A DNA stretch of 64,000 nucleotides from the NCBI RefSeq assembly GCF_017876775.1, contig NZ_JAGIOP010000002.1, positions 1,984,001 to 2,048,000 of the forward strand, given 5' to 3'. This document shows, in pieces, positions 1 through 64,000 of the stretch. Each line of letters opens with the position of its first letter. Positions within the stretch are counted from its first letter, which is position 1. The notes under the pieces are model-generated. The model did not search any database. It worked only from the letters and a program-made list of their open reading frames with translations, and was not told the origin of the DNA. The DNA is from Mycolicibacterium lutetiense. GTDB lineage: Bacteria > Actinomycetota > Actinomycetes > Mycobacteriales > Mycobacteriaceae. The translations under genes were made by a program, and so were the position numbers.

Positions 1-157
1 CGTTGTAGGCAACACCGGGGAGGTGACGCAGCGAATGCGCGGCGTATTCGGTGACACTGACGACGACCGGGCCGTCGCCGGCGGGGGCCGGCCCAGGCAT
101 CCAGGACGTGACCAGCGGTCGGACGGCAGGTGAGGAGAAGTTGTTGATCGAAGTCAT
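1..157 (-). CDS. Partial hypothetical protein, N-terminal 52 residues
   Basis: Only the first 52 codons lie in the window; the gene runs off the left edge. Reading on the minus strand from ATG at 157 gives an open frame beginning MTSINNFSSPAVRPLVTSWM with mycobacterial codon use. A GGAG sits about 13 nt upstream, which is rather far. The closer ATG at 162 meets a stop after two codons, so it cannot be the start. It is transcribed divergently from the MocR regulator with only 29 bp between the two start codons, an arrangement in which MocR proteins commonly control the facing gene. I do not recognise the family from these residues. Confidence 0.55.
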   Translation of the reverse strand, partial: MTSINNFSSPAVRPLVTSWMPGPAPAGDGPVVVSVTEYAAHSLRHLPGVAYN

Positions 158-174
158 GTCATGACGATCGCTCC

Positions 175-229
175 TAGTATTGGTATATGTCAGGATCCAA
201 TTCTGATCTAGATGAGCAGACCAATTCTG
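175..229. promoter_or_regulatory. Candidate MocR operator, repeated CCAATTCTG boxes
   Basis: CCAATTCTG occurs at 197-205 and again at 221-229. A degenerate inverted copy, TAGTATTGG, occurs at 175-183 directly before the regulator start. MocR/PdxR-type proteins are known to bind short direct repeats near their own start. Two boxes lie inside the first 15 codons of the regulator, so occupancy could control both this gene and the divergent one. This is inference from spacing and repetition only. Confidence 0.35.
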
Positions 230-1632
230 CTGACACCGGCTTTCCCCCGGACCTTCTACTCGCCCTGGACCGGACGTCCCGCGACGGACTGGCTGTCCAG
301 CTGCAACACCAGCTGCGGTCGGGGATCCAACAGGGTCGGCTCATGGCGGGCTCGCTGCTGCCGCCGTCGCGCGTGTTGGCCGCACAGCTCGGGGTGGCGC
401 GCAGCGTCGTCGTCGCCGCCTATGAACACCTGGTGGCCGACGGGTACCTGACCGGACACCAAGGGTCCGGAACCCGGGTGAGAACCGTTGCCCCACAACC
501 ACCTCCGCGCACACACCACGTCCGCAACCCCGCAGTCCCCTTGGGCGGCGGACTTCCCGACCCCGCGCTGTTCCCCCGTACCGAGTGGCTGCGGCACTAT
601 CGCAATGCCCTCACTGCAGCACCCAACTCCCAGTTGGGTTACCCCGGGCCGCTCGGTACCCGTCCGCTACGCGAAGCCCTCACCGAATATCTGGCCCGGA
701 TTCGCGGCGTCGTGGCCACGCCCGACCACACGATCGTCACGTCAGGTCTCACGCAAGGGATTACGCTGCTGGCCCGCGCGTTACGGGCCCGAGGATGCAA
801 CGCCATCGCCGTCGAGGACCCCTGTTTCGGATTTCACCGCGATGCCATCGCCCGCACCGGACTTCGCGTGACACAGGTACCGGTCGACGAGAACGGCCTC
901 GATGTCGCCAGACTCGCCGAACTCGATGTCGGCGCAGTCCTGGTGGCACCGGCCCATTCCTATCCGACCGGTGTCGTTCTCGACACGGACCGCAGGGCGG
1001 CGTTGATCTCCTGGGCACGCCACCGCGACGCACTGATCATCGAAGATGACTACGACGCCGAATTCCGCTACGACAGAAGCCCGATCGGCGCCCTTCAAGG
1101 GCTCGCGCCGGAACACGTGGCGTATGCCGGCTGCGTGAGCAAGACGCTGTCCCCCGCCCTGCGAATCGGATGGATTGTGCTGCCGCCCTGGCTCGTCGAG
1201 CCGGTAGCAGCCGAGAAACTCTACGACGACATGGGCAACTCCGTGTTCGAGCAACTCGCCCTGTCCCGGTTCATCGGCACGGGCGGCCTGACCCGCCACC
1301 TGCGACGGGTGCGTTCGGTGTACCGCCGACGACGCGACGTCATGCTCGGGGCGATCAGCGCGTCGATGCCTCAGACGCAGCCCACCGGCATCGACGCGGG
1401 TCTGCACGTCTACCTTCGCTTGCCAACCGGGTCAGATGAGGATGCGATCGTCGCCGCCGCACGCGAACAGGGCCTGCGCCTGGACGGTGCCCGGTGGAAC
1501 TGGGCCGACCCGGATTCCGCACCACCTGCCCTGGTGATCGGATACGGCGCACTCAGCGAGACAGCGATCCGCGACAGCGTCAGCCGGCTCGCGCCGATCC
1601 TGGCCCGGTTGGGGGGCCGTCAGACCCGTTAG
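187..1632 (+). CDS. MocR-family (GntR/aminotransferase) transcriptional regulator
   Basis: This 481-residue protein joins an N-terminal GntR winged helix (about residues 25-95) to a class-I aminotransferase-like domain (about 115-470). The PLP-lysine motif CVSKTLSPALR places the Schiff-base lysine at K319, and the upstream DDYDAEFRY motif is typical of MocR/PdxR proteins. Such proteins sense PLP or an amino-acid/amine adduct and control a neighbouring gene, here most likely the partial gene facing it. No Shine-Dalgarno is visible before ATG 187; translation may be leaderless or start slightly further in. Its 3' end overlaps the converging small Cys-rich gene by 53 bp. The effector is unknown. 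Confidence 0.9.
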   Translation: MSGSNSDLDEQTNSADTGFPPDLLLALDRTSRDGLAVQLQHQLRSGIQQGRLMAGSLLPPSRVLAAQLGVARSVVVAAYEHLVADGYLTGHQGSGTRVRTVAPQPPPRTHHVRNPAVPLGGGLPDPALFPRTEWLRHYRNALTAAPNSQLGYPGPLGTRPLREALTEYLARIRGVVATPDHTIVTSGLTQGITLLARALRARGCNAIAVEDPCFGFHRDAIARTGLRVTQVPVDENGLDVARLAELDVGAVLVAPAHSYPTGVVLDTDRRAALISWARHRDALIIEDDYDAEFRYDRSPIGALQGLAPEHVAYAGCVSKTLSPALRIGWIVLPPWLVEPVAAEKLYDDMGNSVFEQLALSRFIGTGGLTRHLRRVRSVYRRRRDVMLGAISASMPQTQPTGIDAGLHVYLRLPTGSDEDAIVAAAREQGLRLDGARWNWADPDSAPPALVIGYGALSETAIRDSVSRLAPILARLGGRQTR

Positions 1633-1903
1633 CCGCGTCCGCCAACGGCAATACCCCGTCGACGGCGGCTGCCACGACCGAATCCCGCAGCGAGGTACAG
1701 CCGAGAAACACTCCACGACCGCCGTGGCCGGCCAGCGCCTCAGCGTCGCGGCGCTGCGGGCATTGCCCGGCCGCTGTGGCGTTCCACTGCACGCAGGTCT
1801 GCTGCCAACTGCTCTTGCGCGCCAGTACGACTGCGCCGCAGCGTCGGCAGGACACCGGCATCATCGGCAACTCTTCGAGCCGAGGATCGAGACGGACGGT
1901 CAC
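1580..1903 (-). CDS. Small Cys-rich protein coupled to the Rieske oxygenase
   Basis: A 107-residue reading frame starts at GTG 1903, overlapping the oxygenase stop by 4 bp (GTGA), which indicates translational coupling. The N-terminal half carries a CRRC pair (C19, C22) and further cysteines near residues 37 and 48, a pattern that could bind zinc or iron; the C-terminal tail is Gly/Pro-rich and unstructured. A role as a metal-binding partner or maturation factor of the upstream oxygenase is inference from coupling alone; it lacks a complete ferredoxin motif. The last 53 bp overlap the end of the MocR gene on the other strand. Confidence 0.6.
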   Translation of the reverse strand: MTVRLDPRLEELPMMPVSCRRCGAVVLARKSSWQQTCVQWNATAAGQCPQRRDAEALAGHGGRGVFLGCTSLRDSVVAAAVDGVLPLADAANGSDGPPTGPGSARAG

Positions 1904-3039
1904 GGCGCTGACCGGACGGTGGCGCGGGCAGCGAGGTTGTCTTCGATCTCCTGCGCCCACGCATGCCGAGCGCTCGTCGTGTCGATCTCGTATTCGAACC
2001 GGTCGACCATGTCGGCGGCCACGTCGTCAGCGTCCACGTAGAACTGTTCGTACCAACGGCGCAGCTGGTACACCGGCCCGTCCTCCTCGCACAGCAACGG
2101 GTTGTCGATGCGTGCCTTGGTTTTCCAGATCGCCACGTCCTGCTCGAAGCCGATCTTGACCCAATCGCCCAAGGCGATGGCGTTCTGCAGGGCCAGCGCT
2201 CCGGACACGCCCTCGGCTTTCTTGACGATGATGCCGTATTGCAGGACAAACGAATTCGCGTCGATCGGATAATGACAGTTGATCAGCACGCTGTGATGAT
2301 CGGCGTCCGGATAGTGATATGTCAGGTCATCGATCATGAAGGCCGGTCCGTAGTACGACGCCACTGATGTGGTGCTGAGCATCGCCGAGCCGCCGACATC
2401 GTGGCGGTCGGCACGGCTATCCGCGTTCATGTACTGGGTCGCGATATGGCCTTCGAAGATGTTCTTGAAGTAGGTGGGCATCGATCCGTGGACGTAGAAG
2501 AAGTGCGCCATGTCCACCACGTTGTCCACCAACTCACGGCAGTTGGCATTGACGACCGTTGTGTACCAATGCCAATCGGTCCACTCATCGCTGGTGGCAC
2601 CTTCGATGCGCGGAATCGTCGCATCGGCGGGCGGGGGTTTGCCCTCGGAATCGTTCCAGACGAACAGCATCCCGTCCTGCTCAAGGGTCGTCCAGGCGAC
2701 GGTCCGGGCCAGCCGGGGTGCCCGCTTGCCGTACGGCACGTTCTTGCAGCGCCCGTCGCCGCCCCACCGCCAGTCGTGGAAGGGGCAGGCGATCTCGTTG
2801 CCCTTGACCTCGCCTTGGGACAGGTCACCGCCCATGTGCCGGCAATAGCCGTCGAGCACGTTGATCTTGCCGTCACCACTGCGGAATACGACAAGCTTCT
2901 GCCCGAATACGTTGATCGCGTGAGGCTCCCCGTCACCGAGGTCGCGAGTCAGTCCGAGGCAGTGCCAGCCACGCGCAAAACGCGCCGGCGGTGCTTCGGC
3001 TTCGATCTCGCGTACCTCGCACTCGGATTCCATGGACAT
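1900..3039 (-). CDS. kshA: KshA-type Rieske oxygenase (3-ketosteroid 9-alpha-hydroxylase family)
   Basis: This 379-residue oxygenase matches the size of KshA, the terminal oxygenase that opens the steroid B ring with its reductase KshB. The Rieske [2Fe-2S] ligands are C66, H68, C85 and H88 (YCRHMGG and ACPFHDW). The mononuclear iron site shows N173, D176, H179 and H184 in NVVDMAHFFYVH, the same spacing as in characterised KshA. The start at ATG 3039 follows a GGAGGGG ribosome site. It lies 151 bp downstream of the Pro/Ala-rich gene on the same strand and is coupled to the small Cys-rich gene. Mycobacteria carry several KshA paralogues, so steroid specificity is not proven; no kshB or other sterol gene lies nearby. 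Confidence 0.85.
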   Translation of the reverse strand: MSMESECEVREIEAEAPPARFARGWHCLGLTRDLGDGEPHAINVFGQKLVVFRSGDGKINVLDGYCRHMGGDLSQGEVKGNEIACPFHDWRWGGDGRCKNVPYGKRAPRLARTVAWTTLEQDGMLFVWNDSEGKPPPADATIPRIEGATSDEWTDWHWYTTVVNANCRELVDNVVDMAHFFYVHGSMPTYFKNIFEGHIATQYMNADSRADRHDVGGSAMLSTTSVASYYGPAFMIDDLTYHYPDADHHSVLINCHYPIDANSFVLQYGIIVKKAEGVSGALALQNAIALGDWVKIGFEQDVAIWKTKARIDNPLLCEEDGPVYQLRRWYEQFYVDADDVAADMVDRFEYEIDTTSARHAWAQEIEDNLAARATVRSAP

Positions 3040-3190
3040 CAAGGACCCCTCCGAAGTCTCGCGGCAACTGTGGTTCACGTCACAACCAGGTCTAACACTG
3101 AGGTTGCCCCTCCGGCGGCCAAAGTCCCACTGGCAGGGATCGAAATCCGATTCGACGCAGACGGCTAACCGCCCCACCTGCGGTAACTGG

Positions 3191-4609
3191 TCACGGCCCC
3201 GCCTGAGGCAACTCGTCGGCGGCGATCGCACACGGCGTGTCGCCGGCGGGCGCGGCGAGCGGTTCGGCGGCGGGCCCGGGCACCGTGGGCGGTGGCGCGA
3301 CGGATTCGGGCACCTCCGTGGCCGCCGGCAGTGGATCCGGCTGCGATTCAGTCACTTCCACACCAGGATCCTCCTGCCCCGCAGGTTGCCCCTCGGCGGT
3401 GTCCTCGTCCTCGTCCTCGTCGGCCGCAGTCTCGTCGGAATCGTCGTTCGTGTCGTCTTCGGCCTCGTCGTGTGCGTCATCGTCAGCCCCCGGATCGATG
3501 TCTTCGTCCTCCAGACCACCGATGTCCTCGGGCAGATCATCGGCAGACGACCCGATCAGCCCGCCCAACAGGTCGGCCAATGACTGGCCGGTCCCCGTCA
3601 ACCCAGACCCGATGTCGGGCATGCCACCGAGACCGGGCAGTCCACCGCCGCCGAGGCCCTGGCCGAGGCCCGCCGGCGAGGCAAAGGCGGGAGCCGCCGA
3701 CTCACTGGGCGCTCCGGCCGCGACCATTGGTTCAGGCCCGACCGGCGGCCCGACCGGCGGAGCGCCGGCCGCCATCTCGACCGGCGGCATCCCGACAGGT
3801 GCCACCGGCGCGGTGAATCCCCCACGCGCACCGGCAACCGAAGACCGGTCGGCGGTATCGGCGGCCAAGGCCAGCGCGGGGTGCCGGGACTCGGGCGTCG
3901 ACGGAAGCCAGACCGGCCCCAGCTCCCCCGGAATGCCGAACATCGGGGACACCTCGGCGCGCAACGCGGTGAGGGCTTGCGCGTACGCATCGGCCACCGC
4001 GCGTGTCATGCCGCGCATCGCGGTCAGCCACTCCCCGCCGATGTCGTTGGCTACAAACGGTTTCACCTGCGCGTCGATCAGTTCACTGGCCGCCGAACGG
4101 TCCCCCGCACCGGTGCTCACAGTGCGTGCCGCGGCGAGCCAGGTTCCACGCTGACCGGCCTGGCGCCCCTCGATCTGTATCGCAGCGGCCGCCTTGGCGT
4201 CGACCGCCTGCCACAGGTTGTCGCGCAACCGGCCCAAGGTGGCTGCGGCGCCGCGGATACCGGTGGCGACCTGAGCCGCGCAGCGCGCATGCCGGTCCAG
4301 AAAGCCCGTCGAAGCCCGAGCCCCGGCACCCTGCCACGCTTGGGACAGATCCTGGAAGTGGCTGCCCTGCAGCCGCTCTGCCTGCTCGGCCGCCGCAGCA
4401 GCAGCTGCCAGCGATGCGCATTCGGCATCCAGCACCCGTAGATCCAGGCCGTCCTCGGCGGCATACCAGTCGTGCACCTGGTCGCGATACCGCGTCAGGT
4501 CGGGGTGGGAGAAGCCGAGCAGCTGACAGGCCCAGACGTACTCAGCGATCGTGTCGACAGCGGACTGGCCCTCATCCAACCGGGCCGCGACATCAAGGCT
4601 GGGCACCAC
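3191..4609 (-). CDS. Rv3439c-like Ala/Pro-rich protein, possible EspA-like type VII substrate
   Basis: The 472-residue product begins at GTG 4609, 3 bp after the preceding small gene. The N-terminal half (about 1-245) is Ala-rich and looks helical, with a WXG-type turn AWQGAG (W92-Q-G94). Residues about 245-350 are Pro/Gly/Ala-rich; then follows a strongly acidic stretch of Asp/Glu runs and a Pro-rich tail. There is no signal peptide or clear membrane segment. Position, size and composition match Rv3439c of M. tuberculosis. The helical WXG-containing N-terminus with a disordered tail, behind a small YxxxD protein, resembles EspC/EspA organisation, which suggests type VII export; this is inference. 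Confidence 0.75.
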   Translation of the reverse strand: MVPSLDVAARLDEGQSAVDTIAEYVWACQLLGFSHPDLTRYRDQVHDWYAAEDGLDLRVLDAECASLAAAAAAAEQAERLQGSHFQDLSQAWQGAGARASTGFLDRHARCAAQVATGIRGAAATLGRLRDNLWQAVDAKAAAAIQIEGRQAGQRGTWLAAARTVSTGAGDRSAASELIDAQVKPFVANDIGGEWLTAMRGMTRAVADAYAQALTALRAEVSPMFGIPGELGPVWLPSTPESRHPALALAADTADRSSVAGARGGFTAPVAPVGMPPVEMAAGAPPVGPPVGPEPMVAAGAPSESAAPAFASPAGLGQGLGGGGLPGLGGMPDIGSGLTGTGQSLADLLGGLIGSSADDLPEDIGGLEDEDIDPGADDDAHDEAEDDTNDDSDETAADEDEDEDTAEGQPAGQEDPGVEVTESQPDPLPAATEVPESVAPPPTVPGPAAEPLAAPAGDTPCAIAADELPQAGP

Positions 4610-4612
4610 GGC

Positions 4613-4918
4613 TCAACCCACCCGAGCTGCAGCACGCGCATCGGCAGCCCAGTACCGATCGATGGAGCTGCGCAGCACGGCCGCGACCTCGGCGCTGGCC
4701 CGCGACCACCGACGCAACCCGTCCGTTACCTCGTCGACGGCGGTCCGCACCGCATCCCCGTCGGCAACGTGGTGACGCCCGGCGGAGGCGCCGTCGAATA
4801 CCGGCCCGCGCAGACGGTCACGCACCACTGAATCGAGATCGGCGGCGACGGCGTCATATCCGGCGGCCACTGCCGCCAGTGCTGCGCCGTCGAGACTGGC
4901 GGCAGTTACATCTCCCAT
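4613..4918 (-). CDS. Rv3440c-like 101-aa helical protein with YxxxD signal
   Basis: Starting at ATG 4918 gives 101 residues, the usual size of WXG100/EspC-type proteins and of Rv3440c. An FDG turn (F41-D-G43) sits where ESAT-6 has W-X-G, between two predicted helices. Near the C-terminus Y89 and D93 (RYWAADA) make the YxxxD motif known as the type VII export signal. It follows glmM by 37 bp and precedes the larger Ala/Pro-rich gene by 3 bp, so the three are probably co-transcribed. Export by an ESX system is an inference from these motifs. The ESX-4 locus lies about 13 kb away in this window. Confidence 0.8.
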   Translation of the reverse strand: MGDVTAASLDGAALAAVAAGYDAVAADLDSVVRDRLRGPVFDGASAGRHHVADGDAVRTAVDEVTDGLRRWSRASAEVAAVLRSSIDRYWAADARAAARVG

Positions 4919-4955
4919 GCCCGGTTTAGACGCAGCCGGGCACCGTTCGGTTCCC

Positions 4956-6296
4956 TCAGGACGACTGGCCGCTGACCGAATCTGCCACGCGAACCGCGAC
5001 CATCCGGGCCGTGTTCTCATCGGCGGCCTCGACCATCACCCGAACCACCTGTTCGGTACCCGAGGGCCGCAACAGGATTCGGCCGGTGTCGCCGAGTTCG
5101 GCCTCGGCCTGGGCCACCGCGGACTGCACGGACGGCGCTTTGGCCACCGCAGCCTTGTCCTCGACCGCGACGTTGATCAACACCTGCGGCAACGTACGCA
5201 TCGGTGCGGCAAGCGCAGCCAAGGTAGTGCGGGTCTGAGCCATCCGCGACATCAGCCGCAGGCCGGTGACGATGCCGTCACCGGTCGTGCCGAAGCCGGG
5301 CAACACGATGTGACCCGACTGCTCACCACCGAGCGAGAACTCGCCGGCCCGCAGTTCCTCGAGCACATAACGGTCGCCGACACCGGTGGTGCGGACCTCG
5401 ATACCGGCCGCCCGCATGGCTAGGTGCAAGCCCAGATTGCTCATCACTGTGGCCACCAACGTGTCGGAGGCCAACTCGCCGGCCTCCTGCATGGCCAACG
5501 CCAGCACCACCATGATCGAGTCGCCGTCGATGACCCGGCCCGTGGCGTCGACCGCCAGGCACCGGTCGGCATCACCGTCGTGGGCCAGCCCCAGATCGGC
5601 CCCGTGCTCGGCGACAGCGGCCTGCAGGACCTCCATATGGGTGGATCCGCAGCCGTCGTTGATGTTGAGGCCATTGGGGTCGGCGTTGATCGCAATGACA
5701 TTGGCCCCGGCAGCCCGATAGGCCCGCGGAGCGGCTGCCGACGCCGCACCGTGTGCGCAGTCGACGACCACGGTGAGGCCTTCGAGCCGGGTGGTGACGG
5801 CCTTGCCTGCGTGCCGCAGGTAGCGGTCCAACGCGTCCTCGGCGTCCAGAACCCGGCCGATGCCGGCCCCGACGGGCCTGAGCCCGGGACCCGCGTGCAC
5901 AAGTTCCTCGATGCGATCCTCGGCAGCGTCGTCCAGCTTGTGCCCGCCGGGACCGAAGATCTTGATGCCGTTATCGGGCATCGGGTTGTGCGACGCGGAG
6001 ATCATCACCCCGAAACCTGCGTCATAAGCACTGGTCAGATACGCCACCGCGGGCGTCGGCAGGACGCCGACCCGCAGGACATCGACACCCTCACTGGTGA
6101 TACCGGCAATCACCGCGGCTTCCAGCATCTCGCCGCTCGCCCGCGGATCGCGGCCCACCACGGCCACCCGCCGGCCATGCCCGGCAGAAGTGCCGAGACG
6201 CCGTGCCGCCGCCGAACCGAGTGCTACTGCCAGTTCAGCAGTCAGATCGCGATTGGCGACCCCGCGCACCCCATCGGTGCCGAACAGTCGACCCAT
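4956..6296 (-). CDS. glmM: Phosphoglucosamine mutase
   Basis: GlmM converts glucosamine-6-phosphate to glucosamine-1-phosphate in the cytoplasm, on the route to UDP-GlcNAc for peptidoglycan and the arabinogalactan linker. The start at ATG 6296 gives the typical [13 protein letters not shown]-terminus and 446 residues. The phosphoserine loop ISASHNP places the catalytic serine at S102; the metal loop DGDADR and the C-terminal phosphate-binding RPSGTE are present. It follows the ribosomal genes rplM-rpsI with one secreted-protein gene in between, as in other mycobacteria, and leads into the Rv3440c/Rv3439c-like pair. No part looks altered. Confidence 0.97.
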
Positions 6297-6434
6297 GCCC
6301 TTAAACTTCTCATAATTGGCCGCCGTAGGCACAACCGACGAGGTCAGCGACCAGCCTGGTCCCCAATTGAGACCGCATCGAGATCACCGATCACCGCCCA
6401 CGAATGGGCACGGGCGATGATCGGTGACACCTCG

Positions 6435-6860
6435 CTAGCGGGAACCGGTGTCTGACGACGAGTGGCTGCCGCCGGGCGCCATGGGTTCGGTTGTCGGCGC
6501 AAGGCTGTGCGGTGCGGTCCCCTCGGAGACGCCGCCCGGACGCTCAGTGGTGCCGTTCTGGCTGAACGAGATGGTCCCCAGATTGTTGGTGCAGACCACG
6601 TGGTCGCCGCTGTTCGCATCGACCCCCTGAACCGCGGTGGTCAACGATGCCGTGTCGGTGTTCTCGCACACCCCCGCAGCGATCTGCGCGGCCGCGGCGT
6701 CGTCGATGTTCTCCAGGACCGAGACGTTGCCGAGGGTGAGGTTGACCTTGCCGTCTCCGGCAGTTTCGGGCGCCGCGTTGGCGATACCCAGGCCGACGGT
6801 AAACAGCAGCGACCCGCCGAGCACGGCTCCCGCAGTGGCTGTCTTCACGAAGTTCCCCAC
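6435..6860 (-). CDS. Small secreted protein of unknown function
   Basis: GTG 6860 is chosen because a GGAG lies 6 nt upstream. It yields 141 residues with a Sec signal peptide (lysine, then a hydrophobic core ending ANA before APE, cleavage about residue 26). The mature part has two cysteines that could form a disulfide (in GVCENTD and VVCTN), and the C-terminal 40 residues are Ser/Thr/Pro/Gly-rich and probably disordered. No known domain is recognised. It lies between rpsI and glmM, separated from rpsI by an intrinsic terminator, so it should have its own promoter somewhere in 6861-7131. Confidence 0.8.
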   Translation of the reverse strand: MGNFVKTATAGAVLGGSLLFTVGLGIANAAPETAGDGKVNLTLGNVSVLENIDDAAAAQIAAGVCENTDTASLTTAVQGVDANSGDHVVCTNNLGTISFSQNGTTERPGGVSEGTAPHSLAPTTEPMAPGGSHSSSDTGSR

Positions 6861-7131
6861 AATTGCTCCTTCCGATAAGAAAGCGGCACCCCGGCCCCCG
6901 ACGTCGATACGACGTCCACCGGTGGCAGGAAGGTCCTGCGAGCACAACCCTGCTGACACAAAGCGGCCCCCTGCTCTCCGCCCAGAGGACTTCCACGCCG
7001 TGGCGGTCCTCAAACTCGAATCCGCGAAAAATCTTGAGGGCGGTCGCGCGCCGCTTTCGGCACCAGGGTCGTGGCCGGGCCCCGACAACGACTCGGGTGT
7101 GGAAAACGACGCAGGTCAACACGCAAAAACA
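6861..7131. other. Non-coding spacer upstream of the secreted-protein gene
   Basis: Together with the rpsI terminator this forms a 331-bp gap. I see no coding frame with a credible start here; the listed open frames are antisense or out-of-frame extensions. It must hold the promoter of the secreted-protein gene, but no convincing -10/-35 pair was identified by eye. Confidence 0.4.
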
Positions 7132-7168
7132 AACCCGCCGGGTGTGTACATGACACACCCGGCGGGTT
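7132..7168 (-). terminator. rpsI: Intrinsic terminator of the rplM-rpsI operon
   Basis: A perfect 16-bp stem (arms 7132-7147 and 7153-7168) with a 5-nt loop follows the rpsI stop by 23 bp. On the minus strand it is followed by TGTTTTTG, a T-rich tract. Both features mark a strong rho-independent terminator reading leftwards. It insulates rpsI from the secreted-protein gene. Confidence 0.9.
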
Positions 7169-7191
7169 CGTTCGGCCATAAAGGCGACAGA

Positions 7192-7685
<494 letters not shown>

Positions 7686-7689
<4 letters not shown>

Positions 7690-8129
7690 TGGGCCACCTG
7701 CTTGATCTCGTACGGAACCGGCTGCTGAGCGGCGTGCGGATGATCCGGGCCGGCATAGACCTTGAGCTTCTTCTGAATCTGCCGACCAAGCTTGGTGTGG
7801 GGCAGCATGCCGATGATCGCGTTCTCGACGACGCGGGTCGGGTGCTTCTGCAGCAGGTCTCCGATGGAGCGCTTGCGCAGACCGCCCGGGTAACCCGAGT
7901 GGCTGTAAGCGAACTTCTTGGTGAGCTTGTCGCCGCTGACGGCGATCTTCTCGGCGTTGATGACGATGACGAAATCGCCACCATCGACATTCGGCGTGAA
8001 TGTCGGCTTGTGCTTGCCGCGGAGCAGCTTGGCTGCTTCGACGGCGAGCCGGCCGAGCACCACGTCTTGGGCGTCGATGACGTACCACGAATGCGTGGTG
8101 TCACCCGCCTTCGGCGTGTACGTAGGCAC
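7686..8129 (-). CDS. rplM: 50S ribosomal protein L13
   Basis: L13 is an early-assembly 23S rRNA-binding protein. The 147-residue product starts at GTG 8129 (VPTYTPKAG), 8 nt after an AGAGG. It shows the family signatures [15 protein letters not shown], the lysine-rich RGKHKPTF region, and GMLPHTKLG. First gene of the rplM-rpsI operon. Its 183-bp leader (8130-8312) separates it from eutC and includes a perfect 12-bp palindrome at 8235-8246 (TGCCCTAGGGCA) plus several GC-rich inverted repeats. No recognised L13 leader class could be assigned. Confidence 0.97.
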
Positions 8130-8312
8130 AGCGCATACCTCTTCTATTCTCGGGTTGACTCCCGGTGACCCGGGTGCCGGTCGCGGCGCATGTACTCGGA
8201 TTTCCCGGCGACCGACTTTGACCCGGGACCCGCTTGCCCTAGGGCAGCACACACCAACGGAGCAGCTTACCTGTGGGCTTCCGCGCAGGTCAAAACGCGC
8301 CTTCGGGAGGGT

Positions 8313-9086
8313 TCAGGTGAGTTCGGCGACAATCGAGCTACCGAGCGCCGAAGTTCGTGAGGTGTCCTTCAGATCGACGCCGGAGCGACCCAGCGCCAAC
8401 GCACCGTCGACCAGTCCGGCCGCCACCCGCGCGGCTTCGGCGTATCCCAGGCCGTCGGGCGGGTGGATGTTGGAGATGCAGTTGCGGTCGGCGTCGGTGC
8501 GGCCGGGTATCGGCAGGTGGGTGAGGTAGATGCCGAGGCTGTCGGCCACGCTCAGCCCGGGCCGCTCCCCGATGATGACGAGCAGAGTTCGGACGCGCGA
8601 CTGTGCCCCTATGTGGTCGCCGAGCGCGACCCGGGCCTGCGTCGCGATCACCGGCGGGGCCAGCGTGTAGCGGTCCCGCAACTCGGCCACCAACGCGGTG
8701 AGCAGCGTCGCGCCGTGACGATCGAGCGCAGTCGGCGACAATCCGTCGGCCAGCACGAAGCCGATGTCGGCCGGGGTGTCGGGCACAGCCGTGCCCTCCG
8801 CGGGTTCCCGGCCCAGATCGGGCCGGCGCAGATACTCGTCGCGTGAGCTGGCCTTGCTGGTCACCAGTGTCGGCTCACCGATGCCCACCGCACGAACCTC
8901 GTCGGCGACCTTGTCGACGTTCAGTGGCACATGTACGGCGTCGCGCGCCGCGGCATGCGCGGCGGCCAGCTCGAGCACCCGACGGGTCGGCAGCGCGTTG
9001 CCGGCCCGGCCCAGCCCGATCCGCGCTTGGGTCGTCCTGCGCAGTTCATCCCAGAACTCTTGAACCGCAACCTCATTGGAACTCAT
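8313..9086 (-). CDS. eutC: Ethanolamine ammonia-lyase small subunit
   Basis: EutC is the beta subunit of adenosylcobalamin-dependent ethanolamine ammonia-lyase, which splits ethanolamine into acetaldehyde and ammonia. The 257-residue protein starts at ATG 9086, overlapping the eutB stop by 4 bp (ATGA). Family hallmarks are LGRAGNALPTRRVLE near the N-terminus, DIGFVLADGLSPTAL, VIIGERPGLSVADSLGIYLT, and DRNCISNIHPPDGL towards the C-terminus. No microcompartment shell genes are present, so acetaldehyde would be handled in the cytosol by the aldehyde dehydrogenase and AdhP encoded upstream in the same run. Confidence 0.95.
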   Translation of the reverse strand: MSSNEVAVQEFWDELRRTTQARIGLGRAGNALPTRRVLELAAAHAAARDAVHVPLNVDKVADEVRAVGIGEPTLVTSKASSRDEYLRRPDLGREPAEGTAVPDTPADIGFVLADGLSPTALDRHGATLLTALVAELRDRYTLAPPVIATQARVALGDHIGAQSRVRTLLVIIGERPGLSVADSLGIYLTHLPIPGRTDADRNCISNIHPPDGLGYAEAARVAAGLVDGALALGRSGVDLKDTSRTSALGSSIVAELT

Positions 9087-10498
9087 GATGTCTCCGCAGA
9101 AGTCAGGGACCGCAACACCGAGCGCTCCAGGTCGAACGGTGTCAGCTTGCCGGAGTCGTCGACCATGCCGACTCTGCGCAGCCATGCCTCGAACTCAGGG
9201 GCAGGCCGCAGGCCCAGGGTGCGCCGGGTGGTCAGCACGTCGTGGAACGACAAGCTCTGGTAGCCCAGCATCACGTCGTCGGCACCCGGCACGGTGATGA
9301 CGAAGGCCACCTGCGCCGCAGCCAACAAGGTCAACAGGGTGTCCATGTCGTTCTGGTCGGCCTCGGCATGGTTGGTGTAGCAGACGTCGACGCCCATCGG
9401 CAGGCCCATGAGTTTGCCGCAGAAGTGATCTTCCAGCCCGGCGCGAATGATCTGCTTGCCGTCGTAGAGGTACTCCGGCCCGATGAACCCGACGACGGTG
9501 TTGACCAGCAGCGGCTGCAGGTCGCGGGCCACCGCGTAGGCGCGGGCCTCCAGCGTCTGCTGGTCCACCGGCTTGCCGCCGACGCCCAGGTGCGCACCGG
9601 AGCTGAGCGCCGACCCCTGACCGGTCTCCAGGTACATGACGTTGTCGCCGACGGTGCCGCGGCCCAGGCTGCGCGCCGCCTCATTACCTTCACGCAGGAG
9701 TTGCAGGTTCACCCCGAAGGCGGAGTTGGCCCCCTCGGTACCCGCGATGGACTGGAACATCAGGTCCACCGGCGCCCCGGCCTCGATCAATCCGATGGTG
9801 GTGGTGACATGGGACAACACGCAGGACTGGGCGGGGATGTCGTAGCGCGTGCGGATCGAGTCGAGCAGGTACAGCAGGTCGGCGGTGGCCTGCGGCGAGT
9901 CGGTGGCCGGGTTGATCCCGATCACCGCGTCACCGCAGCCCAGCAGCAGCCCGTCGAGCACCGCCGCCGCGATCCCCCGAGGGTCGTCGGTGGGGTGGTT
10001 GGGCTGCAGCCGGGTGGCCAGGGTGCCGCGGGTACCGACGGTGGTCCGGAACGCCGCGGTCACCTCCGCGGCGGCCGACACCGCGATCAGATCCTGGTTG
10101 CGCATGATCTTGCTGACCGCCGCAACCATTTCCGGGGTCAGCCCTGGCGCGACGGCGGCCAGCCGCTCGGCACTGTGATCGTGCGCCGTAACGTCCATCA
10201 GCCAGTCCCGCAGCCCGCCGACGGTCAGATGCGAGATCTCTGAAAAGGCTTGGCGATCATGACTGTCCATGATCAGCCGGGTCACCTCATCGGTGTCGTA
10301 CGGCACCAGTTCCTCGTTGAGGAAGACGTCCAGCGGCAGGTCCGCGAGCACCCAGGCGGCCGCGGCGCGTTCACCGTCGTGCTCGGCCGCGCAGCCGGCG
10401 AGTTGATCGCCGGAACGCAGCGGGGTGGCCTTGGCCATCACCTCGACCAGACCGTCGAAGCTGTAGTTCACCCCCGAAACCTGCTGGTGGTAAATCAT
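9083..10498 (-). CDS. eutB: Ethanolamine ammonia-lyase large subunit
   Basis: EutB is the catalytic alpha subunit, a TIM barrel that works with the B12 cofactor held at the EutB-EutC interface. The protein is 471 residues, full length for the family. Recognisable stretches are GLRDWLMDVTAHD, AVIGINPATDSP, FQSIAGTEGANSAFGV, DNVMYLETGQGSALS and MGVDVCYTNHAEADQND. The start at ATG 10498 overlaps the permease stop by 4 bp and the gene overlaps eutC by 4 bp, so permease-eutB-eutC form a tightly coupled unit. Activity requires adenosylcobalamin; no cobalamin genes or riboswitch were seen in this window. Confidence 0.96.
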   Translation of the reverse strand: MIYHQQVSGVNYSFDGLVEVMAKATPLRSGDQLAGCAAEHDGERAAAAWVLADLPLDVFLNEELVPYDTDEVTRLIMDSHDRQAFSEISHLTVGGLRDWLMDVTAHDHSAERLAAVAPGLTPEMVAAVSKIMRNQDLIAVSAAAEVTAAFRTTVGTRGTLATRLQPNHPTDDPRGIAAAVLDGLLLGCGDAVIGINPATDSPQATADLLYLLDSIRTRYDIPAQSCVLSHVTTTIGLIEAGAPVDLMFQSIAGTEGANSAFGVNLQLLREGNEAARSLGRGTVGDNVMYLETGQGSALSSGAHLGVGGKPVDQQTLEARAYAVARDLQPLLVNTVVGFIGPEYLYDGKQIIRAGLEDHFCGKLMGLPMGVDVCYTNHAEADQNDMDTLLTLLAAAQVAFVITVPGADDVMLGYQSLSFHDVLTTRRTLGLRPAPEFEAWLRRVGMVDDSGKLTPFDLERSVLRSLTSAETS

Positions 10499-11907
10499 TT
10501 CAGCGCACTCTCCGCTTCCGCGAGCATCGCGAATTCCTCGTCGGGCGAGTTGGCCACCAGGCGATGACGGCTGTAGAGCGCGAAGTAGAGCATGAACACG
10601 GCGAACACCGCCAGGCACAGGCCCGCGGCGACCGGGTTGACCAGGAAGGTGGCGATGACCGCAAAGACCGCGATGACGAGCGCGATTCCGGTGGTGAACG
10701 CCCCGCCCGGGGTGCGGTACGGCCGTGGCATCTCGGGTTCACGGACCCGCAACACGATGTGGCTGGTCATCATCAGCACGTAGCTCAGTGCGGCGCCGAA
10801 GACGGCCATGTTGAGCAGCAGGTCACCCTGGCCGGTCAGCGACAGCAGGAAGCCGATGACGCCCGGGATGATCAGGGCCAGCGTCGGCGCCTTGCGCGTG
10901 TTGGTCACCGACAGGGCGGTGGGCAGGTACCCCGCACGAGACAGGGCGAAGAGTTGGCGCGAGTACGCGTAGATGATCGAGAAGAAGCTCGCGATCAACC
11001 CGGCCAGTCCGATGTAGTTGACCAGCTTCGAAGAGAGGCCGTGACCCAGCGCCTCGACGAGCGGATTGCCCGACGCCGACATCTGCTCGGCACCACCGGC
11101 ACCGGTCGCCAGGACCAGCACCGTCGCGCAGGTCACCAGGAGCACACCCATCGCCGCGATGATGCCGCGCGGGACGTTGCGTTCCGGGTTGGCGGTTTCC
11201 TCGGCCGCCAACGGCACGCCCTCGATCGCGAGGAAGAACCAGATCGCGAACGGGATCGCAGCCCAGATCCCCAGGTATCCGTGCGGCAGCAGCGCCGACG
11301 CGCCGGCGGCGGCGTCGTCCACGGCGATGTTGGTCAGGTTCGACACGTCGAAATGGCCGACCGCGGCGATCGCGAACACCAGCAGGCCCAGTAGCGCGAT
11401 CGCGGTGATGACGAACATGACCTTGAGCGCCTCACCCACACCGGACAGGTGGATGCCGATGAACAATGCGTACGCCGCGAGATACACCCACCAGCCGTTC
11501 GTGATGCCGAACAACCCGAGCGATTCGACATAGGCACCGATGAATGTGGCGATGGCCGCGGGAGCGATCGAATACTCGATGAGAATCGCTGTGCCGGTGG
11601 CGAATCCGCCCCACGGCCCGAGTGCGCGCCGGGCGAACGTATAGCCGCCGCCGGCCGCAGGCAGAGCCGACGACAGCTCGGCCATGCCCAGCACCAGGGC
11701 CAGGTACATGCCGGCGATGATCACCGCGGCGATCGCCAGGCCACCGAAACCGCCCTGCGCCAGCCCGAAATTCCACCCGGAATAGTCGCCGGACACCACG
11801 TAGCTGACGCCAAGGCCGGCCAGCAGCAGCCAGCCCGCACTTCCGGATTTGAGCTGACGTTTCTGTAGATAGTCAGCACTCTCCAGGTGTTCTTCCACAC
11901 CTGCCAT
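10495..11907 (-). CDS. eat: Ethanolamine permease, APC superfamily
   Basis: A 470-residue inner-membrane transporter with about 12 hydrophobic segments. The segment VSYVVSGDYSGWNFGLAQGG and the following helix are characteristic of the ethanolamine permease branch of the amino acid/polyamine/organocation family. ATG 11907 is preferred over the upstream GTG 11922 because an AAGGAG lies 6 nt before it. It imports the substrate for EutBC, with which it overlaps by 4 bp. The gap to adhP is 89 bp and may hold an internal promoter. Confidence 0.92.
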   Translation of the reverse strand: MAGVEEHLESADYLQKRQLKSGSAGWLLLAGLGVSYVVSGDYSGWNFGLAQGGFGGLAIAAVIIAGMYLALVLGMAELSSALPAAGGGYTFARRALGPWGGFATGTAILIEYSIAPAAIATFIGAYVESLGLFGITNGWWVYLAAYALFIGIHLSGVGEALKVMFVITAIALLGLLVFAIAAVGHFDVSNLTNIAVDDAAAGASALLPHGYLGIWAAIPFAIWFFLAIEGVPLAAEETANPERNVPRGIIAAMGVLLVTCATVLVLATGAGGAEQMSASGNPLVEALGHGLSSKLVNYIGLAGLIASFFSIIYAYSRQLFALSRAGYLPTALSVTNTRKAPTLALIIPGVIGFLLSLTGQGDLLLNMAVFGAALSYVLMMTSHIVLRVREPEMPRPYRTPGGAFTTGIALVIAVFAVIATFLVNPVAAGLCLAVFAVFMLYFALYSRHRLVANSPDEEFAMLAEAESALK

Positions 11908-11996
11908 GTCGAACTCCTTCACTGCGTGGTCGAATCATGTAGTCCGACAATGTATTTACTGAGTAACTAGCGCGGCGGAGCCATCGGCTTCATCGA

Positions 11997-13058
11997 CTAC
12001 CGGTAGTCGATGACGACCCGACCGTCGATCTGCCCACGTTCCATCCGACCGAACACCTCGTTGATCTGATCCAGTGACGTCGTCTCGACGACCGGGTGGA
12101 TCAGGCCGCGGGCGTAGAAGTCCAGCGCCTCGGCCATATCCTGACGGGTACCCACGATCGAGCCGCGGATCGTCAGGCCCTTGAGCACGATGTCGAAGAT
12201 GGGTGCCGGGAAATCTCCGGGCGGAAGACCGTTGAACACGATGGTGCCTCCACGCCGGGCCAGCCCGATGGCCTGGCCGAACGCCTGCGGATGCACCGCC
12301 GTGACGAGCACTCCGTGTACCCCACCGGTCGCCTTCTGCACCTCCTCGACCACATCGGAGGTCTTGGCGTTCACCGTCACCTCGGCGCCGAACCGGCTCG
12401 CCAGCGCGAGCTTGGCATCGTCGATGTCGATGGCGACGACCCGCAGACCCATCGCCCGGGCATACTGCACGGCGATGTGCCCCAGTCCCCCGACACCGGA
12501 GATCGCCACCCACTGGCCCGGCCTGGTGTCGGTCACCTTCAGGCCCTTGTAGACCGTCACGCCGGCACACAGGATGGGTGCCACCTCGACGAGGTCGACG
12601 TTGTCGGGGATGCGGGCGGCGTAGGCGGTGTTGACCAACATGTAGGAGCCGAAACTGCCGTCGACGCTGTAGCCGCCGTTGCGCTGCTGCTCGCACAGGG
12701 TCTCCCACCCGGTACGGCAGTACTCACAGCTGCCGCACGCCGACCACAGCCACGCATTGCCGACCTTGTCACCGACCTTGAGGTCCGTCACCCCGGGCCC
12801 CAGCGCCACCACCGTGCCGCACCCTTCGTGACCCGGCACGAAGGGCGGGCTGGGCTTCACCGGCCAATCGCCATGTGCGGCATGGAGGTCGGTGTGGCAG
12901 ACGCCCGAGGTCTCGAGCTTGACCAAGGCCTCACCCGGACCGGGCGTGGGCAACTCAAGATCGGAAACCTGCAGCGGCGCACCGAATTCGGTGACGACCG
13001 CGGCGCGCATGATGCCGGCACTGCCGGCACTGACACCGTCGTCGAGAGTCTGGGTCAT
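11997..13058 (-). CDS. adhP: Zinc-dependent alcohol dehydrogenase, AdhP type
   Basis: This 353-residue medium-chain dehydrogenase interconverts primary alcohols and aldehydes with NAD(H). The catalytic zinc site is visible as GVCHTDLHAAHGDW and PGHEGCG, the structural zinc as the four cysteines of CGSCEYCRTGWETLC, and the dinucleotide fold as GVGGLGHIAVQYA. It lies downstream of the aldehyde dehydrogenase and upstream of the permease. In this setting it could reduce surplus acetaldehyde to ethanol or feed ethanol into the same route; direction of flux is inference. The ribosome site before ATG 13058 is weak (GGAATGA). Confidence 0.95.
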   Translation of the reverse strand: MTQTLDDGVSAGSAGIMRAAVVTEFGAPLQVSDLELPTPGPGEALVKLETSGVCHTDLHAAHGDWPVKPSPPFVPGHEGCGTVVALGPGVTDLKVGDKVGNAWLWSACGSCEYCRTGWETLCEQQRNGGYSVDGSFGSYMLVNTAYAARIPDNVDLVEVAPILCAGVTVYKGLKVTDTRPGQWVAISGVGGLGHIAVQYARAMGLRVVAIDIDDAKLALASRFGAEVTVNAKTSDVVEEVQKATGGVHGVLVTAVHPQAFGQAIGLARRGGTIVFNGLPPGDFPAPIFDIVLKGLTIRGSIVGTRQDMAEALDFYARGLIHPVVETTSLDQINEVFGRMERGQIDGRVVIDYR

Positions 13059-13165
13059 GAGTCATTCCGTTCGTGAAAGATGTTCCTGTCGGCCGATTCT
13101 TGTTGTTATCCGGTTGTGTGATCTCTCAGGCAGTACCGTTGCCACAACGCTTCAGGCCGTCACGC

Positions 13166-14689
<1,524 letters not shown>

Positions 14690-14752
14690 GGCAATCTCCT
14701 GCATTCGGACACCGAAAATGTGTCGGTGATCACTAAAGGTAGTCAGGAGTAC

Positions 14753-14789
14753 GTTGCAGCACAGTTGCACAGATAAACGGAACGTTGCA
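14753..14789. promoter_or_regulatory. Three phased GTTGCA boxes upstream of the aldehyde dehydrogenase
   Basis: GTTGCA occurs at 14753-14758, 14764-14769 and 14784-14789, spaced 11 and 20 bp apart, about one and two helical turns. Two of them sit in the longer repeat ACGTTGCAG. They lie upstream of the aldehyde dehydrogenase start and downstream of the GAF regulator gene, the natural place for its activator sites. Assignment to that regulator is inference. Confidence 0.4.
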
Positions 14790-14830
14790 GATCCCAGAAG
14801 ACTGGGCTGTCCACCTCGGAATGCCGGGAA

Positions 14831-14880
14831 TCAGCACGTCGGCGGGCCGACAAATTCAGCACGTCGGCGGGCCGACAAAT
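14831..14880. repeat. Tandem 25-bp repeat, two copies, each with an inverted repeat
   Basis: The 25-bp unit beginning TCAGCACGTCGGC occupies 14831-14855 and is repeated exactly at 14856-14880. The partial third copy TCAGC that follows includes the stop codon of the GAF regulator. Each unit holds GTCGGC-GG-GCCGAC, a perfect 6-bp inverted repeat with a 2-bp spacer. It may act as a protein-binding site or a weak terminator for the regulator gene. Confidence 0.85.
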
Positions 14881-16176
14881 TCAGCCCAGTTCAGCGTCGA
14901 TTCCGGCCAGATGGCCGCGGGCCTGCGCCCTGGCCACCGGATCGGCCTGGGCATGGTCGTGCAATGCCCGCCAGCCCTGCCGATCATCGCGGCCGTCGGG
15001 CAGTGCCAGCCACCGGCGCAGTAGGCCCAGGTCACTTCCGGTCAGCACGGCCTCGCGCAGGCCGGCACTCAGCTCGGTGCGCAGCCGCGCGATCGCCGGT
15101 GAGACCGATTGCGGCAACAGCGCCCCCGAATACGTGTCCAGGGCGGCCGAGACATTCCCGGTCTGCAGCGCGTCGTAGACGTCCCCCATATCGCTGGCAA
15201 CCGGCGCCAACAGGCGGTAGGGCCGCGACTCGAGGTAGGCGCTGCCGATGACCCGGCGCAGCCGCGAGACCTCGGCCCTCACGGTGACCACATCGAGGTC
15301 CTTGTCGTCGAGCAGCATGGCCAGGTGATCGGCGCTCAGGCCCTCGGGGTGCCGGATCAGCAGGACCAGGATGTCGGCGTGCCTGCCGGTCAGCGCACTG
15401 GACTGCGGGCGGCCTGCGGTATCGGTCACGTGCCAGCGCGGGCGGTCGGCGCCCAGTACGGTCAGCCGGGCCCCGTCGGCCGCGGTCGGGGCGGCGGGCC
15501 CGGTGAGCCGCAGCAGGGCCAACTGGTTTTCGACGGCAACCGCAGTGGCCCTGACCAGGGCCAATGTCTGCGGAGACGCGACCGCGGCGCCGCCGGTCAG
15601 GTCGATGGCACCGAGCAGCACCCCCGTCGCCGGATCGTGCACCGGTACCGCGGTGCAACTCCAGGAGTGCACGGTGCGGGAGAAGTGCTCCGACCCCAGG
15701 ATCTGCAGTTCACGGTCGAGGGCCAACGCCGTACCCGGCGCGTTCGTCCCGGCAACCCGCTCGCTCCAGTCCGACCCGGGCACGAAGTTCATCGCCTCGG
15801 CCTTGCGGCGCACGCCGGGGTCACCTTCGACCCACAGCAGGGTGCCGTCGGCCGCGGTGATGGCCACCACCACTCCGGAATCGACCGCATCGTCGACCAG
15901 GAGCCGACGGATCAGCGGCAGCGTGGGCGCCAGCGGATGGATGTCGCGCAACTCGGTCAGCGCCGCCGCTGCGGCCGCCGCCCGGGTGCCCAGATCGGGG
16001 TCTACGCCCGTCGCCAGGCTGCGCTGCCAGCTCTCCACGATGACCCGGCGCACGGGGGCGGAATCGAGGGAAGCGGCGTCTACCTGGCCCCCGATGAACA
16101 GGTCATGGATGGCGCGCACCTTCGCGGGTTGTGCCCGGGCGGACACCCGGCCTCCCGCGTTTCTGGATGCAGCCAC
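14881..16176 (-). CDS. GAF-domain transcriptional regulator (AcoR-like sensor part)
   Basis: About 431 residues. The N-terminus (VRRVIVESWQRSLATGVDP) and the following GAF-like region (SGVVVAITAADGTLLWVEGD, FVPGSDWSERVAGTNAPGTA) resemble the sensor half of AcoR/DhaR activators that govern acetoin, glycerol and aldehyde metabolism. There is no AAA+ sigma-54 domain. Instead the C-terminal half has a winged-helix-like stretch (ALTGRHADILVLLIRHPEGLS, then VTVRAEVSRLRRVIG). Start is uncertain: GTG 16176 has GGGAGC 9 nt upstream, while GTG 16146 and 16185 are alternatives. It precedes the aldehyde dehydrogenase and probably activates it. Confidence 0.8.
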   Translation of the reverse strand: MAASRNAGGRVSARAQPAKVRAIHDLFIGGQVDAASLDSAPVRRVIVESWQRSLATGVDPDLGTRAAAAAAALTELRDIHPLAPTLPLIRRLLVDDAVDSGVVVAITAADGTLLWVEGDPGVRRKAEAMNFVPGSDWSERVAGTNAPGTALALDRELQILGSEHFSRTVHSWSCTAVPVHDPATGVLLGAIDLTGGAAVASPQTLALVRATAVAVENQLALLRLTGPAAPTAADGARLTVLGADRPRWHVTDTAGRPQSSALTGRHADILVLLIRHPEGLSADHLAMLLDDKDLDVVTVRAEVSRLRRVIGSAYLESRPYRLLAPVASDMGDVYDALQTGNVSAALDTYSGALLPQSVSPAIARLRTELSAGLREAVLTGSDLGLLRRWLALPDGRDDRQGWRALHDHAQADPVARAQARGHLAGIDAELG

Positions 16177-16312
16177 GGCAATCACGCTCCCGGCGTCGGA
16201 CCATCGGCATGGCATTCACGCGTGTCCGCAAGGATAGTTGACCAGCCAGACCTGTGATGGATACCACCCGTAGGCCAGCCTGCAGAAATCGGGGAATCCA
16301 CGCCACTACCCG

Positions 16313-16355
16313 TATAGTTGGGGCACGGCGGCTTGTCTGTTCTGCCTTTGCCGCC
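16313..16355 (+). promoter_or_regulatory. Helicase promoter -10 and 5' UTR hairpin
   Basis: TATAGT at 16313-16318 is a good mycobacterial -10 element about 120 bp before the helicase start, implying a leader of roughly 110 nt. A GGCGGC/GCCGCC stem (16327-16332 with 16350-16355) would form at the very 5' end of that transcript. Long structured leaders are common in DEAD-box helicase mRNAs that respond to cold, but that role here is only suggested by position. Confidence 0.45.
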
Positions 16356-16435
16356 TTCTCGATCGTCAACCGAGCGCCGCGAGATATCACTCGCGCCGGG
16401 CAGGACGACCGCCCTCTATTTTCGGAGCTTTCATT

Positions 16436-17866
16436 TTGTCTGTCCAAGAAATCCCTGGCACTGCTGTGCCCACATTCGCTGACCTCGGCCTGCCCGCCGA
16501 GATCGTCGCGACCCTGGCCGGAAACGGCGTGGAGTCCCCCTTCCCGATCCAGGCCGCGACCCTGCCCGATTCCCTCAAAGGCCGCGACGTGCTCGGCCGC
16601 GGCCGGACCGGTTCCGGCAAGACGTACGCATTCCTGCTTCCGCTGGTGGCCCGCCTGGCGACCAGCGGCACCCGCCGGGCACCGAACCGGCCCCGCGCAC
16701 TGATCCTGGCGCCCACCCGCGAACTGGTGACCCAGATCCAGGCCTCGCTGGCTCCGCTCGCCGCGGCAACCGGCCTGAAGTCGGTCAATATCTTCGGCGG
16801 AGTGGGCCCCGGCCCCCAGATCTCCGCACTCAGGGGAGGCATCGACATCGTCATCGCCTGCCCGGGCCGGCTCGAGGACCACATGCGGTCCGGTCACGCC
16901 GACCTGTCCGCGGTCGAGATCACCGTGCTCGACGAGGCCGATCACATGGCCGACCTCGGCTTCCTGCCCGGCGTGAAGCGACTGCTGGACAAGACCCCGA
17001 AAAACTGCCAGCGCCTGCTGTTCTCGGCCACGCTCGACGCCGGCGTCGACGTGCTGGTCAAGCGCTATCTGCACGACCCCGTGGTGCACAGTGTCGATTC
17101 GGCACAGTCACCGGTCAGCGCGATGGTGCACCACGTGCTGCACGTGGACAACGCCGCACGGGTCAACGTCGTTGCCGATCTGGCTGCCGCGCCGGGCCGC
17201 ACCATCGTCTTCGCCCGCACCAAGCACGGGGCGAAAAACCTTGCTCGCCAGCTTAATTCGCGTGGCGTTTCCGCTGTTGAGCTGCACGGCAACCTGTCCC
17301 AGAATGCCCGCACGCGCAATCTCACGGCATTCTCCGACGGATCGGCGGCCGTTCTGGTGGCCACCGACATCGCCGCCCGCGGTATCCACGTCGACGACGT
17401 CAGCCTGGTCGTTCACGCCGACCCGCCCGTCGAGCACAAGGCCTACCTGCACCGGTCCGGGCGCACCGCCCGCGCCGGGAACGAGGGCACCGTGGTGACG
17501 TTGATGCACGACTCACAGGTCTCGGATGTGCGGAACCTGACCCGCAAGGCCGGGGTCAAGCCGACCATCACCCGGATCAACACCATGGACCACCCGGTAC
17601 TGCGTGAGATCGCCCCCGGGGAACGGGTTTTCGGTGATCCCATCCACCAGGAGCCGGTCGCTCAGGCCACCCACGCGCCGCGGCGTCAGGGTGGTCGGTC
17701 CGGGCAGCAGCAGAATCGCAACCGCCCCGGCAGCTCCAGCCGCAATGGCGGCGGTGCCCCCGCAGCCCGGTCCGGGACCGGTGCCGGTGCCGGTGCCGGT
17801 GCCGGCGGACAGCGCGGCGGAAACCGCCGTCCCCGCCGCAGCGGCGACTCCGGCTCGGCCCGCTAA
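16436..17866 (+). CDS. rhlE: DEAD-box RNA helicase, RhlE-like
   Basis: A 476-residue ATP-dependent RNA helicase. In order it shows a Q motif (PIQAATLP), Walker A GRGRTGSGKT, PTRELVTQI, the DEAD box LDEADHMADLGF, SAT, and the C-terminal helicase motifs with VLVATDIAARGIHV and YLHRSGRTARAG. The final 70 residues are a basic Arg/Gly/Gln-rich tail, typical of RNA-annealing extensions. The likely start is TTG 16436, after a GGAG about 10 nt upstream; no ATG or GTG fits the conserved N-terminus as well. Roles in rRNA maturation and mRNA turnover are known for the family. It stands alone between the eut run and ESX-4. Confidence 0.93.
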   Translation: MSVQEIPGTAVPTFADLGLPAEIVATLAGNGVESPFPIQAATLPDSLKGRDVLGRGRTGSGKTYAFLLPLVARLATSGTRRAPNRPRALILAPTRELVTQIQASLAPLAAATGLKSVNIFGGVGPGPQISALRGGIDIVIACPGRLEDHMRSGHADLSAVEITVLDEADHMADLGFLPGVKRLLDKTPKNCQRLLFSATLDAGVDVLVKRYLHDPVVHSVDSAQSPVSAMVHHVLHVDNAARVNVVADLAAAPGRTIVFARTKHGAKNLARQLNSRGVSAVELHGNLSQNARTRNLTAFSDGSAAVLVATDIAARGIHVDDVSLVVHADPPVEHKAYLHRSGRTARAGNEGTVVTLMHDSQVSDVRNLTRKAGVKPTITRINTMDHPVLREIAPGERVFGDPIHQEPVAQATHAPRRQGGRSGQQQNRNRPGSSSRNGGGAPAARSGTGAGAGAGAGGQRGGNRRPRRSGDSGSAR

Positions 17867-17875
17867 AGACGAAAG

Positions 17876-17918
17876 TGTGCGGTCCCGCTCGGTCCTCTCC
17901 ACCGAGCGGGACCGCACA
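17876..17918 (+). terminator. Strong intrinsic terminator after the helicase
   Basis: An 18-bp perfect stem (17876-17893 with 17901-17918), a 7-nt loop and the following TGTCTTTTTCT make a textbook rho-independent terminator starting 10 bp after the helicase stop. It also faces the 3' end of esxT, 25 bp away on the other strand, so it may block read-through in both directions. Confidence 0.93.
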
Positions 17919-17942
17919 TGTCTTTTTCTGGGGTGAGCGGCC

Positions 17943-18239
17943 TCAGACTCCCCAAGCGTTGGCCGCGCTGCGGTCGGTCGCGGCCACCTCGTCGGCACCG
18001 TCGCGCACCGCATTGCCCAGGGAGAACAGAATTTCGTTGAGAGCCGCTGCGGCCTGGTTCCAGCGGACCTGCTCGACGGTGTAGGCCTGCGCGGCCTCAC
18101 GCGTCCAGACCTGCTGCAAAGGCGCAATCTGCGAACGTAATTCATCGAGCGCGGCGTTGAACCGGCTTGACGTGGTGTGAATCTCCTGGCGAACCGAGTA
18201 TTCGATCTCACCGAAGTTGTATGACAGCACGTGATCCAT
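17943..18239 (-). CDS. esxT: ESX-4 WXG100-family protein EsxT
   Basis: A 98-residue helix-turn-helix protein of the WXG100 family and the EsxU partner in ESX-4. The N-terminal region LSYNFGEIEYSVRQEIH and the turn QQVWTREAA identify EsxT; the usual Gly of W-X-G is Arg here (W-T-R), as I recall for EsxT of M. tuberculosis. No YxxxD export motif is visible in its C-terminus. It is the last gene of the minus-strand unit eccC4 - Rv3446c-like - esxU - esxT, 12 bp after esxU, and ends beside the helicase terminator. Probably forms a heterodimer with EsxU. Confidence 0.93.
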   Translation of the reverse strand: MDHVLSYNFGEIEYSVRQEIHTTSSRFNAALDELRSQIAPLQQVWTREAAQAYTVEQVRWNQAAAALNEILFSLGNAVRDGADEVAATDRSAANAWGV

Positions 18240-18251
18240 GGCCGATGCCGA

Positions 18252-18575
18252 TCAGATGCCGTCGCCGACGACACCGAGCCGCTGCGCGTGCGCGTCAGCA
18301 GCGGCACGCAACGTGCGCTCGTTGGTCCGGATGGTCTCGGCGATACGACCCAGTGCGGTGTGCAGGGTCAGCGATTCGCCGTTCCAGCGGTCCACCACGC
18401 TGCGGAACCGTACTGCAGCCACGCCGCCCCATACCGACGGTGGCACACTGCTCATCTTTCCGATGAAGGTCGCCAACATGGCCCGGACATCGTCGTTGAG
18501 CACGTCGATCCGGCCTGCCACGCTCGTCATCATCTCGAAGTCGGCGCCCAACGGCCCCGTCAGTCCTGTTGGCAT
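18252..18575 (-). CDS. esxU: ESX-4 WXG100-family protein EsxU
   Basis: The start at ATG 18575, with AGAGG just upstream, gives 107 residues; longer upstream extensions lack a ribosome site. The sequence has the WXG turn PPSVWGGVAAV and predicted helices on both sides, as expected for the EsxT partner in ESX-4. No C-terminal YxxxD is evident, so export, if any, would depend on its dimer or on another substrate. It lies 77 bp downstream of the frameshifted Rv3446c-like gene. Confidence 0.92.
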   Translation of the reverse strand: MPTGLTGPLGADFEMMTSVAGRIDVLNDDVRAMLATFIGKMSSVPPSVWGGVAAVRFRSVVDRWNGESLTLHTALGRIAETIRTNERTLRAAADAHAQRLGVVGDGI

Positions 18576-18652
18576 GTCCTCTGGCCTTCCGGTCTTGTCT
18601 TGCGGGATATAACAATTCGACGCAGCCCGGCCCGATTTGGTTCCATCCAATT

Positions 18653-18949
18653 TCAGAACACCGCATGCGCGGACCCGGCGGCCGCCGCGCAGGCCGGACG
18701 CACGACCTCCTCACGTCCCGGTGTGCTCTGGCACCCGACCGCGATTCGCACAGCACCGTCAACGAATACCGCCCAACGGATCTCCCGCCCGGTCCGGACC
18801 TCCCGGTAGCTGACCACCGACCGACCGGCGACGACCGCAGACGGATCGAAGTCGACGAACACGTCCGCAGGTTGCTCCTTGAGTGCGCGCCCCACAGTGT
18901 CGGCTACCGTACCGTCACCGACACCGGACTGGGTCAGGTGAATCATCAC
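18653..18949 (-). pseudogene. Rv3446c-like ESX-4 protein, C-terminal fragment after a frameshift
   Basis: This 98-codon frame (GTG 18949, overlapping the previous stop as GTGA) encodes the conserved end of the type VII secretion-associated Rv3446c family: IHLTQSGVGDG, FVDFDPSAVVAG, SYREVRTGREIRW and VRIAVGCQSTPG. It continues the N-terminal fragment in a different frame. Adding one base near 18967 would restore a continuous family-like sequence VQVVSPDDPQVMIHLTQ. As it stands it could be translated separately by coupling at the GTGA overlap, so it may either be a split product or reflect a one-base error or mutation. Confidence 0.8.
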
Positions 18950-19797
18950 CTGCGGGTCGTCCGGCGAACCACCTGGACCCGAGCCGATCCCGGGCCGTCA
19001 GTGACCCGCCGCACGTTCCAGTCAGCCGGAATCTGCATACCTACCCGGCCCTCGACGAGCACCGTCATCGACGGATGGTCCGCAGGTCCGCCCCGGGCCG
19101 CGACGACGATCCCACCCAACATCAACGCCAAAGCCGCAGTGGCGCATATCGCACCCTTGCCAGTCCGCATCCGGCTGCCGATCTGCTCCTCGGCCGGGGT
19201 GTCCGGGCCGACCTGGGTGTCGCGCCAGAACCGGGTATCGGCCACATTCACCACCACGCCACGACGGCGGAGCGCGGCCGCCACCGCGTTGCCCAGCGTC
19301 ACAGCTCCGGCCACCTCTGCCGGAGCATCGACGACCACCTCTGCCGACGTACCGGCGAGCGCTATCACTGCACGTACCACTGCATCCGGATTCAGATCGT
19401 GCTCGACGTGACGGGCCAGTGCGACGCCACCGGTGTCCACGCCCGACACCATGACGACCTCGTCGGCAATCTCGACGACCACCGAAAACGCACCGGGCGG
19501 GGAATCGCGCAGGGCCTCAACCCGCCGCATCACCACAACGTCGGAATCCATCACGGCCGCCCGCACGCGGTCACAACGGTCAGCGGACCACCAGGTCGGG
19601 CACACCAGGGTGACCGCCCGTGCCCCCGCACCGGCCGCGCCGAGAACCTCCGCCCACAGATCCGACACCGCAACGGGTTCGTCGTCGACCAGGGCGATGT
19701 CGTCGTCGATACTCGCGACCGAGACTGCCGCAAGATCCGCCGACACCGGGCCGGGTCCGCGCACGGTCACCGGCCCGACCTCGACGACGGGCGACAT
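18946..19797 (-). pseudogene. Rv3446c-like ESX-4 protein, N-terminal part, frameshifted
   Basis: The start ATG 19797 overlaps the eccC4 stop by 1 bp (TGATG). This 283-residue part has an N-terminal region rich in Val/Ala, the LVCPTWWSADRC segment, and one hydrophobic segment GAICATAALALMLGGIVVA (probable membrane anchor), followed by the start of the conserved C-terminal domain (IPADWNVRRVTDGPGSARVQV). The frame then runs into TGA after VVRRTTRR, where the family continues. The gene lies between eccC4 and esxU exactly as Rv3446c does. Function in ESX-4 is not established; a role in the membrane complex is inference. Confidence 0.8.
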
Positions 19798-22700
19798 CAC
19801 CGCGCCTCGTCCCCTCCGGGCAGGACGACCTGAACCAGCTGATCGGGCGCCGTACGGGTGATCAGCGTGCCGCGCCCGGGGGGAAGCCGAACCGGCCGTA
19901 CCGATCCCAGCAGCACGCCGTCGTCGGGGCCAGCGCTCATCGTCAGGCCCATACAGCCGAGGTCCTTGACCGTAGTCAGCAGCGGATCGAACATCGCCCG
20001 CGCCGCACCGCCCGACCGGCGGGCCAGCAGCAGGTGCAGTCCGATGTCGCGGGCGTGCGGCAGGTAGTTCAACAGCGGTGACAGCGGATTCGACCCACCT
20101 CCGGCCACCAGGTCGTAGTCGTCGACCACGACATAGAGTTCGGGACCGGTCCACCACGACCGGTCGCGAAGCGCTCGCTGGGTGACCTCGGGTCCCGGCA
20201 TCCGGTTCGTCAGGGTCTCAAGCACTCTCGGAAGCGCCGCATCCAACGCCACGACCGACGCCGCATATCCCGCCAGATGCTCCGATTCCACCGCGCCCAG
20301 CAGCGCGCGACGGAAATCCACGATGAGCAGTTGCACGCCCTCCGGGTCGTTGCCCGCCACCAGGTCGCCGCACAGGGCGCGCAGCGCGGTCGACTTGCCG
20401 CATCCGGTGTCACCGAAGATCACCAGATCGGACTGCGCATCGAAATCGACCAACACGGGCTTGAGTTCGTGTTCCCCGAGCCCCAGCAGCACCTCGGTGG
20501 CGGGTCTGCCGCGGGACACCCGGCGCAGTTGGTGCTCGCTCACCCGCGCCGGCAACAGCCGGACAGCCGGCGCGCGAGCCGCACCGTACTGGGTCTTCAG
20601 GGTATCGGCGATCCGTGCCAGCGCCGCACCGATTCCGGAGTCCGACGGTGTCCCATCGAGGCGGGGCAACGCGACCAACAACTCACGCGCGTCGTGGGTG
20701 AGTCCACGCCCGGGTGCGCACCGGTCCAACTGACGGGCGCGTTTGCGGTCCATCTCGGATTCGGCCGGATCACCGAGCCGCAACTCGATGCGGGTTCCCA
20801 GCTGGTCCTTGAACGCGGGACGGAACTCCCCCCACCGCGACGCGGTCGCCACCACATGAATGCCGAGTGAAAGCCCCTGCACTGCAAGCGCGGTGATCTG
20901 TGGCTCCAGCGCATCGAACTCGGTGCGGAAGGTCGACCAGCCGTCGATGATCACGAATACGTCGCCCCACGGATCGTCGATCACCCCGGCGGCACGACGC
21001 GTCCGGTATTCGGCCATGGAACCGATGCCGAGAGCGACGAATCGTGCCTCACGGACGTTGACCAGGGCCTGCATCTCGGCGACGGTGCGCCGGACGAGAT
21101 CGGTATCGGTACGTCCGGCGACCGCGCCGACGTGTGGCAGGGCCCGCAGTGCGCTCAACGTTCCGCCACCGAAGTCCAGGCAGTAGATCGCCACGTCCCG
21201 GGGATGGTGGGTGGCGGCCAGCGCCACCGCCAAAGTCTTGGCTGCCGTGGATTTTCCGGATTGGGGACCACCGACGATCGCCACGTTGCCCTGCGCCCCG
21301 CCCAATGACAGCATCAGTCGGTCCCGGCGCTGCTCGAAGGGGCGGTCGATCAGCCCGATCGCGACGTCGAGTGGACCGGGATCCGACAACAGGACGTCAC
21401 TGAGCGGGATGGCAGACGGCAGCGGAGGCAGCCATACCTGGTGTGCCGGTGTACCGTACCCGGCCAGCCGATCGACGACCTGCTGCAACACGGTCGTCGT
21501 CGCGGATGCGGACGGCCGGTGGTCGGCCGGCATCCAGGACGTTGCGAAACGCCGGGGCCCCGGTGTCTCCTGCGGCACCGCGGGCACCTGTTCGGGCAAC
21601 GTGCCGGTCGCCGAGACGAACGCGGTCTGAAACCGGACGATGTCGCCGGATGGTGTCTTCAGGTAGGCCGCACCCGGTGTGGTCGGTAGCTCGTACGCAT
21701 CGGCGATTCCGAGCACCGATCGGGACTCGTTGGGCGAGAATGTCTTCAGGCATACCCGGTACGAGAGGTGGCTCTCCAGTCCGCGTAGCCGGCCTTCGTC
21801 GAGCCGCTGGCTGGCCAGCAGCAGATGTATGCCCAGCGATCGCCCGAGGCGGCCGATCGCCACGAACAACTCTGCGAAATCCGGGTGCTGCTGGAGCAGT
21901 TCGGAGAACTCGTCCACCACGATCAGCAGGGCGGGTAGGGCAGGTAGATCGGTGCGGCGCCGGTACTCCGCGATGTTGGCCAGGTTCCCGGCTGCCCGAA
22001 GCAGTCCCTGACGGCGGGTCATCTCCCCCGACAGCGCATCGGCCATCCGGGCCACGAGCTGCGCCTCCTCATCCAGGTTGGTGATCAACGCGCTGACATG
22101 ACGTGCTCCGTGCAGGCCGAGAAATGTTGCGCCGCCCTTGAAATCGACGAGGACAAGATTGAGCGCCTCGGGCGGATGTGTGGTTATCAGCCCCAGAACC
22201 AGCGTGCGCAGAAACTCCGACTTTCCCGAGCCGGTGGCACCGACACACAGCCCGTGCGGGCCCATGCCGTCGTGCGCCGCCTCCTTGAGGTCAAGGTGCA
22301 GCGGGGTGCCGTCGGCACACCGACCGACGGGAACCCGGAGGAACCGCTTGGGATCCGATGTCGTCCACACGCTCGGCGGATCGAAGAGGGCCGGGTCGTC
22401 GATACCGATCAGGTCTGGCCAGCCGGAGGCTTCGGACACGGGCGCGCAACGCCATCGCGCCAGCCACCGGGCACACGTGACGGCCTGCTCATGGTTCATC
22501 CGGTCGGGCCGCGCCGCGCCGGCACCGAATCGCACCACGTCGGTGGCGAGCTCCAGATGCAGGTCTGCGGTGGCGATCCCGGAATGAGCCGCGACGGCCA
22601 ACACGGTGACACCCGCCCCGGGGAGCGGCCCTACCGGGCCGGCCGTGGCGGAATCGACGATGACGATGGTATGAGTAGGCGGTTCCGTGGCGGGCAGCTC

Positions 22701-23537
22701 GGCCAGTGTGCGAAGCCGCAGCGCAACCGGTCCGCCGTGGCTGTCGGGATACCAGTGGTGACCAAGCCATTTCAACCATTCCCAGTCACCTGCCGTCGAT
22801 ACGTCGACGACTGCGGCGACGCGGACGTATCGCGGACTGTGCGTCACGGCCAGCTGGCAGATGACTGCGCGCAGCAGGGCGCGTGCCGCGTCGACCGGCC
22901 CGCCCACCGTCACGTGCCCGAGGCCCCGCAAGTTCATCGTCACCGGGACGCCTGCCACCGTCGACCGACGCCGGATCAGTTGCGCCAGAGCCGATGCCGT
23001 CACCGGATCGGCTTCCCGCCCGGAGTCGGTGCCACCGGCGATCAACCTGGTCGACGGTCGCCTCTCCCTCACGCCGATCCGCACCTCACAGAACCCCGGG
23101 GCACCGGGGCTGCGTCGCCACATCTGTTCGCCACCGGCCAGCGTCCACAAGCACCCCGGCTCCGGATGCGCGGCGTGCAGGTCCAGCCATTGGGCGCGGG
23201 CGGATTCACCGGCCGCGGTGTCGATCCCGTCCAGGTAACGCAGGTACTCACCGCGGTCGCGGTGGAGCTGCTGAGCGCGACCCCCGCTCTTCAGGCTGTA
23301 CGCGGCCGTGCCGATCGCCGACATGGCCATCATGACCGGGAACATCATGGCGGCTGGACCACGGGTGGCCGCTGCGCCGGAGGTGACGTACACCGCGACC
23401 ATGCCGCCCATCGCCACCACGACCAGCAGCGGCAACAACCTGGTCAGCGGGCTGACCAGGTTGTGGCGCGGCAGCGCAGGCGGTGCGTCGATCACCACCT
23501 CGGTAGTCGGCGACTCCGGTTCGCGGATTGGTTCCAT
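19797..23537 (-). CDS. eccC4: ESX-4 FtsK/SpoIIIE-type ATPase EccC4
   Basis: The motor ATPase of the ESX-4 membrane complex, 1246 residues. Two hydrophobic segments lie at about residues 45-95 (LLPLLVVVAMGGMVAVYV; MMFPVMMAMSAIGTAAYSL). Three P-loop ATPase domains follow, with Walker A lysines at K439 (GATGSGKSEF), K762 (GGPQSGKST) and K1048 (GDTGCGKST). A Walker B appears as ALLIVVDEFSELL in the first domain. In ESX systems the domains recognise YxxxD-type signals of substrates. The start ATG 23537 has a poor ribosome site; GTG 23582 is the alternative. It is divergent from eccD4 with 121 bp between the starts. Confidence 0.97.
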   Translation of the reverse strand: MEPIREPESPTTEVVIDAPPALPRHNLVSPLTRLLPLLVVVAMGGMVAVYVTSGAAATRGPAAMMFPVMMAMSAIGTAAYSLKSGGRAQQLHRDRGEYLRYLDGIDTAAGESARAQWLDLHAAHPEPGCLWTLAGGEQMWRRSPGAPGFCEVRIGVRERRPSTRLIAGGTDSGREADPVTASALAQLIRRRSTVAGVPVTMNLRGLGHVTVGGPVDAARALLRAVICQLAVTHSPRYVRVAAVVDVSTAGDWEWLKWLGHHWYPDSHGGPVALRLRTLAELPATEPPTHTIVIVDSATAGPVGPLPGAGVTVLAVAAHSGIATADLHLELATDVVRFGAGAARPDRMNHEQAVTCARWLARWRCAPVSEASGWPDLIGIDDPALFDPPSVWTTSDPKRFLRVPVGRCADGTPLHLDLKEAAHDGMGPHGLCVGATGSGKSEFLRTLVLGLITTHPPEALNLVLVDFKGGATFLGLHGARHVSALITNLDEEAQLVARMADALSGEMTRRQGLLRAAGNLANIAEYRRRTDLPALPALLIVVDEFSELLQQHPDFAELFVAIGRLGRSLGIHLLLASQRLDEGRLRGLESHLSYRVCLKTFSPNESRSVLGIADAYELPTTPGAAYLKTPSGDIVRFQTAFVSATGTLPEQVPAVPQETPGPRRFATSWMPADHRPSASATTTVLQQVVDRLAGYGTPAHQVWLPPLPSAIPLSDVLLSDPGPLDVAIGLIDRPFEQRRDRLMLSLGGAQGNVAIVGGPQSGKSTAAKTLAVALAATHHPRDVAIYCLDFGGGTLSALRALPHVGAVAGRTDTDLVRRTVAEMQALVNVREARFVALGIGSMAEYRTRRAAGVIDDPWGDVFVIIDGWSTFRTEFDALEPQITALAVQGLSLGIHVVATASRWGEFRPAFKDQLGTRIELRLGDPAESEMDRKRARQLDRCAPGRGLTHDARELLVALPRLDGTPSDSGIGAALARIADTLKTQYGAARAPAVRLLPARVSEHQLRRVSRGRPATEVLLGLGEHELKPVLVDFDAQSDLVIFGDTGCGKSTALRALCGDLVAGNDPEGVQLLIVDFRRALLGAVESEHLAGYAASVVALDAALPRVLETLTNRMPGPEVTQRALRDRSWWTGPELYVVVDDYDLVAGGGSNPLSPLLNYLPHARDIGLHLLLARRSGGAARAMFDPLLTTVKDLGCMGLTMSAGPDDGVLLGSVRPVRLPPGRGTLITRTAPDQLVQVVLPGGDEAR

Positions 23538-23658
23538 CGGTATTTGGACGCGCGCGGGCCTCGTCAGGTTCCCGGTGCACACGGAAAAATTGGTGCGCAG
23601 GCGGGCCTGTCGAGTCGGTTAGCGTGGCAGATATCGGCGTCAACCGGGGGGTGATGCG

Positions 23659-25002
23659 ATGCCGGATTTGTTGCGCCACGTGTCGATTCACGGTGGCGCG
23701 CCGGGCGAGGCGGGGCACGGCGCAACGGTCGACCTGTCCTTGCCCGCCGCGATGACCGTAGGCGAACTGCTGCCGTGGATCGTCGATGCGCTCGGCGCCG
23801 GCGACGGTACACCGCGATGCTGGCGCCTGACATACCTGGATGGACGCAGTCTGGAGGCGTCAGAAACCCTGGCGCAGAATGATGTTCACGATGGCGACCT
23901 GCTGGTTCTTGCCGCGACCTGCGAAACTCCCACGCCGGATCGGTCGCCGACCGCCGCACTGACCGGCGGCTCCGCCGACGACGTCCTGTCCGCGGGACTG
24001 CGAGTGGCCGCCTGCCTGTGGGCGTGCGCGCTGGGTGCCGTGGCGTTGACGTGGGCCGGGCTCACCGGTCAGGGACTGGACCGCATCGCCGCCGCCGCGG
24101 GGGTAGCGGCGGCTGTCACCGCCGTGGCCGTGGCCGCGCCACGCCTCGGTCTGAGTTCGGCCACGGTGGCGACGCTCAACGTCGCCGCCCTGGTGCAGGT
24201 GGCGGTCCTCGGTTTCCTCGTCGTTCCGGCCGGACCCGCGCCCGCGAACTTCTTTCTGGCCGCGACGGCTGTCGGCTCGCTGGGTGCGGTACTGATGCGG
24301 GTATCCGGCTGCGGCACAGGGATTCTGCTCGCGGTCGTGACGGTCGCCGGGGTGGTCGCCGCGGCGACCGGCTTCGCTGTGTTGTGGCCCGTGGCCACAC
24401 CCGTATTGGGTTCGTTGGTGAGCGTGCTCGGGGTGGGCCTGCTACCGCTGGCCCCACGGCTGTCCATTGCCCTGGCCGGTCTGACGCCGCCGGTGCCCGA
24501 ATATCCCGGTGCCGAGGAAGACTCGGACGACTCCGCTTTCGACCCCGACGCGCGTGCCCGTATCGGGCATCGACACCTGGTGAGCCTGGTCGCCGGTTGC
24601 TCGGCCGCGGCAGCACTCGGAACCGTAATCCTCGTCTTCGCGGGTCCGAAGCGGATCACCGCCGTCGAGGTCGCGTTCGTCGCGGCCGTCGGCGCGGCGC
24701 TGCTGCTGCGCTCACGCACCTATGCGTCGGGCAGCTGCCGCGCCGCGGCAAGCACCTCCGGATTCCTCTCGCTCACCGCGGCTTTCAGTCTTGTGGTGGC
24801 CTGGCTTCCCACTCATGGCAATTGGACGGCACTACTCGCGGTCGGCACCGGGATAGCCCTGGTCTGGCCGATCGCGATCCAAAGTCCCATGGCAGCCCGC
24901 GTGGCCGATGCCGTCGAGTACGGGGCACTGGCCGCGGTGGTGCCGCTGGCCTGTTGGCTCGCCGGCGGCTTCGACGTCGTTCGCGACCTGGCACTGAAGT
25001 GA
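23659..25002 (+). CDS. eccD4: ESX-4 membrane channel component EccD4
   Basis: A 447-residue protein with a ubiquitin-like N-terminal domain (about 1-95, with VDLSLPAAMTVGELLPWIVD) and about 11 hydrophobic transmembrane segments from about residue 110 onward, the EccD design. EccD forms the largest part of the ESX membrane pore in a pair of copies per protomer. An acidic cytoplasmic loop (EEDSDDSAFDPDARA) lies at about 288-302. ATG 23659 follows GGGGGGTG. It overlaps mycP4 by 4 bp (GTGA), so the two are translated together. Confidence 0.95.
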   Translation: MPDLLRHVSIHGGAPGEAGHGATVDLSLPAAMTVGELLPWIVDALGAGDGTPRCWRLTYLDGRSLEASETLAQNDVHDGDLLVLAATCETPTPDRSPTAALTGGSADDVLSAGLRVAACLWACALGAVALTWAGLTGQGLDRIAAAAGVAAAVTAVAVAAPRLGLSSATVATLNVAALVQVAVLGFLVVPAGPAPANFFLAATAVGSLGAVLMRVSGCGTGILLAVVTVAGVVAAATGFAVLWPVATPVLGSLVSVLGVGLLPLAPRLSIALAGLTPPVPEYPGAEEDSDDSAFDPDARARIGHRHLVSLVAGCSAAAALGTVILVFAGPKRITAVEVAFVAAVGAALLLRSRTYASGSCRAAASTSGFLSLTAAFSLVVAWLPTHGNWTALLAVGTGIALVWPIAIQSPMAARVADAVEYGALAAVVPLACWLAGGFDVVRDLALK

Positions 25003-26327
25003 ACCGGTCACGGGTGAACCGGTCGGGCAGGTTGGCCGCGGCGCTGATCGTCGGGTTTCCGCTGCTACCCATCGCGCCGGCCGCGGCGGTCGTACCGCCG
25101 GCCGTCGATGCGACCTTGGTCCCCCGGCCGGCGCCGCCGGGGCCCGTCGAGCGAACCCAGCAGCGCCAACCCTGCTATCAATCCCCGGCCGACACCACCA
25201 CCGTGCCGGGCAACCCGCTGGGCCTGGAGGCGGTCTGGCCGCTCACCCGCGGCGGGGGCCAGAAGATCGCGGTGATCGACACCGGTGTCGCGCGGCACCG
25301 ACTGTTGCCGCACCTGATCGGCGGCGGCGACTATGTGTCACGCGGCGACGGCACCGCCGATTGCGACGGCCACGGCACGATCGTTGCCGGAATTGCCGGT
25401 GCCGCGCCGAGTGCCGGCTTCAGTGGGGTGGCACCCGATGCCGTCATCCTGGCTATCCGGCAGTCCAGCAACAAGTTCGCCGCCGACGGCGGCTCGACCG
25501 GTGTCGGTGACGTCAACACCCTTGCCATGGCTGTGCGCACCGCTGCCGACCTCGGTGCAACCGTCATCAACATCTCCTCTCCGGCCTGCGTATCAGCCAC
25601 CGATGCACCCGATGACCGTGCTCTGGGCGCCGCGCTGAGCTACGCCGTCGACGTCCGCAACGTCGTGGTGGTGGCCGCGGCCGGCAACGTCGGCGCGGGC
25701 TGCACGCAGCAGAATGAGCCCGCCGGGCGCGACTGGGACAACGTGCATTCGGTATCCAGCCCGGGGTGGTACGACGACCTGGTGTTGTGCGTGGGTTCGG
25801 TCGGATCCGGCGGCACGGCATCGGCTTTCAGCCTGGCCGGCCCATGGGTCGACGTGGCCGCGCCCGGCGAGAATCTCGTGTCGCTGCACCCCGACGGCGA
25901 GCGCTTGATCGACACGATCGGTCGAGAAGCCCCGATTTCTGGAACCAACTATGCCGCGCCCGTGGTGGCCGGGGTTGCCGCACTGGTGCGGGCCCGGTTC
26001 CCGCAACTGAGCGCGCGCGAGGTGATGCGCCGCATCGAGGACACCGCCCGCACCCCCGCCGACGGCTGGAATCCGTTGGTCGGGCACGGCGTCGTCGACG
26101 CCCTGGCCGCCGTCAGCAGCGGCACACCACCATCCACGTCCGCGCCGACCGCGCCGGCCTCGGTGACGCCGACCGCGCCGGTGGCGATCGATCCGCAGGC
26201 CCGACGCATCGCCTTCGGCGGTGCCGCCGCGTGTATCGGCGTAACGGTCTTGACCGCACTGGCACTGGCGGCCATGCGGTTACGCCGGCGCTGCCCCGAC
26301 ACCGGGCAGCGTGTCCCGCACCACTGA
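24999..26327 (+). CDS. mycP4: ESX-4 mycosin (subtilisin-like serine protease)
   Basis: Starting at GTG 24999, inside the eccD4 stop, gives 442 residues with an N-terminal signal sequence (ALIVGFPLLPIAPAAA) and a C-terminal membrane anchor (GVTVLTALALAAMRLRRR). The catalytic triad is D94 (VIDTGVA), H125 (CDGHGTIVAG) and S314 (SGTNYAAPVVAG); the oxyanion Asn lies in AAAGN. Mycosins sit on the outer face of the membrane and are needed for a stable ESX complex. GTG 25014 is a possible later start. The last 48 bp overlap the end of eccB4 on the opposite strand. Confidence 0.95.
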   Translation: MNRSRVNRSGRLAAALIVGFPLLPIAPAAAVVPPAVDATLVPRPAPPGPVERTQQRQPCYQSPADTTTVPGNPLGLEAVWPLTRGGGQKIAVIDTGVARHRLLPHLIGGGDYVSRGDGTADCDGHGTIVAGIAGAAPSAGFSGVAPDAVILAIRQSSNKFAADGGSTGVGDVNTLAMAVRTAADLGATVINISSPACVSATDAPDDRALGAALSYAVDVRNVVVVAAAGNVGAGCTQQNEPAGRDWDNVHSVSSPGWYDDLVLCVGSVGSGGTASAFSLAGPWVDVAAPGENLVSLHPDGERLIDTIGREAPISGTNYAAPVVAGVAALVRARFPQLSAREVMRRIEDTARTPADGWNPLVGHGVVDALAAVSSGTPPSTSAPTAPASVTPTAPVAIDPQARRIAFGGAAACIGVTVLTALALAAMRLRRRCPDTGQRVPHH

Positions 26328-27683
26328 GGCCGCTTCGCGGTTCAGTTCGGGACCGCGGGGCAGCATGGCCAGCATCGGCCACGGCGCAGGAACCGCGTCG
26401 GTTGCCAGACCGAGTGTTTCGGCGGTCGCCCCGTCGCGGACGCCGAACAGCACGCCGAGATCGTTCAACAGATACAGCGGCCCGCCGTCGATACCGTCCG
26501 GTGTCACACCTCCGGCCTGTAGCAGCACACTGCGACCGACCGGGATCTGCACCCGGTCGACGTTCGGCCCGTCGCCATCGGCCTGCGCCAGCAGCACACT
26601 GCGATCTGGCAGCGAATCAGCCATGGCCACAGTGGTATTCGTACCCGAGCCGGGCTGTCGTGGATCCCAGCGGGCGCACACCACCGCCCGCGTCCGCGCC
26701 AGAACCCGCTCGGGGAACCGGGCGACGGCGAGGCTGTCGGCGACCGGCACATCGGCCACCACGTCGGCCGGAACCACGGGTGGTTCGCCGTGCGCCTGTG
26801 CCACGCTGAAGCGGATGACGTCGGCCGCCACCCGGCCGACGCGTTGGAGGCCGTCCGTCAGCACCACATAGAACTCGGCGGGTCCGGCACGCACCACGCG
26901 CACCACGGTGCCCACCGCAAGGCCGCCCAGCGCGGCCGGTCCCGGGTTTCCCAGGCCGACAATCGACGGTGCCTGCAACGCCGGAGCCTCCGGCACCGAG
27001 TCCAACAAGGCTTGCGAAACCGGCTGGACCGAAACACCTTCCAGATGCAGCGCCCGAACCACGGCGATGTCGCGCAGATCCACCCGCGCCCGCCACCCGT
27101 CGGCCAGCAGGTACGTCGCCCCTCCCACCGCGCGCGCTGACACCAACAGCGCCTGACCGCTACCCAACGCCACCATCCCGCGGTCGGAACGACCGGCCAG
27201 CAGTACCGTCTCGGCGGGTTCGGTGCTGTCGCAGATGGCCCAGTCCGATTCGTCCAGGCTCAGTGGTTGACCGAGTTGGGCCGGTGCGCCCGGGATGCCG
27301 ACCAGCGGACCGCGCCGAAGCTTCGCCATCGCAGCATCGTTGACCAGCACCGGATCCGCCGGGGTACCGACGATGAGCCGGGCCGAGGCGAGATTGGGCA
27401 CCGGGTGGGCGGTGTCGTCGATACGGACGAACAACGCGCCGGTGTCGCGCACCATCAGGATCGGCGCATCGCCCGGCACCGAACCGGGGCGTATCAGCGC
27501 GAGCACCGCACACACCGCGATCGCGACGACGGCCAGTGCACAGCCCGCACCGTAGGCGATCGCCTGTGCGCGCAGCGGGTCATCGAGCATCCGCGCGTCT
27601 CCGCGAACCAACGCGTGCGCCATGCGCCGCAACAGGAATCGTTGCCCGTTGAGCTGTAGCCGAGTGGCTGATCGCCCTGCCAT
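26280..27683 (-). CDS. eccB4: ESX-4 membrane complex component EccB4
   Basis: EccB anchors the periplasmic part of the ESX machine. ATG 27683, after GGGGGA, gives 467 residues: a short cytoplasmic N-terminus (SATRLQLNGQRFLLRRMAHAL), one transmembrane helix near 45-65 (ALAVVAIAVCAVLALI), and a large periplasmic domain with the repeats typical of EccB, including LLNDLGVLFGV near the end. It is encoded opposite to eccD4-mycP4 and overlaps mycP4 tail-to-tail by 48 bp. This completes EccB, C, D and MycP; ESX-4 of mycobacteria lacks EccE and PE/PPE genes, as here. Confidence 0.95.
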   Translation of the reverse strand: MAGRSATRLQLNGQRFLLRRMAHALVRGDARMLDDPLRAQAIAYGAGCALAVVAIAVCAVLALIRPGSVPGDAPILMVRDTGALFVRIDDTAHPVPNLASARLIVGTPADPVLVNDAAMAKLRRGPLVGIPGAPAQLGQPLSLDESDWAICDSTEPAETVLLAGRSDRGMVALGSGQALLVSARAVGGATYLLADGWRARVDLRDIAVVRALHLEGVSVQPVSQALLDSVPEAPALQAPSIVGLGNPGPAALGGLAVGTVVRVVRAGPAEFYVVLTDGLQRVGRVAADVIRFSVAQAHGEPPVVPADVVADVPVADSLAVARFPERVLARTRAVVCARWDPRQPGSGTNTTVAMADSLPDRSVLLAQADGDGPNVDRVQIPVGRSVLLQAGGVTPDGIDGGPLYLLNDLGVLFGVRDGATAETLGLATDAVPAPWPMLAMLPRGPELNREAASVVRDTLPGVGAAPA

Positions 27684-27770
27684 GTGTCCCCCGGCAATCA
27701 CCCTAACCTGGTCCGGGACACGCCCCGCGCAGTAATTGCGGCCTTCACATGCCGGCGCCCCTCGGCGGCG

Positions 27771-28871
27771 TCAGATCAACTCATATGTGAGCCCGTTCCC
27801 GCCAAGACCGTCGAGGAAAGCTCGCGGCTCGACGATCTGCGCAGGGCTCACAGCTCCGGTGGCGACGAATGTGTCCTCGAGAGTTGAGCCCACGATCGAG
27901 GCCGCGATGGGAGCCGTCAGATCGAAGATGCCGGCGGCGCTCAGGGTTGCCATCCGTACGCCCGATTCTCCTTCGGCCCTGACCGATATCCAGAACCGCG
28001 TGGGGTCGTCGTCGATTCGCGTGTGAGTGGACCGGGTCGTCGCGCTGAACAACGTTTCGGCCAGCGAACCGAATGGACTCCGCAGTGCCGCACCGATCCC
28101 CCGGATCACCAGCGGGACGAAACGGTCCGGTACCGGGGTGCCGAATGTGCCGGCGGACATCCATGTTCGGACGGATCCGACGTCGAGATGGCGCGGTACG
28201 GTGATGGCATCCGGTGCCGGGTAGGTGAACACCGTCTGAGTTCCCACCGGACCGGGAAACTCAGCCGTTCGGAGCAGGGGTGTTCTCACCTCGACGTACC
28301 CCTGGTCGAACTGGACAATGGGTTGCCCCATCCCGCGCAGGAAGTTGGCATAGGCGGAACCGCTCGGCGTCCAGTCTGTGATGTGGTACGCGATGTCGAC
28401 GGTGTTGATCCGCCCCGTTTCAGCCGCCATCAGGGTGACCAACGCATCGGCGAGCGCCGCGTAGAACGCTGCGGACGGAATCAGGGCGATACCAGCGCCC
28501 GCTGCCGCAGCGCCCAGCTCGTCGAACACGTATTGGATCGAGCGTTGCTCACCGCTGATATCGACGTAGTGGGTCCCGGTGGCGATCGCGGCGTGGGCGA
28601 CCGGTTCGCAGGTTTCGACAAACGACCCGGCCGCGTTGACGACGGTTCGCACGTACGAGCAGATCTCCTCGATTCGCGACCGGTCGCTGAGGGCCGCGGC
28701 CTCCACCCGAACCGACTGCCCGATATCAGCCGCCAGCTTGTTCAGTTTGTCGAGATCGCGACCCACGCACACCACAGAGCGGCCGGCAGCGAGAAGTTCA
28801 CGGACGATCTGCTTTCCGGTGTATCCGGTGGATCCGAAGACTGCGACGTCGTGCGTTAGTTTGTCAGGCAT
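27771..28871 (-). CDS. Saccharopine-dehydrogenase-like NAD(P)-binding oxidoreductase
   Basis: A 366-residue protein with an N-terminal Rossmann fold (VAVFGSTGYTGKQIVRELLAAG) and the THYVDISGEQRSI segment that marks the saccharopine dehydrogenase-like/trans-acting enoyl reductase family of actinobacteria. Characterised relatives reduce lipid or polyketide intermediates, but the substrate here cannot be told. It is the last gene of a minus-strand run of three, 28 bp after the enoyl-CoA hydratase-like gene, and probably shares the TetR-controlled promoter near 31050. The linkage suggests fatty acyl or amino-acid-derived substrate metabolism. Confidence 0.8.
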   Translation of the reverse strand: MPDKLTHDVAVFGSTGYTGKQIVRELLAAGRSVVCVGRDLDKLNKLAADIGQSVRVEAAALSDRSRIEEICSYVRTVVNAAGSFVETCEPVAHAAIATGTHYVDISGEQRSIQYVFDELGAAAAGAGIALIPSAAFYAALADALVTLMAAETGRINTVDIAYHITDWTPSGSAYANFLRGMGQPIVQFDQGYVEVRTPLLRTAEFPGPVGTQTVFTYPAPDAITVPRHLDVGSVRTWMSAGTFGTPVPDRFVPLVIRGIGAALRSPFGSLAETLFSATTRSTHTRIDDDPTRFWISVRAEGESGVRMATLSAAGIFDLTAPIAASIVGSTLEDTFVATGAVSPAQIVEPRAFLDGLGGNGLTYELI

Positions 28872-28899
28872 TGATTCTCCCTATCGGTCTGACGATTGG

Positions 28900-29841
28900 T
28901 CAGCGATGAAGTTGGCGCGAATTCCCGATGCGCTCCCAGCCACGCAGGATCACCTCGTCGGTCAACGGCTCGTTGGTGGCGAGATAAGTGCGGTAGGCAG
29001 CCATCGAACGTTTGGTGTCCCGATCGGTCAGCGTCCGGACCAGGCCCGCGCCTTCCCGCCGCATTGAGGCAGCGGTCGGCCGGGTGCTCGAGTCGTAGAC
29101 TGCGCGTTTGATCTCCCGGGTGACGGCCGGCGACCTGGCCGCCATGCGGTCGGCGAGCGCTACTGTGAACGCGCGCAGTCGTTCTCGTGGACAAACATGG
29201 TGGACGATGCCGATTTGAACAGCATCGTCCGCCGTTAGCCAGCTCCCTTCGAGAAGCAGTTCGACGGCGGCCGCGGGGCCCACGATCCGGGTGAGGCGTT
29301 GGGTCCCACTGGCACCCGCCAGCAGCCCGATTCCTGACTCGACCAACCCGATCTTGGTGTCCTCGGCCATGATTCGGATGTCACAAGCCAGCGCGAATAT
29401 CGCTCCCATCCCCAGGGCAAGACCGTTGATCTCGGTGATCACCACCTGGTCCAGCCGGGAAAGCCGTTCCAGGGACCCGTAGGTCCGGGCCAGGAACAGG
29501 GTGTTTCGCAGACCGGTACGACGCAGCACGGAATCCACACTCCGGTTGGCGACGGCCGCCCGCGCACCCGCGATGACGGCCCGGGCCGGGCCATGCCCGA
29601 CACGCACCGGCACCGATTCGGCTCCCCGGATCAGTGACGGTACGTCGAAATGAGTGAGATATGTGTCATCGCGGCCCGTGAACACCACCGCCCGAATTGC
29701 CGAGTCGCGGCGCAATTCCCTGGTGAGATTGTCTAATTCGATGCTCATCTGCTCGTCGAAGAAGTGTCGCGGCGGGTTGTCGAAAGCCACCGTGAGCACA
29801 CGATCGGATTGTTCGGTGACCAGTCGCGGTGAGGTTCTCAT
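28900..29841 (-). CDS. Enoyl-CoA hydratase/isomerase family protein
   Basis: A 313-residue crotonase-fold protein. The family core is seen as INGLALGMGAIFALACDIRIM and IGLVESGIGLLAGASGTQRL, which includes one active-site glutamate position. The first oxyanion loop reads TYLTHFDVPSL rather than the canonical AGADL, so the reaction is uncertain. An inserted stretch at about 85-115 and a C-terminal extension make it longer than typical crotonases. ATG 29841 overlaps the peptidase stop by 4 bp (ATGA). It is the middle gene of the TetR-linked three-gene unit. Confidence 0.85.
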   Translation of the reverse strand: MRTSPRLVTEQSDRVLTVAFDNPPRHFFDEQMSIELDNLTRELRRDSAIRAVVFTGRDDTYLTHFDVPSLIRGAESVPVRVGHGPARAVIAGARAAVANRSVDSVLRRTGLRNTLFLARTYGSLERLSRLDQVVITEINGLALGMGAIFALACDIRIMAEDTKIGLVESGIGLLAGASGTQRLTRIVGPAAAVELLLEGSWLTADDAVQIGIVHHVCPRERLRAFTVALADRMAARSPAVTREIKRAVYDSSTRPTAASMRREGAGLVRTLTDRDTKRSMAAYRTYLATNEPLTDEVILRGWERIGNSRQLHR

Positions 29842-31043
29842 GCCGCCACGACATCCTGTGCGTCCCGCACCCACGTGCGGGCGATCTGCCCCGCCAAGCG
29901 GACAGCGTCGCTCACAGTGGTCCAGTCGACGTTGTCCAATGTGTCGGACGGGCGATGCAGGTGACTGACCCACCCGTCCTCCACGGACAACAGCGAGACC
30001 GCGGGCAGGCCGGTGTGGGTCATGATCGCGGCGTCGGTGGCATTGGGGAAGCTGACCTGCTCGAGGTCCAGATCGAGTTCGGCGGCGGCGCGATGGGCCC
30101 GCTCGACCGCATCTGCCGACAGTGTGTTCGTCAACGCCTCTCGCGCAGACACGACCACCGGCCCACGGCTGCCAACCGAGTCGAGATTGATCACCAGGGT
30201 GTGCTCGGGGTCCAGTTGCCGCCGGTACTGGTGCAGCCAGTCCTTGATTCCTGTGTTACCCGCCTCTTCGCCGCCCGGAAACACCACCAGCACGGTGGTT
30301 TCCGGGAGAGGTGAAGATACGAATTGTCTGGCGAGCTCGAGCACGGCGGCGACACCTGAGGCATTGTCGTTGGCCCCGGGGGCGGTCCGGCTCCGCATCG
30401 ACTGCACCATGAGCGTCGCACTCAGCGCCAAGGCAGCGCCGGCCGCGATCCTGATCCGGCGGGACGGGATCGCGGCAGCCGCCAGTGCGGTCAACGGGAT
30501 GGCGTGGCTGGGCACCGCATGGCCGGTGGTCGCGGCCAGCCGACGGCTCGCCGCGACCGCGTACGGATGCCACACCGCGCCCATGTGCGCGGCATCGTGA
30601 TGGGCGCAGAGCACCAACGTGCGTCGCGAGCGACCTGCGGCGGGAATCCTCGCCCACACCGATACGCCCCGCCGCGCCGGCAGGAGGCGACGAGCCCACT
30701 GCAAGCGCCCCGAGACTTCGAGCTCGTATGACCCCGCGACGGTCGCACCGAACCACCGCGCCACCGGATGCGGTAGCGCCGCGAGACCGGCACCCAGCGC
30801 GAGATGCACGAGATGTGCAGGTGCCCAAGATGATTGACTGCGGAATGTCGGGTTGGCGATGTCTTTCACACCGAGCCCACCCAGCCGCTCACCGAGGTAA
30901 CGCGCAGAAGCTCGTTCGCCCGCGCCCGCAGTTCGACGATCGAACCTGACCAGCTCTTCCACATCGCGCCGCATCAGGTCGACGTCAGCCGGCCCGTCGA
31001 GATCCCCCATCGAATCCACATCCTCTCCCGCTATCGGATCCAT
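29838..31043 (-). CDS. M28-family zinc aminopeptidase-like hydrolase
   Basis: About 401 residues. The two-zinc site of M28 peptidases is complete: the His of CAHHDAAHMG, Asp of ANDNASGVA, the Glu pair of FPGGEEAGN, Asp of INLDSVG and a C-terminal His in SHLHRPSDT. A hydrophobic insertion at about 165-215 (LTALAAAAIPS, IAAGAALALSATLMV) suggests membrane association, which is unusual for soluble M28 enzymes. Start choice is open: ATG 31043 lies 4 bp from the palindromic operator, while ATG 31010 has a distant GGGAGAGG. First gene of the run peptidase - hydratase - oxidoreductase, divergent from a TetR gene. Confidence 0.82.
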   Translation of the reverse strand: MDPIAGEDVDSMGDLDGPADVDLMRRDVEELVRFDRRTAGAGERASARYLGERLGGLGVKDIANPTFRSQSSWAPAHLVHLALGAGLAALPHPVARWFGATVAGSYELEVSGRLQWARRLLPARRGVSVWARIPAAGRSRRTLVLCAHHDAAHMGAVWHPYAVAASRRLAATTGHAVPSHAIPLTALAAAAIPSRRIRIAAGAALALSATLMVQSMRSRTAPGANDNASGVAAVLELARQFVSSPLPETTVLVVFPGGEEAGNTGIKDWLHQYRRQLDPEHTLVINLDSVGSRGPVVVSAREALTNTLSADAVERAHRAAAELDLDLEQVSFPNATDAAIMTHTGLPAVSLLSVEDGWVSHLHRPSDTLDNVDWTTVSDAVRLAGQIARTWVRDAQDVVAA

Positions 31044-31046
31044 TTC

Positions 31047-31063
31047 ACAGAGTGTCACTCTGT
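31047..31063. promoter_or_regulatory. Perfect 17-bp palindrome, probable TetR operator
   Basis: ACAGAGTG-T-CACTCTGT is a perfect dyad lying in the 42 bp between the divergent peptidase and TetR genes. TetR-family dimers bind dyads of this size, and the position would let one site control both genes. A second, weaker dyad (ATAGT-N5-ACTAT, 31073-31087) overlaps the TetR start codon. Confidence 0.75.
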
Positions 31064-31085
31064 TACCGATTTATAGTCGGACACT

Positions 31086-31730
31086 ATGCTCGCCTCTATG
31101 AGCTCCGTCAAGCCCCGCCGGCGCGATATCAGCGCCGCGCTCACGCGCACGGCAGTGCTCGACGCCGCGCGACGCCTGTTCGTCACCAAGGGGTTCGAGG
31201 CCACGTCGATCGACGAGATCGCCCGAGCCTCCGAATCGAGCAATGGCGCTGTCTACCACCACTTCCGAGACAAGCAGGAGATCTTCGCCGAGGTCTTCCG
31301 CGGCGCCCAGGCCACGGTGCTTCAGTCCGCTGTCGCCTCGATGCCGACCGACACCACCGCGTGGCAGCGCGTGGAGGCCGGAACGCGGGCCTTTCTGCGT
31401 GGCTATGTCGTCGACGACGACGCCCGAATGCTGCTCCGGCAAGCCGTAGGCGTGCTGGGCTGGGACCGGGTCCGTGAGCTCGACGAGGAAATGTCACTGC
31501 CCCTGATCCGGGCTGTGCTCACCGACGCCATTGAGGCAGGCGAAGCTGTCCCCGTTCCGGTCGCGACCGCCGCGGACGTCTTGTTCAGCCTGTTCTGCAA
31601 TTCGGTACTGATCGTCGCGGCCGGAAATGATCCGGACCAGACCGCCAAGGACGTCGAAGTCGTCCTCTTCACCCTGTTGAGTGGCATGCGGTCAGCGGCG
31701 GAAAGCACTGGGAGTCAACACAAAGACTGA
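31086..31730 (+). CDS. TetR-family transcriptional regulator
   Basis: A 214-residue repressor with an N-terminal helix-turn-helix (AALTRTAVLDAARRLFVTKGFEATSIDEIARASESSNGAVYHHF, about 16-60) that includes the TetR signature YHHFRDKQEIF, and a helical ligand-binding C-terminus. The start could also be ATG 31098 (MSSVKPRR); neither has a clear ribosome site, so leaderless translation is possible. It probably represses itself and the peptidase-hydratase-oxidoreductase unit through the palindrome at 31047-31063. The ligand is unknown. Confidence 0.92.
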   Translation: MLASMSSVKPRRRDISAALTRTAVLDAARRLFVTKGFEATSIDEIARASESSNGAVYHHFRDKQEIFAEVFRGAQATVLQSAVASMPTDTTAWQRVEAGTRAFLRGYVVDDDARMLLRQAVGVLGWDRVRELDEEMSLPLIRAVLTDAIEAGEAVPVPVATAADVLFSLFCNSVLIVAAGNDPDQTAKDVEVVLFTLLSGMRSAAESTGSQHKD

Positions 31731-31757
31731 CCAGACGAGGGTCACCCGCCCACCGAT

Positions 31758-32318
31758 TCAGTCGGCCCGTTGACGCTGTCGATAGGCCGCCACATGCTGG
31801 CGGTTACCGCAGTTGCCGGTGTCGCAGAAGATGCGGGAGCGGTTGCGCGACAGATCGGTCAGCACGGCCGTACAGTCCGGCGCCGCGCAGATCTTGAGAC
31901 GGCGCAGCTCACCGCCACGGATCAGGTCGGCCAGTGCCATCGCCATCTCGGCGCCCATGCGCTGCGCCAGCGGGTCGTCGACCGATGCCAGGTGCAGGTG
32001 CCATTCCGGCATCTCTGCGTGCCGGGTCAGCCACGGCGACGCCTTGGTGTCGCTCAGCATGGCGTTGACCTGACGGACCGTCTCCTCCTCGTCGTCGGCC
32101 ACCGCCCAGATCTCCCGTAGGCGCCCGCGCAGGCCGCGCACGGCCGCCAGTTCGGCGTCGTTGCGGTCGCGCCGCCCGGTCCAACCGAACTCGTCCAGGT
32201 AGGCGTTCAGTGCGGCCTGGTCGGTGAGCTGTTCCCCCTCTACCCGATCGGTGTTGACCAGCACCATCGCGGCCCGGAGCGTGAGCTCCGTGTCATAGGT
32301 GAAAAGCATTTGACTCAT
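31758..32318 (-). CDS. CGNR zinc-finger (ABATE domain) putative regulator
   Basis: A 186-residue protein with the N-terminal ABATE-like region (MLFTYDTELTLRAAMVLVNT) and a C-terminal CGNR zinc finger: CAAPDC, then CDTGNCGNRQHVAAYRQR. Members are stress-linked putative transcription factors, often next to transporters. It is divergent from an EamA exporter, with a perfect 16-bp palindrome between them, so it likely controls that gene. ATG 32318 is preferred, close to GGGGG; ATG 32309 is possible. Confidence 0.9.
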   Translation of the reverse strand: MSQMLFTYDTELTLRAAMVLVNTDRVEGEQLTDQAALNAYLDEFGWTGRRDRNDAELAAVRGLRGRLREIWAVADDEEETVRQVNAMLSDTKASPWLTRHAEMPEWHLHLASVDDPLAQRMGAEMAMALADLIRGGELRRLKICAAPDCTAVLTDLSRNRSRIFCDTGNCGNRQHVAAYRQRQRAD

Positions 32319-32332
32319 GACCCCCAGTCGCC

Positions 32333-32348
32333 GTAGCGTCGACGCTAC
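32333..32348. promoter_or_regulatory. Perfect 16-bp palindrome in the CGNR/EamA intergenic region
   Basis: GTAGCGTC-GACGCTAC is an uninterrupted perfect palindrome 15 bp from the CGNR gene start. A near-identical pair CATTTGACTCATGAC / CATTTTACTCATGAC begins at about 32308 and 32365. Either could be the operator for the divergent pair; this is inferred from symmetry and position. Confidence 0.6.
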
Positions 32349-32401
32349 CGTCATTACCATAATCCATTTTACTCATGACATACCCCAGGGGAGGTGTACC
32401 G

Positions 32402-33439
32402 ATGACTGCCGAAACCCAGCACGACCGCACGACCACCGATAACCACTTCCGGCTCGGACTCTTGTTCGCCATCAGCTCCGCGCTGGCGTTCGGCTCATCG
32501 GGCCCGTTCGCCAAAGCCCTGATGGAATCCGGCTGGAGCCCCACCGCCGCCGTCACCGCCCGGCTCGCCGGTGGCGCGCTCATCATGGCCGCGTTCGCCA
32601 CCGTCGTCCGCCCCGGCTGGATCCGCGAGGTTCTCGACCACGCCAAGACCGTCGTCGGCTACGGCCTGATCCCCATCGCCGGCGCGCAACTCTGCTACTA
32701 CAACGCCGTCGCACATCTGTCGGTCGGCGTCGCCCTGCTACTGGAGTACACCGCGCCGATCCTCGTCGTCGGCTGGGTCTGGGCCACCACGCGGCACCGC
32801 CCCAGCGCCATGACCTTCGGCGGCGTGGCAGTCGCCATCGCCGGCATCGTCCTGGTCCTCGACGTGTTCAGCGGCGCCCAGATCAACCTCATCGGCGTGA
32901 GCTGGGGACTGGCCGCTGCCATCTGCGCGGCCTGCTACTTCATGATGTCGGGCAAGGCCAGCACCGACGGCGACGGGCTCAGCCCGGTCAGCCTGGCCGC
33001 GGGCGGCCTCGTCGTCGGCACCGCCGCCGTGACCCTCCTCGGCGTCGCCGGCGTCATGCCCCTGACCTTCACCACCAACGCCGTGACCCTTGCCGGGCAC
33101 GCCACGACGTGGCTGGTGCCGGTGATCGCCCTGGGTTTGATCCCCACCGCCCTGGCATACACCCTCGGCATCGTCGGGATCGCACGGCTCAAGCCGCGCT
33201 TCGCCTCCCTCGTCGGATTGTCCGAAGTGTTGTTCGCGGTGCTGATCGCCTGGATCATGCTCGGCGAGGCCATGTCGATGAGCCAGGCGGTCGGCGGACT
33301 GGTGGTACTCGTAGGCCTGGCGCTGGCGCGTCAGGGCGATCGCGGCGAGCAGTCGGACCCCGAGACGGCCACCCAGATCGAGCGAGCCACCTGGCCCGAC
33401 CTGCCGCTGCGGGAGGCGGCGGAGACCGCAAACGATTAG
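32402..33439 (+). CDS. EamA/DMT-family metabolite exporter
   Basis: A 345-residue transporter with about ten hydrophobic helices in two EamA repeats (for example LGLLFAISSALAFGSSGPFAKAL and VSWGLAAAICAACYFMMSG) and a polar C-terminal tail. ATG 32402 is chosen because GGGGAGG lies 8 nt upstream; the in-frame ATG 32375 has no ribosome site. The family exports amino acids, nucleosides or drugs; the substrate is not evident. Divergent from the CGNR protein, which probably regulates it. Confidence 0.9.
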   Translation: MTAETQHDRTTTDNHFRLGLLFAISSALAFGSSGPFAKALMESGWSPTAAVTARLAGGALIMAAFATVVRPGWIREVLDHAKTVVGYGLIPIAGAQLCYYNAVAHLSVGVALLLEYTAPILVVGWVWATTRHRPSAMTFGGVAVAIAGIVLVLDVFSGAQINLIGVSWGLAAAICAACYFMMSGKASTDGDGLSPVSLAAGGLVVGTAAVTLLGVAGVMPLTFTTNAVTLAGHATTWLVPVIALGLIPTALAYTLGIVGIARLKPRFASLVGLSEVLFAVLIAWIMLGEAMSMSQAVGGLVVLVGLALARQGDRGEQSDPETATQIERATWPDLPLREAAETAND

Positions 33440-33464
33440 CCGCGGCTAACCACTTTGTGTGACG

Positions 33465-34127
33465 ATGTCCCCCGTGAGTCTCCTCCGGAAGTCGGCCCGG
33501 GTGGCCGCGATTGCCTCAACCCTGGTCAGCGCCGCTTTACCGCTGACGCTCGCCGCACCCGCCATGGCCGAGCAGTGCTCCGACGTCGAGGTCATCTTCG
33601 CCCGCGGCACCAATGACTTGCCCGGACTGGGCCGGCCAGGCCAGGCCTTCGCCGACGGGCTGGCCTCTCGACTCGGCGGCCGCACGGTCGCGACCTACGC
33701 GGTGAACTACCCGGCCAGCTACGACTTCCTGGCCGCCGCCGACGGTGCCAACGACGCCGCCAACCGCATCGCCACGCTGGCGTCCTCCTGCCCGTCCACC
33801 AAGGTCGTGCTCGGTGGCTACTCGCAGGGCGCCGCGGTCGTGGACATGCTGGCCGGAATCCCGCCGCTCGGCAACAAGGTCGGCGAGGTCGGGTCCGCGC
33901 CGCCGCTCGCGGGCGATCTCGTGCCTCAGGTCGCCGCCGTTGCCGTATTCGGCAACCCGTCGGCGAAGTTCGGCATTCCGATCACCTCGTCGGTGTTCGG
34001 GGGCAAGGCGATCGACATCTGCAAGGACGGGGATCCCATCTGCTCGCGCGGCCGTAACCCGTTCGCGCACAGCGATTACGTCGGCATGGCTGATGAGGCC
34101 GCCAACTTCGTCGCCGGAATCGTCTAG
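33465..34127 (+). CDS. Secreted cutinase/carboxylesterase 1 of 4
   Basis: A serine esterase of the cutinase family, exported by a Sec signal peptide (VAAIASTLVSAALPLTLAAPAMA, cleaved before EQCSD). It keeps VEVIFARGTND, the nucleophile elbow GGYSQGAAV, the Asp of KDGDPICS and a His in PFAHSDYVG; paired cysteines flank the fold. 220 residues from ATG 33465; GTG 33459 is also possible. Mycobacterial relatives hydrolyse lipid esters rather than plant cutin. It and the next gene form one subgroup (GTND, YSQG). In M. tuberculosis cut3 and cut4 occupy the same place next to ESX-4. Confidence 0.93.
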   Translation: MSPVSLLRKSARVAAIASTLVSAALPLTLAAPAMAEQCSDVEVIFARGTNDLPGLGRPGQAFADGLASRLGGRTVATYAVNYPASYDFLAAADGANDAANRIATLASSCPSTKVVLGGYSQGAAVVDMLAGIPPLGNKVGEVGSAPPLAGDLVPQVAAVAVFGNPSAKFGIPITSSVFGGKAIDICKDGDPICSRGRNPFAHSDYVGMADEAANFVAGIV

Positions 34128-34141
34128 TCCGCACCTGACGT

Positions 34142-34147
34142 TAGGAT
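34142..34147 (+). promoter_or_regulatory. Candidate -10 of a leaderless cutinase transcript
   Basis: TAGGAT lies 5 bp before the GTG start of cutinase 2, the spacing of a mycobacterial TANNNT -10 giving a leaderless mRNA. The same bases could instead serve as an AGGA ribosome site, so the assignment is open. Confidence 0.35.
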
Positions 34148-34152
34148 TTAGC

Positions 34153-34833
34153 GTGACCTTTGCTCTCATTCGTCGTGCCACCGTGTTCGTGGCGGCAGCG
34201 CTCACCGCTGCCACGGCCGTCGCCGCACCTGTTGTGGCGCCCACCTCCACCGCCGGGCTCGGCGTAGGCCTGCCCACGGCCAAAGCCGCGGACTGCCCGG
34301 ACATCCAGGTGGTGTTTGCCCGCGGCACCAATGACACGCCGGGTCTCGGCCGGATCGGCAACGCCTTCGTCGGCTCGCTGCGCAACAAGGTCGGTGGCCG
34401 CTCGGTCGGCGCCTACGCGGTGAATTACCCGGCCACCTTCGACTTCCTGGCCGCGGCCGGCGGTGCCAACGACGCCTCCGGCCACATCCAGTGGATGGTG
34501 GACAACTGCCCCGGCACCCGACTGGTGCTCGGCGGCTACTCGCAGGGTGCGGCAGTGATCGACGTGATCGCCGCCGTTCCGTTCCCGGCCGTCGGCTTCA
34601 ACGCACCATTGCCGCCGAACGTCCCCGAGCACGTGGCCGCGGTCGCCGTCTTCGGCAACCCGTCGGCCAAACTCGGTTTGCCGCTGACCTCCAGCCCCGT
34701 GTACGGATCGCGCGCCATCGACCTGTGCAACCCCGGCGATCCGATCTGCGGCGACGGCGACAGCGTTCAGGCGCACCGGGCCTATGAGGGCCCGGCAAAT
34801 GACGCCGCAAACTTCGTTGCCGGGCTGTTGTAA
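34153..34833 (+). CDS. Secreted cutinase/carboxylesterase 2 of 4
   Basis: From GTG 34153 the product has 226 residues with a Sec signal peptide (ATVFVAAALTAATAVAAPVVA; mature start near ADCPD). The catalytic elements are GGYSQGAAV, Asp in NPGDPICG and His in VQAHRAYEG. It shares VVFARGTNDTPGLG and the YPATFDFLAAAGGANDA region with cutinase 1, which indicates a local duplication. It probably acts outside the membrane on ester lipids. It follows gene 1 by 25 bp. Confidence 0.93.
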   Translation: MTFALIRRATVFVAAALTAATAVAAPVVAPTSTAGLGVGLPTAKAADCPDIQVVFARGTNDTPGLGRIGNAFVGSLRNKVGGRSVGAYAVNYPATFDFLAAAGGANDASGHIQWMVDNCPGTRLVLGGYSQGAAVIDVIAAVPFPAVGFNAPLPPNVPEHVAAVAVFGNPSAKLGLPLTSSPVYGSRAIDLCNPGDPICGDGDSVQAHRAYEGPANDAANFVAGLL

Positions 34834-34844
34834 CTCGCGTCCGC

Positions 34845-34850
34845 TACGAT
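34845..34850 (+). promoter_or_regulatory. Candidate -10 of a leaderless cutinase transcript
   Basis: TACGAT fits TANNNT and ends 7 bp before GTG 34858 of cutinase 3. No Shine-Dalgarno is present, which supports a leaderless mRNA starting at the GTG. Confidence 0.45.
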
Positions 34851-34857
34851 CGCTGAG

Positions 34858-35553
34858 GTGGTCGAACTTCCTGCTAGCCGACTGCTTCGGCGCTTGTTCA
34901 GTGTGGCTGCCATCATTGCGGCAGCCGTTGTAGTCCTGCCCGCCGCATCGGCTGTCCTGCCCGGCTCCCCAGCGGTGGCCAATGCCGCCCCGTGCCCTCC
35001 TGTCGAAGTGGTGTTCGCCCGCGGGCGTACCGAGCCGGCCGGCCTCGGCACCCTCGGCAACGCATTCGTGGGTGCCCTTCGCTCCAAGGTCAACAAGAAC
35101 ATCGGCGCCTATGCCGTCCGGTACCCGGCGGACACCGAGGTCGACATCGGCGCCAACGACATGAGCCAGCACATCCAGTCCATGATGAACAACTGCCCGG
35201 ACACCCGGCTCGTAGTCGGCGGGTACTCGCTGGGCGCGGCAGTCGCCGACGTCGTGCTTGCCGTCCCGTTCACCGGTTTCGGCTTCAAGAGTCCGCTCCC
35301 CCCGGGCGCCGACGGGCACATCGCCGCGGTCTCGCTGTTCGGCAACGGCGCCGCATGGGTCGGTCCCATCACCAATTTCAGCCCGGTCTACGCCGACCGG
35401 ACCATCGAGCTCTGCCACGGTGCCGATCCGATCTGTAACCCCGCCGATCCCGACACCTGGAAGAACAACTGGCCCGATCACCTGGCCGGTGCCTACATCG
35501 ACGGCGGAATGGTCAACCAGGCCGCGGATTTCGTGGCGGGTCGTCTGAACTGA
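34858..35553 (+). CDS. Secreted cutinase/carboxylesterase 3 of 4
   Basis: A 231-residue cutinase starting at GTG 34858, with a Sec signal peptide (VAAIIAAAVVVLPAASAVL; mature from about APCPP). It belongs with cutinase 4 to a second subgroup marked by FARGRTEP in place of FARGTND and a GGYSLGAAV nucleophile elbow. The Asp is in HGADPICN and the His in WPDHLAGAY. The conserved block DTEVDIGANDMSQHIQSMM is nearly shared with gene 4. No ribosome site; a -10-like hexamer lies 7 bp upstream. Confidence 0.93.
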   Translation: MVELPASRLLRRLFSVAAIIAAAVVVLPAASAVLPGSPAVANAAPCPPVEVVFARGRTEPAGLGTLGNAFVGALRSKVNKNIGAYAVRYPADTEVDIGANDMSQHIQSMMNNCPDTRLVVGGYSLGAAVADVVLAVPFTGFGFKSPLPPGADGHIAAVSLFGNGAAWVGPITNFSPVYADRTIELCHGADPICNPADPDTWKNNWPDHLAGAYIDGGMVNQAADFVAGRLN

Positions 35554-35610
35554 CGCCGACCGCCCGCTGAGGTCGGACGTTCGTCGCCGGATCGTTGCCT
35601 GACCGGCACC

Positions 35611-35616
35611 TATTCT
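35611..35616 (+). promoter_or_regulatory. Candidate -10 of a leaderless cutinase transcript
   Basis: TATTCT fits TANNNT and ends 4 bp before GTG 35621 of cutinase 4, again without a ribosome site between. The spacing is short, so GTG 35645 remains an alternative start with a short leader. Confidence 0.4.
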
Positions 35617-35620
35617 CGAC

Positions 35621-36307
35621 GTGGCCGTCAATACCATCGAATGCGTGATTGTCCGTCGGATGTTCGCCGCGCTCATCACCACCCTGTCTGCCGTCGTGAC
35701 GCCGATGGCGGTAGCTCCCAGCATGATTGGCGTCGCCCATGGCGCCGTGTGTCCACCGGCGGAAGTGGTGTTCGCCCGCGGCCGGATGGAACCCCCGGGT
35801 CCCGGTCAGGTCGGCACCGCATTCATCAAGACACTGCGGGCCCTTCGAGGTCCGAATATCAGTTTCTATCCGGTGAAGTACCCGGCGGATACCCAGGTCG
35901 ACGTGGGCGCCAACGACATGAGCCGGCACGTGCAGTGGATGACCCGCAACTGCCCGGGAACCAAGCTGGTCCTGGGCGGCTATTCGTTGGGCGCCGCCGC
36001 CACCGATCTCGTTCTGGCCATGCCGGTTTCAGCGTTCACCTTCAACAGTCCGCTGCCGCGTGGCACCGATCGCCACATCGCGGCGGTGGCGTTGTTCGGC
36101 AACGGCGCAAACTGGGCGGGCCCGATCACCTTGTTGAACCCGACGTATCAGAGTCGCACCATCGACCTGTGCCACAGCGATGACCCGATCTGCAATCCGA
36201 GCAGCCCGTACACCTGGCGGGCCGGGTGGCAGGACCATCTGGCGCCCGGCTACATCCGCTCGGGCATGGTGGCGCAGGCAGCCAAGTTCGTCGCCGCCCG
36301 GCTCTGA
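35621..36307 (+). CDS. Secreted cutinase/carboxylesterase 4 of 4
   Basis: A 228-residue cutinase with signal peptide (MFAALITTLSAVVTPMAVA; mature from about AVCPP). Catalytic residues lie in GGYSLGAAA, HSDDPICN and WQDHLAPGY. It pairs with cutinase 3 by FARGRMEP and the QVDVGANDMSRHVQWM block. Start is uncertain: GTG 35621 sits just after a TATTCT hexamer, while GTG 35645 or ATG 35660 would give a shorter signal peptide. Its stop is 1 bp from the truA stop on the other strand, so the two transcripts converge here. Confidence 0.92.
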   Translation: MAVNTIECVIVRRMFAALITTLSAVVTPMAVAPSMIGVAHGAVCPPAEVVFARGRMEPPGPGQVGTAFIKTLRALRGPNISFYPVKYPADTQVDVGANDMSRHVQWMTRNCPGTKLVLGGYSLGAAATDLVLAMPVSAFTFNSPLPRGTDRHIAAVALFGNGANWAGPITLLNPTYQSRTIDLCHSDDPICNPSSPYTWRAGWQDHLAPGYIRSGMVAQAAKFVAARL

Positions 36308-36308
36308 C

Positions 36309-37169
36309 TCAGAGCGTGCGCACGTCCCGGGTGACCGTGTTGCGGCCGGCCAGTTGATCATCAGGCGGGTAGTCGACCTGCACGAGAGTCAGCCCGCGCG
36401 CCGGCGCTGCGGCGAAATCGCTGGACCGGCTCGTCTCCCCCAACAGCCCGGCGGTCCACTCGGGCGACCGCCGACCTTCCCCCACCGCCAGCATCGCACC
36501 GACCACCGAGCGAACCATGTTCCAGCAGAAGGCATCTGCAGTGACATACGCCGTCACATAGCTCCCGTCACGGACCCACTCCAGCCGCTGCAGGTCGCGG
36601 ATCGTGGTGGCCCCGGGACGGGGGCGGCAGAACGCTGCAAAATCATTGAGCCCCAACAATTCCCGAGACGCGGCGGCCATCGCGTCGAGATCAAGAGGTT
36701 TCGGCCACGGTGTGACGAACCGCGTCTCTGCGGGCTCGACCCCATAGGGGGCCAGGCCCAGCCGGTAGGTGTAATGCCGGCGCAACGCCGAGAACCTGGC
36801 GTCGAAACCCGCAGGCGCCCGCACGATGTCGCGGATCCGTACATCGGTCGGCAACAACCGTGCCAACCGCCGCACCAACGGAGCGAATTCGGCGTCGCCC
36901 GCACGAGTGGTCCGCGGGTAGGCGCGGGGAAGCGCGTCGGTCGGGATGTCGACGTGGGCGACCTGACCGGTGGCATGCACCCCGGTGTCGGTACGGCCCG
37001 CGGTCCGCGTCACCACCGCCGTGCGGAACACGGTCGAGAGCGCCTCTTCGATCACCCCGGCCACCGTCCGCTGACCGATCTGCGCCGCCCAACCCGCGAA
37101 ATCGGTGCCGTCATAGGCGATGTCCAGGCGCAAACGAACATGCCCGCCACCGGAATCGATGGCGGGCAT
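36309..37169 (-). CDS. truA: tRNA pseudouridine(38-40) synthase
   Basis: TruA makes pseudouridine at positions 38-40 of the tRNA anticodon arm. The 286-residue product keeps [18 protein letters not shown], the catalytic Asp at D61 in [16 protein letters not shown], the RHYTYRL segment and the C-terminal [16 protein letters not shown] 37169 is the best start but has no clear ribosome site and forms the base of a hairpin; ATG 37202, inside the rplQ end, would extend the protein by 11 residues. Downstream of rplQ by 16 bp, as is usual in mycobacteria. Confidence 0.95.
37140..37169 (-). terminator. Hairpin spanning the truA start, possible attenuator
   Basis: A perfect 9-bp stem (37140-37148 with 37161-37169) and 12-nt loop begin 17 nt after the rplQ stop. 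The truA ATG forms the first three bases of the RNA stem. On the minus strand the sequence after it is only mildly T-rich (GTTCGTTT), so it is a weak terminator at best. It could hide the truA start codon or attenuate transcription from the alpha operon. Confidence 0.5.
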
Positions 37170-37185
37170 GTCGTTCAATGCCTGG

Positions 37186-37713
37186 TTAGGACTTGGCTTC
37201 ATCCTCGGCCGGAGCCTCTTCAGCAGCAGCCTCTTCAGCAGCAGCCTCTTCGGCCGGAGCCTCTTCAGCGGCGGCCTCTTCAGCCTTGGGCGCTTCTTCG
37301 GCCTTGGCCTGCGCGGCGGCGGCGCGACGAGCGCGGTCCGCCTCGGAGGTCACGGTCTTCTCCCGCACCAGCTCGATGACCGCCATGGGGGCGTTGTCGC
37401 CCTTACGGTTCTCGACCCGGATGATGCGGGTGTAGCCACCCTCGCGATCGGCGAAGAACGGGCCGATCTCGGCGAACAGGACATGCACGACGTCCTTGTC
37501 GCGGATCTTCTTGAGGACCTCGCGCCGGTTGTGCAGCTCACCCTTCCTGGCGTGGGTGATCAGCTTCTCGGCGTAGGGACGCAATGCCCGCGCCTTCGCA
37601 TCGGTCGTCTTGATGCGACCGTGCTCGAACAACGAGGTGGCCAAGTTGGCCAGCATCGCCTGCTGGTGTGAGGACGACCCGCCGAGGCGGGCACCCTTTG
37701 TGGGCTTGGGCAT
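37186..37713 (-). CDS. rplQ: 50S ribosomal protein L17
   Basis: L17 lines the peptide exit tunnel region of the 50S subunit. The first 120 residues are the conserved core ([37 protein letters not shown]). The last 55 residues are a low-complexity extension of [20 protein letters not shown] type, encoded by near-identical 15-bp repeats, as known for actinobacterial L17. Total 175 residues. It follows rpoA by 59 bp and closes the rpsM-rpsK-rpsD-rpoA-rplQ operon. Confidence 0.97.
37208..37285. repeat. 15-bp tandem repeats in the 3' part of rplQ
   Basis: Degenerate copies of a 15-bp unit (on the plus strand GCCTCTTCAGCAGCA and variants) encode the repeating Ala/Glu blocks of the L17 tail. Such repeats readily gain or lose units by slippage without breaking the frame, so tail length likely varies between strains. 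Confidence 0.8.
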
Positions 37714-37772
37714 TGCGACTATCTCCTAAATGGGGCCGGCCCCCGTATCAGGTAGGACCGGGACGGAATTCT

Positions 37773-38852
<1,080 letters not shown>

Positions 38853-38899
38853 CTATTTGATGCCGTCTGGTACCCACCGGTCGGATGACCGGTAGGTCA

Positions 38900-39505
38900 T
38901 TACTTCGAGTAGAACTCGACGATGAGCTGTTCGGCGAGCGGCACCTGGATTTGCGCGCGCTCGGGCAGCTGGTGCACGAGGACGCGCTGGCGCTCCCCGA
39001 CGACCTGCAGCCACGCCGGGATCGGGCGCTCACCCGCGGTCTGCCGAGCAACCTCGAACGGCAGGGTGTTGAGCGACTTTTCCTTGACGTCGACGATGTC
39101 GTACTGCGACACGCGGTAGCTCGGGACGTTCACCTTGACACCGTTGACGGTGAAGTGTCCGTGGCTGACCAGCTGACGTGCCATCCGGCGGGTGCGCGCC
39201 AGGCCGGCGCGGTACACCACGTTGTCCAGGCGGCTCTCCAGGATCTGGAGCAGGTTCTCACCCGTCTTGCCGGCCTTGCGGTTGGCTTCTTCGTAGTACT
39301 TGCGGAACTGCTTCTCCATCACGCCGTAGGTGAAGCGAGCCTTCTGCTTCTCCTGCAGCTGGGTGCGGTATTCGCTCTCCTTGATCCGCGCGCGACCATG
39401 CTGGCCGGGCGGGTAGGGGCGCTTTTCGAACGACTGATCTCCACCGATGAGGTCGACGCCGAGACGGCGCGACTTGCGGGTGGCGGGGCCGGTATAACGA
39501 GCCAT
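38900..39505 (-). CDS. rpsD: 30S ribosomal protein S4
   Basis: S4 is a primary 16S rRNA-binding protein and, in many bacteria, the translational repressor of the alpha operon. The 201-residue sequence is typical: MARYTGPATRKSRRLGVDL, the S4 RNA-binding domain RLDNVVYRAGLARTRRMARQ, and the final QLIVEFYSK. It is of the form without the zinc-binding cysteines. It lies 13 bp after rpsK. Confidence 0.98.
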   Translation of the reverse strand: MARYTGPATRKSRRLGVDLIGGDQSFEKRPYPPGQHGRARIKESEYRTQLQEKQKARFTYGVMEKQFRKYYEEANRKAGKTGENLLQILESRLDNVVYRAGLARTRRMARQLVSHGHFTVNGVKVNVPSYRVSQYDIVDVKEKSLNTLPFEVARQTAGERPIPAWLQVVGERQRVLVHQLPERAQIQVPLAEQLIVEFYSK

Positions 39506-39518
39506 TTTCTAAATCCTC

Positions 39519-39932
39519 CTAGACCCGGCGCCGCTTGGGCGGACGGCAGCCGTTGTGCGGCTGCGGCGTGACGTCGGAAATCGCGCCCACTTCGAGGCCG
39601 GCGGCCTGCAGCGAGCGGATGGCGGTCTCGCGGCCCGAACCCGGGCCCTTGACGAACACGTCGACCTTCTTCACGCCGTGCTCCTGCGCCTTGCGGGCAG
39701 CGTTCTCGGCGGCCAGCTGTGCGGCGAACGGGGTCGACTTACGCGAACCCTTGAAGCCGACATGGCCCGATGATGCCCAGGCGATGACGTTGCCCTGGGG
39801 ATCGGTGATCGAGACGATCGTGTTGTTGAACGTGCTCTTGATGTGCGCAGCGCCGTGCGGGACGTTCTTCTTTTCCCGGCGCCGGGTGGTCTTACCGCGC
39901 TTGGCGCCCGCGGCCTTCTTCGGTGGTGCCAT
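39519..39932 (-). CDS. rpsK: 30S ribosomal protein S11
   Basis: S11 sits on the 30S platform near the mRNA exit. The 137-residue product has a basic N-terminus ([19 protein letters not shown]) and conserved [29 protein letters not shown] and [12 protein letters not shown]. It starts 5 bp after rpsM and is part of the same operon. Confidence 0.98.
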
Positions 39933-39937
39933 CGGGG

Positions 39938-40312
39938 TTACCTAGCCTTCTTCTTGCCGGCGATGGTGCGCTTGGGGCCCTTGCGGGTACGCGCGTTGGT
40001 CTTGGTCCGCTGGCCGCGCACCGGCAGGCCACGGCGGTGCCGCAGGCCCTGGTAGCAGCCGATCTCGATCTTGCGGCGAATGTCGGCCTGCACCTCGCGG
40101 CGCAGGTCACCCTCAACCTTGAGGTTGCCTTCGATGTATTCGCGCAGGACGGTCACCTGATCATCGGTCAGATCCTTGGTGCGCATGTCCTTGTCGATGC
40201 CCGTCGCGGCGAGAATCTCGTTCGAACGGGTACGGCCGATGCCGAAAATGTAGGTCAGCGCGATCTCCATGCGCTTGTCGCGCGGGAGATCTACGCCCAC
40301 AAGTCTTGCCAT
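39938..40312 (-). CDS. rpsM: 30S ribosomal protein S13
   Basis: S13 is in the 30S head and contacts the 50S subunit and P-site tRNA. ATG 40312 ([19 protein letters not shown]) gives 124 residues, with the helix-hairpin-helix stretch [15 protein letters not shown] and the basic C-terminus [17 protein letters not shown]. It follows an AAGAGGA ribosome site and heads the rpsM-rpsK-rpsD-rpoA-rplQ run. A structured 214-bp spacer separates it from rpmJ. Confidence 0.98.
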
Positions 40313-40367
40313 TGTGTGCTGTTCCTCTTGTTTCGCTGCGGAGGTCTGGTCCCAGCCCGTTCCCATC

Positions 40368-40408
40368 AGCCCCTAAGGGCTCTCCGGGGTCCGGCCTCCG
40401 TGCCGGAC
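40368..40408 (-). promoter_or_regulatory. Paired hairpins in the rpsM leader
   Basis: Two stems lie 56-96 nt upstream of rpsM: AGCCC-CTAA-GGGCT (40368-40381) and GTCCGGC-CTCCGT-GCCGGAC (40389-40408). In other bacteria S4 binds a leader structure at this place to repress the alpha operon. Whether these stems serve S4 here is inference. Confidence 0.4.
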
Positions 40409-40526
40409 GTGGATGAGTTCTCATCGCGTATGAGCGGCGGATCCGCTCAGTGGTGCTGGGGATTCATCATTCAGTTGTGGTGAGACGGGCGGCGGCGCGA
40501 CTACTACTACTTCGCGCAGCCGCTCA

Positions 40527-40640
40527 TCAGCCCTGCCGCTGCTTGTGGCGGGGATCGCTGCAGATCACCATGACCCGCCCATGCCGGCGGATCACCCTGC
40601 ACTTATCGCAGATGGGCTTGACGCTCGGGTTCACCTTCAC
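40527..40640 (-). CDS. rpmJ: 50S ribosomal protein L36
   Basis: A 37-residue protein starting at GTG 40640, too short for most gene callers. It reads [20 protein letters not shown] and continues with [17 protein letters not shown]. It has the zinc-ribbon pattern CDKC-x12-C-x4-H of the zinc-binding L36 form. It stands between infA (86 bp upstream) and rpsM, the normal place in this operon. Confidence 0.96.
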
Positions 40641-40726
40641 GGCTGTTCGATCCTTCTGGCTCTGTAGGTGACGCGCAGGTACGCACGTCGCCGTTTCTCG
40701 TCGTTACTGGTCGGGCTTCTATCGGG

Positions 40727-40948
40727 TCACTTGTACCGGTACACGATGCGGCCCCGGGACAGGTCGTAGGGAGAGAGCTCCACCACTACCCGGTCCTCGG
40801 GCAGGATGCGGATGTAGTGCTGCCGCATCTTGCCGCTGATGTGGGCCAAGACCTTGTGTCCGTTCTCCAGCTCAATGCGGAACATCGCATTGGGCAGAGG
40901 CTCGACCACACGACCCTCGACCTCGATGGCACCGTCTTTCTTGGCCAT
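40727..40948 (-). CDS. infA: Translation initiation factor IF-1
   Basis: The 73-residue IF-1 is an OB-fold protein that blocks the A site during initiation. The sequence [40 protein letters not shown] and [19 protein letters not shown] is that of bacterial IF-1. It is the first gene of the leftward run infA-rpmJ-rpsM-rpsK-rpsD-rpoA-rplQ; its promoter lies in the 424-bp gap to the right. Confidence 0.98.
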
Positions 40949-41372
40949 ACTTTTCGGCGATCCTTGCTTTCGTTTCGTAGCTTCATCAGTCGCAATGCAG
41001 CCCGTCGTGGTGCTGCGTCGACCAACTTCACTACGTGAGCCGGATCGAGACGGAATTGCAGAAAATCAGCAGTTCCAAGACGGGGCACGCAAAAAGTCGG
41101 CGCGATAGCCGCACCATTGGTCCACAATACCCGCTCAACGGCCTGCGCCAAAATCACGGTTGATCAGCTCTGGCGGCAAGATTTGGTGCGCGGCGAGGCC
41201 GCGACTCAGGGTTCCGATGGTACGGACTGATCCGCGTCTGCGTTCGTCGTCGGGGGCATCGCGGTACTGGCCTCGGCGGCGCGCTTGATCACCGAGAGGG
41301 TGGCCTGTGTCTGCTGCGCCGCTGAAGCGCCGGCCCGATATCCCCTGGACTGGCGGCGCATACTTGGTAGCG
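40949..41372. other. Intergenic region with divergent promoters (infA and receiver-flavoprotein)
   Basis: This 424-bp gap separates infA from the receiver-flavoprotein gene. The half nearer infA is less GC-rich and should contain the promoter and leader of the translation operon; TTGAGC with TATTGT on the minus strand near 41125-41140 is a possible element. The half nearer the flavoprotein includes an in-frame 22-codon extension from GTG 41307, which has AGAGGG upstream and may be the real start. I see no other gene that I can support. Confidence 0.4.
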
Positions 41373-43064
41373 ATGACCGGCCCCGCCTCCCAGCCCCGTA
41401 AACCCGTAATCCTGACCGTCGACGACGATCCCGCGGTATCCCGTGCGGTCGCCCGTGACCTGCGCCGCCATTACGGCGAGCGGTACCGGATCGTGCGCGC
41501 CGAATCCGGCCCGGACGCCCTGGAAACCCTCAACGAACTGAAGTTGCGCGGCGACACCGTCGCGGTGTTCGTCGCCGACTACCGGATGCCTCAGATGAGC
41601 GGCATCGACTTCCTCGAATCCGCGATGGACCTCTACCCGATGGCCCGGCGCGTGCTGTTGACGGCATATGCCGACACCACCGCCGCGATCGACGCCATCA
41701 ACATCGTCGACCTCGACCACTACCTGCTCAAGCCGTGGGATCCGCCCGAGGAGAAGCTCTACCCGGTGATCGACGGCCTGCTGGAGCAGTGGCGCACCGT
41801 CGGCGACCGGGCCATCCCGCACACCAAGGTGATCGGGCACCAGTGGAGTTCGCGGTCCTGGGAGGTGCGCCAGTTCCTGGCCCGCAACCAGCACACCTTC
41901 CGTGGGTTCACCACCGATGAGCCCATGGGCCGCCAACTCCTGGAGGCCGCGGGGCTCGACGGCCTGCAGCTTCCCGTGGTGATCACCGAGGGCGGTGAGA
42001 CGCTGGTCGAACCCAGCGACGGTGAGCTCGCCGACATGCTGGGCCTGTCGACCACCCCCTCGCTGACCATGTATGACCTCGCGGTCATCGGCGGCGGCCC
42101 GGCCGGCCTGGCCGCCGCGGTCTACGGCGCGTCCGAAGGTCTGCGGACGGTCCTGATCGAGGGCACCACCACCGGCGGGCAGGCCGGCCGCAGTTCGCGG
42201 ATCGAGAACTACCTGGGCTTCCCGACCGGGGTGTCAGGGGCCGAGCTGGCCACCTCCGCCCGCAGGCAGGCCGAGCGATTCGGCGCCGAGGTGATCACGA
42301 CCCGCGAAGCCGTCGCTCTCGATATCGCGGGCGCGGCCCGCACCATCACGTTCGCCGACGGCGAGACGATCGGCGCCCGCGCGGTCATCCTGGCCACCGG
42401 CGTCGAGTACCGCCAGCTCCCGGTTCCGGGCTGCTTCGATGACCCTGCCGATCCGGCAAACTACGTCGGCCGCGGTGTCTACTACGGCGCCTCGGTGTCC
42501 GACGCCTCCGAATGCAAGGGCGAGGACGTCTACATCGTCGGCGGCGCCAATTCGGCCGGCCAGGCCGCGATGTTCATGTCGCGCGAGGCCAAGTCGGTCA
42601 CGCTGCTGGTGCGCGGACCGTCGCTGGAAGCGTCGATGTCGTTCTACCTGATCCAGCAGATCGAGCAGACGTCGAACATCCACGTGCGCACCTGCACCGA
42701 GGTGGTCTCCGCGTTGGGCGAAGACGATCATCTGGTGGGACTGGAGCTCGTGGACCGGCAGTCCGGCGAGCACGAGAAGGTGCCCGCGGCGCGGCTGTGC
42801 TGCTTCATCGGCGCCACCCCGCGCACTGACTGGCTCGACGGCGTGGTGGCCCGCGATGACCACGGGTTCATCCTGGCCGGGCCCGACCTGCGCGACGTGT
42901 GCGGCTGGACCCTGGAACGGCCGCCACATCACCTGGAAACAAGTGTGCCCGGTGTGTTTGTTGCAGGAGACGTGCGTGCCGAGTCCGCCAAGCGGGTGGC
43001 AGCCGCCGTCGGCGAAGGGTCGATGGCGGTCATGCTGGTGCACCGCTACCTGGCAGAAGCGTGA
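41373..43064 (+). CDS. Fused response-regulator receiver / thioredoxin-reductase-like flavoprotein
   Basis: A 563-residue fusion. Residues about 10-130 are a receiver domain with acidic pocket VDDDPAV, phospho-acceptor D69 (FVADYRMPQMSG) and K120 (LLKPWDPPEE). A linker domain (about 140-225; EVRQFLARNQHTFRGFTTDE) looks thioredoxin-like without CxxC. From about 232 on comes a two-dinucleotide flavoprotein: FAD motif VIGGGPAGLAAAVYGASEGL, GGQAGRSSRIENYLGFPTG, NAD(P) motif IVGGANSAGQAA, and FVAGDVRAESAKRVAAAVGEG. The redox CxxC of thioredoxin reductase is missing (SVSDASEC in its place). So it is a phospho-controlled flavoenzyme of unknown substrate. Partnered by the kinase 38 bp downstream. GTG 41307 is an alternative start. 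Confidence 0.88.
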   Translation: MTGPASQPRKPVILTVDDDPAVSRAVARDLRRHYGERYRIVRAESGPDALETLNELKLRGDTVAVFVADYRMPQMSGIDFLESAMDLYPMARRVLLTAYADTTAAIDAINIVDLDHYLLKPWDPPEEKLYPVIDGLLEQWRTVGDRAIPHTKVIGHQWSSRSWEVRQFLARNQHTFRGFTTDEPMGRQLLEAAGLDGLQLPVVITEGGETLVEPSDGELADMLGLSTTPSLTMYDLAVIGGGPAGLAAAVYGASEGLRTVLIEGTTTGGQAGRSSRIENYLGFPTGVSGAELATSARRQAERFGAEVITTREAVALDIAGAARTITFADGETIGARAVILATGVEYRQLPVPGCFDDPADPANYVGRGVYYGASVSDASECKGEDVYIVGGANSAGQAAMFMSREAKSVTLLVRGPSLEASMSFYLIQQIEQTSNIHVRTCTEVVSALGEDDHLVGLELVDRQSGEHEKVPAARLCCFIGATPRTDWLDGVVARDDHGFILAGPDLRDVCGWTLERPPHHLETSVPGVFVAGDVRAESAKRVAAAVGEGSMAVMLVHRYLAEA

Positions 43065-43102
43065 TGGCCGGCACCGTCGGCGAGGCTGAGAGGAACTGAG
43101 CG

Positions 43103-44581
43103 ATGGGCGAAACCTGCCTGCCCTCCGAACTGCGGACCCTGTTCCTGTTCGAGGCGTTGACCGACGAACAGCTGCAGACGCTGTGCGACAACGGGCACAT
43201 CGCGGTGTTCGAGCCCGGCCCCATCATCACCGAGGGCGATCCCGCGACGTGTTTCTACGTGCTGATCGACGGCGAGTTGGTGATGTCCAAGCGCTCGGCC
43301 GGGACGGACATCGAGACCAGCAGGACGTCGCAGCGCGGCGTGTACTGCGGCGCGTGGTCGGCCTACATCCCCGGTGAGGAACAGATTTATCAGGCGTCGG
43401 TACGGGTGACCCGGCCGTCGCGGTTCTTCGTGCTCGACGCCGGTGCGTTCGCAAAGTTCATGCGCGACGAGTTCCCGATGGCCGTGCACCTGCTCGAAGG
43501 TCACATGGTCGGTGGGCGCCGCCAACGGCAGATCATCGGCCACCGCGAGAAGCTGCTGGCGTTGGGCAACATCACCGCGGGCCTGACCCATCAGCTCAAC
43601 AATCCGGCGGCCGCCACCGCCCGCGCCGTGGCCGACCTGCGCGAAGGCGTCGGCAAGATGCGCCACAAGTTGGCGATGCTGGCCGATGGCAAGTTCACCC
43701 CCGAGGCGCTGCGGATGCTGGTGACCATCCAGGACGAAGTCGCCGAGCAGGTCGCCAAGCACAAGGGGCTGGAGCTCACCGCGCTGGAGACCTCGGACCG
43801 CGAGGACGAGATGGGCGACTGGCTCGAGGCCCACGAGATCGTGTACGCCTGGGACTACGCCCCGACGTTCGTCGAAGCCGGTCTCGACATCGACTGGCTG
43901 GAACGCGTCGAAGCAACGATCAGCGGCGTCGACTGCTCGGCCACGCTGCCGGGAGCACTCGGCTGGCTGAAGTACACCATCGACACCGAGCTGCGGATGA
44001 ACGAGGTTGCCGAGGCGAGCAAGCGGATCTCGACGCTGCTGGCCGGCGCCAAGCAGTACTCACAGATGGACCGCGGCTCCTACCAGATTGCCGATGTCCA
44101 CGAGGGTCTGCGCAGCACTCTGATGATGTTCGGCGACAAGGTCGGCAAGGACAAGCCGGTCACCCTGTCCAAGGAACTGGACAAATCACTGCCCGAATTG
44201 CACTGCTACCCAGCTGATCTCAACCAGGTGTGGACCAACATCATCGACAATGCCATACAGGCGATGGGCGGCCACGGCACCTTGACGCTGCGCACCAGCC
44301 GCGAGACCGACGACATGATCCGGGTGGAGATCTGCGACGACGGGCCCGGCATCCCCCAGGAAGATCTCGAGCGCATCTTCACGCCGTTCTTCACCACCAA
44401 ACCGTTCGGCGAGGGCACCGGACTCGGCCTGGACCTGGCCTGGCGGATCGTGGTGGAGAAGCACGGCGGCGATCTGCGCGTGCAGTCGCGGCCGGGCGAT
44501 ACCCGGTTCATCGTGCTGTTGCCGTTGGTCGCGACCGCGCCGGAGTCCCTGCTGGCGGCGGAACCGGCTGAATCGTCGTGA
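43103..44581 (+). CDS. Histidine kinase with N-terminal cyclic-nucleotide-binding-like domain
   Basis: A 492-residue soluble sensor kinase. The N-terminal 140 residues form a cNMP/CRP-like beta-roll (ITEGDPATCFYVLIDGELVM). The phospho-acceptor H163 lies in LGNITAGLTHQLNNPAAATA, an H-box followed by Asn-Asn-Pro typical of this group. The ATPase domain has VWTNIIDNAIQAM (N-box), EICDDGPGIP, FTPFFTTKPFGEGTGLGLDL and a final G-box region. No membrane segment. It is 38 bp after the receiver-flavoprotein gene, which is its obvious phosphotransfer partner. Whether the N-terminal domain binds a nucleotide cannot be told by eye. Confidence 0.92.
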   Translation: MGETCLPSELRTLFLFEALTDEQLQTLCDNGHIAVFEPGPIITEGDPATCFYVLIDGELVMSKRSAGTDIETSRTSQRGVYCGAWSAYIPGEEQIYQASVRVTRPSRFFVLDAGAFAKFMRDEFPMAVHLLEGHMVGGRRQRQIIGHREKLLALGNITAGLTHQLNNPAAATARAVADLREGVGKMRHKLAMLADGKFTPEALRMLVTIQDEVAEQVAKHKGLELTALETSDREDEMGDWLEAHEIVYAWDYAPTFVEAGLDIDWLERVEATISGVDCSATLPGALGWLKYTIDTELRMNEVAEASKRISTLLAGAKQYSQMDRGSYQIADVHEGLRSTLMMFGDKVGKDKPVTLSKELDKSLPELHCYPADLNQVWTNIIDNAIQAMGGHGTLTLRTSRETDDMIRVEICDDGPGIPQEDLERIFTPFFTTKPFGEGTGLGLDLAWRIVVEKHGGDLRVQSRPGDTRFIVLLPLVATAPESLLAAEPAESS

Positions 44582-44624
44582 GTTTTTCGGAATAGCCGCA
44601 ACGGGAGAGCGGGTTGAGGCAACC

Positions 44625-45485
44625 ATGACAGACATCCCCGGCGCCAAGCCGGACCTCGGCACGTTCGGCGCGTTCGGCCACTACCTACAGTTCCAGCAGC
44701 TGTCCCCGCAGCAGTTGCGGGACATCGAGGGGCTGGGCTACGGCGCGATCTGGGCCGGCGGATCTCCGCCGGCCGAACTGGAGTGGATCGATCCGATCCT
44801 GGCCGCTACCAACACATTGCAGCTGGCCACCGGCATCGTGAACATCTGGAGCGCGGCGGCAGGCCCGATTGCCGAGTCGTTCCACCGCATCGAGGCGGCC
44901 TATCCGGGCCGGTTCCTACTGGGAATCGGGGTCGGGCACCGCGAGGCGATCGGCGAGTACCGAAAGCCACTCGACGCGCTCACCGACTACCTCGACAAGC
45001 TCGACGAGTACGGCGTTCCGCAACACCGCCGGGTCATCGCGGCGCTCGGCCCCAAGGTGCTGCAACTGTCGGCGGCACGGTCGGCCGGCGCGCACCCGTA
45101 CCTGACCACGCCCGAACACACGGCGCAGGCCCGCGAGCTGATCGGCCCCGACGCGTTCCTGGCCCCCGAACACAAGGTCGTGCTGACCACCGACACCGAG
45201 AAAGCCCGTGCCGTCGGCCGCAAGGCACTCGACGTCTACCTGGGTCTGACCAATTACCTCAACAACTTCAAACGGCTGGGCTTCACCGACGAGGACGTGA
45301 CCAAACCGGGCAGTGACCGGTTCATCGACGCGGTCGTCGCGTATGGCACCGTGGATGCCGTGGCCGCTCGGCTGCAGCAGCATCGCGAAGCCGGCGCCGA
45401 CCACGTACCTGTACAGGTGCTGACCTCAACGGAGAAGCTGGTACCCGCACTGACCGAACTGGCCGGGCCGCTCGGCCTGGGCTAG
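44625..45485 (+). CDS. F420-dependent LLM-class oxidoreductase, copy 1
   Basis: A 286-residue luciferase-like monooxygenase-fold protein of the actinobacterial F420 group. It has GYGAIWAGGSPPAELEWIDP, LATGIVNIWSAAA, FHRIEAAYPGRFLLGIGVGH and SAGAHPYLTTPEHTAQARE. The cofactor F420 is inferred from family. It lies 43 bp after the kinase and 36 bp before a close paralogue. The M. tuberculosis region has one such gene (Rv3463) between infA and rmlB. Substrate unknown. Confidence 0.9.
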   Translation: MTDIPGAKPDLGTFGAFGHYLQFQQLSPQQLRDIEGLGYGAIWAGGSPPAELEWIDPILAATNTLQLATGIVNIWSAAAGPIAESFHRIEAAYPGRFLLGIGVGHREAIGEYRKPLDALTDYLDKLDEYGVPQHRRVIAALGPKVLQLSAARSAGAHPYLTTPEHTAQARELIGPDAFLAPEHKVVLTTDTEKARAVGRKALDVYLGLTNYLNNFKRLGFTDEDVTKPGSDRFIDAVVAYGTVDAVAARLQQHREAGADHVPVQVLTSTEKLVPALTELAGPLGLG

Positions 45486-45521
45486 ACGCGCCGACAGGCC
45501 GCGATAGAAAAGGACTCGCAG

Positions 45522-47991
<2,470 letters not shown>

Positions 47992-48098
47992 ATCGTCCGG
48001 GACGTGAATTGAGGTAGTCGGCTACTGCATACGGCCCGGCCGGGTCCGACGACGATGAGCGCATCAACGCAACACGCGCCCATCGAATCGAGATCACG

Positions 48099-48428
48099 AT
48101 GAACCGAACTTCGCGGTTGGCGACGACGCTTCTGGCCACCGGCGGTCTGGGCCTGGCCGGCCTGACACTCGGGACGGGTGCCGCCCAGGCCGCTGGTCCG
48201 TACCAGTGGTGTCCCGGCGATGAACCGGGCGGCTACGGCGGCGGGTTCAACTCGCCGGCGGACGCCCGACCGAATTGGGACTGGAACGTCTGCCACAGCT
48301 ACCACTACGTCAACCAAGGCCAGGGCAATGTTTCGTCCACGGTCTGGGACGGGGACAACCCGCCACCGCCCTATCCGTGGCAGCCGCCCAACATGTGCTG
48401 GTCGCTGTTCCTCCCGCGCCCGTGCTGA
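48099..48428 (+). CDS. Small secreted Cys/Pro/Trp-rich protein
   Basis: A 109-residue product with a clear Sec signal peptide (LATTLLATGGLGLAGLTLG... AAQA, cleavage about residue 32). The mature 77 residues are rich in Pro, Gly, Trp, Tyr and Asn and have four cysteines (WCPG, NVCHS, NMCWS and the terminal RPC), enough for two disulfides. No known family is recognised. It ends 14 bp from the converging peptidase gene. Similar short secreted proteins are frequent in mycobacteria. Confidence 0.8.
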   Translation: MNRTSRLATTLLATGGLGLAGLTLGTGAAQAAGPYQWCPGDEPGGYGGGFNSPADARPNWDWNVCHSYHYVNQGQGNVSSTVWDGDNPPPPYPWQPPNMCWSLFLPRPC

Positions 48429-48442
48429 CACGGCGGATGGGA

Positions 48443-49567
48443 TCAGTGCCCCTCCAGCAGCAGCGCGGCGTGCAGCAGCTTGTGGTCGAGCGCATGGGCG
48501 GTCAATCCACCCCGGCCGGTCATGGTCTCGGCGGCCACCAGCGCATTGACGATGGCCTCCTCGGTGGCTTCGATCGCCAGGTCGAACAGCCGGGTCATCA
48601 GCTGCGGCGCCACCATGCGCACCCCGATCTCGGGCCGGTTGGCATCGGGGTTCTCATCCCATCCGTACGGCGGAATCCCCCGGTTCCCGGTGGAGAAGGC
48701 CAGCATCATGTCGCCGCTGTACTGCTCACCGGTTCCGCCCACCCGGCCGACGGCCAGGGCGGACCGCTGCGCGAGCCGGGTGCATTGAAGCGGCAGCAGC
48801 GGCGCGTCGGTGGCGACGACGACGATGATCGAGCCGGCTCCGGCCGGGTAGCGCATCGGCAGATCAGGCGTCGGCACCAGTTCGGGGCCCACCATCTCGC
48901 CGACCGGCACGCCGTTGACCCGAAGACGTTCCCGCCGACCTTGATTCGCCTGCACCAGCACGCCGACGGTGTACTGCCCGGCCACCGTGTCGGTCACCCG
49001 CGAGGCGGTGCCGATGCCGCCTTTGAAGCCGTGGCAGATCATTCCCGTCCCGCCACCGACATTGCCCTCACCGACCGGCCCATCGGTGGCATCGTCGAGT
49101 GCGGCGAACACGTGCTCGGCCTGGACGTGATAGCCGTTGCTGTCGTTGAGCAGCCCGTCGTAGGTCTCCCCGACCACCGGCAGAGACCAGTACAACCCCT
49201 CGCCGCGGGCCTGCACCTGCGCCTCGACCAGGGCATCGCGAACGACACCGACGCTGTGGGTGTTGGTGAGCCCGATAGGCGTGGTGAGCTCGCCGGATTC
49301 GCGGATCCATTCCAGGCCGGTGAGCTCGCCGTTGCCATTGAGTCGGTGTGCGCCGGCGAAGACCGGTTCGGTGAAGATCCCCGGGTGCGGGACCACGACC
49401 GTGACACCCGTGTTGACCGGGTTGGGGCCGGACCGCTGGACCGTGTGGTGGCCGACGGACACTCCGGCCACATCGGTGATGGCATTCTTCGGACCGGTCG
49501 GATGTTCACCGATGACGACGCCGATGTCGCGGGCTCGGGGGCGTGGACGCGAGGAGCACTCGGGCAC
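48443..49567 (-). CDS. P1-family (DmpA-like) self-processing aminopeptidase
   Basis: A 374-residue Ntn-type hydrolase of family S58. It has AITDVAGVSVGHHTV, GLTNTHSVGVVRDALVE and the autocleavage block GNVGGGTGMICHGFKGG with following IGTASR. Cleavage is expected before the Thr of GGGTGM (Ser in the DmpA prototype), making alpha and beta chains. GTG 49567 is preferred because GGGGGA lies 5 nt upstream; TTG 49603 would add 12 residues. Characterised relatives cleave N-terminal D- or L-amino acids or beta-amino acids from peptides. Divergent from a TetR gene. Confidence 0.9.
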   Translation of the reverse strand: MPECSSRPRPRARDIGVVIGEHPTGPKNAITDVAGVSVGHHTVQRSGPNPVNTGVTVVVPHPGIFTEPVFAGAHRLNGNGELTGLEWIRESGELTTPIGLTNTHSVGVVRDALVEAQVQARGEGLYWSLPVVGETYDGLLNDSNGYHVQAEHVFAALDDATDGPVGEGNVGGGTGMICHGFKGGIGTASRVTDTVAGQYTVGVLVQANQGRRERLRVNGVPVGEMVGPELVPTPDLPMRYPAGAGSIIVVVATDAPLLPLQCTRLAQRSALAVGRVGGTGEQYSGDMMLAFSTGNRGIPPYGWDENPDANRPEIGVRMVAPQLMTRLFDLAIEATEEAIVNALVAAETMTGRGGLTAHALDHKLLHAALLLEGH

Positions 49568-49592
49568 GCTTCCCCCGGAAGGTGGTGGCAAA

Positions 49593-49617
49593 ATTGTTTT
49601 CAAGATTGGAAAATAAT
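49593..49617. promoter_or_regulatory. AT-rich imperfect dyad, probable TetR operator
   Basis: The 25-bp segment has outer symmetry ATTnTTTTC and GAAAAnAAT around a short centre, in an otherwise GC-rich genome. It lies between the divergent peptidase and TetR genes and overlaps the upstream TTG alternative start of the peptidase, which argues against that start. Likely autoregulatory site of the TetR protein. Confidence 0.55.
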
Positions 49618-49674
49618 GGCTGCCGACGCCGCTCGATGCAACCGAACCGGCGAAAACCGGTAAGGATGTGACCC

Positions 49675-50286
49675 GTGGGACGGCCGAATCGACAAGCTCA
49701 ACGACGCGAGGAGATCCTCGACGCTGCGATCACTCTGATCGAACGCAAGGATCTGACCGGCCTCCGGATCGCGGACGTGGCCGCTGAGCTCAAGGTGACC
49801 CCCAACGCGGTGCGGTACTACTTCCGGGAGATGGACCAACTGCTCTCGGCACTCGCGCAGCGCTCCGACCGCAAGTTCTACGACGATCGGCTCGCCGTGG
49901 TGCAGCGCACCGCCGATGCCCGCGATCAGATCGCTTTCATGATCGCCGCCGGCCTACCGTCGGGACCGGAGGACGCCGAGTGGCGGGCGATCCTGCGGGC
50001 TGTCCTGGCGGCCGGGTTCGTGCTCGATCAACGCCCCGACGTCCAGCACATCTATCACCGCCAGGTCGATCTCTACGCCCAGATTCTCGAATCTGGATCT
50101 GCGGCAGGCACATTCACGCTGACAGCGCCCGCCCGAGATATCGCGATGCCCCTGATGGCGATGGAGGACTATCTCGGATACCGCATCGTGGCACGAGATC
50201 CCGACCTCGACCGGGCCACCGCGCTGCGGCTGATGCGGGGCTATGCCGAACTCGCGACGGGGGCGCAGCTTCCGGTGACGGTGTGA
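49675..50286 (+). CDS. TetR-family transcriptional regulator
   Basis: A 203-residue regulator with helix-turn-helix ILDAAITLIERKDLTGLRIA and the NAVRYYFREMDQLLSALAQR recognition part. It begins at GTG 49675 with no strong ribosome site. Its stop overlaps the EamA exporter start by 4 bp (GTGA), so regulator and transporter are one transcript; it probably also represses the divergent peptidase through the dyad at 49593-49617. The ligand may be the transported compound. Confidence 0.92.
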   Translation: MGRPNRQAQRREEILDAAITLIERKDLTGLRIADVAAELKVTPNAVRYYFREMDQLLSALAQRSDRKFYDDRLAVVQRTADARDQIAFMIAAGLPSGPEDAEWRAILRAVLAAGFVLDQRPDVQHIYHRQVDLYAQILESGSAAGTFTLTAPARDIAMPLMAMEDYLGYRIVARDPDLDRATALRLMRGYAELATGAQLPVTV

Positions 50287-51152
50287 CCACCCGCGCCCCG
50301 CTCGGGGCAACGCTGCTGGTGGTGATCGCCGCGGTCAGCCAGGAGGTGGGCGCGGCGTTCGCGGTCGGCCTGTTCGCCGCGGTCGGGACAGTGGGAGCGT
50401 TGTTCGCCCGGTTCGCGGTGGCGGGGGTCATCCTGTGTGCGGCGGTACGTCCGACCGTTCGGGGCCTGACGAGACAGGCCTGGGGTGCGGCGATCGCCCT
50501 GACCGCGACGCTGGCCACGATGAACTTCTGCTTCTACCTGGCCATCGCGCGGATCCCACTGGGAATCGCGGTGACCATCGAAGCCCTGGGTCCACTGATC
50601 CTCTCGGTGGTGACCGGTCAGAGCCGGGCCGCATGGTTGTGGGCGGTGCTGGCCCTCGCCGGCGTCGCATCGCTGGGCCTGCCGCACGCCGGGGGCGGGC
50701 ATTTCGAGGCCACGGGATTCGCTTTCGCGGCCGCGGCGGGGGTGGCCTGGGCCGGCTACATCCTGGCGTCTGCACGTACCGCCGTGGAGTTCCGTCGCGT
50801 CGACGGCCTGGCACTTGCCACCGCCATGGGCGCACTTGTCGTCGCCCCGTTTGCGGTCGCCTCGGCGCACCTGCAGGCACTGGACTGGCGCGTCCTCGGG
50901 ATTGGCGCCGCGGTGGGGGTGTTGTCGTCGGTGATCCCGTACTCGCTGGAGCTGATCTCCCTGCGCCGGCTGCCGCCCGCCACATTTGCCGTGCTGACCT
51001 GCCTGTCACCGGTCGCCGCCGCGCTTGCCGGGCTCGTGGTACTCGGTCAGCAGATCGGAGTTCTCGGCTACCTCGGTGTCGCCCTGGTCACGGTCGCCGG
51101 CATCGGCGCGGTGCGATCGGCCCGCTCCGGCCGGGCCGAACCCCTCGGCTGA
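50283..51152 (+). CDS. EamA/RhtA-like membrane exporter
   Basis: A 289-residue protein with about ten transmembrane helices in two EamA halves (LLVVIAAVSQEVGAAFAVGLF; FAFAAAAGVAWAGYILASAR). The pattern resembles RhtA-type amino-acid/threonine exporters. The GTG start overlaps the TetR stop. Substrate unknown; co-expression with TetR suggests inducible efflux. Transcription ends at the bidirectional hairpin just downstream. Confidence 0.9.
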   Translation: MTTRAPLGATLLVVIAAVSQEVGAAFAVGLFAAVGTVGALFARFAVAGVILCAAVRPTVRGLTRQAWGAAIALTATLATMNFCFYLAIARIPLGIAVTIEALGPLILSVVTGQSRAAWLWAVLALAGVASLGLPHAGGGHFEATGFAFAAAAGVAWAGYILASARTAVEFRRVDGLALATAMGALVVAPFAVASAHLQALDWRVLGIGAAVGVLSSVIPYSLELISLRRLPPATFAVLTCLSPVAAALAGLVVLGQQIGVLGYLGVALVTVAGIGAVRSARSGRAEPLG

Positions 51153-51165
51153 CGAGCATGAACAG

Positions 51166-51209
51166 ACGCGCAGGTACCCCCGGGGTGAACATTTGGGGTA
51201 CCCGCGCGT
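51166..51209. terminator. Bidirectional hairpin between converging genes
   Basis: Arms 51166-51180 and 51195-51209 (ACGCGC-A-GGTACCCC with GGGGTACC-C-GCGCGT) pair over 14 bp with one mismatch and a 14-nt loop. It lies between the EamA gene (plus) and the exported-protein gene (minus), 13 bp from each. No T-tract follows on either side, so efficiency is unsure. Confidence 0.65.
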
Positions 51210-51221
51210 CAGCTCACCGGT

Positions 51222-52409
51222 TTAGTCGGCGTCGCCCTTGCCGGTCGAACCGGTGCCGCTGTCGTGGGATCCCGACGCCGCCTTCTTCTCAGGCTTGGCG
51301 AACGCCTTCTTGATCCCCTCATCGACCTTCTTGACGGTCGACGAGATCGTGTCTCTCACATCGGAAGCCACCTTGGCCGACCGATCAGACCCGGCCCGGT
51401 CGATCCCGCTCTTGCCCGGAACCGCGATGAGGCTCTGCCGGACAAGGGGTTTCGTGGTCTTCTTGACTTGTTCCGTCTCGCCCGACGGTTCCGTCGTCGA
51501 CGGCTCGGGTTCGGGCGCGTCAACCGCCGATACGGGGGTTGCGTCGGTGTCCGTCGTGGCCGGCAATTCCTTGGCCGGTGCTGCCGCCGGCAGCGACAAC
51601 GTCACAGCATCCGTAACCGCCGGTGTGCCGGACCGCTCCGCAGTCGCAGGTGCGGGCGGAGGCGGGTTGAGGATGTTACGGACCCTGACACGGCTGCGAT
51701 CGAGGTGCACCCTTACCCCGCCGGCAATACTCAGCACTGCGTCGGCGGTATTGGCGATGCCGTGCTGGACGGCGTTGACCGCCCGCCCGGCATCACCTGC
51801 CGGAATCGCGACTGCGAGCTCATCGAGGGCGCCAGCTACCGCGTTCACCACAGTGAACACTCTCATTGCCTGCCCCATGGTGATCGACCAACTTACCCCC
51901 ATGGCTTCGCTCACCAATTGCCCCGCGACGACGAACTGTTGCCGCACATAGGCCGGGATAGCCGGCCACTGCTGGATCAGCTGGAAGATCGGCCCACTGA
52001 AGACGGGGGTGAACTCGCCGACCGCGCCGGTGAAGTCACCCGTGGCAGCCCTTTGGGCCGCTCTGCCCATGGCGGCCGGAAAATTGGCTGCCACGGTGGA
52101 GACCTGCTGACCGACCACTGTCGCGACCCCGCCCAGGAGTTGACCATCCGACATCGCCTTCCCGATCAACCCGTTGACGATCGGGAAGGGATTGTCGATC
52201 TGCGCCTGAATGGCCTGCTGAACAAGCGTGTCCACCCGCTCGAAGACCGGGCTGAACACGGCGATCGGATCGTCAATGGCCGTGCCACTGAGTTGCACTG
52301 CGTGGGTCTGGATTTCGGGCGGCGGGGCAGTCACCGGGGTGACTGCGATGACACCGGCGCCGACCAGGGCGACGCCGGCGGTCATATACGGCCGTAGAGC
52401 GAGTCTCAC
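51222..52409 (-). CDS. Mycobacterial exported/surface protein of unknown function
   Basis: A 395-residue protein. It opens with the signal-like MRLALRPYMTAGVALVGAGV and IAVTPVTAPPPEIQ, seen in a multi-gene mycobacterial family. The middle region (about 45-235) is amphipathic and Val/Ala-rich (LVQQAIQAQIDNPFPIVNGL; QWPAIPAYVRQQFVVAGQL). The C-terminal 160 residues are Pro/Thr/Ser-rich and end in a charged Lys/Asp segment (STVKKVDEGIKKAFAKPEKK), probably disordered. No enzyme motif is seen. Monocistronic, with its own promoter in 52410-52527 and the hairpin downstream. Confidence 0.8.
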   Translation of the reverse strand: MRLALRPYMTAGVALVGAGVIAVTPVTAPPPEIQTHAVQLSGTAIDDPIAVFSPVFERVDTLVQQAIQAQIDNPFPIVNGLIGKAMSDGQLLGGVATVVGQQVSTVAANFPAAMGRAAQRAATGDFTGAVGEFTPVFSGPIFQLIQQWPAIPAYVRQQFVVAGQLVSEAMGVSWSITMGQAMRVFTVVNAVAGALDELAVAIPAGDAGRAVNAVQHGIANTADAVLSIAGGVRVHLDRSRVRVRNILNPPPPAPATAERSGTPAVTDAVTLSLPAAAPAKELPATTDTDATPVSAVDAPEPEPSTTEPSGETEQVKKTTKPLVRQSLIAVPGKSGIDRAGSDRSAKVASDVRDTISSTVKKVDEGIKKAFAKPEKKAASGSHDSGTGSTGKGDAD

Positions 52410-52527
52410 TCGTTCTCCTTCTGTGCTACGAGGCGCCAGCAGCCGCTGGCCGCGTGACCGTAACTGAGAAGTAGCTGAGACACATTCGCATTCTGTGCGG
52501 GGTTCGAATTATTGACCGCGACGCCGT

Positions 52528-53289
52528 CTACAGCGCAGATCTGGCGACGAACCGACGAGATAACGGCCAGGCAATCGCGAGGTTGTATGCCAATCCGCCG
52601 ACGAGATACGGCCACCAGGTGCCATGCGCGCTGGCGACCCAGAACGCCTTGGCAGCCCAATACGGCGGCAGCACTCCGAAGGCCAGGTTCCACGGCGAGT
52701 CGATGAACCACGGCAGGCACGGCAGGCCGGCGATCAGCATGCCCAACGCACGCAGCATCGCGATGCCCTGAATCTTGTTGCCCGCCAGGTTGACAATCAG
52801 TAGCTGCGTCACCACGGCCGACAGTCCGGCGACCAACCCGATCGGGAGGAGTGCCCCGGTCAGCCCCGGCTCCAGGATGCCACTGAACGACAATGTCGCG
52901 ATCACATAGACCGTGGTCACCACCATGACTGTGCCCGCTCGATAGGCGAAGAACGTCGACATCGGTACCGGCGTCACGCGCAGTGCCGCCATCGTGCCGG
53001 CGTCGACCTCGTCGAGCATCAGGAACGCACCAAGTCCCCCGGCGATGATGATGCTGGTCAGTAGGAGAAACGCGGTGAGCACCAGTGGGTAATACGGCAC
53101 GAGGTCGAAGTCGTAACGCTGCGCCAGCATCTCAGCGACCTTGGGCGTCAGGAGAGCCACGCCACTGGTCCAGATCACGGGTGCGAACACCACCATCACC
53201 AGCAACGGATCACGGTAGGTGCCACGAATATCGTTGCGGCCGAACGCAGCCAGGGCTCGGCCGGTGGCGGAACTCAGTACTGCGGTCAC
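52528..53289 (-). CDS. ABC-2 type transporter permease 1
   Basis: A 253-residue membrane protein starting at GTG 53289, overlapping the preceding permease stop by 4 bp. About six hydrophobic helices (VVFAPVIWTSGVALLTP; LVLTAFLLLTSIIIAGGLGAFLM) and the ABC-2 pattern LMLDEVDAGTMAALRVTPVP between the second and third helices. It pairs with the next permease and the ATPase as an exporter, possibly of a drug or lipid. Last gene of the three-gene unit. Confidence 0.85.
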   Translation of the reverse strand: MTAVLSSATGRALAAFGRNDIRGTYRDPLLVMVVFAPVIWTSGVALLTPKVAEMLAQRYDFDLVPYYPLVLTAFLLLTSIIIAGGLGAFLMLDEVDAGTMAALRVTPVPMSTFFAYRAGTVMVVTTVYVIATLSFSGILEPGLTGALLPIGLVAGLSAVVTQLLIVNLAGNKIQGIAMLRALGMLIAGLPCLPWFIDSPWNLAFGVLPPYWAAKAFWVASAHGTWWPYLVGGLAYNLAIAWPLSRRFVARSAL

Positions 53290-53999
53290 AGCACACCCGA
53301 CCTTTCGACCACATAGCGTCCGAACAGCACGTGAGCGGACCGCCACAGAACGACCAGCGACAGCACGGGATACAGCACCGCATAGAGCAGCTGCCAGTTC
53401 GTCAACGCCGTCTGATCGAACGCCACACCCAAGAGCAGCAGCGGACCCTGGGTGGGCACGACGTACAACACCGGGTTCGGCCAGAGCCCCGAGTAGTAGA
53501 TCAGTGGCGGCACCAGCATGACCGCAAGCGGGATGGTGGCGGCCAGAAACCAGTCGGTGACCGAGGCGAACGGTAGCGACGTGATGAACCCGACCAGCAG
53601 CATCAGCAGAGTGCCGAGCAGGACCCCGAGGACCAGCGGCACCGGATGGTAGCTGAATCCGTCGGCGATGGTTGATATCACGATTGCCACGAACAACGAG
53701 ATCGACAACAACACAAAGAGTTTGGCTGTCAAGTACTCCCAGAACCGCAACGGGGTGGAGATGACGGCGCCGAGCGTCCGCTCCTGTTTCTCGAAGAACA
53801 CCGAGCCGCCGATGAAAAAGAAGCCGATGATCGCGATGTCACCGACGAGCACGTACGGTTCGGCGACCGGGCGCAGGTCGCGCGGCATCGGCAGCAGTAC
53901 CGCCAGCCAGATGAGACCGGAGAACACACCCGCGTGCAGGAACTTCTGCCGGGTCGCCACGGTCAGTTCGAGCCTCATCGCGGTGAGCAACCGGCTCAT
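53286..53999 (-). CDS. ABC-2 type transporter permease 2
   Basis: A 237-residue permease with about six helices (FVAIVISTIADGFSYHPVPLV; LGVLLGTLLMLLVGFITSLP) and the ABC-2 coupling stretch FEKQERTLGAVISTPLRFWE. ATG 53999 overlaps the ATPase stop by 4 bp and its own stop overlaps permease 1, so all three subunits are translationally coupled. The two permeases would form a heterodimer. Confidence 0.88.
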   Translation of the reverse strand: MSRLLTAMRLELTVATRQKFLHAGVFSGLIWLAVLLPMPRDLRPVAEPYVLVGDIAIIGFFFIGGSVFFEKQERTLGAVISTPLRFWEYLTAKLFVLLSISLFVAIVISTIADGFSYHPVPLVLGVLLGTLLMLLVGFITSLPFASVTDWFLAATIPLAVMLVPPLIYYSGLWPNPVLYVVPTQGPLLLLGVAFDQTALTNWQLLYAVLYPVLSLVVLWRSAHVLFGRYVVERSGVL

Positions 54000-54868
54000 G
54001 ACAGCCGTCGCCCAGTGACCTCGACGAAGACGTCGTTGAGACTCGCTTCGCGACTGTGGATCGTCTCGACGTGGTGATTGCGCAGAATCGCATGGAAATC
54101 CGTATTGTCGGCCAGGCCGTCCATCCCGTACTCGGCGGTGGCCAGCCCGTCGGGGGCGCGGTACTGCAACCGGACGCGGCGTTGGCTACGGGCGATCTTG
54201 AGTTCGGCCGGGGTATCCAGCGCCACGATGGCACCGTCGACGACGAAAGCCACCCGGTCGCACAGTTCATCGGCGGTGGACATGTCGTGGGTGGTGAGGA
54301 AGATCGTGCGGCCCCGAGCCTTCAGGTCCAGGATGATGCGCTTCACCTTGCCGGCCGTGACGGGATCGAGCCCCGAGGTGGGTTCGTCGAGGAACAGCAG
54401 CTCGGGGTTGTTGATCAGCGACCGCGCGAACGTCAGCCGCATCTGCATTCCCTTGGAGTACTGGGCAACTCGGGTGTTGGCGGCGTCACCCAGATCGACC
54501 GCCTCGAGCAGTTCCATCGGGTCGGCCGTCGGCCCGTCGTACAGGGAGCCGAAGAACCGGAGGTTCTCCAGGCCGGTGAGTTTGTGATAGTGGTTGGGAA
54601 GTTCGAAGGACACGCCGACGCGTTGGTAGTAGTCCGGTCCCCAGTCCACGGGGTCGCGGCCCCACACCGTGGCCTGGCCGCCGTGCCCGCGCAGCAGACC
54701 GATGAGTAGCTTCTGCGTGGTGGATTTCCCGGCACCGCTGGGCCCGAGGAAACCGAAGATCTCCCCGGGCGCGACGCTGAAATCCATACCGCGCACGGCC
54801 GGTTCGGTCGCCTTGGGATAGGTGAACGTCAGCCCTCGGACGTCGATGACATCGGTCGCAGTAAGCAT
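53996..54868 (-). CDS. ABC transporter ATP-binding protein
   Basis: A 290-residue nucleotide-binding subunit starting at ATG 54868 (MLTATDVIDVRGL). Walker A is GFLGPSGAGKST, the signature YSKGMQMRLTFARSL (a C-loop variant), Walker B LLFLDEPTSGLDP and the switch His in LTTHDMSTADEL. The last 70 residues are the DrrA-type C-terminal extension (NHHVETIHSREASLNDVFVE). First gene of the exporter unit and divergent from a MarR/GbsR-like regulator, which probably controls it. Confidence 0.93.
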   Translation of the reverse strand: MLTATDVIDVRGLTFTYPKATEPAVRGMDFSVAPGEIFGFLGPSGAGKSTTQKLLIGLLRGHGGQATVWGRDPVDWGPDYYQRVGVSFELPNHYHKLTGLENLRFFGSLYDGPTADPMELLEAVDLGDAANTRVAQYSKGMQMRLTFARSLINNPELLFLDEPTSGLDPVTAGKVKRIILDLKARGRTIFLTTHDMSTADELCDRVAFVVDGAIVALDTPAELKIARSQRRVRLQYRAPDGLATAEYGMDGLADNTDFHAILRNHHVETIHSREASLNDVFVEVTGRRLS

Positions 54869-54982
54869 CAGTGCCCTTCGATGCAGGAGGAAACATTTCC
54901 ACTCCACGCTTTCCAGAGTGTCCACGACTGTACTAAACTTTCAGAAATTATTGAAGACTATTCTTGGCGAAGAGGATTCGCG

Positions 54983-55459
54983 GTGCCGAAGTCCACAGAC
55001 CTACAGCACGGAGCCGAGCAGCTGGCTTTGGTGCTCAGCAGACACGGCATGCAGCGGATGCCCGCGCGCGTGCTCGCCACCCTGCTGTTCTCCGAACAAT
55101 CCAGCGTCACGATGGCCGAGTTGGCCGAAACCCTGCAGGCCAGCGCCGGGTCGATCTCGGGGTCCCTGAAGATGCTGACGTCGGTCGGCCTGGCCGAGCG
55201 GGTTCCCGCCCCGGCCAGCCGACGCGACCACTTCCGGTTACGTGACGACGCGTGGGCGGTCCTGTTCACCAGCCAGAACGAGACGATCGCGGCCATGCAA
55301 GCCGCCGCCGACGCCGGCATCACGGACACCGGCGGCAACGGCCCGGCTTACCACCGCCTGACCCAGATGCGCGACTTCTACGCATTTCTGATGGCCGAGA
55401 TCCCCACCCTGCTGGATCGCTGGCAGCAACAGAAGGCTCAGGGCAGCAATCCGACCTGA
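54983..55459 (+). CDS. MarR/GbsR-family transcriptional regulator
   Basis: GTG 54983, after GAGGA with 7-nt spacing, gives 158 residues. The winged-helix core reads MPARVLATLLFSEQSSVTMA, ELAETLQASAGSISGSLKML and TSVGLAERVPAPASRRDHF, a GbsR-like arrangement common in actinobacteria beside ABC exporters. The C-terminal helices likely dimerise. It is divergent from the ABC-2 exporter; the 114-bp spacer is AT-rich with a partial dyad near 54940-54962 and may hold the operator. Confidence 0.9.
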   Translation: MPKSTDLQHGAEQLALVLSRHGMQRMPARVLATLLFSEQSSVTMAELAETLQASAGSISGSLKMLTSVGLAERVPAPASRRDHFRLRDDAWAVLFTSQNETIAAMQAAADAGITDTGGNGPAYHRLTQMRDFYAFLMAEIPTLLDRWQQQKAQGSNPT

Positions 55460-55619
55460 CGGTAGACAGCCCGGAGATACCGCCGCATCTCGTCGGTGTC
55501 ACCCGCGAAAAAGGCCACTTCCGAACCCCTTGCCAAAGACTCCGGCCAATTACTAGGATATGCAAGTATCTCGGGCGCTTCCGGGGCCTCGCCACGCGCA
55601 TATCTCTTGGATGGATGTC

Positions 55620-57140
55620 ATGACCACACAAATTCAGCACTACATCGACGGCCAGCGCACCAACGCCGGATCGACCCGCACAGCCGACGTGCTCTACCCC
55701 AGCACCGGTGAGGTGCAGGCGCAGGTGCTGTTGGCCTCGGCCGCCGACGTCGACGCCGCGGTCGCCTCGGCCGTCAAAGCCCAGAAGGAATGGGCCGCCT
55801 GGAACCCGCAGCGCCGCTCCCGCGTCCTGATGAAGTTCATCGAGCTGGTCAACGCCAATGCCGATGAGCTCGCCGAGTTGCTCTCCAAGGAGCACGGCAA
55901 GACCGTCCCCGACTCGCTCGGCGACATCCAGCGCGGCATCGAGGTCATCGAGTTCGCCGTCGGCATCCCGCACCTGATGAAGGGCGAGTTCACCGAGGGC
56001 GCGGGCACCGGCATCGACGTCTACTCGATCCGCCAGCCACTGGGGGTGGTCGCCGGAATCACCCCGTTCAACTTCCCGGCGATGATCCCGCTGTGGAAGG
56101 CCGGTCCGGCACTCGCGTGCGGTAACGCCCTGATTCTCAAGCCTTCCGAGCGGGATCCTTCGGTTCCGCTGCGGCTGGCCGAATTGTTCACCGAGGCCGG
56201 CCTGCCGCCGGGCGTACTGCAGGTGGTGCAGGGCGACAAGGAAGCCGTCGACGCCATCATCGAGCACCCTGACATCAAGGCCATCGGCTTCGTCGGATCC
56301 TCGGACATCGCGCAGTACATCTACTCCGGTGCGGCCGCCCACGGTAAGCGCGCCCAGTGCTTCGGTGGCGCCAAGAACCACATGGTGGTGCTGCCCGACG
56401 CCGACCTTGATCAGGCCGTCGACGCGCTGATCGGCGCCGGCTACGGCAGTGCCGGCGAGCGCTGCATGGCGATCAGTGTCGCTGTCCCGGTGGGCGAGGA
56501 GACAGCGAACCGGTTGCGCAACAAGCTCGTCGAGCGGATCAACCAGCTGCGGGTCGGGCACAGCCTGGACCCCAAGGCCGACTACGGCCCACTGGTCACC
56601 GGTGCCGCCCTCGAGCGGGTCCGCGACTACATCGGCCAGGGCGTCGAGTCCGGGGCCGAGCTGGTGGTCGACGGTCGCGAGCGGGCGAGCGACGATCTGG
56701 CCTTCGGCGATCACGATCTATCCAAGGGCTACTTCATCGGCCCCACCCTGTTCGACAACGTCACCACCGACATGTCGATCTACACCGACGAGATCTTCGG
56801 ACCGGTGCTGTGCATCGTGCGTGCGCACGACTACGAAGAAGCCCTGCGGCTGCCCTCGGAGCATGAGTACGGCAACGGCGTGGCGGTGTTCACCCGTGAC
56901 GGCGACGCTGCCCGCGACTTCGTCTCGCGGGTGCAGGTCGGCATGGTGGGGGTCAACGTGCCGATCCCGGTTCCGGTGTCCTACCACAGCTTCGGCGGCT
57001 GGAAGCGGTCCGGCTTCGGCGATCTGAACCAGTACGGGACCGCGTCGATCCAGTTCTACACCAAGGTCAAGACCGTGACCGAGCGCTGGCCGTCGGGCAT
57101 CAAGGATGGCGCCGAGTTCGTCATCCCGACCTTCAAGTAG
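55620..57140 (+). CDS. mmsA: Methylmalonate-semialdehyde dehydrogenase (acylating)
   Basis: MmsA converts methylmalonate semialdehyde to propionyl-CoA with NAD and CoA, the last specific step of valine and thymine breakdown. The 506-residue protein starts at ATG 55620. It has GVVAGITPFNFPAMIPLWKA, KAIGFVGSSDIAQYIY, and the catalytic Cys in GSAGERCMAIS without the usual general-base Glu (FGGAKNHMVV instead of LELGG), as expected for the CoA-acylating subfamily. First gene of the valine unit with the acyl-CoA dehydrogenase and mmsB. Confidence 0.95.
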   Translation: MTTQIQHYIDGQRTNAGSTRTADVLYPSTGEVQAQVLLASAADVDAAVASAVKAQKEWAAWNPQRRSRVLMKFIELVNANADELAELLSKEHGKTVPDSLGDIQRGIEVIEFAVGIPHLMKGEFTEGAGTGIDVYSIRQPLGVVAGITPFNFPAMIPLWKAGPALACGNALILKPSERDPSVPLRLAELFTEAGLPPGVLQVVQGDKEAVDAIIEHPDIKAIGFVGSSDIAQYIYSGAAAHGKRAQCFGGAKNHMVVLPDADLDQAVDALIGAGYGSAGERCMAISVAVPVGEETANRLRNKLVERINQLRVGHSLDPKADYGPLVTGAALERVRDYIGQGVESGAELVVDGRERASDDLAFGDHDLSKGYFIGPTLFDNVTTDMSIYTDEIFGPVLCIVRAHDYEEALRLPSEHEYGNGVAVFTRDGDAARDFVSRVQVGMVGVNVPIPVPVSYHSFGGWKRSGFGDLNQYGTASIQFYTKVKTVTERWPSGIKDGAEFVIPTFK

Positions 57141-57154
57141 GGACGTTCACCACC

Positions 57155-58309
57155 ATGTTCGAGATGGATGACGACGAACGCGTGATCGCCGACACGGCGG
57201 CCGCGTTCGCCGAAAAGCGCATCGCACCATACGCGTTGGAGTGGGACATGACGCACCACTTCCCCACCGATGTGTTGCGCGAGGCTGCCGAACTCGGCAT
57301 GGGCGCGATCTACTGCGGTGAGGACGCCGGCGGCAGCGGGCTGCGCCGACTGGATGCGGTACGCATCTTCGAGCAACTCGCGGCCGCCGACCCCACGCTG
57401 GCGGCGTTCCTGTCCATCCACAACATGTGCGCCTGGATGGTGGACAGCTTCGGCACCGAGGAGCAGCGCAAGACCTGGGTGCCGAAGCTGGCCTCGATGG
57501 AGACCATCGCCAGCTACTGTCTGACCGAGCCAGGTGCCGGCTCGGATGCGGCGGCGCTGCGGACCAGGGCGGTTCGTGACGGCGATCATTACGTCCTCGA
57601 CGGGGTCAAGCAGTTCATCTCCGGCGCGGGCATCTCGGACATGTACATCGTGATGGCCAGAACCGGCGCCGACGGCCCGAAGGGCATCTCGGCCTTCGTG
57701 GTCGAGAAGGACACGCCGGGGCTGAGTTTCGGTGCGCAGGAGCAGAAGATGGGCTGGAACGCCCAACCCACCGCACAGGTGATCTTCGAAGGGGTGCGCG
57801 TCCCGGCCGACGCCCTGCTCGGCGGCACCGAGGGCACCGGATTCGGGATCGCCATGAACGGCCTGAACGGCGGGCGGATCAACATTGCTGCCTGCTCGCT
57901 GGGCGGAGCTCAGGCCGCCTACGCCAAGACGTTGAGCTATCTGGCCGACCGTCAGGCCTTCGGCGGCGCCCTGATCGACGAGCCCACCATCCGGTTCACC
58001 TTGGCCGATATGGCCACCGGTTTGGAGACGTCACGAAACATGTTGTGGCGGGCAGCCTCCGCGCTCGATGGCAACCACCCCGACAAGGTGACGCTGTGTG
58101 CGATGGCCAAGCGGTATGTCACCGACACGTGTTACGAGGTGGCCGATCAGGCGTTGCAGTTGCATGGCGGCTACGGCTATCTGACTGAGTACGGTCTGGA
58201 GAAAATCGTCCGGGATCTGCGGGTGCACCGCATCCTTGAGGGAACCAACGAAATCATGCGTGTGGTGATCGGACGCTCCGAATCAGCACGCGCCCGCAAC
58301 TCTGCATAG
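57155..58309 (+). CDS. Isobutyryl-CoA dehydrogenase-like acyl-CoA dehydrogenase
   Basis: A 384-residue FAD enzyme that would oxidise isobutyryl-CoA to methacrylyl-CoA in valine catabolism. Family motifs are YCLTEPGAGSDAAALRTRA, the FISGAG strand, and DQALQLHGGYGYLTEYGLEK near the C-terminus. The catalytic base should be the Glu of LEGTNEIMRVVIGR. The isobutyryl preference is inferred from its place between mmsA (14 bp) and mmsB (9 bp). No transferred or damaged part is seen. Confidence 0.93.
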   Translation: MFEMDDDERVIADTAAAFAEKRIAPYALEWDMTHHFPTDVLREAAELGMGAIYCGEDAGGSGLRRLDAVRIFEQLAAADPTLAAFLSIHNMCAWMVDSFGTEEQRKTWVPKLASMETIASYCLTEPGAGSDAAALRTRAVRDGDHYVLDGVKQFISGAGISDMYIVMARTGADGPKGISAFVVEKDTPGLSFGAQEQKMGWNAQPTAQVIFEGVRVPADALLGGTEGTGFGIAMNGLNGGRINIAACSLGGAQAAYAKTLSYLADRQAFGGALIDEPTIRFTLADMATGLETSRNMLWRAASALDGNHPDKVTLCAMAKRYVTDTCYEVADQALQLHGGYGYLTEYGLEKIVRDLRVHRILEGTNEIMRVVIGRSESARARNSA

Positions 58310-58318
58310 GAGATGTAC

Positions 58319-59191
58319 GTGAGCACGATCGCGTTCTTGGGGCTGGGCCACATGGGCGGGCCCATGGCCGCCAACCTGGTGACGGCCGGGCACACCGTAC
58401 GCGGTTTCGACCCGGTACCGGCCGCGCAGGAGACAGCAAAGGCCAACGGCGTCAACGTGTTCGATACGGGCGCCGAGGCAGTCACCGGTGCCGACGTGGT
58501 GATCACCATGTTGCCCAACGGCACGTTGGTGAAGAGCTGCTACGCCGAGGTGCTGCCCGCAGCCACCGATGGGGCCCTGTTCATCGACAGCTCGACGATC
58601 TCGGTCGACGATGCCCGTGAGGTGCACAAGGTCGCGCTCGAGCACGGCTTCGCCCAGCTCGACGCGCCGGTGTCAGGTGGGGTCAAGGGCGCGGTGGCCG
58701 GCACGCTGGCCTTCATGGTCGGCGGTTCCGATGATGCGGTCGATGCGGCCCGTACGGTGCTGGAACCCATGGCAGGCAAGATCATTCACTGCGGCGCCGC
58801 GGGTGCGGGCCAGGCCGCCAAGGTGTGCAACAACATGGTGCTGGCTGTGCAGCAGATCGCCGTCGGTGAGGCGTTCGTGCTGGCCGAGCATCTGGGCCTG
58901 GACAAGCAGGCACTGTTCGACGTGATCACCGGCGCGACCGGCAACTGCTGGGCAGTTCACACGAATTGCCCGGTGCCCGGCCCGGTTCCGACCTCCCCGG
59001 CCAACAACGATTTCACGCCGGGGTTCGCCACCGCACTGATGAACAAGGATCTCGGCCTGGCGATGGCCGCGGTGTCCTCGACGGGTTCCTCGGCTCCACT
59101 CGGCACGCATGCAGCCGAGATCTACGCGAAATTCGCTGCCGACCACGCCGACAAGGACTTCAGTGCCGTGATCGAGACGCTGCGTAGCTGA
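58319..59191 (+). CDS. mmsB: 3-Hydroxyisobutyrate dehydrogenase
   Basis: MmsB oxidises 3-hydroxyisobutyrate to methylmalonate semialdehyde, the MmsA substrate. GTG 58319 is chosen because AGGAG lies 6 nt upstream, while the ATG at 58313 touches it. The 290-residue enzyme has IAFLGLGHMGGPMAANLV, DAPVSGGVKGAVAGTLAFMV, and the catalytic Lys in GAGQAAKVCNNMVL. Last gene of the valine unit. The missing hydratase and hydrolase steps are not encoded here. Confidence 0.95.
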   Translation: MSTIAFLGLGHMGGPMAANLVTAGHTVRGFDPVPAAQETAKANGVNVFDTGAEAVTGADVVITMLPNGTLVKSCYAEVLPAATDGALFIDSSTISVDDAREVHKVALEHGFAQLDAPVSGGVKGAVAGTLAFMVGGSDDAVDAARTVLEPMAGKIIHCGAAGAGQAAKVCNNMVLAVQQIAVGEAFVLAEHLGLDKQALFDVITGATGNCWAVHTNCPVPGPVPTSPANNDFTPGFATALMNKDLGLAMAAVSSTGSSAPLGTHAAEIYAKFAADHADKDFSAVIETLRS

Positions 59192-59206
59192 CAACGGGCC
59201 GCGAAT

Positions 59207-59252
59207 GTAACCGGGTGGCGGTGGCATTCAAGTTTCTCCGCCACCCCGTTAC
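59207..59252. repeat. Palindromic element A flanking the AbiEi-like gene
   Basis: Arms 59207-59221 (GTAACCGGGTGGCGG) and 59238-59252 pair over 15 bp with one mismatch around a 16-nt loop. Its reverse complement matches element B at 60127-60172 over the whole length, including part of the loop (GGAGAAA). The TAA stop of the AbiEi-like gene lies inside its right arm. The outer flank ACAAACG is shared too. Confidence 0.9.
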
Positions 59253-60085
59253 AAACGCGAAGCCCAGGCCTTGGCGAGCCTGCCGAGGACGTTGGCCTCG
59301 CCGTCGCGGCAGGTCACCCGGATGACGATCCAGCCCATGTCGCGGATTTCGTCGATCCGGGCGATGTCCTTGTGCAGAACGTCGGGATCGGTGTGGTGCA
59401 GCCCCTCGTACTCGATCGCGATCTTCAGCTCGGGCCACGCGTTGTCGACCTCCCCGATCAAGGCGCCGTACTCGTTGTAGATGGGGTACTGCGTCTGCGG
59501 CGGCGGGTAGCCCGCGCGAATAACCAGCAGCCGCAACCAGGTTTCCTGCGGTGACTCGGCTCCCGGGTCGACCAAGGCGATGCTCGCCCGTGCCTGTTTG
59601 ATGCCCCTGCGTCCGGAGTGGCGCCCCGCGGCCAGTTCGATGTCAGGAACTTTCAGACGAGCGGCGCGTGCCAGCGCATCGATCGCGGCCACGGCGGCAT
59701 CTTCGGGCAGTCGGCAGGCGAGGTCTACCGCCGTGCGGGCCGGGTTGGTCAGCCTGATGTCGCCGATCCGACATATTTCGTCGTCGTCGATCGCGTCGGC
59801 CCAGGCCACGATGCCTCGGGTCGGTCGCCGATTGGTGTCGAGGATGTTGGCCGGTAGCGCCGCATCGATCCAGCGGGCCCCGTGCAGCGCCGACGCGGAA
59901 TACCCGGCCAGCACGCCCCGCCGCCGCGACCGCAGCCAAGCCGCTTTGGCGCGCAACACTGCGGTGGGCCGGGTTCCACGCGGGAGGTAGACATCCTTGT
60001 GTACGGCGATGAACCGGGCGCGCAATTCGTGGCGGGTCAGCTTCCCGGCCGAAATCGCCTCGCTACCGATGAACGGTTCCACCAT
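59249..60085 (-). CDS. AbiEi-like / DUF559 putative nuclease-type protein
   Basis: A 278-residue protein. The N-terminal part (about 1-70, LTRHELRARFIAVHKDVYLP and GVLAGYSASALHGARWID) resembles the AbiEi antitoxin winged-helix/DUF4095-like module. The C-terminal part (about 190-278) looks like a Vsr/DUF559 restriction-endonuclease fold: GEVDNAWPELKIAIEYEG, then HKDIARIDEIRDMGWIVIRV. Such genes are multi-copy in mycobacteria and are often annotated as type IV antitoxin; no AbiEii toxin gene lies beside it. Framed by two inverted copies of a palindromic element, one supplying its stop codon. Its function is unknown. Confidence 0.85.
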   Translation of the reverse strand: MVEPFIGSEAISAGKLTRHELRARFIAVHKDVYLPRGTRPTAVLRAKAAWLRSRRRGVLAGYSASALHGARWIDAALPANILDTNRRPTRGIVAWADAIDDDEICRIGDIRLTNPARTAVDLACRLPEDAAVAAIDALARAARLKVPDIELAAGRHSGRRGIKQARASIALVDPGAESPQETWLRLLVIRAGYPPPQTQYPIYNEYGALIGEVDNAWPELKIAIEYEGLHHTDPDVLHKDIARIDEIRDMGWIVIRVTCRDGEANVLGRLAKAWASRL

Positions 60086-60126
60086 GCGGGAGAAGTGTGC
60101 CCGCGCCTACCGACACCCTCACGTCT

Positions 60127-60172
60127 GTAACCGGATGGCGGAGAAATTCGAGCTCCACCGCCATCTGGTTAC
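60127..60172. repeat. Palindromic element B flanking the AbiEi-like gene
   Basis: Arms 60127-60141 (GTAACCGGATGGCGG) and 60158-60172 (CCGCCATCTGGTTAC) pair over 15 bp with one mismatch around a 16-nt loop. It lies between the AbiEi-like start and the end of the HAD-like gene. By eye it matches the reverse complement of element A at roughly four of five positions over about 59 bp, with flanks ACGT and ACAAACG. Confidence 0.9.
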
Positions 60173-60194
60173 AAACGTGGGTGGACGGGCTGAC

Positions 60195-60992
60195 CTAGGC
60201 GGCCGACGGGCTGCGCTGCGCCCACCACTGGGTGTGCAGGCGCTGGCATGCCGGCAGACGCAGCGCGTCGGCACCGGCGAAGTCGGGCCGCACTGCGACC
60301 GCACCGGGTGAAACCGCACCGGCGTCGGGGTCGATCAACACGCCGGCAATCCCGGCTGCGTTGGCGGCACGCAGACCCGTGGCCGAGCCCACCATGGCCA
60401 ATGCGTCGTGGCCTGCCACGCCCAGTTCGGCCAAGGCTTGCCGGTACATCTCGGCGCCGGGTGCGCTCACGTCATCGATAGTGACGACGGTTTCCACCAC
60501 ACCGTCCCCGACCAGCTGGCGCACCAGCGGTTCGGCCCAGCGCCGACGGCCGGCCGCGACCACCCCGACCGGCAGCCCGGCCAGGAATGCATCGTTCACC
60601 AGATCCTCCAGACCCGACCGCGGCGTGAGGCCGGCGTCGAGGATCATCTCGTCGAACATCATGTCCTTGGTCATGCAGATCTCGTCGGCGAGCACTGCGG
60701 TCAGCACATCGCAGTCCGGCCCCACGCAGCGCTTGCGCAGCTCGGCGGTGACCCGCTGGTGCTCGTCGTGCAGTGCGAGCAGCTGCTGATAGCGCGCAAC
60801 ACCCCATTCGATGGGCAGACCGTGCGCGGCGAAGGCGGCGTTGAAGACAACGCGATGCCCGTCGACGTCGAGGTCCGACAGCGCATCGAGATCCAGGATC
60901 ACCGCACGCAGCGGATGGGCGCTCGTGTCAGGCTGCGAACAGTCCCACCAGAACCGCCCGGCCCGCCATGACTTCTCTTGTGTTGACGACAC
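60195..60992 (-). CDS. HAD-like hydrolase, phosphatase/mutase-type
   Basis: A 265-residue protein with a HAD fold: AVILDLDALSDLD (motif I, nucleophile Asp and second Asp), a helical cap (about 50-125), VGVVAAGRRRWAE, and a C-terminal AMVGSATGLRAANAAG plus VLIDPDAG region. The motif-IV acidic pair is not typical (GSATG in place of GDxxxD), so catalytic activity is uncertain. GTG 60992 gives the start, with GGGG close by. Its end lies 22 bp beyond palindromic element B. Mycobacterial genomes carry close relatives of unknown role. Confidence 0.78.
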   Translation of the reverse strand: MSSTQEKSWRAGRFWWDCSQPDTSAHPLRAVILDLDALSDLDVDGHRVVFNAAFAAHGLPIEWGVARYQQLLALHDEHQRVTAELRKRCVGPDCDVLTAVLADEICMTKDMMFDEMILDAGLTPRSGLEDLVNDAFLAGLPVGVVAAGRRRWAEPLVRQLVGDGVVETVVTIDDVSAPGAEMYRQALAELGVAGHDALAMVGSATGLRAANAAGIAGVLIDPDAGAVSPGAVAVRPDFAGADALRLPACQRLHTQWWAQRSPSAA

Positions 60993-61027
60993 CCCATGAC
61001 AGTGGCCCAGGTCACACCTATCGCGCG

Positions 61028-61043
61028 TCCCCCCTATGGGGGA
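61028..61043. promoter_or_regulatory. Inverted repeat upstream of the NarL-type regulator
   Basis: TCCCCC-CTAT-GGGGGA is a perfect 6-bp dyad lying 65 bp before the response regulator start. A second smaller dyad (CACCC-TTA-GGGTG, 61090-61102) lies 5 bp before the start codon. NarL/DosR-type regulators bind GGG-containing dyads, so autoregulation is plausible but unproven. Confidence 0.45.
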
Positions 61044-61107
61044 TTAAGCGAGTTGATGTTCGTCTGCTCCAGCCCTCAGCGCCCAGTACCACCCTTAGGG
61101 TGATGCC

Positions 61108-61770
61108 ATGGCGCCCTCCAATCCAGTGCGCCTTGTGCTGGTCGACGACCACGAAATGGTCATCGAGGGTCTCAAGGCCATGCTTGCTGCGTTCAAGGAC
61201 CGGGTCGAAGTGGTCGGCCAGGCCGTCGGCGCCGAGCGGGCGCTGGGCGTCATCGAGACACTGAACCCCGACATCGTGCTGTGCGACGTGCGGATGCAGG
61301 GTTCCAGCGGGTTGGATTTGTGCCGGGTGCTGCGCGAACGCGATCCGGACCGCAGGGTGGTCATGCTGTCGGTCTACGACGACGAGCAGTACCTGTTCCA
61401 GGCGCTGCGGGTGGGCGCGTCCGGATATCTGCTCAAGAGCATCAGCAGTGACGAGCTGGTACGTCAGCTCGAGTTCGCCCACAGCGGGCAGACGGCGATC
61501 GATCCTGGGATGGCGGCCCGGGCGGCCGGAACCGCGGCCCGACTGCAGCGCGACGAGTTCTGGCCCGGCGCCCGGCAGGGCCTGACCCAACGCGAGAGCG
61601 AGATCTTGTCCTTCGTGGTCGCGGGCCTGTCCAACCGCGGGGTCGCCAACAAGCTGGTGATCGGCGAGGAAACCGTGAAGACCCACCTGCGCTCCATCTA
61701 CCGCAAGCTCGGGGTCAGCGACCGGGCGGGCGCGGTGGCCACTGCGTTGCGGGAGGGGATCTACCAGTGA
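61108..61770 (+). CDS. NarL/LuxR-family response regulator
   Basis: A 220-residue regulator with receiver domain (about 6-125; DDHEMVIEG, phospho-acceptor D60 in VLCDVRMQGSSG, K110 in GYLLKSISSDEL) and C-terminal LuxR helix-turn-helix (GLTQRESEILSFVVAGLSN and VANKLVIGEETVKTHLRSIY). The stop overlaps the kinase start by 4 bp (GTGA), so the pair is one operon. The signal is not known; the dyads upstream suggest self-control. Confidence 0.95.
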   Translation: MAPSNPVRLVLVDDHEMVIEGLKAMLAAFKDRVEVVGQAVGAERALGVIETLNPDIVLCDVRMQGSSGLDLCRVLRERDPDRRVVMLSVYDDEQYLFQALRVGASGYLLKSISSDELVRQLEFAHSGQTAIDPGMAARAAGTAARLQRDEFWPGARQGLTQRESEILSFVVAGLSNRGVANKLVIGEETVKTHLRSIYRKLGVSDRAGAVATALREGIYQ

Positions 61771-62987
61771 GTGCCAAACCAGAGAAAACTGCCCGAGAAC
61801 TCGGTCCCATCGCGCTGACCGCCGAGGGGGAACTGGCGCTGTTGCGCGAGCTGATCCGCGCGGCATCGAGTGGCCCGGGCGTGGAGCCGTTGGCCGCCGC
61901 GGCCGCCCGGATGATCACTGCGTCGACCGCCACCGATGTGTGTTTCGTCCACGTGCTCGACGATTCTGAGCGGGCCCTGACACTGGCCGGGGCCACACCT
62001 CCTTTCGACGCCGAGATCGGCAAGATCCGACTGCCGCTCGGCCAGGGCATTTCGGGTTGGGTGGCCAGCCATCGTCAGCCCGTGGTGATCAGCCACGACA
62101 AGGAGTCCGATCCCCGCTACATGCCCTTCGAGTCGCTGCGCGGGCGTGACTTCACCTCGATGGTGTCGGTCCCGATGGAGACCGGGCCGGGCGGGCTGGT
62201 CGGGGTTCTCAACGTGCACACCGTCGACCGCCGTGAGTTCACGCCGCGCGACGTCGAGTTGCTGCTGGTGATCGGCCGGCTCATCGCCGGCGCATTGCAC
62301 CAGGCCCGCCTGCACCGCCAGCTGGTGGCGCGCGAGCGGGCGCACGAGAATTTCGTCGAGCAGGTGATCCAGGCTCAGGAGATCGAGCGGCGCCGGTTGG
62401 CCGGCGACATTCACGACGGCATCTCCCAGCGGTTGGTGACGCTGTCGTACCGGCTCGACGCCGCGGCCCGCGCGGTCGACGCCGAGACGGTGGCCGAACA
62501 GCTGGCGGCCGCCCGCGAACTGGTCGCGCTGACGCTGCAGGAGGCCAGGGCCGCGATCAGCGGGCTGCGCCCGCCGGTGCTCGACGATCTCGGCCTGTCC
62601 GGCGGGCTGGCCAGCCTGGCCCGCTCGATCCCGCGGATCCCGATCGACGTCGACCTCGCCGAGACCCGGGTGCCCGACCACATCGAGCTCGCGCTGTACC
62701 GCATCGCCCAGGAATGCCTGCAGAACGTGGTCAAACACGCCGAGGCGGACCGGGCCCGGCTCACCTTCTCGGTCGACGACAGGGTGGCTCGACTCGAAAT
62801 CGTCGATGACGGAAAGGGATTCGACACCTTCGAGCATCCGTTGGGCAGTGACGAGATGGGCGGCTACGGGTTGTTGTCCATGGCCGAGCGGGCCGAGATT
62901 GTCGGCGGCCGGTTGCATATCCGGTCGAGGCCGGGCGCCGGTACCACGGTGACCGCATCCATCCCGCTGCCTTCCGCCATCACGTAG
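61767..62987 (+). CDS. GAF-domain sensor histidine kinase (HisKA_3 type)
   Basis: A 406-residue cytoplasmic kinase. A GAF domain spans about 30-175 (LPLGQGISGWVASHRQPVVI; MVSVPMETGPGGLVGVLNVH). The dimerisation helix holds H216 in RRRLAGDIHDGISQRLVTL, and the ATPase has QECLQNVVKHAEADRA, IVDDGKGFD and GYGLLSMAERAEIVGG. It resembles the DevS/DosT kinase arrangement with one GAF; whether it binds haem is unclear. It pairs with the preceding NarL-type regulator. Confidence 0.94.
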   Translation: MSAKPEKTARELGPIALTAEGELALLRELIRAASSGPGVEPLAAAAARMITASTATDVCFVHVLDDSERALTLAGATPPFDAEIGKIRLPLGQGISGWVASHRQPVVISHDKESDPRYMPFESLRGRDFTSMVSVPMETGPGGLVGVLNVHTVDRREFTPRDVELLLVIGRLIAGALHQARLHRQLVARERAHENFVEQVIQAQEIERRRLAGDIHDGISQRLVTLSYRLDAAARAVDAETVAEQLAAARELVALTLQEARAAISGLRPPVLDDLGLSGGLASLARSIPRIPIDVDLAETRVPDHIELALYRIAQECLQNVVKHAEADRARLTFSVDDRVARLEIVDDGKGFDTFEHPLGSDEMGGYGLLSMAERAEIVGGRLHIRSRPGAGTTVTASIPLPSAIT

Positions 62988-63077
62988 TAGATCGAGTCCT
63001 CAGCGTTCGGCCAGGTCGGCGGGACCGCGGCCGGGATTACGCTCGGGATCATTGATTCCACAAGCGAGGAGTATCCG

Positions 63078-63167
63078 ATGCCCGCTCCGCGATGGGTCGC
63101 ACATGCCAACAAGATCGGCCTGAACAAGCTCACCCCCGACTTCCTCAGCCTCCGCTTTGCGGATTAG
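63078..63167 (+). pseudogene. N-terminal remnant of a deazaflavin-dependent nitroreductase
   Basis: A 29-codon frame (MPAPRWVAHANKIGLNKLTP, then DFLSLRFAD and stop) starts at ATG 63078 after a good GAGGAG at 7-nt spacing. The first 18 residues match, from memory, the start of F420-dependent Ddn-type nitroreductases (PAPRWLARANKVGLNRLT), after which similarity stops. The rest of such a gene (about 120 codons) is not present downstream. It looks like a 5' relic left after a deletion, although expression of a short peptide cannot be excluded. Confidence 0.55.
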
Positions 63168-63601
63168 CCGCCGAGTTTCCCGGCGAGTTCAGGGCACTCG
63201 TACTTCAACGCCACGTTCACGATCGTCATGAGCGCATCGGGTGGGAGTTTGCTGCCCATCCTGGTCAGCACGTCGACGACATCCTGCCTGGTCTTGTTGA
63301 AGCTGCCGCCGGCCATGATGCAGGCCATCATCAGCTGATCCCCGATGGCATTGTCGGAACCCTGGATGCCGGCGGCGCGGACCTCGGCGAACGCTTGCGG
63401 CGACAACCCCGCCGAACCGCGCGGCGACCCGGCGGGTGGTTTGGGGCTGCGTGTGGCAGTTCGGTTGGGCGCCTTGGACGCCGTCGTGAACGGTGTGACG
63501 TCATCGGGGGCGGTGGCCACCCCGGTGGTCGTGGTGCTGCAGGCCGCCATCAACACGACAGCGACGGCGCCGAACGCCGCACCCACCCGTTTGGCATTCA
63601 T
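63164..63601 (-). CDS. DUF732-type lipoprotein
   Basis: ATG 63601 (GGAGGGA upstream) gives 145 residues. A lipoprotein signal ends in LMAAC with C21 the lipid-modified residue, followed by a Ser/Thr/Pro-rich linker (about 22-65). The C-terminal 75 residues match the DUF732 family of small mycobacterial exported proteins (LSPQAFAEVRAAGI; CIMAGGSFNKTRQDVVDVL; two cysteines). Function unknown. It ends 4 bp inside the nitroreductase relic on the other strand. Confidence 0.88.
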   Translation of the reverse strand: MNAKRVGAAFGAVAVVLMAACSTTTTGVATAPDDVTPFTTASKAPNRTATRSPKPPAGSPRGSAGLSPQAFAEVRAAGIQGSDNAIGDQLMMACIMAGGSFNKTRQDVVDVLTRMGSKLPPDALMTIVNVALKYECPELAGKLGG

Positions 63602-63653
63602 CGGCACTTCCCTCCACTTCGTTCAACGGTAGTGGGGTGCCCAGAAACCGGCC

Positions 63654-64000
63654 TCAGAAATCACCGGAGTGTCGGCGCAGGGTCTCGATGGACGCGACCA
63701 GGGCTCGCGACTGCTCCTCCGACATCCCGACGTCGGCGAACACCTGCTCGTTCAGGGTCACCGTGGCATCCTCGACCGTCGAACGCCCGAGCTTCGTGAT
63801 CTGCACCAGCGTGGTGCGCCCATCGGTGGGATGTGGGATGCGCTCCACCAGCCCACTGGCTTCCAGGCGCCGGATGGCGTGCGTGACGCTGGTGACATGT
63901 ACCTGGAGGCGATCGGAGGCCTTCGTGATCGGCAGTGCACCGGCCCGGCTGAAGGCCAGTAGCCGCAGCAACTCGAACCGCGAGAAGCTCAGATCGTAAG
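63654..64000 (-). CDS. MarR-family transcriptional regulator, 5' end missing
   Basis: The frame stays open to the right edge, so the start lies outside the window. The visible 114 residues are a MarR winged helix: FSRFELLRLLAFSRAGALPI, VHVTSVTHAIRRLEASGLVE and RIPHPTDGRTTLVQITKLGR, then a C-terminal dimerisation helix. It converges on nothing in the window; the lipoprotein gene lies 52 bp beyond its stop on the same strand. The target is not evident. Confidence 0.88.
   Translation of the reverse strand, partial: YDLSFSRFELLRLLAFSRAGALPITKASDRLQVHVTSVTHAIRRLEASGLVERIPHPTDGRTTLVQITKLGRSTVEDATVTLNEQVFADVGMSEEQSRALVASIETLRRHSGDF

Follow-up and report, generated by a model that had tools for sequence, protein, structure and literature searches.

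A gene of Mycolicibacterium lutetiense encoding a protein with an AbiEi-like part and a Vsr-like nuclease fold lies between two palindromes, both members of a family dispersed through the genome. The gene was found in a stretch of 64,000 nucleotides, referred to here as the window. We consider it probable that this is a REP-like mobile palindrome system, in which the gene with its two palindromes is an enzyme-bearing copy of the repeat family. We observe the paired architecture of gene and palindromes, the dispersal of the palindromes, a palindrome number that follows the gene, sites in filled, solo and empty states, and the presence of the gene in many genomic contexts.

The gene and its flanking palindromes

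In the window, the AbiEi/Vsr-like gene is situated between two convergent genes, mmsB and a gene for a HAD-like hydrolase (Table 1). The original prediction had described two hairpin elements of 46 bp around the gene, and both hairpins and the open reading frame were found where it had placed them, with one mismatch in each 15-nt inner arm and a loop of 16 nt. The full palindromes extend further, to about 60 nt each, with imperfect stems of about 21 bp and loops of 16-18 nt. The stop codon of the gene was confirmed to lie inside the downstream element, while the upstream palindrome is located approximately 35-94 nt ahead of the gene start. The proposal that one element is the reverse complement of the other holds for 77% over 62 nt, but a direct repeat fits as well (79% over 52 nt); because both elements are palindromic, their relative orientation is ambiguous.

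Table 1. Features of the locus, in window positions
Feature	Position	Strand
Downstream palindrome of ~60 nt with imperfect ~21-bp stem; the stop codon of the gene falls within it	59200..59259	-
Upstream palindrome, same family as the downstream one	60120..60179	-
Gene for a 278-aa AbiEi-like/Vsr-like protein (DUF559, MTES_1575 relatives)	59249..60085	-
Residues 1-173; predicted model resembles AbiEi antitoxin (6y8q)	59567..60085	-
Residues 178-278, Vsr/EDxHD-type nuclease fold (predicted)	59252..59554	-
TAA stop codon within palindrome arm (GTAAC); TTA on + strand	59249..59251	-
mmsB, 3-hydroxyisobutyrate dehydrogenase-like, left neighbour; left flank of empty site	58313..59191	+
HAD-like hydrolase gene, right neighbour; right flank of empty site	60195..60992	-

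The predicted model of the protein joins an AbiEi-like part to a nuclease fold like those of Vsr and I-Bth0305I. Pfam matches were obtained to MTES_1575, DUF559, AbiEi_1 and AbiEi_4, and profile matches to AbiEi (E 9e-8) and, weakly, to Zorya ZorE (E 0.012). Across 44 aligned proteins E181 and D214 are invariant, and H231 and D240 are kept in at least 90%; these residues are the candidate active site, and their assignment to the EDxHD motif, a name taken from PMC3943268, is our own. Two relatives in the window genome depart from this pattern: in L014 the H231 column is occupied by W, with H one column further on, and L015 is identical there. As H231 is not kept in these proteins, cutting may not be universal in the family.

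The palindromes beside this gene family are not due to chance. Across 79 loci of the gene family, hairpins with a score of at least 12 were present in 24 of 78 bins from -100 to -50 upstream and in 36 of 79 bins from 0 to +50 downstream, and at the same threshold in 0 of 2727 bins 600-1500 bp away. Alignment of left with right flanks gave a less clear signal, with a score above that of 99% of cross-context pairs at only 34 of 78 loci; some palindrome families resemble one another across contexts. In 25 palindromes of the window family, aligned gap-free for analysis of pairing, paired columns covary with a score of 0.375, versus 0.140 when shuffled and at most 0.134 when slid. Standard pairs make up 89.9% of the paired cells in this alignment, and changes on both sides of a pair affect 84 cells versus 28.2 when shuffled. 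A 60-nt stretch centred on the downstream hairpin starts exactly 11 nt before the end of the open reading frame in 33 of 45 downstream hairpins, and the arm variants GTAAC, GTGA and GTAGC provide TAA, TGA and TAG, so that a stop codon is retained as the arm varies. Membership of a known RNA family was rejected, the three matches being all far under the gathering score.

Palindrome families and protein clades

R1, a covariance model, was built from 25 palindromes drawn from 21 of the 56 loci whose gene is at least 50% identical to the window gene (close loci). The model matched 92 times in 421 kb of loci, with 89 matches within the flanking zones; two of the three matches outside these zones adjoin genes whose start was truncated in our annotation. 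R1 palindromes are present beside 53 of the 56 close loci, on both sides in 36 and on one side in 17, and absent from the zones used in the remaining three. They were also found at 32 of the 35 close loci that contributed no sequence to the model. Beside more distant relatives (less than 50% identity) R1 was found at 0 of 23 loci, which rules out a single universal hairpin for all DUF559 genes. A strong hairpin of another kind is present in at least one flank at 17 of these 23 loci and in both flanks at seven, and six have no strong hairpin in either flank. Other genes of the AbiEi/DUF559 family are thus also palindrome-flanked, as had been anticipated; the specific GTAACC-N3-GGCGG hairpin expected at them occurs with relatives above approximately 50% identity, but deeper clades carry different palindromes.

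The window genome (G000) contains eight matches to the window protein, and its paralogs have diverged (27-46% identical). Inspection that was partly by eye places L010 between GTCACGC palindromes, L014 and L015 between GAGCAGAC palindromes, and L011 and L012 between further palindrome types, while those at L013 and L016 are either weak or confined to one side. Of the eight matches the most distant is L016 (G000:C2:4268786-4269277), beside which a palindrome with 27-bp arms (CCAGTGATTTGTGCACC...) lies on one side only and some way off. Protein clades are paired with different palindromes, giving several such pairs per genome. At loci of the L014 type, GAGCAGAC palindromes are present on both sides in 27 of 30, versus 14 of 135 control zones; the count includes a low-complexity upstream match at L220 and is 26 of 30 without it. 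The 13-nt core of these palindromes varies across genomes and is common to left and right copies, which differ by 1.44 core mismatches versus 4.39 +/- 0.30 after random re-pairing of partners (0 of 2000 shuffles). As a pattern, the stem sequence of the flanking palindromes changes together on both sides of the gene. Two one-mismatch arm matches lying 1350 bp apart on C1 (L005/L006) form no hairpin and were set aside as chance; the open reading frame by one of them (L005, 1545-2834, 429 aa) resembles an IS30-type transposase.

The arrangement of a gene between dispersed palindromes recurs outside the mycobacteria, as the REP-like reading would predict. Curtobacterium belongs to the order Micrococcales, and the mycobacteria to the Mycobacteriales; Curtobacterium relatives are 31-32% identical to the window protein. 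Of the four Curtobacterium loci, three have palindromes of the type GGTCACGAA flanking the gene on either side, and one has such a palindrome on a single side; each of the matches listed spans 47 nt. Forward and reverse matches to this pattern number 11+14, 0+1, 4+5 and 14+8 in the four Curtobacterium genomes, with 0 for the reversed control. The genome with a single match is an exception to the rule that palindrome number follows the gene.

Dispersal, filled sites and empty sites

Nine R1 sites were found in the window genome, seven of them away from the gene. Distinct R1 sites number 23 in G041, 11 in G044, 7 in G003, 5 in G017 and 14 in G025, and in each of G000, G041, G044 and G003 two of the sites flank the gene. 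Palindromes of the GAGCAGAC type were present in 53 of 59 genomes, with up to 108 in one and 25 in the window genome, against 0 or 1 for the reversed-pattern control. GTCACGC palindromes were present in 13 of the 59 genomes and number 24 in the window genome, including three at the gene, against 0 for the control; they adjoin a family gene in all five genomes compared by position (G000, G005, G017, G040 and G044). Close tandem pairs of GTCACGC palindromes were observed at G000:C2:1298824 and 1298916, G040:C1:2239588 and 2239692, and G005:C11:43883 and 44012, with identical members in G040 and G005. Among 20 solo copies, 14 are overlapped by a mechanically called open reading frame of at least 100 codons, which says little in GC-rich DNA.

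Palindrome number follows the type of gene present. With both strands counted, the median number of R1 matches is 15.5 in the 36 genomes that have a close gene, taken as E below 1e-80, versus 2 in the 23 without (59 genomes, Spearman 0.59, p 2e-5, a value that ignores shared ancestry). The GAGCAGAC palindromes have a median of 20 in the 45 genomes with an L014-type gene (E<=1e-60) versus 2 in the 14 without, ancestry being uncorrected, and the six genomes with zero GAGCAGAC palindromes are all without such a gene. There are exceptions: G025 has no close gene to go with its R1 sites (best match E 9.6e-71); G046 and G041 have 24 and 12 GAGCAGAC palindromes without an L014-type gene at E<=1e-60; and in G029, G031 and G048 a close gene goes with two R1 matches each. 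In the window genome, four solo palindromes of the GTAGCGC/GTGAAGC type were observed (L151-L154, at C2:2084947, C1:1439540, C1:1273568 and C1:45987). In other species such palindromes flank a different gene, that of context 0, which was not found in the window genome, and it is possible that the four are relics of this absent gene.

The site between mmsB and the HAD-like gene was examined at 34 loci, 20 of which had both flanks located; the 14 with one flank are left out of the counts. The site is filled at five of 20 (the window, DL99, GA-1841, M. septicum and M. senegalense). One locus, L101 (G018:C28, ~66200-67100), keeps both palindromes around a gene broken in frame, two (G017 and G140) have a single family palindrome and no gene, and one (G077) holds another palindrome. 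The empty site that had been looked for in relatives is present at the remaining 11, where the aligned flanks are no more than 32 bp apart. Relatives were likewise searched for four solo sites of G041, and three of these have an empty counterpart. The fourth, L165, has none: here locus L201 carries a palindrome belonging to the same family and locus L202 another sequence. At site L156, L172 carries an unclear 56-nt insert, and the match of L170 to this site is spurious. In this comparison four of eleven target loci hold another palindrome at site L166, a convergent intergenic site whose counterparts (L170, L174, L200, L203 and L204) are empty in one species and carry different palindrome types in others. 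Inspection by eye of the mmsB-HAD and G041 junctions, in between-species comparisons only, revealed no target-site duplication or other insertion signature.

The 79 loci represent 30 different contexts, defined by no homology beyond 250 bp, the informative stretch being that from the palindrome edge to 250. In 837 cross-context pairs with a gene alignment of more than 600 bp, similarity extends at most to -103 and +55, which are the outer palindrome edges. A protein tree was made for 48 of the 79 loci, taken from 12 selected contexts and limited to stop-free frames of at least 250 aa. Contexts are intermingled on it, and that of the window forms a five-member clade within a group made up of other contexts. 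The M. wolinskyi copy (L054), which retains the downstream palindrome only, nests with M. setense of a different context with support 100/95. The gene with one or both palindromes occasionally turns up at a new place. The suggestion that gene and palindromes are a mobile unit agrees with the 30 contexts, the end of similarity at the palindromes and the empty sites, but it is the palindrome, rather than the gene, that mainly multiplies. Because the paralogs of the window genome have diverged to the extent given above, recent copying does not explain why the genes are multi-copy. Carriage as phage or plasmid cargo was considered and rejected; one phage record (a partial match) and seven plasmid records were found, all under 60% identity.

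Proposed mechanism, alternatives and known systems

Our model of a REP-like system is that the protein would recognise its own family of ~46-60-nt palindromes; it would probably act as a dimer and bind by its AbiEi-like part. The Vsr/EDxHD nuclease domain may then nick or cut the palindromes, and host repair would copy or capture a palindrome at new sites. The observed pattern, in which short palindromes spread and the gene stays low-copy, would be the outcome of this putative cycle.

The palindromes could instead be operator sites, the AbiEi-like part repressing its own gene and the dispersed copies forming a regulon. Both AbiEi and Rv2827c bind to inverted repeats within their own promoters (PMC7319586), the predicted model resembles AbiEi, and the upstream palindrome is located before the gene start. 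However, the second palindrome overlaps the stop codon, with the 11-nt offset seen in most downstream hairpins, the four G041 solo sites compared in detail have convergent genes around them in three cases and tandem genes in one (by eye), and the same sites are without palindromes in relatives. This explanation also leaves the nuclease domain unaccounted for, and we regard it as unlikely as a whole; an operator role for the upstream palindrome alone may coexist with a mobile system. An ordinary role as bidirectional terminators of transcription or as RNA stabilisers, with the place of the palindromes beside these genes a coincidence, would fit the location of several at 3' ends between convergent genes, and the different palindrome families borne by one intergenic site in different species. 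We judge this very improbable, since no T run follows either window palindrome, the palindrome families track a particular gene clade, and their cores match the flanks of that gene. Moreover, wobble is not favoured: the GU share among departures from pairing is 19% (68 hairpins) and 36% (36 of the GAGCAGAC-type palindromes), where by our own estimate single changes would give a third to a half. That GU pairs are not favoured fits a constraint on DNA. A terminator scan found 0, but admitted only loops of 3-8 nt, which excludes these hairpins.

Similarly, we give little credence to a homing or guard system, in which the nuclease would cut alleles or invading DNA lacking (or carrying) the palindrome, the palindromes would protect or maintain the gene, and dispersal would be a by-product. 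The predicted fold matches the homing endonuclease I-Bth0305I, which is reported to act as a dimer on a target near 60 bp (PMC3943268), and the profile matches to AbiEi and, weakly, to ZorE point in the same direction. Many palindromes at unrelated sites would, however, be unexpected for a single homing allele.

The REP-like reading thus has to be placed among the systems it resembles. Unlike I-Bth0305I and other EDxHD homing endonucleases, the window gene is not in an intron or a phage gene, and its nuclease fold is joined to an AbiEi-like part and accompanied by many dispersed palindromes. The Vsr endonuclease of very short patch repair acts on T:G mismatches, and here neither window neighbour is a methylase. 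The AbiEi-like fold of the predicted model recalls the antitoxin of type IV toxin-antitoxin systems, but there is no AbiEii toxin among the two window neighbours (mmsB and the HAD hydrolase), and a nuclease-fold domain is added. Dispersed palindromes are also a feature of the CGTC-tagged REPs, which are said to lack a dedicated transposase (PMC3733652); these were compared by description, and the term 'actinobacteri' is absent from the main text of that paper. An earlier survey of M. tuberculosis lists the hairpin families Myt-1 and Myt-8 (PMC2267715). A pairing of DUF559/AbiEi-Vsr proteins with palindromes was found in none of the open-access titles and abstract openings among the matches listed, a search whose scope leaves out most subscription papers and bioRxiv.

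The arrangement has the look of a small mobile DNA system of a kind so far unrecognised. We lean, with some reserve, towards the broader view that the mobile palindromes of actinomycetes form a class not described before, in which every family owes its spread to an AbiEi-Vsr fusion nuclease of its own. The class would be REP-like but independent of RAYTs and would use hydrolytic chemistry, with several families per genome and protein specificity and palindrome core co-evolving. If this is true, the dispersed palindromes of mycobacteria gain an origin and a dedicated enzyme. Vsr-like partners could be sought for repeats whose enzyme is not known, and the pairing of clades of one protein family with different palindromes makes recognition and co-evolution directly testable.

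The likeness to the geometry of REP palindromes and RAYT genes, part of the original prediction, holds. In REPtrons, REPs or REPINs with their RAYT, dispersed short palindromes flank a low-copy enzyme gene and each enzyme of a genome has a distinct palindrome (PMC3116915, PMC3733652); here too, the enzyme gene is low-copy and has palindromes of a dispersed family on its flanks. The two differ in that the RAYT is an HUH tyrosine (IS200/IS605-type) transposase, whereas the present protein has an AbiEi-like part and a Vsr/EDxHD fold, and in that the repeats here are single hairpins of 46-60 nt; where REP hairpins have a GTAG tetranucleotide at their foot, the 25 aligned window-family palindromes show no conserved GTAG at an edge. 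Our best reading is that the system works like REP/RAYT but with an unrelated, hydrolytic-type enzyme, which, if true, would mean more than one origin of REP-type repeat systems, with a different enzyme in each case.
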